A stretch of DNA of 64,000 nt, taken from NCBI RefSeq assembly GCF_900177415.1, contig NZ_FXAF01000006.1, positions 768,001-832,000 of the forward strand, written 5' to 3'. The notes under the pieces are model-generated. The model ran no database searches. It was not told where the DNA came from and was given only the letters and a program-made list of their open reading frames with translations. Numbering within the stretch: position 1 is the stretch's first letter; each line of letters starts with the position of its first letter. This document shows, one piece after another, positions 1-64,000 of the stretch. Both the position numbers and the translations under genes were made by a program. Origin of the DNA: Xaviernesmea oryzae (GTDB lineage Bacteria; Pseudomonadota; Alphaproteobacteria; Rhizobiales; Rhizobiaceae).

Positions 1-261
1 GTCGGCGCAAGCCGCCTGCAGAACATTTCCAGCATTCTCAACGTACCGGTTTCCTTCTTCTTCGAAGATGCGCCGGGCGAGCAGTCGGGAAATCCGGGCG
101 GCATGGGGGAAGCCTCGAGCTCGAACTATGTCGTCGACTTTCTCTCCTCCTCGGAGGGCCTGCAGCTCAACCGGGCTTTCGTGAAGATCTCCGATCCGAA
201 GGTGCGCCGGCGTGTGGTCGATCTCGTCAAGGCGCTCGCGGCGGATGCCGAGGTCGAATAG
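1..261 (+). CDS. XRE-family transcriptional regulator, C-terminal part (PraR-like), partial
   Basis: Frame 1 is open from the window edge to a TAG at 259-261 and encodes 86 residues, the C-terminal part of a regulator whose helix-turn-helix lies outside the window. The visible start (SRLQNISSILNVPVSFFFED) is the typical end of an XRE/Cro HTH domain followed by the 'PVSFFF' linker. A Ser/Gly-rich linker and a charged helix (SDPKVRRRVVDLVKALA) close the protein. In rhizobia an XRE regulator of the PraR type sits directly before metK, which matches here. Family is fairly sure; the name praR is inferred from position and motif only. Confidence 0.8.
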   Translation, partial: VGASRLQNISSILNVPVSFFFEDAPGEQSGNPGGMGEASSSNYVVDFLSSSEGLQLNRAFVKISDPKVRRRVVDLVKALAADAEVE

Positions 262-282
262 GACGAAGGGAGCATTCTCCTG

Positions 283-308
283 AAAGCGGCCTCAGGGCCG
301 CTTTTTTA
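283..308 (+). terminator. Rho-independent terminator after the XRE regulator
   Basis: A 9-bp perfect stem (283-291 with 296-304, AAAGCGGCC/GGCCGCTTT) with a 4-nt loop runs straight into a T-run. It lies 22 bp after the regulator stop and separates that gene from metK. Confidence 0.88.
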
Positions 309-347
309 TTGCCGTCTTTTTTCTGCACCCTTCTGCCCGCAAGAAGG

Positions 348-379
348 TTGTGATTGTACACATAAAGATATATTTATGT
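348..379 (+). promoter_or_regulatory. Candidate metK promoter overlapped by a 7+7 bp inverted repeat
   Basis: A plausible -35 (TTGTGA, 348-353) and -10 (TATTTA, 371-376) are separated by 17 bp. The -10 sits inside a perfect inverted repeat, ACATAAA (360-366), six-base spacer, TTTATGT (373-379). A repressor there would block RNA polymerase; the XRE protein just upstream is an obvious candidate. Promoter and operator roles are inferred. No known SAM riboswitch pattern was recognised in the roughly 70-nt leader that follows. Confidence 0.45.
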
Positions 380-451
380 CGTTGTGCGCTTGTTTTTGTC
401 GACGGAAATCACTAACACAGGCGCGTTCGTTTCTTTGAGGGGAATCCCGTA

Positions 452-1714
452 ATGCGCGCAAGTTACCTGTTCACCAGCGAGTCCGTAGCCGAGGGTCATC
501 CGGACAAGGTTTGTGACCGTATTTCCGACGAAATCGTGGATCTTGTGTATCGCGAGGCGGCCAAGACCGGCGTCGATCCGTGGACGGTGCGCATCGCCTG
601 CGAGACGCTCGCGACCACCAACCGCGTGGTCATCGCCGGCGAGGTGCGCCTGCCGCCGAGCCTGATGAAGAAGGACAAGGACGGCAAGGACGTCATCAAT
701 CCTTCGAAGTTCAAGTCGGCTGCCCGCAAGGCGATCCGCGACATCGGCTACGAGCAGGACGGTTTCCACTGGAAGACGGCGAAGATCGACGTGCTCCTGC
801 ACTCCCAGTCCGCCGACATCGCCCAGGGCGTCGACAGCGCTGCCGACCAGCAGGGCGACGAGGGCGCCGGCGACCAGGGCATCATGTTCGGTTACGCCTG
901 CAAGGAAACGCCGGACCTCATGCCGGCACCGATCTACTACTCCCACAAGATCCTGCAGCTCCTCGCCGCCGCCCGCAAGAAGGGCGATGGCGAAGTCGCC
1001 AAGCTCGGCCCGGACGCCAAGAGCCAGGTGACCGTGCGCTATGCCGACGGCAAGCCGGCCGAAGTCACCTCGATCGTCCTTTCCACCCAGCATCTCGACG
1101 AGAAGTGGGATTCCAAGAAGGTCCGTTCCGTCGTCGAGCCCTATATCCGCGAAGCGCTCGGCGATCTGAAGATCGCCGGTGACTGCAAGTGGTACATCAA
1201 TCCGACCGGCAAGTTCGTCATCGGCGGCCCGGACGGTGACGCCGGCCTCACCGGCCGCAAGATCATCGTCGACACCTATGGCGGCGCGGCTCCGCATGGC
1301 GGCGGCGCCTTCTCGGGCAAGGACACGACCAAGGTCGACCGTTCCGCAGCCTATGCCGCCCGTTATCTGGCGAAGAACGTCGTCGCCGCAAGCCTTGCCG
1401 ACCGCTGCACGATCCAGCTCTCCTACGCCATCGGCGTTGCGCAGCCGCTGTCGATCTATGTCGACCTGCACGGCACCGGCAAGGGTGTTTCCGAGGACCA
1501 GATCGAGGCCGCGATCCGCAAGGTCATGGACCTGTCGCCGTCGGGCATCCGCCGTCACCTCGACCTCAACAAGCCGATCTACGCCAAGACCTCGGCCTAT
1601 GGCCACTTCGGCCGCAAGGCCGGCCGCGACGGTTCCTTCTCCTGGGAGAAGACGGACCTCGTGAAGCCGCTCAAGGACGCGCTGAAGGAAGAGACGCTCA
1701 AGGCCGCCGCCTGA
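452..1714 (+). CDS. metK: S-adenosylmethionine synthase
   Basis: A 420-residue methionine adenosyltransferase that makes SAM from methionine and ATP in the cytosol. The N-terminal signature GHPDK is at residues 15-19, the GAGDQG motif follows in the first third, and the phosphate-binding GGGAFSGKD motif is in the second half. Length is slightly above that of the E. coli enzyme (384), as usual in alphaproteobacteria, which carry small inserts. The start is preceded by a GAGGGGA ribosome site. A strong terminator follows at 1750. The next gene, trmB, uses SAM, and the metK-trmB order is conserved in rhizobia. Confidence 0.97.
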
Positions 1715-1749
1715 TCGGCCTTTACGGATCGCCTGAGAAGACTGTAAAG

Positions 1750-1779
1750 CGGGTGCCTCCCGGCGGGGCACCCGTTTTT
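1750..1779 (+). terminator. Rho-independent terminator after metK
   Basis: An 8-bp perfect stem, CGGGTGCC (1750-1757) with GGCACCCG (1767-1774), has a 9-nt loop and is followed by five T. It leaves only 19 bp before trmB, so trmB may depend on read-through or a promoter inside metK. Confidence 0.85.
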
Positions 1780-1798
1780 CGATTGAAGAGAATAGCTC

Positions 1799-2500
1799 AT
1801 GACCGATCAGCCGCACCCGAGCCGTGCCACCGAAGCCTTCTTCGGGCGTCGCAAGGGAAAGCCGTTGCGGGAACGTCAGGCGGAAGGTCTGGCAACGCTG
1901 CTGCCGGTGCTGACGCTCGATCTTGAAGCGCCTGCGCCCGCAAGGCTTTCGGAACTCTTTCCTGTCCCGGTGGAGGAGCTGCGGCTGGAGATCGGCTTCG
2001 GCGGCGGCGAACACCTCATCCATCGTGCGCAGGAAAGCCCGAAGACCGGGTTCATCGGCATCGAGCCCTTCGTCAATTCCATGGCGAAGCTTCTGACGCG
2101 CGTGGAGGAGCTCGGCTTAAAGAACATCCGGGTTTTCGACGACGATGCGACGCTGGTGCTGGATTGGCTGCCGGATGCCTCTCTCGACCGCATAGACCTG
2201 CTTTATCCGGACCCGTGGCCTAAGCGGAAGCATTGGAAAAGGCGGTTCGTCTCCGAGGTCAATCTCGACCGCTTCCACCGCGTGCTGAAGCCGGGCGGAC
2301 TGTTCTGCTTCGCATCCGACATCGACACCTATGTCAACTGGACGCTGATCCATTGCCGCGATCACGGCGGCTTTGAATGGCAGGCGGAGCAATCGTCCGA
2401 CTGGCTGACCCCCTTCGCCGGCTGGCCAGGGACGCGATACGAGAACAAGGCCCGCCGCGAAGGCCGTTCCTCGGCCTATCTAACGTTTCGAAAGGTATAG
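1799..2500 (+). CDS. trmB: tRNA (guanine-N7-)-methyltransferase
   Basis: A 233-residue SAM-dependent methyltransferase that makes m7G46 in the variable loop of tRNAs. The SAM-binding motif [10 protein letters not shown] is near residue 65. The TrmB signature [12 protein letters not shown] is near residue 140 and carries the catalytic Asp and the RNA-contacting basic residues. It follows metK, the source of its methyl donor, in the conserved rhizobial order. Length is normal for the family. Confidence 0.96.
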
Positions 2501-2512
2501 GACCGGAAGGCG

Positions 2513-2770
2513 TCAGTGCAGGCTGACGGTTTTCAGGTCGTCTTCAGCAGCCTTGAAGAAGGTGCTGGAGCGGTTGTCGGTCAAGAGGATCGGCGTGCCG
2601 TCGGCGCCGAACAATGCCCAGAGGTCGAGATTCGGATCGATTTCCGGGGCTTCGGGGAAGCAGCGGGACACTTCGTCCGACCGCATCTTGCGAATATATC
2701 CGACCTCTCCGGCACCAAGGTGAGCAAGTTCGGACTGCGACAAACGCGCATTCGCTTCTTTCAGGAGCAT
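2513..2770 (-). CDS. DUF1150 family protein
   Basis: A small acidic protein of 85 residues recognised as the alphaproteobacterial DUF1150 family by its 'AHLGAGEVGYIRKMRSDE' and 'DLWALFGADGTPI' segments. Function is unknown. It lies directly downstream of the small heat-shock gene on the same strand, a linkage common in rhizobia, so it is probably co-transcribed and heat-induced. I chose the second in-frame ATG (2770) because a GGAGG sits five bases before it; an upstream ATG at 2785 would add five residues but has a poor ribosome site. Confidence 0.85.
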   Translation of the reverse strand: MLLKEANARLSQSELAHLGAGEVGYIRKMRSDEVSRCFPEAPEIDPNLDLWALFGADGTPILLTDNRSSTFFKAAEDDLKTVSLH

Positions 2771-2815
2771 TCCAGCCTCCAGCATTGAGGACGCAACGGC
2801 ATTAACGCCGCTGAC

Positions 2816-3241
2816 CTACTGTGAGACGGAAATGTTAATTTTTCGCACCATTCGCTCCGGCTCGGGCCGGATCAGGTCGACGGAGAGAAGCCCGTTCTTC
2901 AGCGAGGCGCCGGAAACCTGCATCCCGTCGGCCAGCACGAACACGCGCTGGAACTGGCGCGCCGCGATGCCGCGATAGAGATAGTCCCGTTCGCCCTGTT
3001 CCACCTGGCGCCCGCGGATGACGAGCTGGTTCTCCTCGGTCGTCACGTCGAGCTCCGCCTCCGAGAAGCCGGCGACGGCGAGCGTGATCCTCAGCCGTTC
3101 GGGGGCGTCGGCATCCGCGCGGAGGCGCTCGATATTGTAGGGGGGATAGCCGTCGTTCGCCTTGGCAAGGCGTTCGAGGGTCTTTTCCATGGCGTCGAAG
3201 CCCAGAAGCAGAGGGCTCGCAAACGGCGTCATTCGGCTCAT
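2816..3241 (-). CDS. Small heat-shock protein, Hsp20 / IbpA family
   Basis: A 141-residue alpha-crystallin-type holdase that binds unfolding proteins in large oligomers. It shows the class A N-terminus (MSRMTPFASPLLLGFD), the 'YPPYNIE' entry to the alpha-crystallin domain (about residues 35-130), the 'RDYLYRGIAARQFQR' L57 loop, the 'LKNGLLSVDLIRPEPE' terminal strand and a short tail. The ATG at 3241 fits family length and has an AGGA seven bases upstream, while the open frame continues into a non-homologous leader. The leader forms a ROSE-type hairpin, and a sigma-32-type promoter lies further upstream, so both transcription and translation are expected to respond to heat. Confidence 0.94.
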   Translation of the reverse strand: MSRMTPFASPLLLGFDAMEKTLERLAKANDGYPPYNIERLRADADAPERLRITLAVAGFSEAELDVTTEENQLVIRGRQVEQGERDYLYRGIAARQFQRVFVLADGMQVSGASLKNGLLSVDLIRPEPERMVRKINISVSQ

Positions 3242-3246
3242 CGTCC

Positions 3247-3298
3247 AGTCCTTGCAGCAAGCGACCATATCGGCGTCCGAACTCGGCCCGCCAACTCG
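3247..3298 (-). promoter_or_regulatory. ROSE-type RNA thermometer in the Hsp20 leader
   Basis: Read on the minus strand, the last leader hairpin (3266 to 3247) pairs UCGCU (3264-3260) with the Shine-Dalgarno AGGA (3252-3249), leaving the central G bulged and a short CUG loop near the tip. A U(U/C)GCU strand pairing with the ribosome site through a bulged G is the hallmark of ROSE elements upstream of rhizobial small heat-shock genes. The leader from the predicted start (about 3298) is short, near 57 nt, so upstream ROSE hairpins may be reduced. Confidence 0.75.
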
Positions 3299-3304
3299 GA
3301 AACC

Positions 3305-3334
3305 TATATGGGGAGTTGCAGCGCCGACCGCAAG
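3305..3334 (-). promoter_or_regulatory. Sigma-32 (RpoH)-type promoter of the Hsp20 gene
   Basis: On the minus strand CTTGCGG (3334-3328) is followed after 14 bp by CCCCATATA (3313-3305). This matches the heat-shock promoter pattern CTTGAAA-N13/14-CCCCATNTA in all but part of the -35 box. It lies about 57 nt upstream of the start codon. Confidence 0.78.
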
Positions 3335-3442
3335 AATGCTTCTGGTCACGATCGTTCCATGCGGGCCGGGCGATATTTGGCAGGACGCAGGATCGAAGAC
3401 CGCGCGGCCGGGAACGGGAGCACCGGAAGCTGCCGGAAAGAG

Positions 3443-3474
3443 CAAAGCCGCCGGAGGGCGGCGGCTTTGTTTTT
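3443..3474 (-). terminator. Strong hairpin, terminator between mcp and the Hsp20 leader
   Basis: An 11-bp perfect stem (3443-3453 with 3459-3469) with a 5-nt loop lies just past the 3' end of the minus-strand chemoreceptor gene. The T-run is on the plus-strand side; on the minus strand only CTCTTT follows. It most likely ends mcp transcription and insulates the Hsp20 promoter. Confidence 0.6.
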
Positions 3475-3486
3475 AGAAGGGCTCGA

Positions 3487-5844
3487 TCAGAATTCCTGCC
3501 AGTCGTCTGCCGCGGCGGCGGCAGTTGAACCGTAGCCGGCGGCTGCCTTCGGTGCCGGTCTGGCGGCGCGAGGTGCGGGCAGCGGCTGGCTTGCGGTCGG
3601 CGCCCGCATCGTCTGGGCGACCTGGCGCAGCGCCTGCGGTGCGGCCTGGATGCTGCCGGCATGCGCGGAGACGCGGAAGCGGGCGACCAGCGACCTCAGC
3701 GTCTCCGCCTCGGTGCTCAGCACGGTGCTCGCGGCGGTGGTTTCCTCCACCATCGCGGCGTTCTGCTGGGTGACCTGGTCCATCTGGTTGACGGCGGAGT
3801 TGATCTCCTTGAGGCCGGCCGCCTGTTCGCTGGCGGATGCGGAGATCTGCCGGATCAGCCCGTTGATCTGCATGACCTGCACGGCGATCTTCTGCAGCGT
3901 GTCGCCGGCCTTGCCGACCAGTTCCACGCCCTCGCCGACCTGCGTGGTCGAGGCGTTGATGAGCGCCTTGATCTCCTTCGCCGCATTGGCGGAGCGCTGG
4001 GCGAGTTCGCGCACTTCCTGGGCGACGACCGCGAAACCCTTGCCGGCCTCGCCGGCACGGGCTGCCTCGACGCCGGCATTGAGCGCCAGCAGGTTGGTCT
4101 GGAAGGCGATCTCGTCGATGACCCCGATGATGCGCGAGATTTCCTGAGAGGATTGGGCGATGCCCTGCATGGAGGCGACCGCCTTCTGCACCACTTCGCC
4201 GGATTTCTCCGCGTCGTCGCAGGCGAGATTGACGGTCGAGGCGGCGGAGCTCGCGTTTTCGGCGCTGGAATTCACCTGCGCGGTGAGCTCGTTGAGGGCG
4301 GCGGCCGTTTCCTCCAGGCTCGATGCCTGCTGTTCGGTCCGGCGCGACAGATCCTGCGCGCTGGCGGCGATTTCGCGGGTGCCGTTGCCGATATTGTGGA
4401 CGGTGGAATTGACCGTCGCGATCGTCTCCTCCAGGCTTTCGAGCGCCTTGTTGAAGTCGACCTTCAGCTTGGCATAGTCGCCCGGAAACTCGTCCTCCAT
4501 GCGGTAGCCGAGATTGCCGGCGGAGAGTTCCGCCAGGCCCTTGGCGAGCGAGCCGACCACGCGCTGCTGCTGCCGGGCGTTGGCTTCGCGTTCGCTTTCG
4601 GAGCGGCAGCGCTCGGTCTCGGCGGCGGAGCGCTGGGCCTCGGCCTCCGCTTCCAGACGGCGGCCGTCGGCCAGCGTGTGGCGGAAACCTTCGAGCGACT
4701 GGGCGAGCCTGCCGATCTCGTCCGTGCGGTCCTGGCCTTCGACCGGCTGCTCGAAGCGGCCCCGGCTCAGAAGATCGACGCTGCCGAGGAGCGCGCCGAG
4801 GGGGCGGCGCACGAACGCGCTGCTGCCGAAATAAAGGGTCGCGATGCAGGCGCCGAGGACGATGAGGCCGCCGAGCACCATCATCAGGGTCTGATCGTGA
4901 ACCGGTGCCGTGATCACGCTCTGCGGCACGTCGACGACGATGGCCCAGGTGGCGTTGAGGTCCGGCACCGTGAACGGATAGACGACGCGCTCGTAGGGTT
5001 CGGCGGCGTCGGCCGTGAGGTTATCGAGCTGCGCGGGGGTATTGGCCTTCAGCGCGGCGAGGGTCTCAGCTGCCTTTTCGCCCTCCACCGGCTTCATCAG
5101 CCTGTCGGGGCTGACCGGAACGATCCAGTTGCCGCCCTGGGATATCAGCAGGACGCGGCCGGAGCCGAAGGGGCGCATGGTCTGCAGCTTCCTGGAAAGC
5201 GTGGCAAGCGAGACGTCAAGCCCTGCGACGCCGATGAGCGTCGTGCCGGAGAAGACCGGATAGGCGGCCGAACTCATGGCGGTGGCGTCCCCGGTCGTGC
5301 TCTCCACATAGGGCTGGGTCAGCGATCCCTTCTTCGAATTCGCGGCCAGCGAATACCATTCCGCCTGGGTATCGATATCGAAGACGCTATAGGCGATCTC
5401 GCCCGAACGGCTCTTGGTCCAATAGGGGGCGAGCTCGCCCTTCTTGTTGGCGCCCATCTCCTTGTTGCCGGCGAGTTCGGCATTCTTGCCGTCGAACGCG
5501 CCCGGCACCTCGGCGAACCAGCTTCCATAGGCGAAGGCATTCTGCTCCAGATTGGCTTTCAGCGCGTCCGTCACGCCCTTGCGGTCGAGATAGCCGCCGG
5601 CATGGCCGCGGCCGATGACGCCGGCGATCGAGCGGGCCGCGCCCGCGATCTGCCCCATGTCGACGGCCACCTCGTTGGCGATCGAACGGGCCTCGGCCTC
5701 GGCCTGCGCCATCGTGAGCGCCGCCACACGGCCGCGTGTCTGGGAGATCAGGAAGAGGTTCGAAATGACGAGCACGACGGCGATCGCCAGGCCCGTCACC
5801 AATATGAGCTTCGTCGAAAGGGATTTGATCTTCAGCGACAACAT
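3487..5844 (-). CDS. Methyl-accepting chemotaxis protein with periplasmic Cache domain
   Basis: A 785-residue chemoreceptor. TM1 is at about residues 12-33. A periplasmic sensor of about 300 residues of double-Cache type (with the characteristic 'WYSLAANSKKGSLTQPYVES' dipstick-like stretch) is followed by TM2 ('MMVLGGLIVLGACIATLYF'), HAMP and the coiled-coil signalling domain. The hairpin tip has the conserved '[21 protein letters not shown]' core. The C-terminus ends DDWQEF, the alphaproteobacterial form of the CheR/CheB-docking pentapeptide. Start at 5844 is chosen because GAGG lies just upstream and the leader codons before it encode no family sequence. Double-Cache receptors often bind amino or organic acids, but the ligand cannot be read here. 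It stands alone, without che genes. Confidence 0.93.
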   Translation of the reverse strand: MLSLKIKSLSTKLILVTGLAIAVVLVISNLFLISQTRGRVAALTMAQAEAEARSIANEVAVDMGQIAGAARSIAGVIGRGHAGGYLDRKGVTDALKANLEQNAFAYGSWFAEVPGAFDGKNAELAGNKEMGANKKGELAPYWTKSRSGEIAYSVFDIDTQAEWYSLAANSKKGSLTQPYVESTTGDATAMSSAAYPVFSGTTLIGVAGLDVSLATLSRKLQTMRPFGSGRVLLISQGGNWIVPVSPDRLMKPVEGEKAAETLAALKANTPAQLDNLTADAAEPYERVVYPFTVPDLNATWAIVVDVPQSVITAPVHDQTLMMVLGGLIVLGACIATLYFGSSAFVRRPLGALLGSVDLLSRGRFEQPVEGQDRTDEIGRLAQSLEGFRHTLADGRRLEAEAEAQRSAAETERCRSESEREANARQQQRVVGSLAKGLAELSAGNLGYRMEDEFPGDYAKLKVDFNKALESLEETIATVNSTVHNIGNGTREIAASAQDLSRRTEQQASSLEETAAALNELTAQVNSSAENASSAASTVNLACDDAEKSGEVVQKAVASMQGIAQSSQEISRIIGVIDEIAFQTNLLALNAGVEAARAGEAGKGFAVVAQEVRELAQRSANAAKEIKALINASTTQVGEGVELVGKAGDTLQKIAVQVMQINGLIRQISASASEQAAGLKEINSAVNQMDQVTQQNAAMVEETTAASTVLSTEAETLRSLVARFRVSAHAGSIQAAPQALRQVAQTMRAPTASQPLPAPRAARPAPKAAAGYGSTAAAAADDWQEF

Positions 5845-5989
5845 GGATTGCCTCGGATTGCGGATGGGGGGAGGCCCCCTCATGGGGCAATGCGCGAGAC
5901 GGATGTCGTGGCCGAATCCCAGTCCCCGCGGGAGATATCCGCTGCAACCCTAGAAGGCATGTCTTAACTTTGACTAAAATCGGACCGGC

Positions 5990-6889
5990 TCAGAGCCTGG
6001 CGTCGACCGCTTCGCCAAGAGGGATAGAGGGCTGGGCGCCGTGGGTGAGGCAGGCGAGCGATCCGGCGACGGCCGCCCGGCGCAGCGCGGCGGGAAAGTC
6101 GAGACCCTGCTCGAGGCTCGCGGCAAGGTAGCCGCAGAACGTGTCGCCGGCACCGACCGTATCGACCGGCTCGATCTCGAGGCCCTGGGCGGAGATGGTC
6201 TCCCCGTCGCGGATGGCGACGACGCCGTCGCCGCCGAGCGTCACCACGAATATCTGGCCGGTCTCGGCATGGAGCTTTTCCAGTGCCGCCTTGCGGGTCG
6301 CCGCATCCGGGATGGCGGTTCCCGAAAGCAGCTCGAACTCGGTCTCGTTGGCAACGACGATATCGGCCAGCCGGGCGAGCCGCGCGGCGTCGTCGGTCAG
6401 CGGCGCCGTGTTGATCATCGTTGGGATGCCCTTTGCGCGCGCAGCCTTGAGCGCCGCTTCCACCGCCGCCGCCGGGATTTCGAGCTGCAGCATGAGGATG
6501 TCTCCGGTCTGCATGGCGCCGACGGCGGCGAGCGCCTGCGCCTCGCTCACCGTGCCGTTGGCGCCGGGCACGACTGCGATCATGTTCTCGCCCGTGCCGC
6601 CGACGAGGATGAGGGCCGTTCCGGTCGGCTCGCCGGCACGGGCGACGGCGGAAAGATCGACCCCGGCGTCATCGAGAAGCGCAAGGGCCGGACCGGCGAA
6701 GTTGTCCTGCCCGACAGCGCCCGCCATCTTGACCTTGCTGCCTGCCCGCCGTGCCGCCAGCGCCTGGTTGGCGCCCTTGCCGCCGGCCGCGGTCGAAAAA
6801 CCCGACCCGGCGACAGTCTCGCCCGGCTGCGGCAGGCGTTCGGTCGTGGCGATGAGATCCATGTTGATGGAGCCGAAAACGGTGATCAT
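5990..6889 (-). CDS. rbsK: Ribokinase (PfkB family)
   Basis: A 299-residue sugar kinase that phosphorylates D-ribose to ribose 5-phosphate. The N-terminal 'GSINMDLI' and the substrate motif 'GGKGANQA' identify the family; the C-terminal PfkB signature 'DTVGAGDTFCGYLAA' carries the catalytic Asp. Length equals the usual 300. I chose ATG 6889 because MITVFGSINMD is the normal N-terminus; the open frame extends 18 codons further to overlap rmuC. It sits 50 bp after rmuC on the same strand. No ribose transporter is nearby, so it probably salvages ribose from nucleosides. Confidence 0.93.
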   Translation of the reverse strand: MITVFGSINMDLIATTERLPQPGETVAGSGFSTAAGGKGANQALAARRAGSKVKMAGAVGQDNFAGPALALLDDAGVDLSAVARAGEPTGTALILVGGTGENMIAVVPGANGTVSEAQALAAVGAMQTGDILMLQLEIPAAAVEAALKAARAKGIPTMINTAPLTDDAARLARLADIVVANETEFELLSGTAIPDAATRKAALEKLHAETGQIFVVTLGGDGVVAIRDGETISAQGLEIEPVDTVGAGDTFCGYLAASLEQGLDFPAALRRAAVAGSLACLTHGAQPSIPLGEAVDARL

Positions 6890-6939
6890 GGGCAGGCCTG
6901 TCTGGTCGGTTCGAAGTCGCGCGACACTGCCCGAGAGCG

Positions 6940-8142
6940 TCACTCCTCGTCAACCACCCTGAGCTTCAGGAGGCCTGTGCGGCTTTCGACCACCTTCGCC
7001 TGCGGCATGTCCCGGGCCGTCTCGGCCTCGGCCGGCGCTTCCAGTTCCAGTGCGCCGATCTTCGCGCCGCGGCGGTTGAGCTTGTCGGTCGAGGTGATGA
7101 TCTGCTCGACATCCTTCTGGGCCGCGAGGAAATGCGCCTGCAGCTTGCGGGTCCGGTCGTCGAGCCGCGAAAGGTCCTCCATCAGCAGCGCGACTTCGCC
7201 TTGGATGAGATGCGCCTGCTCGCGCATCCGCTGGTCCTTGAGCACCGCCTGGATGACCTGGATCGACAGCATCAGAAGGGAAGGCGAGACGATGACGACG
7301 CGGGAGCGCTGCGCTTTCTGAACCACGTTCTCGAAATGCTCGTGGATCTCGGCGAAGATCGATTCCGACGGCACGAAGAGGAAGGCCATTTCCTGTGTCT
7401 CGCCGGCGATTAGGTATTTTTCCGAGACGTCGCGGATATGCACTTCGAGATCGCGGCGGAAGGCCTGCGCGGCCGCACGTCTGGCTTCGGGCGCGGCAGC
7501 CTCGCGGAAGGCGTTCCAGGCTTCGAGCGGAAACTTGGCGTCGATCACCAGCGGCGGCGCGCCGTTCGGCATGCGGATCGTGCAGTCGGGCCGGGTGCCG
7601 TTGGAAAGCATGGTCTGAAAGGCATAGGCGCCGAGCGGCAGGCCGTCCGCGACGATCGCCTCCATGCGGCCCTGGCCGAAGGCGCCGCGCGTCTGCTTGT
7701 TGGACAATATCGCCTGAAGTCCGACGACGTCCTTGGCGAGCGTCTGGATATTGTTCTGGGCGGCGTCGATCACCGCGAGCCTCTCCTGCAGCCGGCGAAG
7801 GTTTTCATGCGTCGATCTGGTCTGTTCGGTAAGCGTCGCGCCGATCCGGTGCGTCATCCCGTCGAGCCGCTGGCTGACCGCCTGGTTGAGCTCCGACTGC
7901 CGGGCCGAGAGCGTCTCCGCCATGCTGGAGAGCCGCCCCTGCATCTCGCTCTGGACGCGGACGAGCTCGGAAAGCCGGGTTTCCGCCTCCGCCGCCCGCT
8001 GGAGGGCTTCCTGCCGGCGGCGGGCGGCGCCCCCGAGGAGGAAAGCGATCGTCAGCACCAGCAGGACTGCCGCCGCGGCGGCAATGGCCATGGTCTGCTG
8101 CGCGGCCAGGAGCACGGGAAGGCGGTCGAGAAGATCATCCAT
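6940..8142 (-). CDS. rmuC: DNA recombination protein RmuC
   Basis: A 400-residue RmuC-family protein. An N-terminal membrane anchor (about residues 17-37) is followed by an Ala/Glu/Arg-rich coiled coil (about 40-140) and the RmuC nuclease-like core, seen in '[14 protein letters not shown]', '[17 protein letters not shown]' and '[15 protein letters not shown]'. The family limits recombination at inverted repeats in E. coli; a PD-(D/E)XK fold is proposed for it. It is divergent from def with a 111-bp shared upstream region and is followed by rbsK. Confidence 0.93.
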
Positions 8143-8253
8143 TCCGCCAACCTAGCAGAATTCCTCGGCTTGAAAAGATCAAAACGTGAACATTTCCGGC
8201 CGGAACCTTGCGATTCCTGTTCCATCCGAAAAAAAGATGGGTTATGGGAGGCC

Positions 8254-8769
8254 ATGACGATCAAGCCGCTGATTATTCTTCCCGACCCGATCCTGCGCCA
8301 GGTTTCCAAGCCCGTAGAGCAGGTGGATGACGACCTCCTGAAGCTCGCCGACGACATGCTGGAGACGATGTACGACGCGCCGGGCATCGGCCTTGCCGCG
8401 ATCCAGATCGGCGTGCCGCGCCGGCTTCTCGTCGTGGATGTGGCGCGCGAAGGCGAGGAGAAGAACCCGCAGGTGTTCATCAATCCGGAAATCGTCAAAT
8501 CCTCCGACGAGCGCTCCGTCTATGAGGAAGGCTGCCTTTCCATTCCGGAATATTATGCCGAAGTGGAGCGTCCGGCGATCGTCACGGTCAGGCATGTCGG
8601 CCGCGACGGCAAGGAGCATGTGGTCGAGGCTGACGGCCTGCTCGCCACCTGCCTGCAGCACGAGATCGACCACCTGAACGGCGTGCTCTTCATCGACCAT
8701 ATCTCGCGTCTGAAACGCGAGATGGTGATCAAGAGGTTCACCAAGGCCGCCAGGGCCAAAGCCGTCTGA
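8254..8769 (+). CDS. def: Peptide deformylase
   Basis: A 171-residue metalloenzyme that removes the formyl group from nascent proteins. All three family motifs are present: GIGLAAIQ (44-51), EGCLS (92-96) and QHEIDH (135-140), giving metal ligands Cys94, His136 and His140 and catalytic Glu137. The longer open frame upstream is non-coding; ATG 8254 follows a GGGAGG ribosome site and gives the standard N-terminus. Normally def is followed directly by fmt. Here a toxin-antitoxin pair of about 0.75 kb lies between them. Confidence 0.97.
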
Positions 8770-8796
8770 TCGCGTTGAAAACCGATGCCGGCAGGA

Positions 8797-8823
8797 CTAT
8801 GATATCAGTGATATCATAGGAGG
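8797..8823 (+). promoter_or_regulatory. 23-bp perfect palindrome and ribosome site ahead of the antitoxin gene
   Basis: Two 11-bp arms (8797-8807 and 8809-8819) are exact reverse complements around one central G, each arm containing GATATC. The right arm runs into the AGGAGG ribosome site (8818-8823), five bases from ATG 8829. This is the expected form and place of the operator bound by the ribbon-helix-helix antitoxin and its toxin complex, giving autoregulation. Binding is inferred. Confidence 0.75.
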
Positions 8824-8828
8824 TGCCT

Positions 8829-9086
8829 ATGGGTGACTTGCTGATCCGGAATTTGGATGACGCTTTGAAGCGGGCGCTTCAGGAGCGCGCGAAGCAGAGT
8901 GGCCGAAGCCTTTCGGAAGAGGCCATTTATCTCATTCAGAGAAATCTCATGGCGGATCGTTCGGTTTCTGCCGGTGAATGGTTGCGCTCGGCGCTGGGCG
9001 ATGAGCGCTTAACGGAAGAGGAGATCGCGGCAATCGATGCGCTGCGCCACGAACCCGAGCGTGAACCTCCACGATTCGACGAATGA
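8829..9086 (+). CDS. Ribbon-helix-helix antitoxin, VapB/FitA type
   Basis: An 85-residue protein. The N-terminal segment MGDLLIRNLDDALKRALQER with 'SGRSLSEEAIYLI' is an RHH/Arc-type DNA-binding domain (about residues 1-42) of the FitA/StbC kind. The rest is an acidic tail that would wrap the toxin and fill its active site. ATG 8829 was preferred over GTG 8823, which lies within the ribosome site AGGAGG. The stop overlaps the toxin start by four bases (ATGA), so the pair is translationally coupled. It should neutralise the PIN toxin and repress the pair through the palindrome just upstream. Confidence 0.9.
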   Translation: MGDLLIRNLDDALKRALQERAKQSGRSLSEEAIYLIQRNLMADRSVSAGEWLRSALGDERLTEEEIAAIDALRHEPEREPPRFDE

Positions 9087-9502
9087 TCGTTCTTGACACG
9101 AACATCGTCTCCGAGCTTCAGGGGCGGCAGCATAGTGAGCATCTCCTGGTGTGGCTCTCTCAATATGAAGTGGAGGCATTGTTCCTGACGACGGTCGTCG
9201 TCGCGGAGATGCGTTATGGATTGGAATTGCTGCCGCAAGGGCGGCGACAAGCTGAACTGTTGAAAGCGTTCGATACTGTCCAAGAGCGGTTTCTTGGACG
9301 AATATTGGGGTTTTCAATTCAGGCGGCTAACTATTACGGCATCCTTCGCGCACGGCGTAAGAGGCTGGGCCGGCCGATCGAAGCCAAGGACGCCATGATC
9401 GCCGCGATCTGCCTTTCCCATGGCGCGACGCTGGCGACCAGGAACGTAAAAGACTTCGAAGGGCTTGATCTTCGGCTGGTAAACCCGTTTGAAGGCGCCT
9501 GA
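9083..9502 (+). CDS. PIN-domain ribonuclease toxin, VapC/FitB type
   Basis: A 139-residue PIN-domain protein, the usual length for VapC/FitB toxins, which are Mg-dependent endoribonucleases. The four acidic active-site positions are all present: Asp5 (LDTN), Glu42 (VAEMRYG), Asp103 (AKDAMIAA) and Asp124 (TRNVKDFEG). The toxin therefore looks intact. Most relatives cut tRNA or rRNA at defined sites; the target here is unknown. It overlaps the antitoxin gene by 4 bp and ends 24 bp before fmt, inside a block of translation genes. Confidence 0.92.
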   Translation: MIVLDTNIVSELQGRQHSEHLLVWLSQYEVEALFLTTVVVAEMRYGLELLPQGRRQAELLKAFDTVQERFLGRILGFSIQAANYYGILRARRKRLGRPIEAKDAMIAAICLSHGATLATRNVKDFEGLDLRLVNPFEGA

Positions 9503-9526
9503 AACAGAACGGGCGGAAATCGCATC

Positions 9527-10480
9527 ATGTCTCTTCGCATCATCTTCATGGGCACGCCGGAATTTTCCGTCCCGACCCTGCACGGCCTGAAGCACGCGGG
9601 CCACGATATCGTGGCGGTCTATACCCAGCCGCCGCGGCCGGGCGGACGGCGTGGCCTCGATCTCGTGAAATCGCCCGTGCATCAGGCTGCAGAACTGCTG
9701 GGGATTCCCGTCTTCACGCCGGTCAATTTCAAAGCCGAAGAGGATCGCGAAAGATTCCGCGCGCTGAATGCCGACGTGGCGGTGGTCGTGGCTTACGGCC
9801 TGCTGCTGCCGGAGGCGATCCTCACCGGGACGCGGCTCGGCTGCTATAACGGCCATGCGTCGCTCCTGCCCCGCTGGCGGGGAGCGGCGCCCATCCAACG
9901 GGCGATCATGGCGGGCGATAAAAAGACCGGCATGATGGTGATGCGGATGGAGAAGGGGCTGGACACCGGCCCGGTCGCGCTCACCAGAGAGGTGGAGATC
10001 GGCGAGAACATGACGGCCGGCGAACTGCACGACAAGCTGATGCAGGTCGGCGCCCGCGCCATGGCCGAGGCGATGGACAAGCTGGAGGCGGACGACCTGC
10101 CGCTGACGCCGCAGCCCGAAGAGGGGGTACTTTACGCCGCCAAGATCGACAAGGGCGAGACGCGTGTCGATTTTTTAAAACCGGCGCGCGACGTGCACAA
10201 TCACATCCGCGGCCTGTCGCCGTTCCCGGGCGCCTGGTTCGAGGTGGAGATCAACGGCAGGCCGGAACGGGTGAAGGTCCTGTCCTCCGAACTGGGTGAG
10301 GGAAGCGGCGAAGCCGGGAAGGTGCTGGACGATGCGCTGACGGTCGCCTGCGGCGAGGGCGCGGTCCGGCTGCTGAAGCTCCAGAAGGCGGGCGGCAAGC
10401 CGCTCGCCGCGGCGGAATTCCTGCGGGGCACGCCGATCCCGGCCGGCACGCGACTCGCGGCACAGACGGGATCGGCCTGA
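9527..10480 (+). CDS. fmt: Methionyl-tRNA formyltransferase
   Basis: A 317-residue enzyme that formylates Met-tRNAi with 10-formyl-THF. The N-terminal Rossmann domain carries the catalytic Asn108 and His110 ([14 protein letters not shown]) and Asp146 (MEKGLDTG). The C-terminal OB-like domain begins near residue 205. It is the functional partner of def, which removes the same formyl group. The stop overlaps the truA start (TGATG), so fmt and truA are coupled. Confidence 0.97.
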
Positions 10481-11226
10481 TGCCGCGCTACCGCATGACC
10501 GTCGAATATGACGGCACTTCCTACGTCGGCTGGCAGATGCAGGAGAACGGCCACTCGGTACAGGCTGCGCTTCAGAAGGGCATCCTCTCGCTCACCGGCG
10601 AAACCGTCTCGGTCCGCGGCGCGGGCCGCACCGATTCCGGCGTGCATGCCGTGGGCCAGGTCATCCACGCGGATTTATCGCGCGAATGGGCGCCTCACAA
10701 GCTGCGCAACGCGCTGAACGCCCATCTGATGATGGCGGGCGAGAAGGTCTCCGTGCTCGATGTCCAGGCGGTGGACGATACGTTCGACGCCCGCTTCTCG
10801 GCGATCCGCCGGCATTATCTCTACCGGATTCTCAACCGTCCATCGCCGCTGGCGCTGGAGGCGAAGCGGGCCTGGTGGGTGGCGCGCCATCTCGATCACG
10901 AGGTGATGCACGCGGCGGCGCAGACGCTGGTCGGCCACCATGATTTCACGACGTTCCGTTCCGCCCATTGCCAGGCGACGAGCCCCGTCCGCACCCTCGA
11001 CCGGCTGGATGTGACGCGCAACGGCGACCTCATCGAGATCCGCGCCAGCGCGCAGAGCTTCCTGCACAACCAGATCCGCTCCTTTGCGGGCACGCTGAAG
11101 CTCGCGGGCGAGGGCAAGATGACGCCGGCGGACGTGCGTGCCGCGCTCGACGCACGCGACCGCGCCGCCTGCGGGCCGGTCGCCCCGCCCGAAGGCCTCT
11201 ATTTCATGAAGGTCGATTATCCATGA
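10480..11226 (+). CDS. truA: tRNA pseudouridine(38-40) synthase
   Basis: A 248-residue TruA that isomerises uridines 38-40 of the anticodon stem. The catalytic Asp52 is in the [11 protein letters not shown] motif. '[15 protein letters not shown]' in the C-terminal half is the second conserved family block. It starts one base inside the fmt stop. Immediately after the stop begins a run of four 21-bp tandem repeats. Confidence 0.96.
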
Positions 11227-11309
11227 GGCGGCGAAGCCGCTCTCACAGGCGGCGAAGCCGCTCTCACGGGCGGCGAAGCCTCTCTCGGGGCGGCAGAGCC
11301 GCTCCCCGT
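11226..11309 (+). repeat. Four tandem 21-bp repeats after truA
   Basis: Units run 11226-11246, 11247-11267, 11268-11288 and 11289-11309. The first two are identical; the third and fourth are diverged. Each contains the small hairpin GCGGC-GAA-GCCGC or a variant. The array starts on the last base of the truA stop codon and lies between convergent genes, so it may act as a termination or RNA-stability region. Confidence 0.85.
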
Positions 11310-11323
11310 GACGCCTGGCCGGT

Positions 11324-11920
11324 TCAGAGCGGATAGATGCCGAGGAAGCGCTGCAGGGCTTCCGTCAGCAGCATGCCGGGCACGATCAGCACGAGCACGA
11401 GACCCGTGACCATCAGCGGCTGCGGCCCGCAGATCATCCGCATCACCCGCGACAGCGAGATCACCATGACGATCAGCAGGATGAAATGGATGAAGGCGAG
11501 CAGGGCGTCCAGGCCGGAGGGCAGCAGGAAGCGCAGGCTCAGCAGGCCGTAGAGATAGGCGAACGGAACCGAGAGCCAGTTGACGGTGACGACGACCGCC
11601 GGGAACTTCCGTCCGATGCCGATCAGCCCGCAGAGGAGGCCGGCGAGGATCAGCGGCATCATCCAGTTGAAGACTTCCAGCATCGCCATCCGGATGTAGA
11701 AAACTCCGCCGATGCGGGCGCCGGGGGGCATGCTTTCGAGCAGGTAGGCCCGCCACCAGAGCCAGGAGAGCACAGCCGCCGGCAGGCACCAGACGAAGGC
11801 CCAGAAGGAGCGCATCATGCCGCGATCGGAAATGTCGAGCAGGCGGAATCCCTGGGCCTCGCCTCTGATCAACAGCCAGAGGCCGCTGAGATAGAGCCTG
11901 ACTTCATGGTAGGAGGGCAT
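11324..11920 (-). CDS. Conserved integral membrane protein, unknown function
   Basis: A 198-residue protein with about five hydrophobic segments, including residues 37-55 (SFWAFVWCLPAAVLSWLWW), 'WMMPLILAGLLCGLIGIG', 'LLAFIHFILLIVMVISL' and 'LMVTGLVLVLIVPGMLL'. I do not recognise a named domain. Start ATG 11920 was chosen because the frame upstream overlaps dapE. The 17-bp overlap with the dapE 3' end suggests co-transcription dapD-dapE-this gene. No link to lysine synthesis is visible in the sequence. Confidence 0.85.
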   Translation of the reverse strand: MPSYHEVRLYLSGLWLLIRGEAQGFRLLDISDRGMMRSFWAFVWCLPAAVLSWLWWRAYLLESMPPGARIGGVFYIRMAMLEVFNWMMPLILAGLLCGLIGIGRKFPAVVVTVNWLSVPFAYLYGLLSLRFLLPSGLDALLAFIHFILLIVMVISLSRVMRMICGPQPLMVTGLVLVLIVPGMLLTEALQRFLGIYPL

Positions 11921-13100
11921 TATCGAACCAGCGGGAAATGAAAGTCCCATAGATTTGGGTGAGCGTCTCCAGATCGGCAAGGGCCACGCGCTCATCTATC
12001 ATGTGCATCGTCTGGCCGACGAGACCGAATTCCACCACCGGGCAGTAATCCTTGATGAACCGGGCATCCGAAGTGCCCCCCGTGGTGGAAAGTTGCGGCG
12101 TTCTCCCCGTAACGCTTTCCACCGCCTCGGAAAGCGAGGCGATCAGCGCGTTGTTGCGGGTGAGGAAGACATGGCTCGGGCGCTCCGCCCAGGCGATCTC
12201 GTAGCGAACCGGCGCGCGACCGGGGCGAAGCGGGCTGTCGGCCGCGGCGGCATCGAGCCGGCGCAGGATCTCGGCCTTCACCGTATCGGCGGTCCAGGTG
12301 TCGTTGAACCGGATGTTGAAGGCGAAGGTCGCCCTGGCCGGGATGACATTGGTTGCCGGATTGCCCACATCGACCGAGGTCACTTCGAGATTGGACGGCG
12401 GGAAATTGTCGGTGCCCGCATCGAAGGGCGGGTCCATGAGGGCGGATGCCAGCGGCAGGAGGCCGCGCACCGGGTTGTCGGCCAGATGCGGATAGGCCGC
12501 ATGGCCCTGCACGCCGGAGACGGTCACCTTGCCGGAAACCGAGCCGCGCCGGCCGATCTTGATCATGTCGCCGAGCGCGTCCGGATTGGTCGGTTCGCCG
12601 ATCAGGCAGGCATCCCAGCGCTCGCCCTTTCCGGCCGCCCATTTGAGGAGCTTTTCGGTGCCGTTGACGGCCGGGCCCTCCTCGTCGCCGGTGATCAGGA
12701 AGGAGACCGAACCTTTCGGCGGACCGTGCTTTTCGATGTGCCGGGCGACCGCCGCGACGAAACAGGCAATCCCCCCTTTCATGTCCACCGCGCCGCGGCC
12801 GAAAAGCTCGCCGTCCGCGATCTCGGCCGCGAAGGGCGGGTGGCTCCAGGTGGTTTCGTCGCCCGGCGGCACCACGTCCGTATGCCCCGCGAACATCAGA
12901 TGCGGCTCCCCGGTCCCGAGCCGCGCATAGAGGTTCTCGATGTCCGGCATGCCGGGCTCCGTCGCCACCATGCGCTCCACCTTGAAGCCGAGCGGCAGGA
13001 GCATGGCCTCCAGCGCAGCGAGAGCGCCGCCCTCGGCGGGCGTCACCGATGGGCAGCGGATGAGCGTCTGGAGATTGGCGACGGGATCGGATGCGGACAT
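11904..13100 (-). CDS. dapE: Succinyl-diaminopimelate desuccinylase
   Basis: A 398-residue M20-family metallohydrolase that frees LL-diaminopimelate from its N-succinyl form. Metal and catalytic motifs are present: FAGHTDVVPPGD, GRGAVDMKGG and TGDEEGPA. The bacterial-exopeptidase dimerisation domain lies in the middle (about 175-290). ATG 13100 is 8 bp from dapD upstream and gives the expected N-terminus; the open frame continues beyond it as an antisense-like shadow through dapD. It works two steps after dapD in the succinylase branch of lysine and peptidoglycan DAP synthesis. Confidence 0.96.
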   Translation of the reverse strand: MSASDPVANLQTLIRCPSVTPAEGGALAALEAMLLPLGFKVERMVATEPGMPDIENLYARLGTGEPHLMFAGHTDVVPPGDETTWSHPPFAAEIADGELFGRGAVDMKGGIACFVAAVARHIEKHGPPKGSVSFLITGDEEGPAVNGTEKLLKWAAGKGERWDACLIGEPTNPDALGDMIKIGRRGSVSGKVTVSGVQGHAAYPHLADNPVRGLLPLASALMDPPFDAGTDNFPPSNLEVTSVDVGNPATNVIPARATFAFNIRFNDTWTADTVKAEILRRLDAAAADSPLRPGRAPVRYEIAWAERPSHVFLTRNNALIASLSEAVESVTGRTPQLSTTGGTSDARFIKDYCPVVEFGLVGQTMHMIDERVALADLETLTQIYGTFISRWFDNALLP

Positions 13101-13108
13101 GGTTTCGC

Positions 13109-13963
13109 TCAGTCGCGGAGCAGCTCGTTGATGCCGGTCTTGGAACGGGTCTTTTCGTCGACCGTCTTGACGATCACGGCGCAATAGAGGCTCGGGCCCG
13201 GCTCGCCGTTCGGGAACGGCTTGCCCGGCATGGTGCCGGCGACGACGACGGAATAGGGCGGCACCTCGCCATAGCTGATCTCGCCCGTGGCGCGGTTGAC
13301 GATCTTGGTCGACTTGCCGATGAAGACCCCCATGCCGAGCACCGAGCCTTCGCGGACGATGCAGCCTTCGACGACTTCCGAGCGGGCGCCGATGAAGCAA
13401 TTGTCCTCGATGATGGTCGGGCCGGCCTGCATGGGCTCCAGCACGCCGCCGATGCCGACGCCGCCGGAGAGATGGACGTTTTTCCCGATCTGCGCGCAGG
13501 AGCCGACGGTCGCCCAGGTGTCGACCATGGTGCCTTCGTCGACATAGGCGCCGAGATTGACGAAGGACGGCATCAGGACGACGTTCCTGGCGATATAGGC
13601 GGAGCGGCGGGCAACCGCGTTCGGCACGGCCCGGAAGCCGGCGGCGCGGAACTCGCTCTCGCCCCAGCCTTCGAACTTGGAAGGCACCTTGTCCCACCAG
13701 GTGGAGTTGCCGGGGCCGTTCTTGACCACTTCCATGTCGTTCAGCCGGAAGGAGAGCAGCACGGCCTTCTTCAGCCACTGATGCACGGTCCAGGCGCCGT
13801 CCGCGCCGCGGCTTGCGACGCGCGCCTTGCCGCTGTCGAGCAGGTTCAGCGCTTCCTCGACCGCATCGCGGATCTCGCCCTTGGTGGAAACCGTGACACT
13901 CTCGCGGTTGTCGAAGGCGGTCTCGATGGTCTTTTCGAGGGAGGAGAAGTCGGGGCTGCTCAT
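13109..13963 (-). CDS. dapD: Tetrahydrodipicolinate N-succinyltransferase
   Basis: A 284-residue acyltransferase that succinylates tetrahydrodipicolinate using succinyl-CoA. The N-terminal helical domain (to about 100) precedes a left-handed beta-helix made of hexapeptide repeats (for example '[21 protein letters not shown]' region, '[17 protein letters not shown]'). Length matches the family. It is followed 8 bp later by dapE, so the two lysine/DAP genes form one unit. Confidence 0.96.
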
Positions 13964-14101
13964 GGGAAATCCTTAAACGTCGCTCGATATCGTGATGGTG
14001 GGAGAGGTGGTTTTTGGCTTTCATTTGCTCTAAGCGACCGTCACTCAAGCGTCAATGTGAATTGGCGTCAACCGATGCTGGCGCCGGAAGGAACTGTAAA
14101 A

Positions 14102-14962
14102 ATGGCAAGGGCGACAAAAGACGGACCGCGGCGCAAAGGCGGAATCTGGGATCCGCTGAAGGGCAATGTCGCGGACAAGCACGCAGCGGCGGGCCAGCCG
14201 AAGACCCCGCAGACGGAATCGCCTTCCTACCGGCTTGCCTATGCGGACGACGATTTCCTCAGCCGTGAGGAGCTGCGCCCAGTCCGCCTTCAACTCGAAC
14301 TCATGAAGGTGGAAATGATGCTGGCCGAACGCGGCATCAAGTCGACCGTCGTGCTGTTCGGCGGCGCCCGTATTCCCGCACCCGGCCAGAACGCCTGGGC
14401 GGCCCGCAACGAAACGCAGAGCAACAACCTGGAGGCGGCCTCGATCTACTACGAGGAGGCGCGCAAGTTCGCGAGCCTCTGCGGCAAGCACTCCGCAGGT
14501 TCCAACTACCAGGAATATGTGGTGGTGACCGGCGGCGGCCCCGGCGTCATGGAGGCGGGCAATCGCGGCGCGACGGAAGCCGGCGCGCCCAGCATCGGCC
14601 TCAACATCATGCTGCCGCACGAGCAGGCGCCGAACCGGTTCGTGACCCCGGAACTCAGCTTCAACTTCCACTATTTCGCCATCCGCAAGATGCATTTCAT
14701 GATGCGCGCCAAGGCGGTGGCGGTGTTTCCGGGCGGTTTCGGCACCCTGGACGAGATGTTCGAGGCGCTGACGCTCATTCAGACCAAGCGCATGGAGCGC
14801 ATTCCGCTGATCCTGTTCGGCGAAAAGTTCTGGCGCGGCATCATCAATTTCGCCGCGCTTGCCGAATTCGGCACGATCGCGCCGGACGATCTGAACCTCA
14901 TCAGCTTCGTGGAGACCGCCGAGCAGGCCTGGAAGATCATCTCGGATTTCTACGAGCACTAG
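14102..14962 (+). CDS. LOG-family protein (TIGR00730-type Rossmann fold)
   Basis: A 286-residue protein of the LOG / 'lysine decarboxylase-like' family. It holds the nucleotide-binding motifs GGGPGVMEA (144-152) and PGGFGTLDE (210-218). The latter is the hallmark of cytokinin-riboside 5'-monophosphate phosphoribohydrolases and related nucleotide-cleaving enzymes. It is longer than plant LOG proteins because of an N-terminal extension of about 60 residues and belongs to the longer bacterial subgroup, whose substrate is not settled. ATG 14102 has GGAAGGA upstream. It converges on the next gene with overlapping stop codons. Confidence 0.88.
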   Translation: MARATKDGPRRKGGIWDPLKGNVADKHAAAGQPKTPQTESPSYRLAYADDDFLSREELRPVRLQLELMKVEMMLAERGIKSTVVLFGGARIPAPGQNAWAARNETQSNNLEAASIYYEEARKFASLCGKHSAGSNYQEYVVVTGGGPGVMEAGNRGATEAGAPSIGLNIMLPHEQAPNRFVTPELSFNFHYFAIRKMHFMMRAKAVAVFPGGFGTLDEMFEALTLIQTKRMERIPLILFGEKFWRGIINFAALAEFGTIAPDDLNLISFVETAEQAWKIISDFYEH

Positions 14963-16224
14963 ACCAGATCGGCATTCGGGATCGGATTCCGTTGCGATGT
15001 GCCGTCCGTTCGGCGGTGCAGCAGCAAAAGGCCGAAAAGCGTGCAGAAGGCGAAGATCGAGATCGCGAAGGCCAGCCACAGGGCGGCATGGGGGCCGGCA
15101 GACGTCACGATGGCGGCGAATGCCGGCGGGGCGGCGGCAAAGGAGAGGTTGAGCGGCACCGCGAGCCGCGCCGATGCGCGGGCATAGGCGCCGGTCGGGA
15201 AAATCTGCAGGGGCAGCGTGGCGCGGGTGACGGCGGTGATGCCGCTGGCAATGCCGTAGAGCGTGGCGAACAGCATGGCGCCGACGAAGTTGCTGGTCAG
15301 CAGAAGGACGATGAAGCTCAGCGGGAACAGGACGGAGCCGGCAAGGCCGGTGACGAAGCCCGACCAGTGCCGGCCGCCGAGAAAATCGACCATGCGCCCC
15401 GCCCATTGGGCAATGCCGATAAAGGCGGCGGCCGTCAGCGCACTGGCGTGATCGAGGCCCGCAGCCTCGAACAGGATGATGATGGTGAGAGCAAAGCCCC
15501 ATGTGAAGAAGCCGTTGGCGGCAAAGCTCATGGCGAGGAGGACGAAGCGCGGCCGGTCGATCGGGGCGGGTTCGGCCGCCGTCGCCGCGGCGGATTTTTC
15601 CCCCGGCCCTTGCCGTGACCGGCGGGCAAGCGCGGTCCAATGCAGCGGCATGCAGACAACGAGCATGAGGGCCGCATAGGCCAGCGTCGTCGTGCGCCAG
15701 CCCCATTCAGCCTGCAGAAGCCCTGTCAGCGGCCAGACGATGGTCGATGTCAGCCCGCCGGCGAGGATCAGCACGCTTAGCGCCTGGCGCGCTTTCTCGC
15801 CGGCGATCTCCGTCACCGCGATCTGCGCCGGCGTCGTCAGCATGCCGGCGCCGGCAAGGCCGAGAACGATCCAGGACAGGAGATAGGACACCGGACCGTT
15901 CGCCAGGCCCATGATGAGCAGGCCGGCCGCGCCCACCGGCGATCCCATCACCATGATCGGGCGCGCGCCATAGCGCTCGAAGATGGTGCTCAGCGGCCAG
16001 GAGGCCATGGCCATGACGACAAGCATGACCGTCGGTCCCGCCATGATCATGGGCAGGGTCATGCCAAGTTCGGCGGCCATGGCCGGTCCTGTGACCGCAG
16101 GCAGCCAGAACGTGGCGCCCCAGCCGATGAGCTGGGTCAGCGACAGCGCGGCAACAGCACGGACTGTGGGCGAGTGGAACGGCCATCGAGGGAATCGACG
16201 GAACGGAAGGGTGATCGGCGGCAT
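14959..16224 (-). CDS. Major facilitator superfamily transporter
   Basis: A 421-residue membrane protein with about 12 hydrophobic segments and an MFS layout of two six-helix halves joined by a basic loop near residue 205 (ARRSRQGPGEK). 'FERYGARPIMVMG' after TM2 is an MFS loop motif. Substrate is unknown; drug or metabolite efflux are both possible. Its stop overlaps that of the LOG gene (CTAG shared by TAG on both strands). Confidence 0.9.
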   Translation of the reverse strand: MPPITLPFRRFPRWPFHSPTVRAVAALSLTQLIGWGATFWLPAVTGPAMAAELGMTLPMIMAGPTVMLVVMAMASWPLSTIFERYGARPIMVMGSPVGAAGLLIMGLANGPVSYLLSWIVLGLAGAGMLTTPAQIAVTEIAGEKARQALSVLILAGGLTSTIVWPLTGLLQAEWGWRTTTLAYAALMLVVCMPLHWTALARRSRQGPGEKSAAATAAEPAPIDRPRFVLLAMSFAANGFFTWGFALTIIILFEAAGLDHASALTAAAFIGIAQWAGRMVDFLGGRHWSGFVTGLAGSVLFPLSFIVLLLTSNFVGAMLFATLYGIASGITAVTRATLPLQIFPTGAYARASARLAVPLNLSFAAAPPAFAAIVTSAGPHAALWLAFAISIFAFCTLFGLLLLHRRTDGTSQRNPIPNADLV

Positions 16225-16370
16225 GATAAGGCTTGGTAATTGAAAGGTCTGTGCTGAATCGCATCCAGACTATGCAACGGTTTTGCGACAGCGATATAAA
16301 AACAAAAGTTCAAAGGTCGGGAAGCTGCCCTCAAAAGATCGGGACGCGCCTTGAAGGCCGGGCGTTGAAA

Positions 16371-16407
16371 CGAAAAGACCCGCCCCCCTTGGGAGAAGGG
16401 GCGGGTC
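16371..16407 (-). terminator. Rho-independent terminator of the EF-hand gene
   Basis: A 10-bp perfect stem (16377-16386 with 16398-16407, GACCCGCCCC/GGGGCGGGTC) has an 11-nt loop and is followed on the minus strand by TTTT. It lies about 55 bp after the EF-hand gene stop. Confidence 0.82.
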
Positions 16408-16459
16408 CTTCAGACGACTGCCGGAGCTAGTTCAGGGCCGAGGCCCCAGGGGCAGGGAA

Positions 16460-17095
16460 CTAGAGGGGGCGGTCCGGCAGGTCGTCGATGGAAATGGTTC
16501 CGTCCTTGTTGGTGTCCATGCGGGCAAACAGCTTGTCGCTTGCGGCGGAAGCTTCGGCCTTGGTGATCTTGCCGTCGCGGTCCTCGTCGACCATGCGGAA
16601 GAAGCCGCCGCGCATCATGTGACCGTGACGCGGTCCGTCAAAGCGCGCTTCGCGCCGGTCGCGGTCGTGATGGTCCCAGCCGCGACGGTCCCAGGCATGG
16701 CGATCGCGATCCCGGCGGTCGTCGTCGCGCCGGTCCGCCCTCCGGTCCTGCTGATCGTCGCCGTTATCGGCCTGCTGCGGAGCGGGGTTGTTCTTGCGGA
16801 ATTCTTCGCGCTTGGCCTGACGATAGTCGAAGAGTTCGCCGCGGGTGATCGTGCCATCCTTGTTGGCGTCGATCTCGGTAAACAGCGCGTCCTGGCGGGC
16901 GGTCAGCTCATCCTTGGAGACCTTGCCGTCCTTGTTGGTGTCGGCGTTCTTGAGCAGGCGGACGAACATCACGTCCTGCATGACGGCTCCCCTGCGGTCC
17001 GGTCCGCCGCGCCCGGGAGCTGCGATTGCCGGCAGGGCGGCTCCGGCGACGAGAGAGGCGGCGAGGGTCGCCAAAACGATCTTCTTCGCGTTCAT
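16460..17095 (-). CDS. Exported EF-hand calcium-binding protein
   Basis: A 211-residue protein with a Sec signal peptide (residues 1-26, ending PAIAA). Four canonical EF-hand loops are visible at 52-63, 76-87, 170-181 and 194-205, all of form DxNxDGxIxxxE/D. The first and second pair are separated by a linker (about 105-160) extremely rich in Asp, Arg and His. The loops should bind Ca2+ in the periplasm; the charged linker could bind another metal or polyanions. Such exported EF-hand proteins are common in rhizobia but mostly uncharacterised. It is a single gene with its own terminator. Confidence 0.88.
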   Translation of the reverse strand: MNAKKIVLATLAASLVAGAALPAIAAPGRGGPDRRGAVMQDVMFVRLLKNADTNKDGKVSKDELTARQDALFTEIDANKDGTITRGELFDYRQAKREEFRKNNPAPQQADNGDDQQDRRADRRDDDRRDRDRHAWDRRGWDHHDRDRREARFDGPRHGHMMRGGFFRMVDEDRDGKITKAEASAASDKLFARMDTNKDGTISIDDLPDRPL

Positions 17096-17120
17096 CGAGG
17101 GGTCCTTTCCGGTTGCGTCG

Positions 17121-17135
17121 ATAGCTTGAAGCTAT
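17121..17135 (-). promoter_or_regulatory. 15-bp palindrome in the EF-hand gene leader
   Basis: ATAGCTT (17121-17127) and AAGCTAT (17129-17135) form a perfect inverted repeat around one base, 26 bp upstream of the EF-hand start codon. It could be an operator or a small leader hairpin. No regulator is identified. Confidence 0.35.
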
Positions 17136-17205
17136 GTCCCGCACCCGGTCAAAACCACTTAAACATCCGTAATGTGGATGAACTTTTGGTAAGCCTAATG
17201 AAACC

Positions 17206-17919
17206 TTAACCCGCGTTGAGGCCGCCGAGGAAGCCGGCAAGGTCGTCGGTCACGTAATCGATGTGATCGTCCTCGTCCGTCAGCTTTTCCCAGCGCTCCA
17301 TCAGCACGTCGTCGAGATTGCGCGGCACGAGGAGGATCGTTCGCATGCCGAGCGCCTTCGGCACCTGCAGATTGCGCGGCAGATCCTCGAACATCGCGGC
17401 GTTCTTCGTGTCGACCCGGTGCAGGCTCGCGAACTTGTCGTAGGTGGCGCCTGCCGGCTTCGGCACATAGCCCGCCGCCACGATGTCGAAGATGTCGTCG
17501 AAATGGTCGAGGATGCCGAGCGCGCGGGCGGCGGCCTGCGCGTGGGGCACGCTGCCATTGGTGAAGATGAACTTGCGGCCGGGAAGCGCCTTGATCGCCT
17601 CGCCGAGCTCGGGATTGGGCAAGAGCGCCGAATAGTCGATCGCATGCGCCCGTTCCAGGAAGCTGTCCGGATCGATGCCGTAGTTCAGCATCAGGCCCTG
17701 AAGCGTGGTGCCGTGCTCGTGGTAATAGCGCTTTTGCAGCGCTTTCGCCTCCGCCGGCTCCAGTTGCAGCAGTTCCTGCACATAGGCCGTCATGTTGACG
17801 TCGATCTGCGCGAACAGATTGACGTGATGCGGGTAGAGCGTGTTGTCGAGATCGAACACCCAGTCGCGGATATGGGCGAAATCGGCGGGGTCGGGAGAGG
17901 TCTTCGGTTTCTTGTCCAT
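17206..17919 (-). CDS. Pyrimidine 5'-nucleotidase, HAD superfamily
   Basis: A 237-residue HAD hydrolase of the pyrimidine 5'-nucleotidase (SDT1-like) family. The nucleophile motif is WVFDLDNTLYP near the N-terminus, motif II is 'KFIFTNGS', and the Lys/acidic motifs are 'GYVPKPAGATYDK' and 'AAMFEDLPRNL'. It should dephosphorylate UMP/CMP or related phosphates. ATG 17919 was preferred; a GTG at 17934 would add five residues. In rhizobia this gene usually lies between argB and dapD, as here, although a transporter and a lyase-like gene are interposed. Confidence 0.88.
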   Translation of the reverse strand: MDKKPKTSPDPADFAHIRDWVFDLDNTLYPHHVNLFAQIDVNMTAYVQELLQLEPAEAKALQKRYYHEHGTTLQGLMLNYGIDPDSFLERAHAIDYSALLPNPELGEAIKALPGRKFIFTNGSVPHAQAAARALGILDHFDDIFDIVAAGYVPKPAGATYDKFASLHRVDTKNAAMFEDLPRNLQVPKALGMRTILLVPRNLDDVLMERWEKLTDEDDHIDYVTDDLAGFLGGLNAG

Positions 17920-18024
17920 GCCGGTCTTATGCACCGCCGGGCCGGCAAAGAAAATCGAAAAGGCGACCGGTTTCCGTCAAATCCGGCCTTGGCGGCCAGT
18001 CGGGGCGCGTGATACCGCCACGAT

Positions 18025-18927
18025 ATGGAACTCTGGATCCCCATCACCATCGGCGCTGCCTTCTTGCAGAACCTGCGCTCCGCGCTGCAGAAGCATCTGC
18101 AGGGTTCGCTCGGCACGCGCGGGGCGAGCTTCGTGCGCTTCGGCTACGGGTTTCCGGTGGCGATCCTCTATGTGCTGGCGCTGCATCATTTCGCCGGCTA
18201 TCCGTTTCCGGCGCTCAACTGGACCTTTGCCTTCTGGGCGGTGATCGGCGGTCTTGCGCAGATCTTCGCGACCATCATGCTGGTGCACCTCTTCTCGCTG
18301 AGGAATTTTGCCGTCGGCACGGCCTATTCCAAGACGGAGCCGGTGCAGGCGGCGATCTTCGGATTCATCCTGCTCGGCGAGAAGCTGACGCCCGGATCGG
18401 TCGCCGCGATCATCGTCGGCGTCGTCGGCGTGATGATGATTTCGATGGCGCGCATGCCGCTTTCCTGGCGGAACATGCTGGTGGCATTGACGGGCCGAAC
18501 GGCGCTGATCGGCATCGCCTCCGGCGCCGTCTTCGGCATTTCGGCGGTGGCCTATCGCAGCGCATCCCTCTCGCTCGGCGGACCGGGACCGGTCATGGAG
18601 GCGGCGGTGACGCTCGCCTGCGTGACGACGTTCCAGACGCTCTTCATGCTGGTCTGGATGTTCTGGAAGGACAGGCGCGAGATCGTCCAGGTGCTTCTTA
18701 CCTGGCGTTCGTCCTCGCTGGTGGGGCTCGCCGGCGTCGTCGGCTCGGCCGGCTGGTTCACGGCGATGACGCTGCAGCAGGTGGCCTATGTGCGGGCGCT
18801 CGGCCAGATCGAGCTCGTCTTCACCTTCATGGCCTCCTATTTCCTCTTCCATGAAAAGGTCAACCGCATGGAAGTGGCGGGCTGCCTGCTGATCGTCTGC
18901 GGCATTCTCGGTTTGCTCTTCTCGTGA
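18025..18927 (+). CDS. DMT-superfamily transporter with EamA domains
   Basis: A 300-residue membrane protein with about ten hydrophobic segments forming two EamA repeats (about 5-140 and 160-295). The repeat ends 'KTEPVQAAIFGFILLGEKLTPGS' and 'LGQIELVFTFMASYFLFHEKVN' are typical of drug/metabolite transporters. The substrate is not predictable. It is divergent from the nucleotidase gene and followed by an independent gene 76 bp later. Confidence 0.9.
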   Translation: MELWIPITIGAAFLQNLRSALQKHLQGSLGTRGASFVRFGYGFPVAILYVLALHHFAGYPFPALNWTFAFWAVIGGLAQIFATIMLVHLFSLRNFAVGTAYSKTEPVQAAIFGFILLGEKLTPGSVAAIIVGVVGVMMISMARMPLSWRNMLVALTGRTALIGIASGAVFGISAVAYRSASLSLGGPGPVMEAAVTLACVTTFQTLFMLVWMFWKDRREIVQVLLTWRSSSLVGLAGVVGSAGWFTAMTLQQVAYVRALGQIELVFTFMASYFLFHEKVNRMEVAGCLLIVCGILGLLFS

Positions 18928-19003
18928 TCCGTGCCCGATTTGCGGCGGCATCCGTCGCGGAATCCGGTTAGGATGAGGCCGTTCAAACGGGAGGAATGAT
19001 CCG

Positions 19004-19777
19004 ATGTCTCAGAAGGACAAGGCAACCGCATTCGCCGCGCTTCACCAGAAGGGCAATCCGGTCATCATCTACAATATCTGGGACGCCGGCACGGCGAAGG
19101 CCGTGGCGGATGCCGGCGCCAGGGCGCTCGGCACCGGAAGCTGGTCGGTCGCAGCCGCCCAGGGCTATGCCGACGGGGAGAACCTGCCGCTGGAAGCGCT
19201 GCTCGCCACCGTGAGGTCGATCACCGCTGCGGTCGACCTGCCGCTGTCGGTGGATTTCGAGGGCGGCTATGCGGAGGATCCGGCGGAACTGGCGAGGAAT
19301 GTCGGCAAGGTGATCGACGCCGGCGCGATCGGCATCAATTTCGAGGATCAGGTCGTGCAGGGCAGCGGCATCTATCCGGCAACGCGGCAGGCCGAACGCA
19401 TCCGGGCCGTGCGTGGGATGGCCGACGAGCGCGGCCTGCCCTTTTTCATCAATGCCCGCACGGACCTTTTCCTGCAGGAAGCGGACCGGGCCAGGCATGG
19501 CGGCCTTCTCGACGAGGCGATCGAGCGCGCCCGAGCTTATGCGGAGGCGGGCGGCAGCGGCTTCTTCGCGCCGGGTCTCGCAGACGACGATCTGATCGCC
19601 AGGCTCTGCGAAGCCTCGCCGTTGCCGGTCAACATCATGATGTTTTCCGGCGTCTCCGCTCCGAAACGGCTTGCCGAACTCGGCGTCGGCCGCGTGAGCT
19701 ACGGGCCGGGGCCTTATAGGGCGATGATGGCGAGGCTGAAGGAAGAGGCCGCAGCGGTCTTCGCCGCCGCCGGCTGA
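19004..19777 (+). CDS. Isocitrate lyase / PEP mutase superfamily protein
   Basis: A 257-residue TIM-barrel protein of the ICL/PEPM superfamily. Conserved blocks are NIWDAG (24-29), VDFEGGY (83-89), NFEDQ (112-116) and INARTD (149-154), which carry the Mg and substrate ligands of the superfamily. The KKCGH catalytic loop of true isocitrate and methylisocitrate lyases is absent, so it is probably a C-C lyase or hydrolase on another 2-oxo or phosphonate-like acid. GGAGG precedes the start. It ends 8 bp from the convergent argB stop. Confidence 0.87.
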   Translation: MSQKDKATAFAALHQKGNPVIIYNIWDAGTAKAVADAGARALGTGSWSVAAAQGYADGENLPLEALLATVRSITAAVDLPLSVDFEGGYAEDPAELARNVGKVIDAGAIGINFEDQVVQGSGIYPATRQAERIRAVRGMADERGLPFFINARTDLFLQEADRARHGGLLDEAIERARAYAEAGGSGFFAPGLADDDLIARLCEASPLPVNIMMFSGVSAPKRLAELGVGRVSYGPGPYRAMMARLKEEAAAVFAAAG

Positions 19778-19785
19778 TCTTCGGA

Positions 19786-20673
19786 TTACGGGACGATCAG
19801 CGTGCCGGCGCCGCGCTCGGTGAAGATTTCGAGCAGCACGGAATGGGCGGTCTTGCCGTTCAGGATGACGACGCCCTGAACGCCCGCCTTGATCGCGTCG
19901 ATGCAGGTCTCGACCTTCGGGATCATGCCGCCGGAGATCGTGCCGTCCTTGATGAGCGCCTGGGCCTGCGCCACCGTCAGTTCCTTGATCAGTTCCTTGT
20001 TCTTGTCGAGAACGCCCGGAACATCGGTGAGGAAGAGCAGGCGCGTGGCGCTGAGCGCGCCGGCAATCGCGCCCGCGAACGTGTCGGCGTTGATGTTGTA
20101 GGTGGCGCCGTCGCGGCCGGGTGCGACCGGGGCGATGACCGGGATCATTTCCGACTTGGCGAGCAGGTCGAGCAGCGTGCGGTCGACTTCCACCACCTCG
20201 CCGACGAAGCCGAGGTCGAGCACGCGCTCGATATTGCTGTCGGGATCGACGACCGTCTTCTTGGCCTTCTCGGCGAAGACCATGTTGCCGTCCTTGCCGC
20301 AGAGACCGATCGCCCATTCGCCGGTCTGGTTGATCAGCGCGACGATCTCCTTGTTGATCGAGCCGGCCAGCACCATCTCGACGATCTCGACCGTCTTCTG
20401 GTCGGTGACGCGCAGTCCGCCTTCGAACTTGGATTCGATGCCCATCTTGGAGAGCATGGCGCCGATCTGCGGCCCGCCGCCATGCACGACGATCGGGTTG
20501 ACGCCGGACTGCTTGAGAAGCGCGATATCCGCCGCGAACGCCTTGCCGAGCTCCGTGTCGCCCATGGCGTGGCCGCCATATTTCACGACGATGGTCTTGT
20601 TCTCGTAGCGCTGCATATAGGGCAGCGCCTGCGCCAGAAGCTTCGCCTGAAGTTCGCTGTCGGAAGCGGTCAT
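19786..20673 (-). CDS. argB: Acetylglutamate kinase
   Basis: A 295-residue amino-acid kinase that phosphorylates N-acetylglutamate, the second step of arginine synthesis. The N-terminal '[11 protein letters not shown]' and '[13 protein letters not shown]' bind phosphate and substrate; '[16 protein letters not shown]' and '[13 protein letters not shown]' are later family blocks. The N-terminal helix with 'LPYMQRY' suggests an arginine-inhibited, hexamer-forming type. In rhizobia argB normally lies beside engB; here the ECF sigma module separates them. Confidence 0.96.
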
Positions 20674-20812
20674 CGAATTCCCCGTGATCTCTGAGTGGGG
20701 CCTTTTAGCGCATGTTTTTGACGGAGGAAATAATGCACGGGCAGTTTAGCGGATTGACATGCAAGCTGCGGGCGTGCCTGTTGCATGGAAGACATCTGCG
20801 CAGGGAGGCGGG

Positions 20813-21358
20813 ATGGATGCCGGTGAGGAGATTGCGGTTCTGATTTCGCGCGTGGCATTGCGCGATCGAACCGCGTTTTCCGCACTCTACACGGCAACGG
20901 CTCCGAAACTTTTCTCGGTGTGCCTACGTATCCTGAAGGATAGGACAGAAGCCGAAGATGCGCTTCAGGAAGTGTTCGTGAAGGTATGGCAGCGTGCGGA
21001 CCGTTTCGCGGCGATCGGGACAAGCCCCATGGGTTGGCTCGTGGCAATCGCACGCAACCATGCCATCGATATTCTGCGTGCCCGCCGGCCCTTGGCCGAT
21101 AGTATCGAGGAAGAGGGCCGGAGCCTTCCCGATTCCTCTCCGGACCCCGAGGTGGCAACCGTCGTCAAAGGTGAAGGAAGGCGCATTGACAGGTGTATGG
21201 AAGAGTTGGAATCTGATCGTGCCAGCGCAGTCCGCAGCGCATATGTGGAAGGTCTGACCTATCAGGAGCTGGCCGAACGCCACGGTGTGCCTTTGAACAC
21301 CATGCGTACGTGGCTGCGGCGCAGCCTTTTGAAGCTGAGAGAGTGTCTGGACCGATGA
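20813..21358 (+). CDS. ECF-type RNA polymerase sigma factor
   Basis: A 181-residue group IV sigma factor. Sigma-2 spans about residues 20-90 ('RTEAEDALQEVFVKVWQ' core-binding helix, 'IGTSPMGWLVAIARNHAIDILRA' for -10 recognition). Sigma-4 spans about 125-180 ('GLTYQELAERHGVPLNTMRTWLRRSLLKLRECL' region with a helix-turn-helix for the -35). ATG 20813 has GGGAGG upstream; a longer frame from 20759 lacks family sequence. It overlaps the anti-sigma start by 4 bp. The likely target promoter is the TGAAAC-N17-CGTC site before the fasciclin gene at 22129. Confidence 0.93.
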   Translation: MDAGEEIAVLISRVALRDRTAFSALYTATAPKLFSVCLRILKDRTEAEDALQEVFVKVWQRADRFAAIGTSPMGWLVAIARNHAIDILRARRPLADSIEEEGRSLPDSSPDPEVATVVKGEGRRIDRCMEELESDRASAVRSAYVEGLTYQELAERHGVPLNTMRTWLRRSLLKLRECLDR

Positions 21359-22080
21359 CGAGGCCGGAACAGAGCGAAGGAGACCGTTCCCGCGACGAGG
21401 TTCTCGCCGGCGAATATGTACTCGGCGTCCTCTCCCTGGAAGACCGCAGGCGGGTCGAGGCGCGCATCGAGCACGATCGCGACTTCGCCGCCATCGTTGC
21501 GCGCTGGCAGGAGAACCTTACGCGTCTCGATGACGAATACGCACCCGTGCCGCCGCCGTCCCATCTGTTTCCGGCGCTGGAAGCGCGCCTTTTTCCGGAT
21601 ACCGCAGCCGCCGAAGGGCGGCGCCCGGCCGGTCTGTGGAATTCGCTTTTCCTCTGGCGGGCGATTTCCTTCGCATCTATCGCCCTGCTGATCACCTATG
21701 TGTCGCTCGACAGCGGCTGGATCGGCATCAGGCAGCCGGCAGCCCCTCTCGTCGCGGAAATGGTCGGGGAGGGCAGTTCCTTGGCGCTGATGGCGCATTA
21801 CGATGCGCAGAACGGCCGGCTTCGGATCACGCCGGTGGCGGCAGGCGCGGCGGACGAGCGCTCGCTGGAACTCTGGCTGGTGCCCGGCGGCAGTGATCCC
21901 GCCATTTCGCTCGGAGTGCTGCCGCAATCGGGCGAGGGAGAGGTGGAAATTCCGGCGAACCTTCGAAGCCGCATCGCCGAAGGCGTGACATTGGCCGTCA
22001 GCATGGAGCCCTTCGGAGGTTCGCCCACCGGACAGGCCACCGGCCCGGTCATAGCGGCCGGACAGACGAGGCGGCCTTGA
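21355..22080 (+). CDS. Membrane anti-sigma factor, RskA family
   Basis: A 241-residue protein. The N-terminal cytoplasmic part (about 1-90) has the 'LAGEYVLGVLSLEDRRRVEARI' helix typical of anti-sigma-K/RskA proteins; one TM segment follows (about 98-117). The periplasmic C-terminal domain ('LELWLVPGGSDPAISLGVL') is the RskA fold. It should hold the ECF sigma factor at the membrane and release it after a cell-envelope or oxidative signal. The start overlaps the sigma stop (ATGA). No HCC zinc motif is seen, so this is not a ZAS-type anti-sigma. Confidence 0.88.
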   Translation: MTRPEQSEGDRSRDEVLAGEYVLGVLSLEDRRRVEARIEHDRDFAAIVARWQENLTRLDDEYAPVPPPSHLFPALEARLFPDTAAAEGRRPAGLWNSLFLWRAISFASIALLITYVSLDSGWIGIRQPAAPLVAEMVGEGSSLALMAHYDAQNGRLRITPVAAGAADERSLELWLVPGGSDPAISLGVLPQSGEGEVEIPANLRSRIAEGVTLAVSMEPFGGSPTGQATGPVIAAGQTRRP

Positions 22081-22128
22081 TGCGCCCGTGAGGCGCTGGC
22101 GGCTGATCGAAAAAAAATACAGGGCATC

Positions 22129-22155
22129 TGAAACTCTTCTTCCGAAAGCCTCGTC
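22129..22155 (+). promoter_or_regulatory. Candidate ECF promoter for the fasciclin gene
   Basis: TGAAAC (22129-22134) and CGTC (22152-22155) are separated by 17 bp, a form typical of ECF promoters (AAC-containing -35, CGTC -10). It lies 60 bp before the fasciclin start codon and directly after the anti-sigma gene. I did not find the same site before the sigma gene. Confidence 0.6.
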
Positions 22156-22214
22156 CCTGGTGATGTTCCCGATGAGGACGGGACGATCAACCACAAGAGG
22201 AAGAGGAAACGAAA

Positions 22215-22772
22215 ATGTCGAAGCCCGCACTCCGCGCCCTTGCCGCGGCAGCCGTTCTTTCCGCCGGCATCCTGGCGGCTCACGCCGAGAACCCGAAGGT
22301 CGGCGGCGCGGCGATGTTCGAGGACAAGAACATCGTTGAGAACGCGATGAACTCCAAGGATCACACCACCCTGGTCGCAGCGGTCAAGGCTGCCGGCCTG
22401 GTGGAAACGCTGCAGGGAAAAGGCCCCTTCACCGTTTTCGCTCCGACCAACGCCGCCTTCGACGCCTTGCCGGCGGGCACGGTGGATACGCTCCTGAAGC
22501 CGGAAAACAAGGAAAAGCTTGCCAAAGTCCTGACCTGCCATGTGGTTGCGGCCGACGCCATGTCGTCCGCCATTTCCAAGATGGTCAAGGACGACGGCGG
22601 CGAGCACGACGTCAAGACCGTCGGCGGTTGCGTGCTCAAGGCCAAGCAGGACATGGGCAAGATCACCCTCACGGATGAGAATGGCGATGTGGCGAAGGTC
22701 ACCATTGCCGACGTCAAGCAGTCGAACGGCGTGATCCACGTCATCGACCGGGTGCTTCTGCCGAAGATGTAG
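22215..22772 (+). CDS. Secreted fasciclin (FAS1)-domain protein
   Basis: A 185-residue exported protein with signal peptide (residues 1-24, ending AHA) and a single FAS1 domain (about 40-184). The H1 box 'TVFAPTNAAFDALP' and the H2 box 'SNGVIHVIDRVLLP' are clear. FAS1 proteins act in adhesion; in rhizobia a related protein is linked to symbiosis. The gene follows the sigma/anti-sigma pair after 134 bp and has its own ECF-type promoter, so it is the probable main output of that module. A terminator follows. Confidence 0.93.
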   Translation: MSKPALRALAAAAVLSAGILAAHAENPKVGGAAMFEDKNIVENAMNSKDHTTLVAAVKAAGLVETLQGKGPFTVFAPTNAAFDALPAGTVDTLLKPENKEKLAKVLTCHVVAADAMSSAISKMVKDDGGEHDVKTVGGCVLKAKQDMGKITLTDENGDVAKVTIADVKQSNGVIHVIDRVLLPKM

Positions 22773-22806
22773 GAAAGGCGGGTCGCAATCGCGTTATCGT
22801 GGATAC

Positions 22807-22831
22807 CCGGGCGCTTCCAGGCGCCCGGTTT
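22807..22831 (+). terminator. Terminator after the fasciclin gene
   Basis: An 8-bp perfect stem (22807-22814 with 22821-22828, CCGGGCGC/GCGCCCGG) with a 6-nt loop is followed by TTT. It lies between convergent fasciclin and engB genes and may serve both. Confidence 0.7.
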
Positions 22832-22836
22832 CCGTT

Positions 22837-23496
22837 TCAGGTGCCCTGGCCGACCGTTTCGGCGATCGCCTGGCGCAATTCGTCGAGACCTTTCCCCTTC
22901 TCCGAGGAAGTCGAAAGCACGTCCGGATAGGCGGCCGGACGCTTGCGGATCTTCTCCGCCGTCTCGGCGATCAGCCTCGGTACGGCGGGTTCCTTGATCT
23001 TGTCGGTCTTGGTCAGCACGATCTGATAGGAGACGGCCGCCTTGTCGAGCAGGCCGAGGACCTCCTCGTCGTTCTTCTTGAGGCCGTGGCGGCTGTCGAT
23101 CAGAACGTAGACGCGTTTCAAGGTGGCCCGGCCGCGCAGATAGTCGAAAACCAGCTTCGTCCAGGCATCGACCTGCTCCTTCGGCGCCTGGGCGTAGCCG
23201 TAGCCGGGCATGTCGACCAGCGCCATGGGCGGCAGGTCGGCGCCTTCGCCGGAATAGCCGTCCGGCACGAAATAATTGAGCTCCTGCGTGCGGCCCGGCG
23301 TGTTGGATGTGCGTGCCAGGCCTTTCTGACCGACGAGCGCATTGATCAGCGACGACTTGCCGACATTCGAGCGTCCGGCAAAGGCAACCTCGAGCGGCCC
23401 TTCCGGCGGCAGGAATTTCATCGAAGGCACGCCGCGGATGAAGATCCAGGGGCGGCCGAAAAGCGGCTTGTCGTCCGTGCTCTTGTCTGCGGGCAT
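22837..23496 (-). CDS. engB: Ribosome-biogenesis GTP-binding protein EngB/YihA/YsxC
   Basis: A 219-residue GTPase needed for 50S assembly. G1 is GRSNVGKSS (41-49), switch I has '[14 protein letters not shown]', G3 is [10 protein letters not shown]4 is LTKTDK, and '[14 protein letters not shown]' provides G5. It lies 124 bp after yidC on the same strand, in the conserved rhizobial order rpmH-rnpA-yidC-engB. Confidence 0.96.
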
Positions 23497-23585
23497 CGCG
23501 TCCTGTGGTCCTGTCTTTCGAGAACAAAAAACCGCTTCAGGGTTTTGAGCGGCAATGTCAAGCTTGGAAGGCTTGCGGGAAGGAG

Positions 23586-23615
23586 AAATGAAAAGCCCCG
23601 CCGGAGCGGGGCTTT
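23586..23615 (-). terminator. Terminator after yidC
   Basis: A 10-bp perfect stem (23592-23601 with 23606-23615, AAAGCCCCGC/GCGGGGCTTT) with CGGA loop is followed on the minus strand by TTTTCATTTC. It lies 5 bp past the yidC stop, so engB needs read-through or its own promoter. Confidence 0.82.
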
Positions 23616-23620
23616 AAAAT

Positions 23621-25423
23621 CTATTTCGATGCCGCCGGTTTTCGTCGGAAGAGGCCCTTCAGATTGGAGAAGAGCTCGATCTTGGCGCCGTGGCGCTTCA
23701 TGATCAGCGCCTGCTGGGTGATCGACAGCGTGTTGTTCCAGGCCCAGTAGATGACGAGGCCGGCCGGGAAGGACGCCAGCATGAAGGTGAAGACGACCGG
23801 CATCCAGGTGAAGATCATCGCCTGGGTCGGATCCGGCGGCGTCGGGTTCATCCGCATCTGCAGGAACATCGTGATGCCCATGACGAGCGGCCAGACGCCG
23901 ATCAGCAGGAAGTGCGGCACGTCGTAGGGCAAAAGGCCGAACAGGTTGAAGAGCGACGTCGGGTCCGGCGCGGAAAGGTCCTGGATCCAGCCGAAGAAGG
24001 GCGCGTGCCGCATCTCGATCGTGACGTAGATGACCTTGTAGAGCGCGAAGAAGACGGGGATCTGCAGGAGCACCGGCCAGCAGCCGGCGATCGGATTGAT
24101 CTTCTCCTCCTTATAGAGGGCCATCATCGCCTGCTGCATGGCCATGCGGTCGTCGCCATGCTTCGCCTTCAGCTCCTCGAGCTTCGGCTGCACGCGCTTC
24201 ATGTTCGCCATGGAGGCGTACTGCTTGTTGGCGAGCGGGAAGAACAGCGCCTTCACCACGACCGTCGTCAGGAGGATCGCCACGCCGAAATTGCCCACGT
24301 GACGGAAGAAGAAATCCATCAGCTGGAACATCGGCTTGGTGATGAAATAGAACCAGCCCCAGTCGATCAGGCGGTTGAACTGCGGGATCGAATAGTCGGT
24401 CTCGTAGCGCGAGACGAGCGGCACTTCCTTGGCGCCGGCGAAGACCAGGTTCTTGAGCTCGGTCGACTGACCGGGCTGGATGGTCAGGTCGTCGCCCTTG
24501 TAGTCGGCCTGATAGCTCGCCTGCCCGCCGGTGAAATGCGAGAAGCGCGTGACGTAGGGCAGCGTCTGCGGCGGAACGATGGTGGCCGCCCAGTACTTGT
24601 CGGTGATGCCGAACCAGCCGGTCGTCGCCTTCTCGTTGGTATACTGCTCTTCCTCGATATTGGAGTAGGTGTGTTCGCTGAGGCGGCCGCTTTCGCCCAT
24701 CACGCCGATGAAGCCCTCATGGATGACCCAGACGGAAGGCGTCGCCGGCTTGTTGTTGCGGATGACGCGGCCATAGGGGGTCAGCGCCACCGGAGCAGCC
24801 GTCTTGTTGTCGACCTTGTCCGTGACCGTCAGCATGTAATGGTCGTCAACGGAGATCGTGCGGGTGAAGGTGATGCCCTTGTCGTTGGTGAAGGAAAGCG
24901 TCACCGGCGTCTGCTGGGTCAGCTTGTCGCCGCTTGCGAGCGTCCATTGGGTGCTCGTGCCGGGCACGGTGCCGATGGCTTCGTTGGGGATGTAGCCGAG
25001 CTCGGTGAAATAACCGTCGCGCGTATCCGACGGCGAGAAGAGCGTGATGATCGGGCTCGAGTCGTCCACGGTCTCGTGGTATTCGCGCAGCTTCAGGTCG
25101 TCGAAACGGGCGCCGGTCAGGTTGATGGAACCGATGAGCGCGGGCGTCTCGATCTGCACGCGGGGCGTTTTCGCAAGCGCCTGGTCGCGGGTGACGGTCG
25201 TCTGCGCAGGGTTGGCGCCCGGCAGGTTGCCGGTCGGCGTGCTCTGGGCGCCGGGGCTTTCCGGAGAGGTGGTCTGGGCGGCCTCGCCTTGAAGCGCGCG
25301 GCGAGCCTCCTCGGCGCGCTGCTGGGCCTCCATCCTCGGATTCATATAGAGGAACTGCCAGGCAAGGACGATCAGCACCGAGAGCGCGATCGCGATGAAG
25401 TAATTACGGTTCTTTTCCATCAT
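23621..25423 (-). CDS. yidC: Membrane protein insertase YidC
   Basis: A 600-residue YidC/Oxa1 insertase of the Gram-negative type. An N-terminal TM anchor (about 7-24) is followed by a Pro/Gln-rich linker, a large periplasmic beta-sandwich domain (about 80-350) and the five-helix insertase core ('[21 protein letters not shown]', '[22 protein letters not shown]', '[19 protein letters not shown]'). The basic C-terminal tail contacts ribosomes. It overlaps rnpA by 4 bp (ATGA). Confidence 0.97.
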
Positions 25424-25812
25424 GCTTTCCTGGAACGGGTCTCCTCGGACCGCTTCGGTTTCGGCTTGCTTTCGATGCGATCGATAAGCTGTGCCGTCAT
25501 ATCCGCAAAGGGAGCCGTCAGCACCTCCCGCCGCGCGACAATCACATAGTCGTGTCCGTTCTTCATTGCAAATCCGGCAGATTGCCTCACCGCCTCCTTC
25601 AGGCGGCGGCGCATGCGGTTGCGTTCGACCGCGTTGCCCTGCTTCTTGGTGACGGTGAAGCCGACGCGCGGCGGCTCGTCCGGCGCGGCGCGGTCGAGGA
25701 CCTCCAGAAGGAAGGTCCGGCCCCGGCGGCTTTCGCCTTCCCGGACGGCGAGGAACTGCGGCCGGCTCTTGAGCCGCCCGACAGTTTTCTTGTCTTTCGT
25801 TTCGCTCGTCAT
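25420..25812 (-). CDS. rnpA: Ribonuclease P protein component
   Basis: A 130-residue basic protein that binds the RNase P RNA and helps process tRNA 5' ends. The RNR signature '[17 protein letters not shown]' and the 'GFTVTKKQG' strand are diagnostic. It starts 27 bp after rpmH and its stop overlaps the yidC start, the classic rpmH-rnpA-yidC arrangement. Confidence 0.95.
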
Positions 25813-25839
25813 CGCCCGGTCATCTCGGGCATCCCGGCC

Positions 25840-25974
25840 TTAGGCCGAGAGACGCTTGCGGCCACGGGCGCGGCGTGCGGAAAGAACCTTGCGGCCGCCT
25901 TTGGTGGCCATGCGGGCACGGAATCCGTGACGGCGCTTGCGGACAAGCTTGGACGGTTGATAGGTACGCTTCAT
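25840..25974 (-). CDS. rpmH: 50S ribosomal protein L34
   Basis: A 44-residue highly basic protein, [17 protein letters not shown] at the start, [18 protein letters not shown] at the end; both are family hallmarks. It is too short for usual ORF cut-offs but its sequence and position before rnpA are unambiguous. A near-consensus promoter lies at 26105-26133 and the leader holds a perfect inverted repeat. Confidence 0.98.
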
Positions 25975-26011
25975 TTATTTTAACACCGCGGTGTGCGGCC
26001 CTTCTTGGATT

Positions 26012-26032
26012 TTGCCGTCGTCACGACGGCAA
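26012..26032 (-). promoter_or_regulatory. Perfect hairpin in the rpmH leader
   Basis: Ten-base arms (26012-26021 and 26023-26032) are exact reverse complements around one base. It lies in the predicted leader of about 120 nt, 38 bp before the rpmH start codon. No T-run follows, so it is more likely an RNA structure or protein site than a terminator. Confidence 0.5.
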
Positions 26033-26104
26033 GAGCGTTTCGGAAAAACGATCCGCGCAAGCGGCTGCACGCGTGCAAGCCCGCCAGAGCTGAACGTGCG
26101 CGGC

Positions 26105-26133
26105 TTATAAGAGGACTTTGAAGGGAAAGTCAA
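26105..26133 (-). promoter_or_regulatory. rpmH: Sigma-70 promoter of rpmH-rnpA-yidC
   Basis: On the minus strand TTGACT (26133-26128) and TTATAA (26110-26105) are separated by exactly 17 bp, close to the housekeeping consensus and fitting a strongly expressed ribosomal gene. Confidence 0.8.
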
Positions 26134-26445
26134 TCGCCGCCGGCCTTTTCGCCCGGATCTCTTCGCGTCCGCATATGCGGCCAAAGCGGAACTCGGCATG
26201 TCGATCGTCAAGAATTGCCGCGGCCCCTGCCTGCCTGATCTTCACCTTCGAAGTGCGGGAGGCGCAGGAAGCGAACCGGAGCCTTGCCAAGTATTGAGGC
26301 ATTATACTCCCGGCCGCGCGGCGGGGGCTCTATTCGAATCTAAAGTATTTCTTAATGCATGAATGCTAATTTTAGCAATCAATGGAAGGAATTGCCGGCG
26401 GGACGGCGACTTCCTGCGTTTCATGGCGTGATGAGGGGAAAAGCA

Positions 26446-28482
26446 ATGAAGATTCGAGGAAAGATCAATCTCCTCGTGGGCCTTATGAGCCTTGTGGCTT
26501 GCTTTATCGGCGGCATGGCTTTGTTTGCCATGGCGGAATACCGCACGATGATGACCGAATACGAGCTCGCCGCCGACCGCGCGCACAAGGGCGAACACCT
26601 GAACCGCCTCGTCACCGCCGTCGTGATGGATTCCCGCGGCGTCTATATGTCGAAGGACACCAAGGAAGCCAAGAAATTCGGCGACGGCATTCTCGGCTAT
26701 CTGACCGAGATGGACCAGCTTCTCAAGGATTGGGACGGGATCGTTCCCGCCGACGAGCGCGCCGCATTCGACAAGCTGCTGGCCCGCTCGAAGGAATTCA
26801 CGGCGTTCAGGACCGAAACCGCCCGTCTCGGCCGCGAGGTGAGCCCCGCCGCCGCCAACGAGCAGGGCAACAACGACGCCAACCGCGAGAACCGCAAAGC
26901 CTATCAGGCCGAGATCGATGCGATCGTCAAGACGGACAAGGCCGTGCTGGCCGCGGTCGAGGAAAAGCTGAATACGTTCACCCACACGCTTTTCGTGCTG
27001 GTCTCCGCCGTCACTTTCGCAGGCGTGGCTGCCGGCGCCGGCTTCGGCCTCTATCTCGGCCGCCGTCAGCTCAGCCAGCCGATCATGAGCCTGACGAAGA
27101 CCATGAAGCAGATCGCCGGCGGCGATTTCGATGCCGCAGTCGCCGTGGGCGATCGGGTCGACGAGATCGGCGACATGGCCGCGGCCATCGAGGTCTTCCG
27201 CAAGAACGGGTCCGAAGTGGCCCGCATGAATGCCTCCGAGGCGGCCATGCGCGCCAGCAGCGACGAGCTCCAGGCCCGCATGGCGGACGTCGTGGCCGCC
27301 GCTGCCGAGGGGGATTTCACCCGCCGCATCGGCAAGCAGTGGGGCGACGAAGGTCTGGATCGGGTGGCGCGCACCGTCGATCAGCTCATGGCGAGCGTCG
27401 ATGCCGGCGTTTCCGAAACCCGCCGCGTCGTGAAGAGCCTCGCCGAGGGCGACCTGACCGACAGCATGAAGGGCGACTTCAAGGGCGCTTTCGCCGAACT
27501 GCAGCACAACGTCAACGGCACGATGCAGACGTTGCGCGCCACGATGAACAATGTCCGCGTCGCAACCGGCTCGATGAACGGCGGCGCCACCGAACTCAGC
27601 AAGGCGGCGAACGATCTTTCGCGCCGGACCGAGCAGCAGGCCGCGGCGCTCGAGCAGACCTCCGCCGCCCTCGACCAGATCACCGCCGTCGTGAAGACCT
27701 CGACCGAGCGTGCTCATGAGGCGACCGTCATGGTCGGCGAAGCCAAGGAGAGTGCCGTGCAATCCGGCGAGGTGGTCCGCAACGCCGTGGACGCCATGGG
27801 CCGCATCGAGCAGGCTTCGCGCGAGATCGCCCAGATCACTAACGTCATCGACGAGATCGCCTTCCAGACCAATCTTCTGGCGCTGAATGCCGGCGTCGAG
27901 GCGGCCCGTGCGGGCGAGGCCGGCAAGGGCTTTGCCGTCGTGGCGCAGGAAGTGCGCGAACTCGCCCAGCGTTCGGCAAGCGCTGCGAAGGACATCAAGG
28001 CGCTGATCAGCAAATCCGGCGAGGAGGTCGCCGGCGGCGTGCGTCTCGTCCAGAAGACGGGCGAGGCATTGTCCGAGATCGAAACGCGCGTGCTGCGCAT
28101 CAACGACCATATCCATTCGATCGCCGTCGCATCCCGCGAACAGGCGACCGGGCTTGCCGAGGTCAACACGGCCGTCAACCAGATGGACCAGGTGACCCAG
28201 CAGAATGCCGCCATGGTGGAGGAAACCTCCGCCGCGACGACGAAGCTGTCCCTGGAAGCCGACAGCCTGTTTTCGCTCGTCTCGAATTTCAACATCGGTG
28301 ACGGGGGGCAAAGCCCCGCGAGGCAGGAAAGGTCGTCGCGGCCGGTGCCGGCAGCCGCGGGCCATCGGCCCCATGCCTCTCCGGTCAAGGCCATGACGGG
28401 CGCGCTCGTCCGCGCTTTCGCAGGCGGCGGCACCGCTCCCAGAGCCGCGGCCGCCGCATCCGGAGACTGGGAAGAGTTCTGA
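26446..28482 (+). CDS. Methyl-accepting chemotaxis protein with four-helix-bundle sensor
   Basis: A 678-residue chemoreceptor. TM1 (about 9-28), a helical periplasmic domain of about 150 residues rich in Glu/Lys/Asp, TM2 ('[21 protein letters not shown]'), HAMP plus a second HAMP-like segment, then the signalling coiled coil with the tip '[21 protein letters not shown]'. The end SGDWEEF is a CheR/CheB tether. ATG 26446 has GAGGGGA upstream and gives the usual short cytoplasmic N-terminus; the frame from 26359 adds unrelated residues. The ligand is unknown. A strong terminator follows. Confidence 0.92.
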
Positions 28483-28510
28483 TCCGGCCGTTTCGGATGG
28501 CCGCCAGGCA

Positions 28511-28545
28511 GGCGGAGGCGGGAAACCGCCTCCGCCTTCTCTTTT
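28511..28545 (+). terminator. Terminator after the second chemoreceptor
   Basis: An 11-bp perfect GC stem (28511-28521 with 28526-28536) with a GAAA tetraloop is followed by TTCTCTTTT. Confidence 0.88.
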
Positions 28546-28648
28546 GCACTGCGGTGAAGAGGGGCTGGTAAATTGTAATCGAACCTCTAAAATAAGGGAT
28601 CAGCCATAGCCCGCCGCCGGCCATACGCGGCGGGGTTGGAATTCGGAA

Positions 28649-30157
28649 ATGGAGACCCGCATGGACGACGAGGTTCGCACCTCGGAGCGCTCGGGGGCCT
28701 CGCCGGAAGGCGCAGGTCCGGAGCCGATGCCGCGTCTTTTCCGCGGTCTTTCCGGCAGGCTTCTGTGGCTCACCATGATCTTCGTCATGCTGGCGGAAGT
28801 GCTGATCTTCGTACCTTCCGTTGCGACCATGCGCATGAACTGGCTGCGCGACAGGCTGGATACGGCTGCCGCTGCGGGGATCGTCATCGACGGCCTCCAG
28901 CCGGCCGAGCTTCCCCGCGCGGTGCAGGACGACACGCTGCTCGCCACCGGCACCAAGGTGCTCGCACTCAAGAAGGATGGTACGTCGCGGCTGCTCGCCG
29001 CCACCGATACCCAGCCTCAGGTCGACCAGGTCTTCGATCTTGCCAACATGCCGATGCTCTCATCGATGCGCGACGCGCTCGATACGCTTGTCTTCGGCGG
29101 TGGCCGCGTCATGCGTGTCTTCGGGCCGGTCGGCGACAGCGACATGATCATCGAGCTGGTCATGACCGACTATGCGCTGCGCAAGGACATGCTGAAATAT
29201 TCCAAGACGATGTTTCTGCTGTCGCTGCTCATTTCGCTGATCACGGCCGTGCTGATCTTCCTGGCCATCAACCGCATGATGATCATGCCGATCCGCCGGC
29301 TGACCCACAGCATGCAGCTCTTCTCCGAACAGCCGGAAGATCCCGCCCGCGTGTTCGCCGGCGACCGGTCCCGCGGCGAGCTCGCCGTGGCCGGCCGGCA
29401 CCTTACCGCCATGCAGGTGGAGCTGCAGCGCACGCTGAAGCAGCAGAAGAACCTTGCCGATCTCGGCCTTGCCGTCTCCAAGATCAACCACGACATGCGC
29501 AACATCCTGGCTTCGGCGCAGTTGATGTCGGACCGCCTGACGGATGTTGATGATCCGATGGTGCGGAGTTTCGCGCCCAAGCTGCTGCGGACGATCGACC
29601 GCGCGGTCGGCTATACGAGCGAGGTGCTCGCCTACGGCCAGGCCTCCGAGGCCGCGCCGCGCCGGCGGCGCATCCGGTTGGCCGATCTCTGCCAGGAAGT
29701 GCGCGACATTCTGGCGATCGATCCGGAGGCCGGCATCGAATTTCTCGAACAGGTCGGCGTCGATGTCGAGGTGGATTGCGACAGCGAACAGCTTTTCCGG
29801 GTCATCCACAATCTCTGCCGCAACGCGGTGCAGGCGCTGGTGAATTTCGATCCCGAGGATGCGGCCATGGTCCGGCGGATCACGGTCTCGGCGCACCGGG
29901 TCGGCAGCGTCGTCAGCATCACGATCGACGATACCGGTCCCGGCATGCCGCGCAAGGCGCGCGAGAACCTGTTCTCCGCTTTCCGTGGTTCGGCCCGTTC
30001 CGGCGGCACCGGTCTCGGCCTGGTGATCGCCCGCGAACTGGTTCTGGCGCATGGCGGCACGATCGCCCTCGTGGAGAAGCCGGGTCCCGGAACGCAGTTC
30101 AGGATCGAAATTCCCGACCGCCCGGTCTCGCTGGAGGATTACCGGGCCCGGGCCTGA
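28649..30157 (+). CDS. Membrane sensor histidine kinase, orphan
   Basis: A 502-residue kinase. TM1 (about 39-59), a short periplasmic domain (about 60-185), TM2 (about 187-208) and HAMP are followed by the H-box 'SKINHDMRNILASAQ' with His281 as the phosphorylation site. The ATPase domain shows 'VIHNLCRNAVQAL' (N), 'DDTGPGMP' (G1) and 'GGTGLGLVIARELV' (G2). No response regulator lies beside it, so its partner is elsewhere. The start may be here or at a second Met four codons later. The nearest downstream gene is a tRNA. Confidence 0.92.
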   Translation: METRMDDEVRTSERSGASPEGAGPEPMPRLFRGLSGRLLWLTMIFVMLAEVLIFVPSVATMRMNWLRDRLDTAAAAGIVIDGLQPAELPRAVQDDTLLATGTKVLALKKDGTSRLLAATDTQPQVDQVFDLANMPMLSSMRDALDTLVFGGGRVMRVFGPVGDSDMIIELVMTDYALRKDMLKYSKTMFLLSLLISLITAVLIFLAINRMMIMPIRRLTHSMQLFSEQPEDPARVFAGDRSRGELAVAGRHLTAMQVELQRTLKQQKNLADLGLAVSKINHDMRNILASAQLMSDRLTDVDDPMVRSFAPKLLRTIDRAVGYTSEVLAYGQASEAAPRRRRIRLADLCQEVRDILAIDPEAGIEFLEQVGVDVEVDCDSEQLFRVIHNLCRNAVQALVNFDPEDAAMVRRITVSAHRVGSVVSITIDDTGPGMPRKARENLFSAFRGSARSGGTGLGLVIARELVLAHGGTIALVEKPGPGTQFRIEIPDRPVSLEDYRARA

Positions 30158-30295
30158 TGCAAATATATGTTGCTTCTCAACGGCTTGAGCGAGAAGTGAC
30201 AGTAAAATGACGTGGCCCTCGGTAAAATCGCTTGCAATCCTTCGCGGCACCCATTAGAGGATCGCCACGCAAGCGGTGACGCGCCGCTCGCTTAC

Positions 30296-30372
30296 GCACC
30301 CGTAGCTCAGCTGGATAGAGCACCAGACTACGAATCTGGGGGTCAGGAGTTCGAATCTCTTCGGGTGCGCCA
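30296..30372 (+). tRNA. tRNA-Arg (anticodon ACG)
   Basis: A complete 77-nt tRNA with a 7-bp acceptor stem (GCACCCG/CGGGTGC), D-arm, anticodon stem CCAGA/TCTGG with loop CTACGAA (anticodon ACG at 30330-30332), T-arm with TTCGAAT and an encoded CCA. The A at position 34 would be edited to inosine to read CGU/CGC/CGA. No integrase or duplicated 3' end was seen beside it. Confidence 0.97.
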
Positions 30373-30513
30373 TTTCCCATCACCTCTGAATAATGCCAGG
30401 GCTGCTTCCATCGGAAGCGCGCAAATAGGCGGCGCATCCTCGATCGCTTGTCGCGAACGCTCGGCGCCCATACGGGCTGCGGTCGTCGCCGGATCGGCCT
30501 GGACTGCTCCTGC

Positions 30514-30726
30514 CTAATACCTGCGGCGCCTGATCGACGAGACGAGGTAACCCAGTGCAAGCGTCATTGCTGCGACCGCGAGCCCGGTGCTGATCACGCC
30601 GGCCGGCGTGATCCTGGCGCTGCCTTGCAAAGTGATGTGCTTTCCCACACGCAGATCGAAAACCGACTTGATTTCCTCGGGATGCGAGGGGATCTCGGGC
30701 GAAGGTTCTTCTTGAACGACGGACAT
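30514..30726 (-). CDS. Small single-span membrane protein, unknown function
   Basis: A 70-residue protein: an acidic/Pro N-terminus (MSVVQEEPSPEIPSHPEE), a middle stretch 'VGKHITLQGSARITPAG', one TM helix (about 44-63) and an SSIRRRRY basic end, suggesting N-out/C-in or a positively anchored tail. ATG 30726 has GGAG eight bases upstream, and the frame before it has poor coding character. I know no named family. Confidence 0.6.
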   Translation of the reverse strand: MSVVQEEPSPEIPSHPEEIKSVFDLRVGKHITLQGSARITPAGVISTGLAVAAMTLALGYLVSSIRRRRY

Positions 30727-31410
30727 CTTGAAACTCCGGATCGGATGGACGACCGCCCGCACAGCGGCGGCGCAGCCAGGAACGGCATCGTTCCAGCATG
30801 ACTGGAGCGTTCCTTTTCGAGGATACTCCGGCATGGACTGGACGAGAACCGGCGAAACGCGAGCAGCCGGTACCGTGGCGACAGCCATCACCCACGCGCG
30901 CAGCCCTTCCGTCGTGCGGCAGACACTTGCGCACACGAAATCCCTCCCCAAACGAACGCGGATCGGGCGTTTTCATTTCCGGACGTATCGGCAATCTTTA
31001 ATTGCATTTGTATATTTTAATATAAGAATAATTGAATGGAATGACCGATGGTGGCCGCAATTCGAGGGACGTTGCAGCAGGCCGTCGCGCGCAGTTCTGC
31101 ACCGAGCAGTGTGAGGCTGCCCTTGGGATCGCGTAGAGTTTCCGCGGCGCGGATCGGTTCATTCGAACTGTAGCATCCAAAATGCCTTAGCTGAAAAATA
31201 CCAATAAAAACAGGTCGAAATCCCGTTCTTCAAGCCTTTCAACTCGGTCGGTACAGTAGAAAAAAGCATTTGGGTGCATCCGAGCAGCGAAAGAGATTCG
31301 GATTATTTGAGAAATACGCAATTTTATTTAAATTTTACCTATTAACCGAATGCTAACGATCTTCTTAACCTCCGAATAAATATTAGCTAGTCATTACTCA
31401 ATCGGAGGTA
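30727..31410 (+). other. AT-rich gene-free region ahead of the polysaccharide locus
   Basis: About 680 bp without a supportable gene. From about 30995 the composition is clearly more AT-rich than the rest of the window, with runs such as TATATTTTAATATAAG and ATTTTATTTAAATTTTACC. It ends with GGAGG before the glycosyltransferase ATG. It probably carries the promoter and binding sites for the polysaccharide genes; an ATTAGCTA at 31382-31389 recurs at 38333-38340. Confidence 0.6.
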
Positions 31411-32361
31411 ATGGCATTGCAGGATTTCGACACCGGCTCGCCGGAAAACTCGGACAGGGTTTGCGCAATCACGGATGGCTGCCGGCTGCAGTGTCCTGGA
31501 GGCGAGGCTTCCGCCATCTGCCCGGCGCCGGGCGCGCAGCGCCTGGGACTGGAAGACGAAACGAAGCCGGCGTCGGATGCGGCGGGACCTTCGATTCAGG
31601 GCGATCCCCTTACATTTCCGAGCGTGCTGCTCGGGGGATTGCCGATCACCGCGGTCGATCGTCGAAGTGCGGCCTCGCTGATGATCGCAATTGCGCGAAG
31701 GCGTCGTCACGACAGCCGGCCCTACTATTTCACCTCGGCGAATGGCGAGGTCATTGCGCGCGTTCATGCGGATCCGAAGATCGCCAGCCTGTTTTTGGAA
31801 GCCGACCAGATCCTTGCCGACGGCCAGCCGCTCGTCACGGCTTCGCAATGGCTGTGCAGGGTAAAGCTCCCGGAGCGGGTGGCTACCACCGACCTCTTCC
31901 ACGACGTGGCACGGCTCGCCGAGAAGGAAGGCATAACGTTCTATCTGCTGGGATCGACCGAGGCGGAAAACCTCAAGGCCGTCGCCGCGATACGGGCGCG
32001 TTATGCCGACCTGCGCATCATCGGCCATTGCCACGGTTATCTTTCCGGGGAGGCCCTCGAGCAGAAGCTCGACGAAATCAATGCGCTCGCGCCGGATATC
32101 TTGTGGCTCGGCCTCGGCGTTCCGCGCGAGCAGATCTTCGTCCACGACTTTGCCGCCCGGCTGGCCAATGTGGGCATCATCAAGACCTCCGGCGGACTTT
32201 TCGACCACCTGGCCGGGAAGACGCGGCGCGCGCCGCTCTGGATGCAGAAAGCAGGCTTGGAATGGTTCTGGCGCATGCTGATGGAGCCGCGCCGGCTTTT
32301 CTGGCGGTATGTCACCACCAACCCCCGCGCTCTCTATGTGATCCTGCGCTATTCGAAATGA
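31411..32361 (+). CDS. WecG/TagA/CpsF-family glycosyltransferase
   Basis: A 316-residue GT26-type transferase that adds a second sugar to an undecaprenyl-linked primer at the inner membrane face. Family blocks run from about residue 70: 'LLGGLPITAVDRRSA', 'YYFTSANGEVI', 'ADGQPLV', 'ITFYLLGSTEAENLKA', 'PDILWLGLGVPREQIFV' and 'AGKTRRAPLWMQKAGLEWFWR'. The first 70 residues are non-conserved and could include an over-called start, but ATG 31411 has an excellent GGAGG. It begins the polysaccharide locus; HfsJ of the Caulobacter holdfast pathway is of the same family. Confidence 0.93.
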   Translation: MALQDFDTGSPENSDRVCAITDGCRLQCPGGEASAICPAPGAQRLGLEDETKPASDAAGPSIQGDPLTFPSVLLGGLPITAVDRRSAASLMIAIARRRRHDSRPYYFTSANGEVIARVHADPKIASLFLEADQILADGQPLVTASQWLCRVKLPERVATTDLFHDVARLAEKEGITFYLLGSTEAENLKAVAAIRARYADLRIIGHCHGYLSGEALEQKLDEINALAPDILWLGLGVPREQIFVHDFAARLANVGIIKTSGGLFDHLAGKTRRAPLWMQKAGLEWFWRMLMEPRRLFWRYVTTNPRALYVILRYSK

Positions 32362-32387
32362 CTGCCGGATGCTCTTCGCGCGGCCTT

Positions 32388-33275
32388 TCAGCCGAAGATG
32401 ACGAGTTCGGTGAATGTCAGGTCGCCGGGAGAGGGTGGTTTCGGACCCTTGAAATATTTAGGTCCGCTGCCTGCAAAATACCGGCCTGTCAGGCCGGGCA
32501 CCTGCCCGTTGGCGTCGACGATGCAAAGGAACGTTCCTCTTCGCAGCAGGAAACGGCCGATTGCTCCGGCGCATTGGCTCAGTTCCTCGGGCGAGCGGCA
32601 GTAGATGACCTGGCTGCATGGAACGAGGCCCCGCACTATGCGGCGCGCCTTGAAGACGAAGGGAAACACCTTCCCCTTGCCGACGCAGAGCAGCGAGCGG
32701 CAACCGAGCGCTGCGTGTTCCAGAAGGATCTCCCTGTCGCTGTCGGACAGCATGGCCATTTCGGGCAGATCGGAGCGGGCCTCAAGCACGCGGTAGGCTG
32801 GTTTGACGGGGCTCAATGCGGGCAGGAAGGCAAACTGCCCGTTGGAAAAGCGGCGGAAACCGAGCGCTTCGTTGACCTTGATCGTCTCGGGCGCTGGCGA
32901 AACGTTGATGTAGGTCACATTCTTCTTTCTGAATGCGGCCATGACCATCTTGCCCGCAAAGGGGCGAAATTCCGGATCGACCGCCCAGCTTGAAAGATTG
33001 CAGCGGATTTCTTCGCCTTCCTGCCCCTGATGACGGAAATAGAGCGCCAGCAGAACACCGACGATCCGTCCGGACATATCCAGGGCAAAGCCGTATTGGG
33101 GCAAGTCGGCGACGACGGGCCGCCGTGCCATTCGGCTCAGGGCCCGCTTCCAGTAGCTTGGGGGACGTTCCGGAAAGCCTCTGCTGAGGCATTCGGCGAC
33201 GCCGTCCCAATCGTCTTCGTGAATCGGCCGGCAGGTGAGGCCAGGGGGAAATGCGCCTAAAACAGCCACGATCAA
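32388..33275 (-). CDS. GNAT-like acyltransferase of the polysaccharide locus
   Basis: A 295-residue protein whose N-terminal half looks like a GNAT acyltransferase ('CRPIHEDDWDGVAECLSRGF', 'GRIVGVLLALYFRHQG', 'LSSWAVDPEFRPFAGKMV', 'VNEALGFRRF'). The C-terminal half resembles a second, degenerate GNAT unit. It probably acylates a sugar of the polymer. Caulobacter HfsK, a GNAT protein that tunes holdfast adhesion, is a functional analogue by family and context. It converges on the WecG-like gene and has an AT-rich upstream region. Confidence 0.8.
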   Translation of the reverse strand: MIVAVLGAFPPGLTCRPIHEDDWDGVAECLSRGFPERPPSYWKRALSRMARRPVVADLPQYGFALDMSGRIVGVLLALYFRHQGQEGEEIRCNLSSWAVDPEFRPFAGKMVMAAFRKKNVTYINVSPAPETIKVNEALGFRRFSNGQFAFLPALSPVKPAYRVLEARSDLPEMAMLSDSDREILLEHAALGCRSLLCVGKGKVFPFVFKARRIVRGLVPCSQVIYCRSPEELSQCAGAIGRFLLRRGTFLCIVDANGQVPGLTGRYFAGSGPKYFKGPKPPSPGDLTFTELVIFG

Positions 33276-33399
33276 CTCCGCAACATTACTGGCGTGGTAG
33301 TATATGTCTTACGTTGAAATACATATTAGCGTATCCTCATTAACAAAAATTTGCCGTGGCGCCCGCTGGCAGGTATCGCATCTGTGCTGATGCCGGTGG

Positions 33400-34920
33400 C
33401 TATCCGAAGCGGGTTCTTGCCATTCCCATTTCGCGCCAACGCGTGCCCAGCGAAATGCCGACGAGCAGCAGACAGAAACCGAGAGCGAGGGGGGAGAAGA
33501 ACGCCTCCTCCTGCAGCACGGCATTGGCCGAGATCGTGACGATCGCGACAAAGGCGAAGAGGAAGTCGGGTTCGCCCGTTTCGATCAGGTGTTTGCGCGC
33601 GGACAAGGCGAGCGCCGCCAGAAAACCGAAAAAGGCGAAGCTGCCTATTCCCATCTGGTAAAGCATGACGCCGACGGCGCTTTCGACGGGAACCGAGGCG
33701 ACGCCTTCTCCCTGCGCCCGCCCCCAATCGAGATTGACGCTGGTGCTCGAGAGATTGCCGCCGATGCCCAATCCCTGTCCCAGCGGGTTAGACAGAAACT
33801 CCCGAACACCCGCGATCAGGCCGAGAACATGGTAGTCGCCATGCGTGGCACCATAGGCGGTTGCCGCCGTGGTCCAGATCGCCGGCAGCGCAACCACGGC
33901 CACGAGTGTCGATCGAGCCCGGGCCGGATGATAGATCAGCCGTGCGGCGAGCGCGACGGCCAGCATGAATGTGGCGCCCTTCGAGCCGATCACGAGAAGC
34001 AGGGGCAGCGCAGCGGCGGGCAGCAGCCAGCGCCCCTTGAAGAGAAGCCAGGCGGACAGGATGCTCAAGCCATAGGCATAGCTGATCGGGTGAAAGTTCG
34101 GGCCGCCATTGCGGAAAATCGGCGGGAAGAGATCGCTGAAAAGCCGGATGTTGAAGAAGGTCGTCATCATCGTGTCCTCCAGGCCGCGGAGCACGAACCC
34201 CGTTTCCCTGAGCGCTTTCTCCCACACGCCGGCCTCGATCTGCTCCTTGAGGCCGCGCTGGATGTAGAGATCGCCGTGGAACAGGCCGAGGAAGTCCATT
34301 CTGAAGATCTGTTCCAGATAGCCGTAGGCGACCGCGCCGGCGCAGAGCCAGAGCATGCTCTTGCGGATGTCGACGGGATAGAGGCTGGCGGCCAGGACGG
34401 CAATGTGGAAGCAGGCCAGGGGCGTGATCGTATTGCGGAAGTAGATGACGGCATCCTTGGGGCCGCCGCGCAGGGCGCCCAAGGCAAAATAGAGGCAGAC
34501 CAGCCCGCACAGCGCGAAAGTGAAGAGCAGCCAGGGGCGCAGTTCGGTCACGCTGCGCACGCGATGTTGAAACGACGCCAGGAAGAAAATACCGAAAGCG
34601 GTCATCAGGATGACGAAGTTGGCGCCGCGCAACGCATCGAACGTATTGTCGTCGGGCACGAAGGGAGTGAACCAGGTGACGACGAGGTTCTGGTAAAGAA
34701 AGGCGCAGGCGATGACGACGGGAATGGCCCAGGGCAGGGCGATCGAGAGGGTCAGCGTCAGCAGGAACGTTGCGGCGATCCCGAACGGGGTCCAGACGGC
34801 GAAAGCCGCGACGGCCGCAACGACGGCGAGGAACGCGACGCAGAGGTGAAACAGGGCGTCGGGGTCTTGCCATCTCAGATCTTCGGTGCCGAATCCGGTC
34901 GGCGTCCTCGTGATGTTCAT
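33400..34920 (-). CDS. O-antigen ligase / Wzy-type polysaccharide polymerase
   Basis: A 506-residue membrane protein with about 12 TM segments and one long periplasmic loop (about 215-275, 'MDFLGLFHGDLYIQRGLKE...'). Residue pattern and size fit the Wzy_C / O-antigen ligase superfamily. Next to a flippase and a Wzc-like protein it is best read as the polymerase of a Wzx/Wzy pathway rather than an LPS ligase. Family calls for such proteins are weak at sequence level. Confidence 0.8.
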   Translation of the reverse strand: MNITRTPTGFGTEDLRWQDPDALFHLCVAFLAVVAAVAAFAVWTPFGIAATFLLTLTLSIALPWAIPVVIACAFLYQNLVVTWFTPFVPDDNTFDALRGANFVILMTAFGIFFLASFQHRVRSVTELRPWLLFTFALCGLVCLYFALGALRGGPKDAVIYFRNTITPLACFHIAVLAASLYPVDIRKSMLWLCAGAVAYGYLEQIFRMDFLGLFHGDLYIQRGLKEQIEAGVWEKALRETGFVLRGLEDTMMTTFFNIRLFSDLFPPIFRNGGPNFHPISYAYGLSILSAWLLFKGRWLLPAAALPLLLVIGSKGATFMLAVALAARLIYHPARARSTLVAVVALPAIWTTAATAYGATHGDYHVLGLIAGVREFLSNPLGQGLGIGGNLSSTSVNLDWGRAQGEGVASVPVESAVGVMLYQMGIGSFAFFGFLAALALSARKHLIETGEPDFLFAFVAIVTISANAVLQEEAFFSPLALGFCLLLVGISLGTRWREMGMARTRFG

Positions 34921-34990
34921 TGCCGGTCTTTCCCGCGCTCCCCTGCATGCCGTGCAGGGAAACGGTGTCTCTCTTTTCGTGTCAGCGCCT

Positions 34991-36124
34991 CTATCCGTCT
35001 CCGATGAGGGCGGCGATCATCGATCGGTCGAACCCTTCCGTACTCAGCCGGCTCCGGATGAAGCCGAATCCCTGGTCGAGCTCCCAATAGGTCCAGCCGA
35101 TCCCGTGCGCCTCGGCCGCCTGGCGGACGGCGCGGACCCAGAAGGTGCGGCTTTCGGCATCCACGCAGAAATTGAGGACGCCGAACTCATTCATCATCAC
35201 CGGACAGCCCTGTGTCTTCGACCAGTGTGCGAGCCCGGCAAATTCGGCCGCGATCGCCGCTTCCGTCCATGGCGTCGACGATTGCTCCTCGATCAGGGTT
35301 GCCGCCTGCTCGTCGCCGGCCGCCCGCAGCTCTTCGATGAACTCGCGGATGCGCGGCGTATCCTTCGTGGCTGGAAAAGGCAGGTTGGCGATCCGGGCAA
35401 GCGGCGATGACGTATCCCAGGTCTGGCATTGATGCGTGAACGCCATGGGCGCGTAGAAATGGATGGCGGCGATCTGGTTGTCGTCGGCAAGCGGCGGCGT
35501 GTCGTTCAGCTCCCAGATGCCCTGGTAGGGAGCCGGCCCCCAGACCAGCGTATGAAGCGGGCATCTGTCCCGCAAGGTTTCGGCAAGCCGGTCCCGCAGG
35601 GGGATCCATGCGGCTCGTTCCAGGGGCGGTTCGTTCAGGAGTTCCGGATAAACGGAGCTTGCCGGCAGATCGGCAATGACGTCGCGAAGGGCCGTCCACG
35701 CCCGGGCTGCCCTCTCGGCTCCCGCATCGAAATCATCTCGCAAGGCGGTGTGAAGACTTGCGGAAGGGTGCATGTCGACGATGACGGCAAAGCCTCGGCC
35801 GACGAGGTCCATCACCCCGTCGCGGATCCGGTGGAGCGCCGCCGTGTCGCCCGCCGATATGAGGTCGCCGTTTACCGGCAGCCGGACCGACTCGAAGCCC
35901 GTCTGGCGAAGCTTTTCGAGCACCGCTTCGCTGGGGGCGATCCCATCTTTCCGGTCGAGCCAGTCCGGCAGGTTGAACCCGCGCGAAGGAACGGCAGGCT
36001 CGGCCGCCTGTGCCGAACCGGACAGAGGGAGGGAAAGCGCCGTAAGGGCGGAGCCACCCGCAAGCGTCAGGACGCGCCTGCGGGTGATCGTCGCCGGTCG
36101 GCATCCGCTATTCGTCAGCCGCAT
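34991..36124 (-). CDS. Tat-exported glycoside hydrolase family 5
   Basis: A 377-residue cellulase-like hydrolase. The N-terminus has a twin-arginine signal (TRRRVLTLAGG, about 14-24, then a hydrophobic run ending SGSAQA). The GH5 barrel keeps the acid/base Glu165 (LLNEPP) and the nucleophile Glu313 (MMNEFGV), plus 'IHFYAPMAFTHQ'. Start 36124 has GGAAGG seven bases upstream and overlaps the Wzc-like gene by 17 bp. In this context it probably trims or releases the polymer, implying beta-1,4-linked or similar glucan-like linkages. Confidence 0.9.
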   Translation of the reverse strand: MRLTNSGCRPATITRRRVLTLAGGSALTALSLPLSGSAQAAEPAVPSRGFNLPDWLDRKDGIAPSEAVLEKLRQTGFESVRLPVNGDLISAGDTAALHRIRDGVMDLVGRGFAVIVDMHPSASLHTALRDDFDAGAERAARAWTALRDVIADLPASSVYPELLNEPPLERAAWIPLRDRLAETLRDRCPLHTLVWGPAPYQGIWELNDTPPLADDNQIAAIHFYAPMAFTHQCQTWDTSSPLARIANLPFPATKDTPRIREFIEELRAAGDEQAATLIEEQSSTPWTEAAIAAEFAGLAHWSKTQGCPVMMNEFGVLNFCVDAESRTFWVRAVRQAAEAHGIGWTYWELDQGFGFIRSRLSTEGFDRSMIAALIGDG

Positions 36125-38273
36125 GACCACGCCTTCCAAAGACGCCGCGCGCCCATTCTCCATCCTCGGCCGGCCGGAGGTGCCCGGCTGCCTGGTTTTC
36201 GGCCGCCTCTATGCTCTCGGGTATTATCGCAAGCGTGGCGCACCGGCGGATTTGGCCGACATCGAGACGTTGCCGCAGCAGCGTGAGGGCTCCGGAAGTT
36301 TCCTCGGATGGGCCAAGTGCAAAAAGCATGAGGTCCGCATCCGCAAAAAGCTCCGTGTCCCAGCTGCTGCCGGTGATGGAAGGGGCCATGACGAGCACGA
36401 AATCGAATGCTTCGGCATCTGCCAGGATGTCGTTCATGGTGAGGCGATCCCGCGATGCCAGGCCGCCTTCCGCCGCGGCATTGTACATGACGGTTTGGAG
36501 GCCGCTTGCGCTGTCGACGAACATGCCCGTGCCGCTTCGCGCCGGAATTTCCAGTCCCGGCCGGCCGCCGAACTCGACGACGAGCACGTTTTGGTCCGCC
36601 TGTTCAAGGCCGATCCCGATCATGGCGCCTGCAAGTTTCGCTTCGAGAGGGTCATGGGTCGAAGACACCGCGAGGACGTAGGGTTTGGGATGCTCGGTAA
36701 GGTGGGAGATGATCCGCCGTACGAGCTGCAGCAGGTCGCGCGAGAAGGCCTCGCTGCCCGCTTGGGAAAACCGCCTCCTAATTGCCCTTATGCTTGCATG
36801 CACGCCGTTGCCGGCCGCCCCGGGCCGGCGGTATTCTCCAAGGTCGGCAGGTGCGGCGGCCGATATGTCGCCTTTGGGGAGCTCGACCGTCTGCGGACGG
36901 CCCCTTGCAGGACCTTCCGGGCCGTCTTCCGGCGGATGGGCGGGTCCGCGCATCAAGGCAAGACCGCATCCGGCGAGGAGGCCCAGGGCGGCACTCACCG
37001 GCAAAAGCAGAAACGGTTTCGGCCATGTCGGTTGCACCGGCGGAGCGGCCGCGCTGATCACCCGCGCCTCGGAGAGCTGGAGACCTTGCAGCTGCGACGT
37101 TTCCTCGGCGCGCTTCAGGAAGTCGTCGAGTACGGTGCGGGCCGCCTGGGCTTTGGCCTCCAGCCGCCGTAACTCCACCTGCGCCACATCCGAACTCTCC
37201 GACTGACGGCGCAAGTCGTCGAGCTTCGCCTGAAGCGTTGCCACGTTTTGTGCGGCGAGATCGTATTTCGCCTTCAGCTCCCGCGTTATCCGCTTCGCCT
37301 CCGCGGCCATGAGGCCCCTCGTCCTGTTCAGCTCGGACTGAAGACGCTTGATGGTGGGATGCCGCGGTTGGTAGACGATTTCGTAACTGGCAAGCTCCGC
37401 CGCGCGCTGATTGTAGTCTTCGCGCAGCTTTTCGGTCGTGCTGGAGGAAAGTATTTCCGAGAGCCGGTCGAGGCCGGCCGGCAAGGTGCCCGCCGCCAGT
37501 GCCTGATCATACTTGTCCTTCGCCTGGTCGGCGTCCCCTCGCGCGACGATCAACTGGCTGGTGAGCTGGTCGATCTGAGACCGCAGGGTGCCTCCGGAAG
37601 CAGGATCCAGGATCTGATGCCTGGATTTGAAATCCGCAACCGCGCGCTCGGCGTCGCCGACATTTTTCTGAAGGCCGCCGATCCTGTCTGCAAGCAGGGA
37701 GTTCACGTCGCTGTTGGCGGTCTCCCTTTCTCCCGCAAGGCCCGCTCTGTAGCGGCCGACGATCGCATTGGCGATGCGTGCCGCCTTGTCGGAGGATTGG
37801 GACTTGAAACTGACGTCGATCACATAGGTGAGGCCGGCGCGCTCCGCCGAGACCGCGCGTTGAAAGCGCTTGAAGGTCGAATCCTTCGCAAGAGCATCGT
37901 CCGCGTAAAGGAAGGACAAAAGACCGCTGTCCGAAAATTCGGAATCGTTCTCGATGCCTTCGCTTTTGAAGACATCCATCAGCAGATCGCGCGATTCAAT
38001 GATGAACACCTGGCTTGCGATGGCAGCACTGTCGGGGCCGATTCCGGGAAGAACGCTGTTGAAATTGGTGGCGTGGGAATCGCGCGGATCGATCAGTATC
38101 GATGCCGTCGCCGTATAGCTCGGCTTCGCCACCGCAAGATAAAGGAGCGTCAACGCCAGCATCGCGCCGACGCATGCCAGCACCGTCATCCGACGTTGCC
38201 AAAGGACGCTCCAGATGGCTTCGACATCGAACAGCGGCGGAAAGGTGCGCTCGTCAATGCTAAACGGTTTCAT
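36108..38273 (-). CDS. Wzc/GumC-type chain-length protein with degenerate kinase domain
   Basis: A 721-residue polysaccharide co-polymerase. The N-terminal Wzz domain has TM1 (about 30-48), and long periplasmic coiled coils run to about 400. TM2 is about 420-440 with a Pro-rich 'PVQPTWPKP' entry. The C-terminal BY-kinase-like region (about 500-690) lacks the GKT of Walker A: residues 535-550 read as VSSTHDPLEAKLAGAM. Walker A' is VVEFGG instead of the usual Asp-rich box, and there is no tyrosine cluster at the end. It therefore looks like a pseudokinase fused to a normal Wzz part. It is co-directional with the GH5 and polymerase genes. Confidence 0.9.
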   Translation of the reverse strand: MKPFSIDERTFPPLFDVEAIWSVLWQRRMTVLACVGAMLALTLLYLAVAKPSYTATASILIDPRDSHATNFNSVLPGIGPDSAAIASQVFIIESRDLLMDVFKSEGIENDSEFSDSGLLSFLYADDALAKDSTFKRFQRAVSAERAGLTYVIDVSFKSQSSDKAARIANAIVGRYRAGLAGERETANSDVNSLLADRIGGLQKNVGDAERAVADFKSRHQILDPASGGTLRSQIDQLTSQLIVARGDADQAKDKYDQALAAGTLPAGLDRLSEILSSSTTEKLREDYNQRAAELASYEIVYQPRHPTIKRLQSELNRTRGLMAAEAKRITRELKAKYDLAAQNVATLQAKLDDLRRQSESSDVAQVELRRLEAKAQAARTVLDDFLKRAEETSQLQGLQLSEARVISAAAPPVQPTWPKPFLLLPVSAALGLLAGCGLALMRGPAHPPEDGPEGPARGRPQTVELPKGDISAAAPADLGEYRRPGAAGNGVHASIRAIRRRFSQAGSEAFSRDLLQLVRRIISHLTEHPKPYVLAVSSTHDPLEAKLAGAMIGIGLEQADQNVLVVEFGGRPGLEIPARSGTGMFVDSASGLQTVMYNAAAEGGLASRDRLTMNDILADAEAFDFVLVMAPSITGSSWDTELFADADLMLFALGPSEETSGALTLLRQRLDVGQIRRCATLAIIPESIEAAENQAAGHLRPAEDGEWARGVFGRRGHAADE

Positions 38274-38505
38274 CCTTCCGTCCCCCAGCCGCCGGTTCCC
38301 TGCCCCAAGTCAGGGCAGTATCGATTATCAACATTAGCTATCCGTTAAATTCGCTACCATTGAGTGCGTGATCTATCCGGAGCGCCGGTAACCATGCCGC
38401 CAGTTCGTTGTGGCGCGGTTGCTTGTTTTCGCGTTATTCAGAAGCGCATTCCGCTGCGCGGTTTGCCGGCTGCCGATCTGGATATATCTTCTCAGGATTG
38501 CATTA

Positions 38506-39912
38506 GTGAGCGAGTATATAAGTAACCGCGAAACCGCCGCAGAGACCGGTCAGGCGGCCGGCATGCGCCTGTCGATCGGCGCGCTCGCCAGAAGCGGCGC
38601 TATCGCAAGCGTGATAAAGCTTGCCAGCGCCGGCCTGTCCTTCCTCATGCTGGTGGCGGTCGCGATGGTCACCGACGAGCGGCAATTCGGCCTTTACAGC
38701 GCCGCCTATGCCGGCGCGAGCCTTGTCTCCTTCTTCTCCCTGGTGGGCCAGCACAGCACCGTCCTGCGCTTCTGGCCCCAATATGCCGGAAACGACGATC
38801 TCGATTCTGCCAATGGCCTGATGGCCCGCGCGATCCTCGTGGCATTGGCCGGGCTCGCCGCCTTCAGCCTGATCATCGTCGCTGTCGGATTTCTGCCGCT
38901 CGCCGGCAGGGACGTGCCGGAATGGCGCTCGCTCTGCGCGGCCACGACGGTGCTGGCCTTCGCGCTCGGCTGGTCGGAATTCACCTCCTGCGCATTCCGC
39001 GCCAAGAACGCGCTCATAGCGGGCCTGCTGCCGCGGGACATCATTTGGCGGGCCGTGACCATCGCGGCCTTTGCCGCGGCGGGCTTCATGCATGTCGAGA
39101 TGAGCGCGGTTGCCGCGACCTTTCTGACGGCCGGGCTTCTTCTTCTTTCGGTCCTGCCGCAAACGATCGTCTTGCTGCGCGACACCATCCGCGCCAAGCG
39201 CGGGCCGCTCACGGAAGGGCAGAAGGCGGAGTTCAGGACCGTGACGCTCGGCGTCTGGGGCGTCACCGCGCTGCCGCCGGCGCTCGGTCAGGCGAGCACG
39301 CTGCTCGTCGCGGCAATCCTCGGTCCGGAAGCCGCCGGAGCGATCTTCGTCGCCGACCGGACCATGCGGCTTGTGGTGCTGACCCTCAACGGGATCAATC
39401 AGGCGCTTGCGCCGCAAATCTCGAACGCCTTCTACAGCGGCGACAGGCCGCATGTGCAGCGCATCACCAGCCTCGCCGCCCTCGGGGGCTTTGCGATCGC
39501 GCTTCTGGCGCTGTTGCTCTTCGTAATGTTCGGAAGCCTCATTCTGTCGATTTTCGACCCCGCCTACGGCACGCCGACGATGCACGTGACGCTCATCATC
39601 CTCGGCATCGGGGCGACGATCGGGACGGGCTGCGGTCCGACCGAAATCCTTCTGCAGCTGACCGGCCTGCAGCATGCGCTCTTCAAGCTGCTCGTCGCCG
39701 TCAACACTCTGGGGCTCGGTGCGACGGCGGCGCTGACCTATCTTCTGGGACCGATCGGCGCGGCGCTCAGCATCGCGGGCACGATCGCGGCGTGGTGCGT
39801 GATCGCCGTGTTCATCGCCCGGCGGGAAATAGGCATCAACCCGTCGATCTTCGGTTTCTTCACCGGGCAGGACGCACTTGCCGCCCGCGCCTTCCTGAGG
39901 GACCGCGCATGA
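38506..39912 (+). CDS. Wzx-type polysaccharide flippase
   Basis: A protein of about 468 residues with some 12-14 TM segments of the MOP/MATE-related oligosaccharide flippase superfamily ('ASVIKLASAGLSFLMLVAVAMVTDERQFGLYSAAYA', 'GQASTLLVAAILGPEAAGAIFVADR'). It should flip the lipid-linked repeat unit to the periplasm. The start is uncertain: a GTG at 38506 (AGGA upstream) is given; ATG 38563 also fits, and the frame is open from 38410. The stop overlaps the next gene by 4 bp. It is divergent from the Wzc-like gene. Confidence 0.88.
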   Translation: MSEYISNRETAAETGQAAGMRLSIGALARSGAIASVIKLASAGLSFLMLVAVAMVTDERQFGLYSAAYAGASLVSFFSLVGQHSTVLRFWPQYAGNDDLDSANGLMARAILVALAGLAAFSLIIVAVGFLPLAGRDVPEWRSLCAATTVLAFALGWSEFTSCAFRAKNALIAGLLPRDIIWRAVTIAAFAAAGFMHVEMSAVAATFLTAGLLLLSVLPQTIVLLRDTIRAKRGPLTEGQKAEFRTVTLGVWGVTALPPALGQASTLLVAAILGPEAAGAIFVADRTMRLVVLTLNGINQALAPQISNAFYSGDRPHVQRITSLAALGGFAIALLALLLFVMFGSLILSIFDPAYGTPTMHVTLIILGIGATIGTGCGPTEILLQLTGLQHALFKLLVAVNTLGLGATAALTYLLGPIGAALSIAGTIAAWCVIAVFIARREIGINPSIFGFFTGQDALAARAFLRDRA

Positions 39913-41003
39913 GGATCGTCCAGGTGCAGACCCAGGCGGAGGCCGCCGGTTCGCAGCGCATTTCCGACATGGTGGGCGAAGGGCTGCGTGCCCGTGGCCA
40001 TCAGGTGCGCACCGTGTTCATGTACAGAAAGACCGACGTCTACGACCGCGATCCCCACGCGGATTTCATCCTTACCGAACCGCCAAGAGGATTGCCGGGG
40101 CAGATGCGGGCGGCCATCGGCCTTGCGGGCTATCTGCGTAGCGCGCGGCCGGACGCGGTCATTACCTTCCAGCACTATGGCAACATTTTCGGCACGATCG
40201 GCGCGCGGCTGTCGGGCGTCCGGCCGATCGTCGCGAACCAGAGCGGCGCGCCGCAGAGCAGAGGGGTGAGGGGGCTCCTCACGCAGATCGACAAGCTGAT
40301 GGGCACGGTTGGGCTCTATCACGCGAATGTCGTCAACTCGGCCTGGACCAAGGCGCAGTTCAGCCATTATCCGCAAGCCTATCGGCGGCGGATCCTGCGC
40401 ATCGACCACGGCGTTCCCGCACCGTTGGAGGAGTTCGACAAAGCGGCGGCCCGCGCCGCCTTCGGCCTGCCCCGGCAGGCATGGATTGCCGTTTCTTCCG
40501 GCCGGATGGCATCTTCGAAGAACCAGATCGCGCTCGTCGGGGCGCTCGCGCACCTGCCTGACATCCATGTGGCAATCGCCGGCACGGGTCCCGAGCGGGA
40601 CGCGCTGATCGCCCTTGCCGAAAACCGGAGTGTCGCTGAGCGGCTGCATCTGGTCGGCGAGGTCCCTCCTGCGCGCATCTTCGAATTCCTCGCCGCAGGC
40701 GATGCCTATGCGTTTCCCTCGACGACGGAAACTTTCGGCCTTGCTGCGGTCGAGGCGGCGATTGCCGGCCTGCCGGTGGTGGCGAGCAATCTCGACGTGA
40801 TGCGGGAGGTGCTGACGACGGAGGATGGCGAGCCCGCCGCGCTGTTCGTCGAAGCTGATGCGAAAGGCATGGCCGAGGGGCTCGCCGGCCTCATCGCTAG
40901 GCCGGAGCTTGCGGCCGAGCTTGCCGCAGCCGGGCGGCGGCTCAGGGAGCACTATTCGCCGGCGAGAATGTGCGCAGGCTACGAGGCGCTACTGTCTTCC
41001 TGA
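39909..41003 (+). CDS. Glycosyltransferase family 4
   Basis: A 364-residue GT-B enzyme. The N-terminal domain has 'QTQAEAAGSQRISDMVGEGLRARGH', and the C-terminal donor domain has 'SSGRMASSKNQ', 'IAGTGPERD' and the EX7E-type 'PSTTETFGLAAVEAAIAGLPVVAS'. It adds one sugar of the repeat unit in the cytoplasm. ATGA coupling to the flippase shows operon structure. It overlaps the convergent next gene by 15 bp at the 3' ends. Confidence 0.93.
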   Translation: MRIVQVQTQAEAAGSQRISDMVGEGLRARGHQVRTVFMYRKTDVYDRDPHADFILTEPPRGLPGQMRAAIGLAGYLRSARPDAVITFQHYGNIFGTIGARLSGVRPIVANQSGAPQSRGVRGLLTQIDKLMGTVGLYHANVVNSAWTKAQFSHYPQAYRRRILRIDHGVPAPLEEFDKAAARAAFGLPRQAWIAVSSGRMASSKNQIALVGALAHLPDIHVAIAGTGPERDALIALAENRSVAERLHLVGEVPPARIFEFLAAGDAYAFPSTTETFGLAAVEAAIAGLPVVASNLDVMREVLTTEDGEPAALFVEADAKGMAEGLAGLIARPELAAELAAAGRRLREHYSPARMCAGYEALLSS

Positions 41004-42473
41004 GCGTTTCCGCACGGCCGCGATCCCGTCGATCACCTCCAGCCGGCCGGAGCGGTTGAGAGTGTGGATTTTCGGATAAGGCCAGTCGCCGTCGGCGGCA
41101 ACCGGCCGGGGTGCCGTGAGCCGCACTGTTCGCCTGTCGAGCATCAGCAGTTCCGAGAGGCCGAGGCCGCCTCCATAGCCGAGCGTCCCGTCCTGGACCG
41201 GCAGAAAGATGCGTCCTTCGGGGTTGCGGATGAAGGCGCCACCTGGACGCGCACCTCGGCGGTCGATCAGGATCGGGTTCAGCGGATGCGCCATCCACGG
41301 CCCGGTAGGAGAATCGGAGGAAAAAACCGCAAGCGTGTCGGACGTGCTGCCATAGCCGTCACGGTGGGTAGCGAAAAGCCAGAGCAGCCCCTCGTGCTCA
41401 AGAAGCGTGGCATCCGAGATTTCGCCTTCGACGAGCACAGCCTCGGGGGCCCAGCGGTCCGGAAATGCCGTGGCGCGGTAAAGCGTCAGCTTTCCGCCGG
41501 AGCTTGCCTCCGGAAGCATCCAGATCGCGCCGTCGCGTTCGAACACCTGCGGATAGGAGAGGTGATGCGCTTCCTCCAGCACCACCCGCGCTTCCTGAGG
41601 GACGCCGTCGATATCGAACGGCACGACGGAAATGACCGCCTTGCCGGTCGCATGGGGATAGTCTTCCACGAACACGAAGGATCGGCCCTGCCATTCGAAA
41701 GCGAAGGGGTCGGCATAGAAGCGGTCGCCCGGGTCCGGCAGGACCGACCAGCCGTCCCCGAGGCGGCCTGTCTCCGCCACTCCCGGCCCGTCGGTAAAGC
41801 GGTAGCCGACACGCCAGTGCGCATGGCGGAAACGGGCACGCCGGATGGTCTCCCGTCCGAGACGCGGCAGGGCTTTCGTCAGATAGGCGGAGGCGAACCG
41901 CATGGCGGTACCGTCATCGTTCGGGGCAGCTGCCGGCCCCGGCTCGTTGCCGGAAAGGCGGTCTTCGGCAAAGGCACGAACGGCCGAGACAGCCAGGGTT
42001 ATCGCGCGGGCGAGCACGTCCTCGAGGCCGAGCGCCGCGGACTCTCGCTTGTCGATCATCGGCCAGGCCCGGCCCACGACCGTCTTACGGTCGAGAACGG
42101 CCTCGATCACAGGCAGCTTGCCGGCTGCGACGGCCACGGCCACGGACAGGTCGCAACGGGATCCGTCGAATGCAAGCGTGATTGTGGGGACGTTCGAGGG
42201 TGCGGCGTTGCCCGCAAGGTCCAGCCGCAGCGCGGCGAAGCGGCTGCGGGGGCTGGCCGGAATTTCCGCTGTGGGAGCGGCAAGACCAGGGCCGGTCCGG
42301 CGAAAGATGCGCCGTTCGAACGCAAGTGCGGCATTCACCGCAGCGGGCCAGTTCGCCGGCCCGGGCCGATGCAGCACGGCGATATCGTACCCCTCCGCCC
42401 GAAGCCGTTCGGCCACGACCATCTGCCAGTTGCGGGCGCCGGATTGCGGAACGATGATGTCGATCGGCGGCAT
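40989..42473 (-). CDS. Beta-propeller (GH43-like) protein, glucosamine inositolphosphorylceramide transferase-like
   Basis: A 494-residue protein. An N-terminal region (about 1-190) with 'IIVPQSGARNWQMVVAERL' looks like a formyltransferase/periplasmic-binding-like domain. From about 215 a five-bladed GH43/GH32-like propeller follows ('DRFYADPFAFEWQGRSFVFVEDY', 'LSYPQVFERDGAIWMLPEASS', 'HPLNPILIDRRGARPGGAFI'). Plant glucosamine inositolphosphorylceramide transferase 1 carries this fold in its N-terminal domain, and rhizobial homologues occur in exopolysaccharide loci. The exact reaction is unknown. ATG 42473 preferred over GTG 42491. Confidence 0.78.
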   Translation of the reverse strand: MPPIDIIVPQSGARNWQMVVAERLRAEGYDIAVLHRPGPANWPAAVNAALAFERRIFRRTGPGLAAPTAEIPASPRSRFAALRLDLAGNAAPSNVPTITLAFDGSRCDLSVAVAVAAGKLPVIEAVLDRKTVVGRAWPMIDKRESAALGLEDVLARAITLAVSAVRAFAEDRLSGNEPGPAAAPNDDGTAMRFASAYLTKALPRLGRETIRRARFRHAHWRVGYRFTDGPGVAETGRLGDGWSVLPDPGDRFYADPFAFEWQGRSFVFVEDYPHATGKAVISVVPFDIDGVPQEARVVLEEAHHLSYPQVFERDGAIWMLPEASSGGKLTLYRATAFPDRWAPEAVLVEGEISDATLLEHEGLLWLFATHRDGYGSTSDTLAVFSSDSPTGPWMAHPLNPILIDRRGARPGGAFIRNPEGRIFLPVQDGTLGYGGGLGLSELLMLDRRTVRLTAPRPVAADGDWPYPKIHTLNRSGRLEVIDGIAAVRKRSGRQ

Positions 42474-42744
42474 ACGGCGCTTCCCAGCCACGGTTGCGTT
42501 TCGCGGTTTCTGCAGGCTTCAGAAGCATCATGGTTGAACGCAAAAGCTTACTTTCACGTTATTCCCGAAGCCGGCTGCAAGCGCCACGGGCAGTCCCGCC
42601 ACGTCTCGTCGGCCGAGCCCTTGTCGTTCCATGCGGCAAATCGGCATCTACGCTCGTCCGGCACGAGGCGACGGGAAGACAGAATCGCCTTTCTTCGCTA
42701 TACAGAATGTCTGACCGCAACGATCCCGCCCGCGGCACGGTGCA

Positions 42745-42966
42745 ATGAGCATTATTCTGAAAGAGCATCAGGAGCGCGTCTCCCACGCGGTTTCCGCCTA
42801 CCGTTCAGAAATTGCGGAGATAGAAGCGCATATCCGGCTGCGCGCGATGTCGGCTGACGTATCCGACGCGGAGCTTGCCCTTCTGAGGCGCCTCAAGGAT
42901 GAAAAAGCGGAAATTCTCTACCGGTATGAAAACCTCAAGGAGGCTTTCCGAGCCATTCTGCCGTGA
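42745..42966 (+). CDS. Small helical (coiled-coil) protein, unknown function
   Basis: A 73-residue, charged, probably all-helical protein (HAVSAYRSEIAEIEAHIRLRA, LRRLKDEKAEILYRYENLKEAF) with heptad-like spacing. The ribosome site is weak. I know no family. It lies alone between the polysaccharide locus and the P450 operon. Confidence 0.5.
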   Translation: MSIILKEHQERVSHAVSAYRSEIAEIEAHIRLRAMSADVSDAELALLRRLKDEKAEILYRYENLKEAFRAILP

Positions 42967-43003
42967 CCTTGTTCGCCCCGCTCCTGGAAGCGGGAACGCC
43001 GTA

Positions 43004-43540
43004 TTACAGCTTCCGGACGTTCTTCATCATCAGCCGCATGACGCGGATGGCGGCCTCCAGGTCGTCGGGGTCGGCGCCTTCGATGAGCGTCTCCTCGCGG
43101 CGGAGCGCGATGCGGATGATCTTGGCGTGGAGCTCGTAGCCTTTTTCGTTGAGCCACCAGAGCCGCTTGCGCGGATCCTTCTCGGACGAGACCGAATCCA
43201 GATAGCCGAGCTCGTCGAGCGTGGCGAGTGCGCGGCTTGCTGCCGCCTTGTCGAGATTGATGACTTCGCAGATGCGCGCGGCGGTGATCCCGGGCTCGAT
43301 GGCGAGCATCGAGACGGTACGCCACTCGCTGATGCCGATGCCGAAGCGCTCGCGGTAGAGGTTCGATGCACCGCGCGAGAGCGCGTTGTTGATGCTGGAG
43401 AGGAAGAAGGGGACGTAGTTGGTGATGTCGAGGATCTCGACGCCGTCTCGTGTGGTCGTCGATTCCGAAATGCGTCCTTGAGGGCACGGCGCGCGCGCGT
43501 CCGCTGGCGGCGCTTTGGTCTGCCTCTCGGTCGGTGTCAT
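43004..43540 (-). CDS. MarR-family transcriptional regulator of the P450 operon
   Basis: A 178-residue winged-helix regulator. The core (about 40-160) has 'ISEWRTVSMLAIEPGITAARICEVINLDKAAASRALATLDELGYL' as helix-turn-helix and 'SEKDPRKRLWWLNEKGYELH' as the wing. The start overlaps the reductase stop (TGATG), making it the last gene of a nine-gene operon. The twin inverted repeats at 51002-51058 over the operon promoter are the likely operator. MarR proteins of this kind usually release DNA on binding an aromatic acid or its CoA ester. Confidence 0.92.
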   Translation of the reverse strand: MTPTERQTKAPPADARAPCPQGRISESTTTRDGVEILDITNYVPFFLSSINNALSRGASNLYRERFGIGISEWRTVSMLAIEPGITAARICEVINLDKAAASRALATLDELGYLDSVSSEKDPRKRLWWLNEKGYELHAKIIRIALRREETLIEGADPDDLEAAIRVMRLMMKNVRKL

Positions 43541-44775
43541 CAGGTTTGCACTTTCCTGGCCTTTGCCAGTCCGCCGATGTCGAAACCGCATTGCGCCAGT
43601 TCGTCGAACTTCACCTTGGTGGGCGACTTGAGCAGCTGGCGCGCGGCCATGTGTTCGGCGGCGGCGTTGATTGTCTCCAAGGCCAGCAATTTGCCCAATT
43701 TGAAACGGAACACAAGCTTGCGTCCATCCTCTTTCTCGATCGCGTGATCTTCGTCGGCACCAACGCCCAAACCGGCGATCTGGAGCTTGAGCGGTCCCTG
43801 ATCGCTCCAGAACCACGGCACCGCCTCATAGGCGTGAGGCTTGCCGGTGAGACGGCGGGCGATCGTTCGGGCATGGTCCGTGGCGGCCTGTACCGATTCC
43901 AGCCGTATCGACCGGCCGGAAGAGGGGTCGGGAAAGGCCGCACAGTCGCCGAGGGCGGAGATGTCGGGGTCCGAGGTCCGCATGAAGCCGTCGACCACGA
44001 TGCCGTTGGCGACCGTAAGTCCCGCTTGCTCCGCGAGCTCGACATTCGGGCGAATGCCGGCCGCGACGAGCACCATGTCGCCATCGATGACCTCGCCGTC
44101 CGCGAGGCGTGCGCCGACCACGTCGCCCGCCTGGTCGCGCAGGATCTCGGTGACCGCCGCACCACGGACGAGCCGGGTACCCGATTTCGTATGATAATCC
44201 AGGAAACGCTGCGACATGGCGGGGGAAAGCGCTCGCGCCATCAGGCGCTCCGCCGCCTCCACCACCGTCGCCTCGTGGCCGCCCGCAGCCGCGACGGCGG
44301 CGAATTCCAGGCCGATGAAGCCGCCGCCGATGACGATCGGGCGCCGGCTGCCCCGGGCGAGGGCGTCCCGAAGGCGGCACGCGTCTTCTGCGGTGCGAAG
44401 ACCGAAGACTCCCCGTCCGTCGAGCCCCCTGATCGGCGGGACGAAATTGCGCGCACCCGTCGCGAGCACGAGGTGGTCGTAGGCGATGGCGACGCCGCCC
44501 AGGGTCTCGATCGCTTTTGCGTTCCGGTCGATCCGGATCACGCGCTCGGAGGCCATCAGGGTGATGGCGTTGCGATCGAAGAAGCTTTCCGGCCTGAGCT
44601 CGATGGCGTTCACGCGCCCGTCCTTGAGATAGGCTTTTGACAGGGGCGGGCGTTGATAGGGCCGTCCGGGCTCGTCGCCGATCAGGGTGACCGGACCTTC
44701 ATAGCCCTCCTGCCTCAGGCTGGCGGCGAGCTGGAAGCCGCCTTGCCCGGCGCCGATGACGACGACGCCCGTCAT
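43540..44775 (-). CDS. FAD-dependent ferredoxin reductase of the P450 system
   Basis: A 411-residue NADH-dependent reductase of the putidaredoxin-reductase type. The FAD motif GAGQGG (8-13) opens the protein, the NAD motif is 'IVIGGGFIGLEFAA' and 'DISALGDCAAFPDP' is the second FAD block; 'LVRGAAVTEIL' and a reductase C-terminal domain follow. It should pass electrons from NADH to the adjacent [2Fe-2S] ferredoxin. The start overlaps the ferredoxin stop by 4 bp. The open frame upstream lies within the ferredoxin gene and is not used. Confidence 0.94.
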   Translation of the reverse strand: MTGVVVIGAGQGGFQLAASLRQEGYEGPVTLIGDEPGRPYQRPPLSKAYLKDGRVNAIELRPESFFDRNAITLMASERVIRIDRNAKAIETLGGVAIAYDHLVLATGARNFVPPIRGLDGRGVFGLRTAEDACRLRDALARGSRRPIVIGGGFIGLEFAAVAAAGGHEATVVEAAERLMARALSPAMSQRFLDYHTKSGTRLVRGAAVTEILRDQAGDVVGARLADGEVIDGDMVLVAAGIRPNVELAEQAGLTVANGIVVDGFMRTSDPDISALGDCAAFPDPSSGRSIRLESVQAATDHARTIARRLTGKPHAYEAVPWFWSDQGPLKLQIAGLGVGADEDHAIEKEDGRKLVFRFKLGKLLALETINAAAEHMAARQLLKSPTKVKFDELAQCGFDIGGLAKARKVQT

Positions 44776-45095
44776 GTCTGGCTCTCCGGCAGATGCACGA
44801 CGAGGCCGTCCAGCTCGGGCTCTATCCGGATCTGACAGGACAGCCGGCTCGTCGGCTTCACCTCGCAGGCGGCGCTTTCCAGCATGTCCTCTTCGCCGTC
44901 GGCTCGCGGGCCGACCCGGTCCGCCCACGCATCGTCGACATAGCAATGGCAGGTGGCGCACATCATGGACCCGCCGCATTCGCCGACGATACCGTCGATA
45001 TCGTTGGCAAGCGCGGCGCGCATGACATTGTCGCCGTTGGCGATGTCGATGGTCGTCTCCGTGCCGTCATGGGCGATGAAAGTCACGTTCGTCAT
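44772..45095 (-). CDS. [2Fe-2S] ferredoxin, putidaredoxin type
   Basis: A 107-residue vertebrate-type/adrenodoxin-like ferredoxin. The four cluster ligands are Cys40, Cys46, Cys49 (GECGGSMMCATCHCYV) and Cys87 (RLSCQIR). The C-terminal hydrophobic-acidic tail is as in P450 redox partners such as putidaredoxin. It sits between P450 and reductase and should carry single electrons between them. Confidence 0.96.
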   Translation of the reverse strand: MTNVTFIAHDGTETTIDIANGDNVMRAALANDIDGIVGECGGSMMCATCHCYVDDAWADRVGPRADGEEDMLESAACEVKPTSRLSCQIRIEPELDGLVVHLPESQT

Positions 45096-45104
45096 CCTGG
45101 GCTC

Positions 45105-46328
45105 CTATTTCGCGACGAATTTGAGCGGCAGGCGGTCGAGCGCGTGGATGGCGTTGTTGGGCCGCCAGACGGGTTCGCCGTCGAACTCGATGCGATCCAC
45201 CTTCTCCGCGAGCACCGAGAGCACGATCTCCAGTTCGAGGCGCGCGAGGTTCTGCCCGACGCAGCCGTGGATGCCAGCGCCGAAGGCCATGTGGCCGACC
45301 GGCTTGCGGTCGATGCGGAAGATGTCCGGATCGCCCCATTTGGCGGGGTCGAGATTGGCGGAAGCAAGCGCGCAGAGGATTTTCGTGCCCTCGGCGATGC
45401 CGTATCCCGCCACTTCCGTATCCTGGTTGGCCGTTCGCGCGAAGGTATGGACGGGGGAGGTGAAGCGCAGCACTTCCTCGAAGCAGGGCCGGGCGAGGGC
45501 CGGATCGGCCTTCAGCCTGTCGTATTCCCGCGGATTGGACGCGAGGCACCAGAGTGCATTGCCGATGCCGGTCACCGTCGTGTCGACGCCGGCCGACAGG
45601 AAGGAGCGCACCAGCATGGCGGCTTCCTCCTCGGTCACCTCGCCGTCGTCCGCGGCGCCGTAGATGAGCGCCCCGAGCCCGTCCTTGGTCAAGCGGTCGC
45701 GGGCGCATGCCGCGGTGATCCAGGGCACGATATCCGGTACCTGCGCCATCGCCGCCCGGCGGAACTTGTTGTCCGGGCCGAGCGCGTTGAAGACCATGGC
45801 GCCGTAATCCACCAGCCGACGCCGGTCGCTGTCGACCATGCCGAGCGCCTTCGGGAAGACCGTCACGGGAAAGGCTTCCGCGAGCTCGGCGACAGCCTCG
45901 AAGCTGCCCTTTGCGACCAGGCCGTCGACGATGCGCTCGGCCGCCTCGCGGAAGGCGTCCTTCAAGCCGGAAATGGCCTTGGGCGACAAAGCGCGCGCCA
46001 TCACCTTGCGCGTCTTGGTGTGATCCGGCGGGTCCACCTCCAGAATGATCGACGGCGCTCGCCAGGGCTTGCCGTACTTGAAGTCGTTGAGCCCCACGCC
46101 GCGGGACGAGACGAAGCGGGTATGGTCGGAAAAGATCTCGCGCGTTTCGTCGTAGCGGCCGCAGGCGAGCACCGAATATTTCGGGATGTAGACCAGCGGC
46201 CCGTGCCGGCGCAGTTCCGCGTAGTAATCCTCCGCGTTGAGCAGCACCTCTTCCGCATAGGGATCGATGTCCCAGACGGGAATGCCGGCGGCGGGCTCGA
46301 AGGCAACGTGCCCCTCGATCATGTTCAT
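45105..46328 (-). CDS. Cytochrome P450, CYP199A-like
   Basis: A 407-residue soluble class I P450. The haem motif is FGAGIHGCVG with Cys356; the I-helix acid-alcohol pair is Asp249-Thr250 (SAGVDTT); 'FEEVLRF' is the ExxR helix. From memory of CYP199A4, the run 'SSRGVGLNDFKYGKPWRAPS' is nearly the same there, with a constant offset of two residues. Its carboxylate-binding residues correspond to Arg90, Ser93, Arg241 and Ser242 here. This points to para-substituted benzoates, for example O-demethylation of 4-methoxybenzoate. ATG 46328 gives the normal N-terminus. The gene lies between livF and ferredoxin in one operon. Confidence 0.93.
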   Translation of the reverse strand: MNMIEGHVAFEPAAGIPVWDIDPYAEEVLLNAEDYYAELRRHGPLVYIPKYSVLACGRYDETREIFSDHTRFVSSRGVGLNDFKYGKPWRAPSIILEVDPPDHTKTRKVMARALSPKAISGLKDAFREAAERIVDGLVAKGSFEAVAELAEAFPVTVFPKALGMVDSDRRRLVDYGAMVFNALGPDNKFRRAAMAQVPDIVPWITAACARDRLTKDGLGALIYGAADDGEVTEEEAAMLVRSFLSAGVDTTVTGIGNALWCLASNPREYDRLKADPALARPCFEEVLRFTSPVHTFARTANQDTEVAGYGIAEGTKILCALASANLDPAKWGDPDIFRIDRKPVGHMAFGAGIHGCVGQNLARLELEIVLSVLAEKVDRIEFDGEPVWRPNNAIHALDRLPLKFVAK

Positions 46329-46341
46329 GGCGATATCCTCC

Positions 46342-47055
46342 TCAATTGGTCGTGCGGCCGACGCCGATATGCCGCTCCAGCAGCTCCGGCTGCTGTCGCA
46401 AGGCAGTGGCGCTGCCGTCGTAGACGATGGTTCCGTTGGTGATGACGACCGCGCGCGTGGCGAAGGCGAGCGCGGCGGAAGCATGTTGCTCGACCAGCAT
46501 CACGGTCCGCCGCCCGTCCGCGGCCAGTTGCTCGAAGGCATGCATCAGCTGTTCGCAGATGACGGGTGCGAGACCCTCCAGGGGTTCGTCCAGAAGCACG
46601 ATCCCCGGCTCCGTCATCAGGGTTCTGGCGATCGAGAGCATCTGCTGCTCGCCGCCGGACAGCTGGGTGCCGCCGTTCCTGCGGCGCTCCTTGAGCCGGG
46701 GGAACAGCGCATAGGCCTCCTCCAGCGAGGCGTCGCCCCGCATGACGACGGTCAGGTTCTCCTCGACCGTCAGCGACGGGAAGATGTCGCGGGTCTGCGG
46801 CACCAGCCCGAGGCCCAGCATGGAGCGCCGGTGCGGCGAATGGCGCGATATGTCGGTGCCCGCAAGTGTGATGCGTCCGCTATGGAGCCGCGTCAGCCCC
46901 ATGATCGTCGCGAGCATGGTCGTCTTGCCGGCACCGTTGCGGCCGATGACCGCCAGCCGTTCTCCACGGGAAATGCTGAGGGAAAGTTCGCGCAAGACGT
47001 GGGTCTGGCCGTATCCTGCGGTGACGTTTTCGAGTGCGAGCACGGTCTCAGACAT
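46342..47055 (-). CDS. ABC transporter ATP-binding protein, LivF type
   Basis: A 237-residue ATPase of the branched-chain amino-acid/aromatic-acid (HAAT) uptake family. Walker A is GRNGAGKTT, signature QLSGGEQQML, Walker B 'GIVLLDEPLEG'. It overlaps livG by 8 bp. Placed next to a P450 that acts on aromatic acids, the transporter more likely imports an aromatic carboxylate than leucine. Confidence 0.95.
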   Translation of the reverse strand: MSETVLALENVTAGYGQTHVLRELSLSISRGERLAVIGRNGAGKTTMLATIMGLTRLHSGRITLAGTDISRHSPHRRSMLGLGLVPQTRDIFPSLTVEENLTVVMRGDASLEEAYALFPRLKERRRNGGTQLSGGEQQMLSIARTLMTEPGIVLLDEPLEGLAPVICEQLMHAFEQLAADGRRTVMLVEQHASAALAFATRAVVITNGTIVYDGSATALRQQPELLERHIGVGRTTN

Positions 47056-47794
47056 GGGCTTCTCCGAGGTAGAGCTGGCGGACCATAGGGTCGCGGCTGA
47101 TCTCGTCGGGCGTGCCTTCGGTGAGGATGCGGCCGTTGACGAGCACGACGATCGACCGGGCGATGCGGAAGACCAGATCCATGTCGTGCTCGATGATCAG
47201 CACCGCGAGCTCGGCGGGCAGACGCTCGATCGCCTGCAGGATCAGGTGGCTTTCGCTCGACGGAACGCCGGCCGCGGGTTCGTCGAGGATCAGCACGCGC
47301 GGCCTGAGCGCGAGGGTCAGCGCCAGTTCGACGAGCCGTTGCTGGCCATAGGCAAGCAGGTGGATCGGCTTGTCGGCGAGAGGCAGCAGGGCGAACTGGT
47401 CGAGCAGGGCATCGATTTCCGCTTCGGTCGCACGGTCTGCCGCTGCTCCTCCGAACATGCGCCCGCCGCGTCCCTGCCTTTCGAGAATCGGCAGCCGGAT
47501 GTTTTCGCGCACCGTCATGGTGCGGAAGAGCGTCGTGATCTGGAAGGTCTTGGCGATGCCGCGCTTGACGCGTTCGCTCTCGCCCAGACTGCCGATATCG
47601 CTGCCGTCGAAGCGGATGCTTCCGCCGCTCGGCTTCAGCTTGCCGGTCACCAGATTCGCGAATGTCGTCTTGCCAGCCCCGTTGGGGCCGATCAGCGCCT
47701 TCCGGGCGCCGGGGGGGAGGTCGAAGTCGATCTCTTGCGCGACGGTCAGTCCGCCGAAGGACTTTCTGAGGCCGCGGACTTCAAGGCCTTGCAT
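47048..47794 (-). CDS. ABC transporter ATP-binding protein, LivG type
   Basis: A 248-residue ATPase. Walker A is GPNGAGKTT; Walker B is 'RVLILDEPAAGVPSSE'. The signature region reads LLAYGQQRLVELALTL, with AYGQQ in place of the LSxGQ seen in most families, as is common in LivG proteins. It pairs with LivF as the second ATPase. It overlaps livM by 14 bp. Confidence 0.95.
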   Translation of the reverse strand: MQGLEVRGLRKSFGGLTVAQEIDFDLPPGARKALIGPNGAGKTTFANLVTGKLKPSGGSIRFDGSDIGSLGESERVKRGIAKTFQITTLFRTMTVRENIRLPILERQGRGGRMFGGAAADRATEAEIDALLDQFALLPLADKPIHLLAYGQQRLVELALTLALRPRVLILDEPAAGVPSSESHLILQAIERLPAELAVLIIEHDMDLVFRIARSIVVLVNGRILTEGTPDEISRDPMVRQLYLGEAHV

Positions 47795-48782
47795 CGCCGT
47801 TCCTCCCGGTGAGATTGCGAAGAGCGGCAGGAATGCCGAGCATGCCCGCCGGCACGAAGAAGACGATGCCGAGAACCAGCGCGCCGATGATGAAGAGCCA
47901 GTTGAACGGATCGACGGAGGCGGCGATGTGGTGAACCACCATGAAGATCAGCGTGCCGATGATCGCGCCGTGAAGCCTGCCGGCGCCGCCGAGGATCAGC
48001 ATGATCAGGGCCTCGGCGGAGAGATTGAAGGCATAGACCTCGAGGCTGACGAGCTGGGTGACCTGGGCCGCGAGCGCGCCCGCCACGCCGGCGACCGCAC
48101 CGCCGATGGTGTAGATCGTGACCAGCCGGCGATAGACCGGACTGCCGATCGCCACCATGCGCGCCGCGCTGTCCTTGATGCCGCGAACCGAAAGGCCGAT
48201 CGGCGAGAGCGTGACGACCTTCAGGACCGCATAGCAGACGCAGAGGACGGCGAGCGCATACCAGAAGCCGGTCCGGCCGACGAAATCGAACTTGAAGAGG
48301 CCGAGGACGGGCTCCATGCGGATGCCGCGCAGGCCGTCCGCGCCGCCGGTCAGGTCGCGCGCCTTGTTGGCGATCTCCTGACAGATCAGCGTTACGGCAA
48401 TGGAGAGCATCAGCAGGGTCAGCCCGTGGGCGCGCATCAGCAGCAGGCCGGAAACCAGGGCGAGGGCGGCGCCGGCCGCCGCTCCGACGACGAGGCCGGT
48501 GACCGGATCGGCCGAGACATGCACGGCGAAAAGGCCGGCGGCGTAAGCGCCGGTGCCGTAAAGCGCGGCATGGCCGAGCGTGGCGATGCCGGCATAGCCG
48601 AGCACCAGGTCGAGAGATAGCACGAACAGCATCATCACCATGATCCGGGTGAGGAGTGCGAGATCGTAGGGGAAGAGAAAATAGGCGATGACGGCGAGTG
48701 CCAGCATGACCGCCTCGGGCATCAGCGGCACGCCGCGGATGCGGGTTCGGATCGTGGTCAATGGGATCTCCTGAACGCTCAT
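47781..48782 (-). CDS. ABC transporter permease, LivM type
   Basis: A 333-residue membrane protein with about nine to ten TM segments. 'LDLVLGYAGIATLGHAALYGTGAYAAGLFAV' is the N-terminal LivM block and 'RMVAIGSPVYRRLVTIYTIGGAVAGVAGAL' the EAA-like cytoplasmic loop region. It forms the pore with LivH. Confidence 0.95.
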   Translation of the reverse strand: MSVQEIPLTTIRTRIRGVPLMPEAVMLALAVIAYFLFPYDLALLTRIMVMMLFVLSLDLVLGYAGIATLGHAALYGTGAYAAGLFAVHVSADPVTGLVVGAAAGAALALVSGLLLMRAHGLTLLMLSIAVTLICQEIANKARDLTGGADGLRGIRMEPVLGLFKFDFVGRTGFWYALAVLCVCYAVLKVVTLSPIGLSVRGIKDSAARMVAIGSPVYRRLVTIYTIGGAVAGVAGALAAQVTQLVSLEVYAFNLSAEALIMLILGGAGRLHGAIIGTLIFMVVHHIAASVDPFNWLFIIGALVLGIVFFVPAGMLGIPAALRNLTGRNGDARP

Positions 48783-48783
48783 G

Positions 48784-49644
48784 TCACGCCTTTCCGAGAA
48801 GGCCCCTGGGGCGGATCGCGAGCACGGCCATGACGGCCGCGAAGAAGACGATCGTGCCGAAGTCGGGGATCAGGTAGCGGGAGGCCGTTTCGAGGATGCC
48901 GAGCGCGAGCGCCGCCATGAACGAGCCGGTGATGGAGCCCATGCCGCCGACCGAGACGACGATCAGGAACAGGACCATGTAGCGGAGCGGGTAATAGGCA
49001 TCGATGGGCAGGAGTTCGGCGCCGAGAATGCCGCCAAGCGCCGCAAGCCCCGCGCCGAGACAGAAGGTTGCGGCGAAGACCGCGTCGATGTTGATGCCGA
49101 GCGCGCTGGCGATGCTGCGGTTGTCGACGGCGGCGCGCAGCCTGGTGCCGAAACGGCTCCGTTCGATCGTCAGATAGAGCCCGGCGATCACGACGGCGCC
49201 GGCCAGTATCACCGCCAGCCGATGAGCGGGCAGCACGCGGAAGCCGAGATCGACCGACTGCTGCAGAAAATCGGGCAGAGGGATTGCCAGCAGGCTGGAA
49301 CCCAGCAGCCGGTTGACGAGGGCAATGAAGATGAAGGTGATGCCGATGGTCGCCAGCACCTGCTGCAACTCGCCGAGCCCGTAGATGCGGCGATAGACCA
49401 GGCGCTCGAGCAGGAAGGCGATGGCCATGGTCGCCATGATGGCAAGCAGCGCGGCAGCCATGAAGGAAAGTCCGGCGCGGGCGATCAGCGCGTGGGCGGC
49501 CGCGCCCCCGAGAAGCGCGAAGGCGCCATGGGCGAGATTGATCACGCGCATCAGGCCCATCGTGACCGACAGGCCGATGGAGATCATGAACAGGATCATC
49601 CCGTAGGCTATGCCGTCGACGGCAATGTTGAGTATGAGTGACAT
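48784..49644 (-). CDS. ABC transporter permease, LivH type
   Basis: A 286-residue permease of about eight TM segments. 'AYGMILFMISIGLSVTMGLMRVINLAHGAF' is the typical LivH start, and 'DNRSIASALGINIDAVFAATFCLGAGLAAL' is the ATPase-contact loop. It follows the binding-protein gene after 130 bp. Confidence 0.95.
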   Translation of the reverse strand: MSLILNIAVDGIAYGMILFMISIGLSVTMGLMRVINLAHGAFALLGGAAAHALIARAGLSFMAAALLAIMATMAIAFLLERLVYRRIYGLGELQQVLATIGITFIFIALVNRLLGSSLLAIPLPDFLQQSVDLGFRVLPAHRLAVILAGAVVIAGLYLTIERSRFGTRLRAAVDNRSIASALGINIDAVFAATFCLGAGLAALGGILGAELLPIDAYYPLRYMVLFLIVVSVGGMGSITGSFMAALALGILETASRYLIPDFGTIVFFAAVMAVLAIRPRGLLGKA

Positions 49645-49774
49645 CGTCCGGTCCTTGCTTCGGCGGCGCGAGAGATCCCGCCCGCGCCTTCCGGCGCGGA
49701 AACAGCCGCCTTCTTCGATCGACAGTTCAGAGATGCATGGGACCGGCGGCGCTGCTGGCCGCCGGCGGCCGGGG

Positions 49775-50941
49775 TCAGTCGGTCCAGCCGAGGTCGCCGA
49801 CCGTGGCGATCACGCCCTTCTCGCGGTTGACGAGCCGCCCGCTGTCCTTGTCGCGCTCGACGTCGCGGATGTAGACGTTCTGGATCAGGGTGCGGGTCTT
49901 CGGATCCATTTCCACGGGTCCGCGCGGGCTTTCCCATTTCAGCGATTTCACCGCTTCGATCGCCTTCGGCCCGTCCGCGCCGGCGGCCTCGACCATCTTG
50001 TAGATCAGGTGCGTGCCGTCATAGGCGCCGACCGAGGCCCAGTTGGCCACGGCGCCGGCGGACAGCTCGCCGAGCTTCTTGGTGAATGCGGCATTGACGT
50101 CGGAATCATGCGCTTCGGAATAGTGAAACGCGGTCGTCAGGCCGATTGCCGCATCGCCGAGCGCCTGGAGATTGGATTCCTCGGTTTCGGCGGTTCCCAG
50201 GAAGCGGATGCCCTCTTTCGCGAGGCCGTTTTCGTTATAGCTCTTGGTGAAGCCGAAAGTCGGCGGGCCGCCGGGCAGGAAGGCGAAGACGCCGTTCGGC
50301 GCCTGGCTGCGGACCCGCTGGATGAAGGGCGTGAAGTCCGTGGTCGCGAGCGGCATGCGGATCGTGTCGATCACCTTGCCGCCCTTCTTCTCGAAGGCGG
50401 CCTTGAAGGCGTTTTCGGCGTCGATGCCCGGGCCATAGTCGGAAACCGCCGTCACCACGGTGTGAATGCCCTGGTCATACGCCCAATCGGCAAGCGGTGT
50501 GGAAACCTGCCAGAGCGTATAGCTCGTGCGGAGAAAATAGGGCGACTGCTTGTTGATCGCCGACGTGGCGGCGTTGAAGATGACGGTCGGCGTCTCCGAC
50601 TGCTCGATCAGCGGCGCGAGCGCCAGCGCGTTCGGCGTGAAGGTGAGACCGGCGAGATAATTGACCCGGTCGCGAATGAGCAGTTCCTGGGCCAGCGTCT
50701 TGGCAAGATCCGGATTGGCGCCGCCGACGTCCTTGTAGATGAATTCGATGTCGTGGCCGCCGGACTGGCTGCCATGCTGGGCGACGTAGGTCTCGATCGC
50801 TTCCTTGTATTGCTTGCCATAAATGGCGAAGGGGCCGGAGAATTCGGCGATCACGCCGACCTTGATGGTATCCGCCCAACAGGCGCCCGCGCAAAGCGTC
50901 GCCATCGCGGCCGCAAGCGCGGCGCGTACAAGATTGTTCAT
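49775..50941 (-). CDS. ABC transporter substrate-binding protein (HAAT family)
   Basis: A 388-residue periplasmic binding protein with signal peptide (residues 1-23, ending ACWA) and a Leu/Ile/Val-binding-protein fold ('IKVGVIAEFSGPFAIYGKQY', 'NPDLAKTLAQELLIRDRV', 'HTVVTAVSDYGPGIDAENAF'). Such proteins also bind benzoates, coumarate and other aromatic acids in rhizobia and Rhodopseudomonas. It is the first gene of the P450 operon; the start ATG 50941 is about 80 nt after the predicted transcription start. The 130-bp gap to livH may limit downstream expression. Confidence 0.94.
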   Translation of the reverse strand: MNNLVRAALAAAMATLCAGACWADTIKVGVIAEFSGPFAIYGKQYKEAIETYVAQHGSQSGGHDIEFIYKDVGGANPDLAKTLAQELLIRDRVNYLAGLTFTPNALALAPLIEQSETPTVIFNAATSAINKQSPYFLRTSYTLWQVSTPLADWAYDQGIHTVVTAVSDYGPGIDAENAFKAAFEKKGGKVIDTIRMPLATTDFTPFIQRVRSQAPNGVFAFLPGGPPTFGFTKSYNENGLAKEGIRFLGTAETEESNLQALGDAAIGLTTAFHYSEAHDSDVNAAFTKKLGELSAGAVANWASVGAYDGTHLIYKMVEAAGADGPKAIEAVKSLKWESPRGPVEMDPKTRTLIQNVYIRDVERDKDSGRLVNREKGVIATVGDLGWTD

Positions 50942-51001
50942 GATTTCCTCCCAAAGCGTCAAACGGCGCCGGCCAGATCCTCCATGGCCAGGCGAGCCGA
51001 T

Positions 51002-51058
51002 GAGTTGCGATCACAACTCGACCAGCATTAAGACCTCAACGAGTTGTGATGTCAACTC
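51002..51058 (-). promoter_or_regulatory. P450-operon promoter flanked by two near-identical operators
   Basis: Two 18-bp inverted repeats GAGTTG-N6-CAACTC lie at 51002-51019 and 51041-51058, centres 39 bp apart. When the second is reverse-complemented, the extended sites differ at only two of about 20 positions. On the minus strand a perfect -35 TTGACA (51055-51050) lies inside the distal repeat, and a -10 CTTAAT (51032-51027) follows after 17 bp. The proximal repeat covers the predicted start site at about 51020. This is a repression layout; the MarR protein encoded last in the operon is the likely ligand. Confidence 0.82.
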
Positions 51059-51136
51059 ATAATTTCCTGACGCGATCGGGGGCGAGGTTTTCCAAATCAA
51101 ATCGCAATGGAACCCGCTGCCGGAAACGCATCTGTC

Positions 51137-51161
51137 GGAACAATCCATCCGCGCATCGGTT
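51137..51161 (+). promoter_or_regulatory. Candidate EcfG/RpoE2 (general stress) promoter
   Basis: GGAAC (51137-51141) is followed after 18 bp by TT (51160-51161), preceded by GG, matching the alphaproteobacterial general-stress pattern GGAAC-N18/19-TT. It lies just upstream of the small gene at 51182, with a very short leader containing AGGAGG. Confidence 0.5.
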
Positions 51162-51181
51162 CTTCTTTCAGGAGGAAGAAG

Positions 51182-51289
51182 ATGGACCGGTTACCGCACA
51201 ATCATCACGATTGGATCTTTTACATCGGCCTCAACGCGGCCCTCGCCGGCCTCATTGCCGTGGCGATCTGGTATTCGGCGGGCTTCTGA
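51182..51289 (+). CDS. Small single-span membrane protein (35 aa)
   Basis: A 35-residue protein: MDRLPHNHHD, then one TM helix (WIFYIGLNAALAGLIAVAIWY) and a short end. AGGAGG lies six bases before the ATG, the best ribosome site in this region. An EcfG-type promoter may drive it. No family is known to me. The longer frame from 51107 is unlikely because of this ribosome site. Confidence 0.6.
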   Translation: MDRLPHNHHDWIFYIGLNAALAGLIAVAIWYSAGF

Positions 51290-51305
51290 ACCGGGTGGCG
51301 CCGCC

Positions 51306-51434
51306 ATGACGAAGAACGCGATAATCGGCATGCTCGTCGTCGTGGTCGTCATTCTGATCGGCGCGTTCCTGATGCGTGGGCCAAGCCAGCCTTCCGATGA
51401 CAGCCCGCCACCGGCAACGGCCCCGGTGCGGTAA
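51306..51434 (+). CDS. Small membrane-anchored protein (42 aa)
   Basis: A 42-residue protein with an N-terminal TM helix (about 5-23, IIGMLVVVVVILIGAFL) and a Pro/Ser/Asp-rich tail ending APVR. It starts 16 bp after the preceding small gene, so the two are probably one transcript. Similar short 'MTKNAIIG...' proteins are common in rhizobia. Function unknown; it converges on hutC with a 6-bp gap. Confidence 0.6.
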   Translation: MTKNAIIGMLVVVVVILIGAFLMRGPSQPSDDSPPPATAPVR

Positions 51435-51440
51435 GCCGCA

Positions 51441-52169
51441 TCAGTTGCCGCCGGGCTTGAACTGCGCCGTGACCATATGCCGGTTGCCGGGATAAGTCAG
51501 GCGGACGTTCGTGACCGGGCCCGCATAGCTCCATGTCTGCCGTTCGATTACAAGACAGGCATGCCCGGCGCTCAGCTTCAGGAATTTCGCCTCCTTCTTG
51601 CCTGCGGATACCGCCTGAATGCGGTGCTCGGCAGCCGTCCAGGGTATCTGGGCGAGCAGCCATGGGCCCGGTGCCAGGGTTTCGAACTCGAATTCGCCGG
51701 CTTCCGGCACGGTTTCGAGATTGATCAACCGCTCTTCGAGACAGAAGGGCTGTCCGCCGGCGGAATGAAGGCAGGTGACGTCGACGATGCGGGCCGGCGA
51801 AGAAGGCGCCGAAGTCAGACCAAGCCGGCGGCGGTCCTCCGCATCCGCGTCACGCTGAGCACGCGATATCAGCGCATAACCGTAGGCGAGGTTCAGGGAT
51901 TGGACTTCTTCCCTGATATCGTGAATCTCGAGAACCGCGGACTGTGCCTTCGGCTGGGTGACGAAGCTGCCCGATCTCTTCCGGCGCTCGATCAGCCCCG
52001 CCTGGACAAGCTGCGTCATGACCTTGTTCACGGTCATGCGCGAGCAGCCGTATTGCCGGGCAAGATCCACCTCGAACGGCAGCCGGAATCCGGGAGGCCA
52101 TTCGCCGGATACGATGCGACCTTCGATATCGCTCAGGATCTTCCGATGCAGGGTGGAATCTTGGGAAAT
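51441..52169 (-). CDS. hutC: Histidine-utilisation repressor HutC (GntR family), probable AUU start
   Basis: A 242-residue GntR/HutC repressor. The winged helix (about 5-70: 'LHRKILSDIEGRIVSGEWPPG', 'YGCSRMTVNKVMTQLVQAGLIERRKRSGSF') is followed by a UTRA ligand domain (about 95-235) that senses urocanate. The frame has no ATG, GTG or TTG at the expected N-terminus, and none upstream for dozens of codons. The codon matching the usual family start is ATT (52169-52167), with AAGGA eight bases before it, so an AUU start is proposed. It lies 77 bp after hutF on the same strand. The operator is at 53673-53686. Confidence 0.88.
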   Translation of the reverse strand: MSQDSTLHRKILSDIEGRIVSGEWPPGFRLPFEVDLARQYGCSRMTVNKVMTQLVQAGLIERRKRSGSFVTQPKAQSAVLEIHDIREEVQSLNLAYGYALISRAQRDADAEDRRRLGLTSAPSSPARIVDVTCLHSAGGQPFCLEERLINLETVPEAGEFEFETLAPGPWLLAQIPWTAAEHRIQAVSAGKKEAKFLKLSAGHACLVIERQTWSYAGPVTNVRLTYPGNRHMVTAQFKPGGN

Positions 52170-52246
52170 GACCGTCGTCCTTGCCTTGTCTTTCCTTCCG
52201 GCACTAGCGCAACATGAGGATATTGCAAGGCCAATTGCCCCGCAGA

Positions 52247-53608
52247 TCAGGTTTCCATGAGGGAGCGCATGGTGCGGGCGAACCGCTTGCTGATCGCGTC
52301 CCGGCTTACGTGACGGCCGCCCGCCACCTGTTTTCGGCCGCGCGCCCAGACGCTGTCCACCGATATGCCGCTGCTGAAGATCCAGTGATCGAGCAGGCGA
52401 TCTTCCGAAAGATAGGGGACCGCGCCTATGTCGAGCGAGACGATATCCGCCGGAGCGCCGGCAACGAGGCCCGACGCCGATTGCAGCGCGGCTCCGCCGC
52501 CGATGATCGCCTCGTCGAAGAGCCTGCGGCCTGTCGATCCGTTGGGATCGGCGACGACGTTGCGCGCCCGCAATGCCAGGCGCTGCGAATATTCGAGCTG
52601 GCGCAGTTCCTGCGGCAGAGAGACCAGAACGTTGGAGTCCGAACCGATCCCGTATCGGCCGCCTTCGGCCAGAAAGGCAGGGGCGGCGAAGGTCCCGTCT
52701 CCGAGATTGGCCTCGGTGATCGGGCAGAGCCCGGCGACGGCCCTGCTGCGCGCCATGGCTTGGACTTCCCGGTCCGTCATGTGGGTGGCGTGTATCAGGC
52801 ACCAGTGCTTGTCGAGGGGTGCGTTTGCAAGCAGCCATTCGACCGGGCGGGCGCCGGACCAGGCGATACAGTCCTCCACCTCCTTCACCTGTTCGGCGAC
52901 GTGGATATGGATTGGCCCGCCGCCGGCCATCGGCAGAAGCTCGGCGAGCTCGTCCGGCGTCACGGCGCGCAGGCTGTGCGGTGCGATGCCCAATTCCATC
53001 CCGTCCAGGCGGGATTTCATCGTCCGGCAGGCCCGCATGAGCTCGGCGAAGCGGTCGATCGAATTGACGAACCTGCGCTGCCCTTCGACGGGCTCAGCCC
53101 CGCCGAAGCCGGAATGGGCGTAGAAGACCGGCAGCAGGGTAAGCCCGATGCCCGCCGCCTCGCTTGCCGCGCCGATCCGTTCGGCTAGCTCGGCGATGTT
53201 GCCATACGATTGTCCATCCCTGTCGTGATGCAGGTAGTGGAACTCGCCGACGCGGCAGAATCCGGCTTCGAGCATTTCCATGTAAAGCTGCGCCGCCACC
53301 GCCTCGACCTGCTCTGGCGTCATCGTCAGGGCGAATTTGTACATCACGCTGCGCCAGCTCCAGAAGCTGTCGGCCGCAGGTCCCCGGACTTCCGCGAGCC
53401 CCGCCATGGCGCGCTGGAAGGCGTGGCTGTGAAGGTTTCCCATTCCGGGGATCAGGACGGCATGGGCCTCGTCGCCGGCTGCGGCCGGCACGCCGGTTTC
53501 GATCCCGGAGATAAGGCCGCCGCTGAGGGTGAGGCGCACGTCGGAATGCCAGCCTTCGGGCAGGAGCGCCGCGTCTGCGTGCAGAGTGGTCCCGGTCGAT
53601 CGCGTCAT
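52247..53608 (-). CDS. hutF: Formimidoylglutamate deiminase
   Basis: A 453-residue amidohydrolase that converts N-formimino-glutamate to N-formyl-glutamate and ammonia. Metal ligands are in '[16 protein letters not shown]', 'IHIHVAEQ', 'LIHATHMTD' and 'GIGSDSNV'. With HutG it makes the five-step pathway. It is divergent from hutI, sharing the operator region. Confidence 0.95.
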
Positions 53609-53672
53609 CGTTGAGCGGCCTCCTTCTCGCCGGCCAAGGCTTACCAGATTTTTCGCTTGTCAGTGCTTTTAT

Positions 53673-53686
53673 TATGTATATACATA
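53673..53686. promoter_or_regulatory. HutC operator between hutF and hutI
   Basis: A 14-bp perfect palindrome TATGTATATACATA whose core TGTATATACA matches the HutC operator consensus known from other proteobacteria. It lies midway in the divergent hutF/hutI intergenic region, 27 bp before the hutI start, where HutC could block both promoters until urocanate accumulates. Confidence 0.82.
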
Positions 53687-53712
53687 TTTACGCAGAAGGA
53701 AAGGGGAAGGCG

Positions 53713-54975
53713 ATGAGCAGGCTGGGAAATTCCTCCGAGGAAGCTGCGCAGGGGACAGGGACAACGCTCTGGCGCAACGCCAGGCTCGCGACGCTTTCGC
53801 CCGACGCCGCCGGTCTCGGCATCGTCGGGAATGGGGTTCTCGCGGTTCGCGACGGCTGTATCGCCTATGCCGGTGCGGCGGATGGGCTTCCGTCACATTT
53901 TCTGCGCGATGCGTCCGAGGTCGATTGCGAAGGGCGCTGGATCACGCCGGCGCTGATCGACTGCCACACCCATCTGGTCTACGGCGGCGATCGCGCGCTC
54001 GAATTCGAGATGCGGCTTGCCGGTGCATCTTATGAGGAAATCGCCCGCGCCGGCGGCGGCATCATCTCCTCGGTCAAGGCGACCAACGGGCTTTCCGAGG
54101 ATGCGCTGGTGGAACAGGCGCTGCCAAGGCTGGATACGCTTCTGAGCGAGGGCGTCTCCACGGTCGAGATCAAGTCCGGTTACGGCCTCAACGTCGAGGC
54201 CGAGCTGAAGATGCTGCGGGCCGCACGGCGGCTTGCCGATCTCCGCCCCGTGCGGATCGTGACGAGCTGGCTTGCCGCACATGCCGTTCCGCCGGAATAC
54301 AAGGGCCGGAGCGCTGCCTATCTCGACGAGGTGGTGCTGCCCGGTCTGGAGATGGCGTCCGAACAGGGCCTCGTCGATGCCGTCGACGGCTTCTGCGAGA
54401 ACATCGCCTTTTCGGTCGATGAGATGCGGACCGTCTTCGGCAAGGCGAAGGAACTCGGCCTGCGGGTGAAGCTGCATGCCGAGCAGCTTTCCAATCTTGG
54501 CGGCGCCAGGCTTGCCGCATCCTGCGGCGCGTTGTCCGCCGATCACCTGGAATATCTCGACGAAGAAGGCGCGAAAGCGATGGCGGAGGCGGGCACGGTT
54601 GCCGTTCTTCTCCCCGGCGCCTTCTATACGTTGCGCGAAAAGCAGGCGCCGCCGGTTGCGGCCCTTCGCGAAACCGGCGCGCATATCGCGATTGCCACGG
54701 ACAGCAATCCCGGCACGTCGCCGCTGACCTCCCTGCTCCTGACGATGAACATGTCGGCGACGCTCTTCGGGCTGACGGTCGAGGAATGTCTGGCCGGCAC
54801 GACACGCGAGGCTGCGAGGGCGCTCGGCCTGCTCGCCGAGACCGGCACGCTGGAGGCCGGAAAATCGGCCGACTTCGCGATCTGGAGCATCGAGCGGCCG
54901 GCCGAGCTCGTCTACCGCATCGGTTTCAACCCACTTCACAGCCGTGTCTTCAAAGGCCAGCAGGTATCCGCATGA
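53713..54975 (+). CDS. hutI: Imidazolonepropionase
   Basis: A 420-residue amidohydrolase that opens imidazolone propionate to N-formimino-glutamate. Metal and catalytic motifs include '[14 protein letters not shown]', '[23 protein letters not shown]', '[15 protein letters not shown]' and '[11 protein letters not shown]'. ATG 53713 has GGGGAAGG upstream; the open frame before it crosses the operator and is not used. The stop overlaps the hutH start by 4 bp. Confidence 0.96.
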
Positions 54976-56507
54976 CGATCATTCTACACCCGGGCAGGGT
55001 TCCGCTTGCCGACCTTGCCGAGATCTACTGGAGCAACGGATCGGCGAGGCTTGATCCGTCTTCCGATAGCGCCATCGACAGGGGGGCTGCGCGCATTGCC
55101 GAAATCGCCGCCGGGAATGAGCCGGTCTACGGCATCAATACCGGTTTCGGCAAGCTTGCCTCGATCAGGATCGACGCCGCCGACGTCGCGACGCTGCAGC
55201 GCAATCTCATCCTCTCGCATTGCTGCGGCGTCGGCGCGCCGCTTCCGGAAAACGTGGTGCGCCTCGTCATGGCGCTGAAGCTCATCTCGCTCGGCCGCGG
55301 CGCTTCCGGCGTGCGCATCGAGCTGGTGCGGCTGATCGAGGCCATGCTGGAGAAGGGCGTCATTCCCGTCATTCCGGAAAAGGGCTCCGTCGGCGCATCC
55401 GGCGATCTCGCGCCGCTCGCCCATATGGCAGCCGTCATGATGGGCGAGGGCGAGGCCTTCTTCCAGGGCGAGCAGATGGCGGCCAGGCAGGCACTTGCGG
55501 CGGCGGGGCTGGAGCCGGTCGTGCTGGCTGCGAAAGAAGGGCTGGCGCTGATCAACGGCACGCAGACCTCCACCGCGCTGGCGCTTGCCGGGCTGTTCCG
55601 CGCCCACCGCGCCGCCCAGTCCGCGCTGGTGACGGGCGCGATGTCCACAGACGCGGCCATGGGCTCCTCGGCGCCGTTCCATCCCGATATTCATGCCCTT
55701 CGCGGCCACAAGGGGCAGATCGATGCCGGCGCCGCGCTGCGCCGGCTTCTCGAAGGTTCGGAAATCCGCATGAGCCATATCCAGGGCGACGAGCGCGTGC
55801 AGGACCCCTATTGCATCCGCTGTCAGCCGCAGGTGGACGGAGCCTGCCTCGACCTGCTCCGTTCGGTCGCGAGAACGCTCGAGATCGAGGCCAATGCCGT
55901 CACCGACAATCCGCTGGTGCTGTCGGACAACGAGGTGGTGTCCGGCGGCAACTTCCATGCCGAGCCGGTGGCCTTTGCCGCCGATCAGACGGCGCTTGCC
56001 ATCTGCGAGATCGGCGCGATCGCCCAGCGCCGTGTCGCGTTGCTCGTCGATCCGGCGCTCTCCTACGGCTTGCCGGCCTTTCTGGCGAAAAAGCCCGGGC
56101 TGAATTCCGGGCTGATGATCGCCGAAGTGACGTCGGCCGCGCTGATGAGCGAGAACAAGCAGCTTTCGCATCCGGCCTCTGTCGATTCCACGCCGACCTC
56201 CGCGAACCAGGAGGACCACGTATCCATGGCCTGCCATGGCGCCCGCCGTCTCCTGCAGATGACCGACAATCTGTTCTCGATCATCGGCATCGAGGCGCTG
56301 GCCGCCGCCCAGGGCGTCGAGTTGCGCGGCCCTTTGAAGACCAGTTCGGAACTGCAGAAAGCGCTGGCGACAATCCGGGCCGCGGTGCCCTCGCTGGAGG
56401 AGGATCGCTACATGGCGCCCGACCTCAAGGCTGCAAGCGAGCTCGTGGCTTCCGGCGCGCTCGCCGCGGCAATCTCTCCGGGCATCCTACCGGTGCTGGA
56501 GGTATGA
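54972..56507 (+). CDS. hutH: Histidine ammonia-lyase
   Basis: A 511-residue lyase that deaminates L-histidine to urocanate. The MIO prosthetic group forms from Ala142-Ser143-Gly144 in '[14 protein letters not shown]', at the same positions as in the Pseudomonas enzyme. '[12 protein letters not shown]' carries the catalytic Tyr. Length is normal. It starts inside the hutI stop (ATGA). Downstream, a 184-bp inverted-repeat element interrupts the otherwise overlapping hut genes. Confidence 0.97.
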
Positions 56508-56526
56508 TGATGACGTGCGTGTGGAT

Positions 56527-56710
56527 ACCCCCCTCTGCCCTGCCGGGCATCTCCCCCTCAAGGGGGGAGATCGGCAAGCGGCAGCGTCGATCCATCTCCC
56601 TCTCCGCTCGACATTTCCGTTTTCGTGAACGGTTGTTGTTTGCGGTCCGAGCTGGCGTCAGGTCGATCTCCCCCCTTGAGGGGGAGATGCCCGGCAGGGC
56701 AGAGGGGGGT
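56527..56710. repeat. RIME-like palindromic element with 47-bp perfect inverted repeats
   Basis: The arms 56527-56573 and 56664-56710 are exact reverse complements over 47 bp, separated by 90 bp. Each arm holds internal hairpins (CTCCCCCT/AGGGGGGAG and CCCTGCCGGG). The form and the 'CCCTCTGCCCTGCCGGGCATCTC' style resemble the Rhizobium-specific intergenic mosaic elements (RIME). It fills most of the hutH-hutG gap, and its right edge lies 5 bp before the hutG start, supplying a GGGGGG run near the ribosome-site position. No coding capacity. Confidence 0.9.
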
Positions 56711-56715
56711 GCAGG

Positions 56716-57540
56716 ATGAACCCGCCGGTCTTCGAAACCCGCAGGGGCACGTCTCCCGTCATCCTCGCTTTTCCGCATACGGGTACCGAAGTCCCGGCAG
56801 CGGCATGGGACCGGCTGAACGACAACGGCCGGATGCTTGCCGACACCGATTGGCATATCCACGAGCTTTATGCCGGTCTTCTCGACGATGCGACGACGGT
56901 GCGCGCCACGTTCCATCGTTACGTCATCGACGCCAATCGTGATCCCGAGGGCGTAAGCCTCTATCCCGGACAGAACACGACTGGCCTCGTTCCGGAGACC
57001 GATTTCGACGGCAGGGCGATCTGGAAGGATGGCGCCGAACCTGCCGCAACGGACATTGCGGAGCGGTTGAGCACGTTTCACGCCCCCTATCATGCGGCGC
57101 TCCAGGCCGAGATCGAGCGGGTCAAGGCGATCCATGGCATCGCCGTTCTTTATGACTGCCATTCGATCCGCTCGCATATCCCCTTCCTCTTCGAAGGCAG
57201 GCTGCCGGATTTCAACATCGGTACGGATGGCGGCCGCACCTGCGACCCGGCGATCGAAAAGGCCGTCGTGGACGTGACGGGCGCCGCCACGGGTTACACC
57301 AGCATCCTCAACGGCCGCTTCAAGGGCGGCTGGACCACGCGCCATTACGGGCGACCCGAAGAGGGGGTGCACGCCATCCAGATGGAGCTCTCCCAGGCCT
57401 CGCATCTCGTCGCCGAAGCGTCTCCTTTCGCATACGACGCGCCGAAGGCGGAACGCCTGCGGACCCACCTCAAGGACATTCTCGTGCGCATCGAACGGAT
57501 CGCGTCCGAGCTCAAGAAGACAAGCCGGAGCAAACCATGA
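56716..57540 (+). CDS. hutG: N-formylglutamate deformylase
   Basis: A 274-residue enzyme that hydrolyses N-formyl-glutamate to glutamate and formate. Family blocks are '[13 protein letters not shown]', '[12 protein letters not shown]', '[10 protein letters not shown]', '[17 protein letters not shown]' and '[11 protein letters not shown]'. It works after HutF. The ribosome site is poor and lies at the edge of the palindromic element. The stop overlaps hutU (ATGA). Confidence 0.95.
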
Positions 57541-59222
57541 TCAATCCGCGTCACAACATCCGTGAAGTCCGTGCGCCGCGGGGGCCGGAACTCAATGCCA
57601 AAAGCTGGATGACCGAAGCGCCGCTGCGCATGCTGATGAACAATCTCGATCCGGATGTGGCCGAGAACCCGCATGAACTGGTCGTCTATGGCGGCATCGG
57701 CCGCGCGGCGCGCACCTGGAACGACTTCGACACGATCGCCGCGACGCTGAAGACGCTGAATGAGGACGAGACGCTGCTGGTGCAGTCCGGCAAGCCGGTC
57801 GGCGTGTTCCGCACGCACAGGGATGCTCCGCGCGTGCTGATCGCCAATTCCAACCTCGTGCCGCATTGGGCGACCTGGGACCATTTCAACGAGCTCGATA
57901 AGAAAGGTCTTGCCATGTACGGCCAGATGACGGCCGGTTCGTGGATCTATATCGGCACGCAAGGCATCGTGCAGGGCACCTATGAGACCTTCGTGGAAGC
58001 CGGCCGACAGCATTATGGCGGCAATCTCAAGGGCAAATGGATATTGACGGGCGGGCTCGGCGGCATGGGCGGCGCGCAGCCGCTTGCCGCCGTCATGGCC
58101 GGCGCCTGCTGCCTTGCCGTCGAATGCGACGAGACCCGCATCGATTTCCGCCTGCGCACCCGCTATGTCGATGAAAAGGCGAGAACCTTGGACGAGGCGC
58201 TGGCGCTGATCGATCAGTGGACGAAGGCGGGCGAGGCGAAATCCGTCGGCCTGCTCGGCAACGCGGCCGAGATATTCCCGGAGCTGGTGGCGCGCATGAA
58301 GGCCGGCGGTCCGCGGCCGGATATTGTCACCGACCAGACCTCCGCCCACGATCCGCTGAACGGCTACCTGCCCGTCGGCTGGACGGTGGAGGCGGCGAGG
58401 GCCAAGCGCGAAAGCGATCCGAAAACGGTCGAAGCCGCCGCCCGCGCCTCGATGAAGAGCCATGTCGAGGCCATGGTCGCCTTCTGGGACGCAGGCGTGC
58501 CGACGCTCGACTACGGCAACAACATCCGCCAGGTCGCCAAGGACGAAGGGCTGGAGAATGCCTTCGCCTTTCCCGGTTTCGTGCCGGCCTATATCCGCCC
58601 GCTCTTCTGCCGCGGCATCGGCCCCTTCCGCTGGGCGGCCCTTTCCGGCGATCCGGAGGATATCTTCAGGACCGATGCCAAGGTGAAGGAACTGCTTCCC
58701 GATAACAAGCACCTGCACAACTGGCTGGACATGGCGAGGGATCGCATCTCCTTCCAGGGGCTGCCGGCGCGCATCTGCTGGGTGGGGCTCGGCGATCGCC
58801 ACAAGCTCGGCCTCGCCTTCAACGAAATGGTCCGCAACGGCGAATTGAAGGCGCCGATCGTCATCGGCCGCGACCATCTCGACAGCGGTTCGGTCGCTTC
58901 GCCGAACCGCGAGACCGAAGCGATGAAGGACGGTTCGGACGCCGTCTCCGACTGGCCCCTCCTCAATGCGCTGCTGAACACGGCATCCGGCGCGACCTGG
59001 GTATCGCTGCATCATGGCGGCGGGGTCGGCATGGGATATTCCCAGCATTCCGGCATGGTGATCTGCTGCGACGGCTCCGAAGATGCCGACCGCCGCATCG
59101 GGCGCGTGCTCTGGAACGACCCGGCGACCGGCGTCATGCGCCACGCGGATGCCGGCTACGACATCGCTCTCGGCTGCGCCAGGGAGAAGGGCTTGCGCCT
59201 GCCGGGCATCCTCGGGAACTGA
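57537..59222 (+). CDS. hutU: Urocanate hydratase
   Basis: A 561-residue NAD-dependent urocanase that makes imidazolone propionate from urocanate. The N-terminal part shows '[18 protein letters not shown]' and '[21 protein letters not shown]'. NAD binding and catalysis lie in '[18 protein letters not shown]' and in the conserved '[11 protein letters not shown]' and '[14 protein letters not shown]' blocks. Length is as in other proteobacteria. It overlaps hutG by 4 bp. Confidence 0.97.
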
Positions 59223-59226
59223 CGCC

Positions 59227-59802
59227 GTGCGCATCCTCCGTTCCGTGGACTACAAGCGCATGCCGTGGAAGAACGGCAGCGGTCAGACGACGGAGATCGC
59301 CGTCTTTCCGCCGGATGCTACGGTCAACGACTTCGACTGGCGCATCAGCATGGCGACGGTCGGGGAAGATGGGCCTTTCTCCATCTTTCCGGGCGTCGAT
59401 CGCACCCTGAGCGTGTTGAGCGGAGAGGGGATCGAGCTGACGATTTCGGAAAAGCCGTCCATTGCCCTCGTTCGAGGCTCCGAGCCCTACCGCTTCGCGG
59501 CGGACGCACCGACAGGCGCCCGCCTCATCGGCGGCCCGATCACCGATCTCAACGTGATGACGAGGCGCGGCCGGTTCACCCACAACGTTACGCGCCGGAT
59601 ATGTCAAGGCCAGGTGCAGGTGACGCCGGACGGCGCGGTCAGCCTGGTCGTGACGACCGACCGCTGTGCGCTGAACGGCGAGAGCAATGCACTCGCCCCG
59701 CTCGATACGGTCCTGCTGGAACCGGGCGACGGCGCTGCGACCTTCCACTCGGACACCATGACGATCCTGTTCGTCATCAGGATCGAAACGCTCGCTTTAT
59801 GA
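59227..59802 (+). CDS. hutD: HutD-family cupin protein
   Basis: A 191-residue bicupin-like protein of the HutD family, often the last gene of hut operons; in Pseudomonas it is thought to fine-tune hut expression. 'YKRMPWKNGSGQTTEIAVFP', 'DWRISMATV...GPFSIFPGVDRTL' and 'GGPITDLNVMTRRG' are family blocks. Start is GTG 59227, four bases after the hutU stop; a longer frame overlaps hutU and lacks homology. Confidence 0.92.
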   Translation: MRILRSVDYKRMPWKNGSGQTTEIAVFPPDATVNDFDWRISMATVGEDGPFSIFPGVDRTLSVLSGEGIELTISEKPSIALVRGSEPYRFAADAPTGARLIGGPITDLNVMTRRGRFTHNVTRRICQGQVQVTPDGAVSLVVTTDRCALNGESNALAPLDTVLLEPGDGAATFHSDTMTILFVIRIETLAL

Positions 59803-59862
59803 TCCGTCGTGCTTCAGGGCGATGAGGGATTGCCCCCGGGGGGCTAGACTGCCTGCCGCTTG

Positions 59863-61032
59863 TCAAAGTTCGTTGAAGAATTTGGTAAGCCGGTTCATGG
59901 CCTCGTCGATGCGCTCGATGCTTTCGGAGCCGAAGCAGACGCGCAGGTGGCCTTCGCCCATGCCGCCGTAAAAACTGCCTGCCTCGACCACGACCCCCGT
60001 CCGTTCGAGAATGAGATCGGCGGCTTCCTGGGATTTCAGGCCGGTGCCGCGAATGTCGGGAAAGGCGTAGATCGTGCCTTCGGGCCGGGCGCAGATGACG
60101 CCGGGCATCTGGTTCAGCCGCGCCACCACCAGATCGCGCTTGCGGCGGTCGTCCTCGACCATGGCATCGAGGATCGAGGTCGGGCCGGTGACGGCCGCGA
60201 ACGCGCCATGCTGAATGAAGGTGTTGACGTGGGTGACCTCGGTGGACGTGATCTTCATGAGACCGGGGATGAGGCTTGCGTCGGCGGCGATATAACCCAG
60301 CCGCCAGCCGTCCATCGCGTAAGCCTTGGTGAAGGCATACATGCCGACCGTGCGCTCTTTCATGCCCGGCAGCGAGGCGATGCTCACATGCTCGGCGCCG
60401 TCGAACAGGATCTGTTCGTAGACTTCGTCGGACAGCACCGCGAGATCGTGCTCGATCGCCAGATCGGCGACGATCTGCAGCTCCTCGCGGGAGTAGACGC
60501 GGCCCGTCGGATTGACCGGATTGACGAGCACGATCATCCGTGTCGCCTTGGTGATCTTCGCCTCGATCAGGTCGCGGCGGATGCGGAAGCCGCTCTCCCT
60601 GTCGAGAGGTGCGATGACCGCCTTGCCGCCGGCCATTTCGATCTTGCCGAGATGCTGCGGATAATAGGGTTCGAGCAGGATCGCCTCGTCGCCGTCGTCG
60701 ATCAGCGCCATGAAGGCGGCGAAGGATGCCTGCGTCAGGCCGTTGGTGACGATGATCTCGTTCGCCGAAATATCGGTGCGATTGTAGTCGCGCAGCTTTG
60801 CGGCCAAGGCCGAACGCAATTCCGGCAGACCCTGCAGATCGCTGTAATGCACCTCGCCCCGCCTCAGCGCCGCGATGGTCGCTTGCTTGATATGCTCCGG
60901 CGTGTCGTGGAACGGCCGGCCGAGTTCCAGATGGATGAGGTCGCGCCCTTCGCCTGCCATCGCGGCCGCCTTGGCATACATGCCGAAGCTCTTCTTGGAG
61001 GTTTCAGTGACGCGGCGGGCTAAACGGACCAT
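59863..61032 (-). CDS. PLP-dependent aminotransferase, class I/II
   Basis: A 389-residue fold-type I aminotransferase. The PLP lysine is Lys236 (YAFTKAYAMDGWRLGY), Asn174 is in NPTG, Asp202 in SDEVY, and the substrate-carboxylate Arg is near the C-terminus (LRVCFG). It resembles aspartate/aromatic aminotransferases of the AAT_like group; the exact substrate is unknown. ATG 61032 preferred over a longer frame. It is divergent from an alpha/beta hydrolase gene and converges on hutD. Confidence 0.9.
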   Translation of the reverse strand: MVRLARRVTETSKKSFGMYAKAAAMAGEGRDLIHLELGRPFHDTPEHIKQATIAALRRGEVHYSDLQGLPELRSALAAKLRDYNRTDISANEIIVTNGLTQASFAAFMALIDDGDEAILLEPYYPQHLGKIEMAGGKAVIAPLDRESGFRIRRDLIEAKITKATRMIVLVNPVNPTGRVYSREELQIVADLAIEHDLAVLSDEVYEQILFDGAEHVSIASLPGMKERTVGMYAFTKAYAMDGWRLGYIAADASLIPGLMKITSTEVTHVNTFIQHGAFAAVTGPTSILDAMVEDDRRKRDLVVARLNQMPGVICARPEGTIYAFPDIRGTGLKSQEAADLILERTGVVVEAGSFYGGMGEGHLRVCFGSESIERIDEAMNRLTKFFNEL

Positions 61033-61135
61033 CGGTTCCTCGTATGTCTTCTCTTTTATCCGCCCTTGAAGTGAGCATTTGATCAAATCTGCGAATGTTC
61101 TATTGTGGCGGGAGCGGCAGATCAAGGAGATTTCA

Positions 61136-61984
61136 ATGCAGCGCGATATGGATGCACAATTCAGTCTCGATCACGTGCCCGGGCTTCCGGCGATTTTCGA
61201 GCGCCGCCAGCAGTTGGCGGATGCGGCTTTGACGCGCTACACGGTCCATCGCAAGCTCCCCTATGCCGATTTGCCGGACCACACGCTGAACGTCTTCCCG
61301 CCCGAAGGCGCGAGAGGGCCGGCGCCGGTCCAGTTCTTCATCCATGGCGGCTTCTGGCGTTCGCTGGACGCCGATCTTTTCAGCTTTCTCGCGGATGGGT
61401 TCGTGCCCTTCGGCGCGATGCTGGTGGTGATCGACTATCCGTTGATGCCGGCGACGCGCATGGCCGGCGTGGTCGAGGCCTGCCGGAACGCCTTGGCCTG
61501 GACGCATGAAAATTGCGCCCGATACGGCGGCGACCCCGACCGGCTGTTCATCTCCGGCAATTCCGCCGGCGGGCATCTGGTGGCCGAACTCGCCGACCGA
61601 TCGTCTCTCTCGAAAGCCGGGTTGCCCGAAGACGCCGTCAAGGGCGTAACGGCGATCAGCGGCATCTACGATCTCGAACCGGTGACGCGCTCTTTCCAGG
61701 ACGATTCGCTCGACCTGACGGCGGACGAGGTGGCGGCCTTCAGCCCGCTCAACCGGGTTTATGACCTGGCCGCGCCGCTGATCGTTACGCTGGGCGGCGA
61801 CGAGACGGTGGAATTCCACCGCCAGTCCGAACTGTTCATGCGCCATTGCCATCAGGATCGCTTTCCGGTCTCGCTTCTGAAAGTGCCCCGCACCAACCAC
61901 ATCACCGTTCTCAGCGAAGCGCTCGCCGAGCCGGGGAACGTCCTCAATCAGGCCGTTCGCCGCCAGATGGGCATGCCGGCCTGA
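61136..61984 (+). CDS. Alpha/beta hydrolase, esterase or arylformamidase-like
   Basis: A 282-residue hydrolase. HGGFW (70-74) forms the oxyanion hole and GNSAGG (141-146) the nucleophile elbow with Ser143; Asp and His follow in 'VTLGGDETVEF' and 'RTNHITVL'. The HGGFW/GxSAGG combination is typical of kynurenine formamidase-like enzymes. AAGGAG lies upstream. Its divergence from an aminotransferase gene fits amino-acid catabolism, but no tryptophan-pathway genes are visible. Confidence 0.88.
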   Translation: MQRDMDAQFSLDHVPGLPAIFERRQQLADAALTRYTVHRKLPYADLPDHTLNVFPPEGARGPAPVQFFIHGGFWRSLDADLFSFLADGFVPFGAMLVVIDYPLMPATRMAGVVEACRNALAWTHENCARYGGDPDRLFISGNSAGGHLVAELADRSSLSKAGLPEDAVKGVTAISGIYDLEPVTRSFQDDSLDLTADEVAAFSPLNRVYDLAAPLIVTLGGDETVEFHRQSELFMRHCHQDRFPVSLLKVPRTNHITVLSEALAEPGNVLNQAVRRQMGMPA

Positions 61985-61987
61985 ATA

Positions 61988-62014
61988 CGCGCGGCGGCAC
62001 TGCGCCGCCGCGCG
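61988..62014. terminator. GC-rich hairpin between convergent genes
   Basis: An 11-bp perfect stem (61988-61998 with 62004-62014) with a 5-nt loop lies between the convergent hydrolase and binding-protein genes. There is no clear T-run, so termination is probable but not certain. Confidence 0.5.
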
Positions 62015-62031
62015 AATTGTCGAACCGCCGC

Positions 62032-63300
62032 TTACTTGTCGATCTCGGCGATCGCGTCGGCGACGCGGGTCTTGTCCCACTTGTCCACCACGGTCAGCTT
62101 GCCGTCATTGCCGACGCCCCAGATGAGATAGGGGCCGGTGACGTCGCCGAACTGGTCGAAGGAGATCGGGCCGGTTGCACCCTCATAGCGGATCGGCTTG
62201 CCGGCCTTGATCAGTTCCTTGGCCTTCTTGAAGCCGTCCGGACCGGGAAAGATGACCTCGCCGTCGCCGGTGGTGATGGCACGGATGTTGTCGCGGATCG
62301 CGGTGCCGTCCGGCTTGCCGGCCTTTTCCATGGCGAGCAGGGCGACTGCCGCAGCGTCGTACATGGTGTGCAGGCCGGGGCCGTTCGGGGCCGAGCCGAA
62401 TTTTGCCGCCCAGGCCTTGTTGAAGGCGTCGACGGACGGGCCTTCCGTCTGGGCGTTGTCGATACCTTCCGCCTTGGTGAGATATTGGGCGCCGACCGAT
62501 TTCACGAACTCGTCCGCGCGCAGCGAGTTGCTGAGCAGGAGATTCTGCGAACCGCCGAAGGAGATCCACTCGCGAAGAGCCGTCGCGCCGTCGGCCGGGA
62601 AGGCGATCAGGAAGAGCGAGTCCGGATCGCCCTGCATCGCGGCATTGACCTCGGCCCGGTAGGACGCCTGTTCCTGGTTATACGGCGTCACGCTGCTCAC
62701 CGTGCCGCCGACTTTTTCGAACGCGGCCTTGAAGGAGCGGGCGAGCGAGACGCCGTAGTCCGAGTTCACGTGGATGACGGCGATCTTCTTGTAGCCCTTG
62801 GTCTTGGCGATGTTCGCCATGACGACGCCCTGGGGCCGGTCGGTCGGCAGCGTGCGGAACCAGTAGCCGCCGGTGCCGCCGTCGCGGGCAAGCTGGGTGA
62901 AGGTCGGCGCCGACGAGCAGCAGGAGATCTGCACGACCTTGCCCGGCACGCTGACGGAGGTCAGGATCGGCATGGTGACGCCGGACTGGATGGCGCCGAG
63001 GATGACCGGCGCCTTCTCGATCTCCACCAGGGTCTTGGCGGCATCGACGCCGACATTCGGCGAGCCCTGGTCGTCGCGAAGGATATATTTCACGTTGCAG
63101 CCGGCAACCCCGCCGGCTTCGTTGAACTGGTCGACGGCAAGCTGGCCGGCATCGCCGATCGCCTTGCCGATCGCCGCCATGGAGCCGGTGATCGACAGCA
63201 CCGATCCGACGGGGATTTCGCAGGACTGAGCGGCTGCGGGCAGCGCGCTTGCCATGAGGCCGAGGCCGAAGGCGCCCGACAAAAGAAGATGTTTCGTCAT
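62032..63300 (-). CDS. ABC transporter substrate-binding protein (HAAT family)
   Basis: A 422-residue binding protein with signal peptide (1-24, ending PAAAQ) and the type I periplasmic fold ('IPVGSVLSITGSMAAIGKAIGDAGQLAVDQFNEAGGVAGC', 'YKKIAVIHVNSDYGVSLARSFKAAFEKVGG'). Mature Cys residues in 'QSCEIP', 'AGCNV' and 'QISCCSS' may form disulfides. No permease or ATPase is in view; they may lie beyond the window. It is followed 16 bp... upstream by a FAD-oxidase gene on the same strand, suggesting uptake and oxidation of an amine or amino acid. Confidence 0.92.
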   Translation of the reverse strand: MTKHLLLSGAFGLGLMASALPAAAQSCEIPVGSVLSITGSMAAIGKAIGDAGQLAVDQFNEAGGVAGCNVKYILRDDQGSPNVGVDAAKTLVEIEKAPVILGAIQSGVTMPILTSVSVPGKVVQISCCSSAPTFTQLARDGGTGGYWFRTLPTDRPQGVVMANIAKTKGYKKIAVIHVNSDYGVSLARSFKAAFEKVGGTVSSVTPYNQEQASYRAEVNAAMQGDPDSLFLIAFPADGATALREWISFGGSQNLLLSNSLRADEFVKSVGAQYLTKAEGIDNAQTEGPSVDAFNKAWAAKFGSAPNGPGLHTMYDAAAVALLAMEKAGKPDGTAIRDNIRAITTGDGEVIFPGPDGFKKAKELIKAGKPIRYEGATGPISFDQFGDVTGPYLIWGVGNDGKLTVVDKWDKTRVADAIAEIDK

Positions 63301-63316
63301 GTCTGTTCCCTTTTTC

Positions 63317-64000
63317 TTATGCGGCGGTTGATGATGGTTTATGCGCTGTTCTCGTGATTGCCCTGCGGTCGGACATCAGTCCCCGGATCAGGAAGAAGGA
63401 CGGTGCAGCCCGTGCGATCGGCCGGAAAGGCACGGCGTCCGCCGGCATCAGCGGAACGGCCAGCTGATCAAGCGGTACCGCGCCGAGGACGGCATCCGCC
63501 AGCACGTCGCCGAACATGGTCGTCATGGCGACACCCCGTCCGTTGCAGCCCGTCGCGCCGATGAAGTTGGGGCCGAATTCGCAGATATGCGGCAGGAAAT
63601 CCGTGGTGACCGCGGCCGTGCCGCGCCAGACGTAATCCGTTCGCGGGACGGACGGCAGATCGAGCTCGAAGGCGAGGCGCTCGGCAATGGTACGGGCCAT
63701 CCGTTGTTCGGCGCTTACAGGAAGTATCGCCATGCCGCCGGAAATCAGCCGGTTGTCGCGGGTCAGCCGGTAGGTGAAGATGTTGGCGCGAGTATCCGAC
63801 ACCGGCTCCCGACGCGGCGAGAACCGCTCGATCAATGCGGCGTCGAGCGGCTCGGTCGCGATCTGGTAGACCTGGAGCGGTATGACGGTTTTACCGAGGC
63901 GTGCGGCAGCGCCCGTTTCGAAGGCATTGGTGCAGAGAAGGATGTGCCCGGCGCTGATGGAACCTGCGGGCGTCACGACGCGCCAGCCGCCGGCATCCTT
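63317..64000 (-). CDS. FAD-dependent amine/amino-acid oxidoreductase (DAO family), partial
   Basis: The frame is open from the window end to a stop at 63317, giving about 227 C-terminal residues; the N-terminal FAD motif lies outside. 'AGHILLCTNAF', 'RLTRDNRLISGGMA' and 'VWRGTAAVTTDFLPHICEFGPNFIGATGCNGRGVAMTTMFG' are typical of the gamma-glutamylputrescine oxidase / glycine-oxidase branch. It lies 16 bp upstream of the binding-protein gene and is probably co-transcribed with it. Confidence 0.87.
   Translation of the reverse strand, partial: KDAGGWRVVTPAGSISAGHILLCTNAFETGAAARLGKTVIPLQVYQIATEPLDAALIERFSPRREPVSDTRANIFTYRLTRDNRLISGGMAILPVSAEQRMARTIAERLAFELDLPSVPRTDYVWRGTAAVTTDFLPHICEFGPNFIGATGCNGRGVAMTTMFGDVLADAVLGAVPLDQLAVPLMPADAVPFRPIARAAPSFFLIRGLMSDRRAITRTAHKPSSTAA

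Follow-up and report, generated by a model that had tools for sequence, protein, structure and literature searches.

The window analysed here, a 64,000-nucleotide stretch of DNA from the soil bacterium Xaviernesmea oryzae, carries a block of nine genes that probably takes up acids of the 4-methoxybenzoate type and O-demethylates them under the control of MarR, with 4-hydroxybenzoate and formaldehyde as the predicted products. This reading is supported by the match of the cytochrome P450 to CYP199A2 and CYP199A4, by the match of the substrate-binding protein (SBP) to RPA0985, by the genes present for handling the products and by a pair of palindromes. The parts are already known; what is noteworthy is the package, together with one changed residue in the P450 pocket.

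All nine open reading frames are intact and lie on the minus strand between 43004 and 50941, in the order given by the first-pass annotation, i.e. SBP, LivH, LivM, LivG, LivF, P450, ferredoxin, reductase and MarR; the outer limit that it had set at 51060 agrees with the edge of the upstream palindrome at 51058 (Table 1). Pfam upholds the family assignments of the nine genes, while NCBIfam gives related families only, none above cut-off among the matches listed. Neighbouring genes are separated by 130 bp (SBP-LivH), 1 bp (LivH-LivM), 13 bp (LivF-P450) and 9 bp (P450-ferredoxin), or overlap by 14 bp (LivM-LivG), 8 bp (LivG-LivF), 4 bp (ferredoxin-reductase) and 1 bp (reductase-MarR). This spacing, the conserved order and the single conserved promoter-like site suggest that the block is expressed as one transcript. 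A stem-loop in the 130-bp gap was not supported (fold z-score -1.16; 24 of 200 shuffles equally good), and the only Rfam match at gathering score in the whole window is a tRNA.

Table 1. Features of the nine-gene block and its promoter region, as positions in the window.
Feature	Position	Strand	Basis
Upstream operator-like palindrome GAGTTGACATCACAACTC, containing the -35-like TTGACA (51050-51055)	51041..51058	-	sequence; conserved in relatives
-10-like CTTAAT, 17 bp past TTGACA, between both palindromes; putative promoter	51027..51032	-	read by eye
Downstream operator-like palindrome GAGTTGTGATCGCAACTC, start 39 bp from the start of the first palindrome	51002..51019	-	
Substrate-binding protein (SBP), ABC type, Peripla_BP_6, 388 aa	49775..50941	-	
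LivH-type permease, 286 aa	48784..49644	-	Pfam; NCBIfam related family
LivM-type permease, 333 aa	47781..48782	-	Pfam; NCBIfam related family
LivG-type ATPase, 248 aa	47048..47794	-	Pfam; NCBIfam related family
LivF-type ATPase, 237 aa	46342..47055	-	Pfam; NCBIfam related family
CYP199-type cytochrome P450, 407 aa, Leu at the CYP199A4 Phe185 position	45105..46328	-	
Putidaredoxin-type [2Fe-2S] ferredoxin, 107 aa	44772..45095	-	
FAD ferredoxin reductase, 411 aa, Pyr_redox_2 and Reductase_C	43540..44775	-	
MarR-family regulator, 178 aa	43004..43540	-	

The P450 exhibits the motif FGAGIHGCVG and has CYP199A2 and CYP199A4 as its best PDB matches, with 47-48% identity, above the 40% that we take to be the CYP199 family cut-off. 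Its predicted structure superposes on 4-methoxybenzoate-bound CYP199A2 with a TM-score of 0.94 (48% identity), residues 83-102 of the model, within which the equivalents of R92 and S95 lie, having a pLDDT below 50. Compared with CYP199, the residues R92, S95, L98, F182, R243, S244, A248, V295 and F298 are kept, the last two numbers being those that we assign to CYP199 pocket positions. The carboxylate-binding set Arg92, Ser95 and Ser244, plus Arg243, is thus complete at the level of sequence, and roles in the carboxylate and ring pocket are given for R92, S95, L98, F182, R243, S244 and A248 in the accessible part of PMC11854964. The ring pocket of the CYP199A type (Phe182, Phe185, Val295 and Phe298) is kept at three of its four positions, Phe185 being replaced by Leu, and judged by these residues the enzyme is a CYP199 variant without the CYP199A-type pocket. 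Position 185 is occupied by L, V, I, M or G, and never by F, in the window and in every one of the 56 loci with at least 52% identity, whereas F is found in 12 of the 13 loci at 40-49% identity as well as in both CYP199A2 and CYP199A4.

The ferredoxin contains six cysteines, among them Cys40, Cys46, Cys49 and Cys87, and the block holds both components of a class I redox chain, a [2Fe-2S] ferredoxin with four cluster cysteines and an FAD/NAD reductase. The closest solved structures are 4ltu for the ferredoxin and 3fg2 for the reductase, presumably a Pux-type ferredoxin and PuR, and on these best matches the complete class I P450 chain that had been proposed stands.

The SBP shares 49% identity and the same fold with RPA0985 and RPB_2270, the former solved with a 4-hydroxybenzo- ligand, of the benzoate class; identity to leucine-binding proteins among the matches listed is 16-20%. 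Structures of its third-ranked relative, 4ey3/4eyg, contain p-hydroxybenzoic acid and a second compound. According to the accessible text of PMC3223731, 4-hydroxybenzoic acid shifts RPA0985 by 29.5 °C. The SBP therefore groups with benzoate binders and not with the leucine binders listed, and on this basis the leucine-transporter reading, which would have overturned the first-pass annotation, was rejected. Its closest paralogue in the genome belongs to a five-gene SBP-LivHMGF cassette on contig C9, 2.6 kb from pcaH, whose five subunits are 51-55% identical to those described here and in identical order, with no CYP199-type P450 match in that 19.9 kb stretch. These data support the assignment of the transporter as a putative Liv-type aromatic-acid ABC importer, in line with the uptake function claimed earlier.

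Two palindromes with the consensus GAGTTG-N6-CAACTC flank the likely promoter. Exact copies number two in the whole 6.07 Mb genome, both at this promoter; with one mismatch allowed there are 8 matches genome-wide versus 18 for the reversed control, i.e. no enrichment. The layout of promoter and palindromes is similar in relatives, where the pair occurs in 20 of the 30 loci that carry MarR versus 2 of the 26 that do not; of the 10 MarR loci showing no pair, 5 are missing the block's 5' end. The pair precedes the SBP gene, or the P450 gene in five loci where the latter heads the block. Only pairs were counted, because single palindromes (at least 10/12) are scattered elsewhere (e.g. L062:16270, L094:17384 and L118:623). 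A MarR protein encoded together with a promoter palindrome pair that tracks it among relatives points to an autoregulated operon and bears out the claim that the block has its own regulator. Near the genome's own pobA and pca genes (L132/L133) no palindromes were found at 9/12 matches with an intact core, and there is thus no sign that these genes share this MarR.

Conservation of the block was counted in 56 loci with a P450 sharing 52% identity or more, the duplicate L053 being left out. The complete nine-gene order recurs in 14 of them; in L076 the contig ends within the SBP, and L081 and L112 belong to one species. LivF immediately precedes the P450 in 27 loci and is missing there in 29, while the block is without ferredoxin in 30 of 56 and without reductase in 36 of 56, contig ends explaining some of these cases. 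With the full order recurring in 14 loci and the LivF-P450 junction in 27, the gene order is not due to chance. On the P450 tree, a quick build with a midpoint root, the transporter-P450 link requires 11 changes, at least 5 of them forced by starred branches, compared with a mean of 22 after shuffling. A single origin of the link was thus rejected; it has been gained or lost repeatedly.

For the families tested, no ring-cleavage genes follow the block, as had been noted: pobA and pcaH profile matches above the family cut-offs lie on contig C9 and not on this contig, which agrees with the suggestion that the product feeds a pathway elsewhere. A glutathione-dependent formaldehyde dehydrogenase gene is found on contig C1. 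Near the P450, PobA occurs in 4 of 70 loci (missing from 66), directly before the P450 in L109 and L111 and in a convergent cluster with LigB in L094 and L089; formaldehyde dehydrogenase likewise occurs in 4 of 70, in L077 and, at 73-74%, in L079, L082 and L096, lying in L079 between the palindromes and the P450. Both counts include the query itself (L109 and L077), the query loci having been chosen after recurrent neighbours were seen. As L109/L111 and L089/L094 are sister lineages on the tree, the PobA adjacency may represent two events. Since 55 of the 57 genomes from the genus contain PobA, finding it in this one is hardly informative, and its co-occurrence within the genus was discarded as a partner test.

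In the proposed mechanism, the SBP and LivHMGF would bring in a benzoate substituted at the para position, probably of plant origin; the likeliest candidates are 4-methoxybenzoate (p-anisate) and relatives such as veratrate. Electrons from NADH would pass via the reductase and ferredoxin to the CYP199-type P450, which would O-demethylate the imported acid to 4-hydroxybenzoate, destined for PobA and protocatechuate 3,4-dioxygenase on the other contig, and to formaldehyde, which the glutathione-dependent dehydrogenase from contig C1 would handle. Without substrate, MarR may occupy both palindromes, one over the -35 and the other just past the -10, and so block the single promoter, until the aromatic acid frees it.

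Considering the Leu at position 185, the substrate may not be p-anisate and, by resemblance to engineered F185L enzymes, could be bulkier. We regard as rather unlikely, but worth weighing because of this small aliphatic residue, a natural substrate larger than 4-methoxybenzoate, such as a para-alkyl or para-alkoxy benzoate or a cinnamate (p-coumarate, 4-methoxycinnamate). The distribution of residues at 185 given above argues for it, as do, in the accessible parts of these reports, the hydroxylation of p-coumarate to caffeate by engineered CYP199A2 F185L (PMC7011507) and the altered p-ethylbenzoate chemistry with smaller residues at 185 (PMC11530827). However, RPA0985 is placed among binders of single-carboxyl benzenes and not of propenoid side chains (PMC3223731, in the text accessible), and the PobA and formaldehyde dehydrogenase neighbours, seen in a few loci, suggest a demethylated benzoate. 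Only tentatively do we envisage a natural, widespread CYP199 branch with a small aliphatic residue at 185, packaged with importer and MarR in a cassette moving between Alphaproteobacteria, that would oxidise a larger plant aromatic acid poorly handled by known CYP199A enzymes.

That a 3-hydroxylated or 3-methoxylated benzoate (isovanillate, veratrate) is imported and loses its para methyl to give protocatechuate or vanillate appears improbable: veratrate is also demethylated by CYP199A4 and PbdA, and the 4ey3/4eyg match counts in its favour, but the affinity of CYP199A2/A4 for 4-methoxybenzoate exceeds that for veratrate by some three orders of magnitude (both points from PMC11530827, accessible part) and it is PobA that is found as neighbour in relatives' loci. 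Chance adjacency of a transporter for branched-chain amino acids and a P450 operon that has nothing to do with it would fit the Liv type of the transporter genes and the 29 relatives without LivF before the P450, yet it is very hard to reconcile with the recurrent LivF-P450 junction and full order, with the far higher identity of the SBP to an aromatic-acid binder than to leucine binders, and with the position of the palindrome pair at the head of the block.

A close counterpart of the block is the Rhodopseudomonas palustris CYP199A2/CYP199A4 system (P450, palustrisredoxin Pux and reductase PuR), a class I chain as here, with a carboxylate and ring pocket identical except at 185. Reductase, transporter and MarR all lie inside the P450 block here, whereas in R. 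palustris the PuR gene is, we assume, located away from the P450. PbdAB of Rhodococcus jostii RHA1 likewise joins a P450, the CYP199A member PbdA, to its own partner (9g9q, 44% identity to our P450 model); PbdA O-demethylates the lignin-derived benzoates 4-methoxybenzoate and veratrate, pairs with the reductase PbdB and, unlike the Leu here, keeps Phe176 (the F185 position by numbering), as stated in the accessible part of PMC11530827. Among the open-licence papers listed, none dealt with a CYP199-ABC-MarR operon as judged by title or start of abstract, which does not imply its absence from print.

A working P450 needs uptake and matched redox partners too. Because the block unites the P450 with an importer, the two electron carriers and a switch that probably responds to a ligand, it could serve as a candidate cassette and as a candidate biosensor. 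The accessible text of PMC11530827 presents the O-demethylation of methoxylated aromatics as a rate-determining step in emerging lignin valorisation. The small aliphatic residues at 185 in nature would, if the reading is true, mirror what protein engineers made by hand, and these natural replacements provide dozens of homologues in which to probe what the residue selects for. On the P450 tree, two loci with Leu at 185 (L057 and L058) fall on the Phe185 side, so the residue at this position marks no single clean clade.

We confirmed the nine-gene block described by the first-pass annotation, and nearly everything in its interpretation is supported as well: all nine genes are intact and follow one another on a single strand in the order binding protein (SBP), LivH, LivM, LivG, LivF, P450, ferredoxin, reductase and MarR. 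Four of the junctions are gaps (130, 1, 13 and 9 bp) and four are overlaps (14, 8, 4 and 1 bp). Pfam assigned Peripla_BP_6, two BPD_transp_2 permeases and two ABC ATPases to the transporter, and p450, Fer2, Pyr_redox_2 with Reductase_C, and MarR_2 to the remaining genes, while the NCBIfam matches listed correspond to related families, none above the family cut-off. The individual parts are of known kinds; the complete package and a natural change at position 185 of the P450 (CYP199A4 numbering) set this block apart as a variant. Just past the block, HutC-type regulator-, formimidoylglutamate deiminase- and imidazolonepropionase-like genes were read by eye, and two RNA scans of the window yielded one RNA gene.

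Coordinates of the features in the window and in two comparison loci
Feature	Sequence	Position	Strand
Window	own genome (G000, 6.07 Mb), contig C5	768001-832000	
Nine-gene block	window	43004-50941	minus
HutC-type regulator-, deiminase- and imidazolonepropionase-like genes	window	51441-54975	
Segment matching genome G007	window	52300-54900	
tRNA-Arg (ACG)	window	30296-30372	
Region from palindrome pair to P450	L073	9170-10001	
Palindrome pair	L073	9170, 9208	
SBP-like fragment (52%)	L073	9282-9470	
LivF-like fragment (37%)	L073	9529-9852	
Region with palindromes	L085	15148-16930	
Palindrome pair	L085	15148, 15186	
Additional palindrome	L085	16912	

The P450, used as a single-protein query against genome contigs, which reaches close relatives only, gave 50 loci, to which 20 more stretches were added; conservation was assessed in the 56 loci with a P450 identity of at least 52%, the duplicate L053 being dropped. 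The same nine-gene order, which the first-pass annotation had proposed to seek in rhizobial genomes, is present on one strand in 14 of the 56. LivF stands immediately ahead of the P450 in 27, and ferredoxin, reductase and MarR lie inside the block in 26, 20 and 28, respectively; contig ends cut 7 of the 56 loci, including L076, one of the 14. The closest named P450 relatives are Rhizobiaceae, and the nine-gene form occurs in this family (the window's genus, Rhizobium, Pseudorhizobium) and in Rhodobacterales (e.g. Paracoccus, Alloyangia, Salipiger); L094, a Hyphomicrobiales bin, and L076, an unassigned alphaproteobacterium, also carry it. A P450 of at least 63% identity was found in 5/57 genomes of the genus, own counted, and one at E <=1e-90 in 25/397 of the order. 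Upon neighbour clustering with a simple gene finder (L051-L053 left out), the window flank genes share no cluster with the other loci covered, and the segment matching G007 lies there ~43 kb from the P450 of that genome; from these comparisons, the block looks like a unit that moves.

The SBP structure model (pLDDT 88) matched RPA0985 and RPB_2270 at 49% identity. 4-Hydroxybenzoic acid is reported to shift RPA0985 by 29.5 C (PMC3223731). The closest SBP paralogue in the own genome (53%) is part of an SBP-LivH-LivM-LivG-LivF cassette that lies 2.6 kb downstream of pcaH and whose subunits are each 51-55% identical to their counterparts in the block. The match to RPA0985 and this cassette support the predicted aromatic-acid uptake of the first-pass annotation; kinship with true leucine systems was also checked, and the leucine-binding proteins among the matches listed are only 16-20% identical. 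The annotation's expectation of a product pathway elsewhere is supported as well, since pobA (670 bits against a cut-off of 538.7) and pcaH (356 bits against 296.4) are located on contig C9, outside the window; a formaldehyde dehydrogenase gene is on contig C1 (589 bits, cut-off 543.95). The P450 of L114 has a divergent TRAP-type binding protein gene beside it, and clustering indicates the same for L085, L115 and L117, so that another importer may substitute for the ABC importer in these loci.

The 70 loci were queried with PobA (L109), formaldehyde dehydrogenase (L077), LigB (L094) and PcaH (own genome), the neighbour queries being picked after recurrent neighbours had been inspected. PobA was found in L109, L111, L094 and L089, formaldehyde dehydrogenase in L077, L079, L082 and L096, and LigB in L094, L089, L114 and L117; PcaH matched none of the 70. 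The PobA of L109 and L094 and the formaldehyde dehydrogenase of L077 exceed the NCBIfam cut-offs. L109 and L111 are sister lineages, as are L089 and L094. The PobA-LigB cluster of L094 faces the nine-gene block in convergent orientation, with PobA ~2.9 kb from the MarR end, and the order in L079 is palindromes, formaldehyde dehydrogenase, P450, ferredoxin, reductase. In these few loci, the PobA and formaldehyde dehydrogenase neighbours would, judging from sequence, deal with both products expected of 4-methoxybenzoate O-demethylation.

The best structural matches of the P450 model (pLDDT 83, below 50 for residues 83-102 with the R92/S95 equivalents) were CYP199A2 with 4-methoxybenzoate (TM 0.94) and PbdA. 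Mapped through alignment onto CYP199A4 numbers, the pocket comprises V80, R92, S95, L98, F182, L185, R243, S244, A248, D251, T252, V295, F298 and C358, all the same in CYP199A4 except Leu185. This residue is L, V, I, M or G in the window and all 56 loci, and at 40-49% P450 identity it is F in 12 of 13 loci and S in L059. CYP199A2 F185L is reported as a variant used for conversion of p-coumarate to caffeate (PMC7011507). In the P450 of L102, position 92 is Gln and position 244 is Ala. Ten genomes of the same order (L060-L069; family codes f35, f42) have a P450 of 47-49% with Phe at 185 and a 37-43% MarR gene nearby, divergent except in L063; a Peripla_BP_6 gene follows the P450 in L061, and its cluster recurs among these loci. 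In L100, L104 and L107 (Vineibacter, Reyranella, an alphaproteobacterium), the CYP199-type P450 is preceded upstream by a gene of the GD_AH type (galactarate/altronate dehydratase).

Upstream of the SBP gene, the palindromes GAGTTGACATCACAACTC and GAGTTGTGATCGCAACTC, 39 bp apart, flank a promoter-like TTGACA-N17-CTTAAT. No other exact GAGTTGN6CAACTC site occurs anywhere in the genome, and the one-mismatch pattern is not enriched genome-wide (8 places vs 18 for the reversed control pattern). Among 22 other loci with an SBP of at least 58% (L053 dropped; L076 contig without the promoter), 11 have a pair 36-39 bp apart within 310 bp ahead of the SBP gene; 500 shuffles per locus gave 0 pairs, except 2 for L051, and a control motif gave none across 1.5 Mb. 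In P450-headed blocks (L056, L087, L090, L097, L106) a pair precedes the P450. A pair anywhere in the locus and a MarR of at least 40% occur together in 20 of the 56 loci, MarR alone in 10 (five cut at the 5' end; L075 and L091 with a single palindrome left), the pair alone in 2 (L098, L120) and neither in 24 (Fisher p = 6e-6, relatedness ignored). L073 (Rhizobium lusitanum) is without the transporter, with SBP-like and LivF-like remnants between the pair and the P450, as if by internal deletion. In L085 the pair lies just ahead of the start of a minus-strand ferredoxin gene, and the additional palindrome precedes another P450 that is more distantly related; this MarR may thus control a regulon with several promoters.
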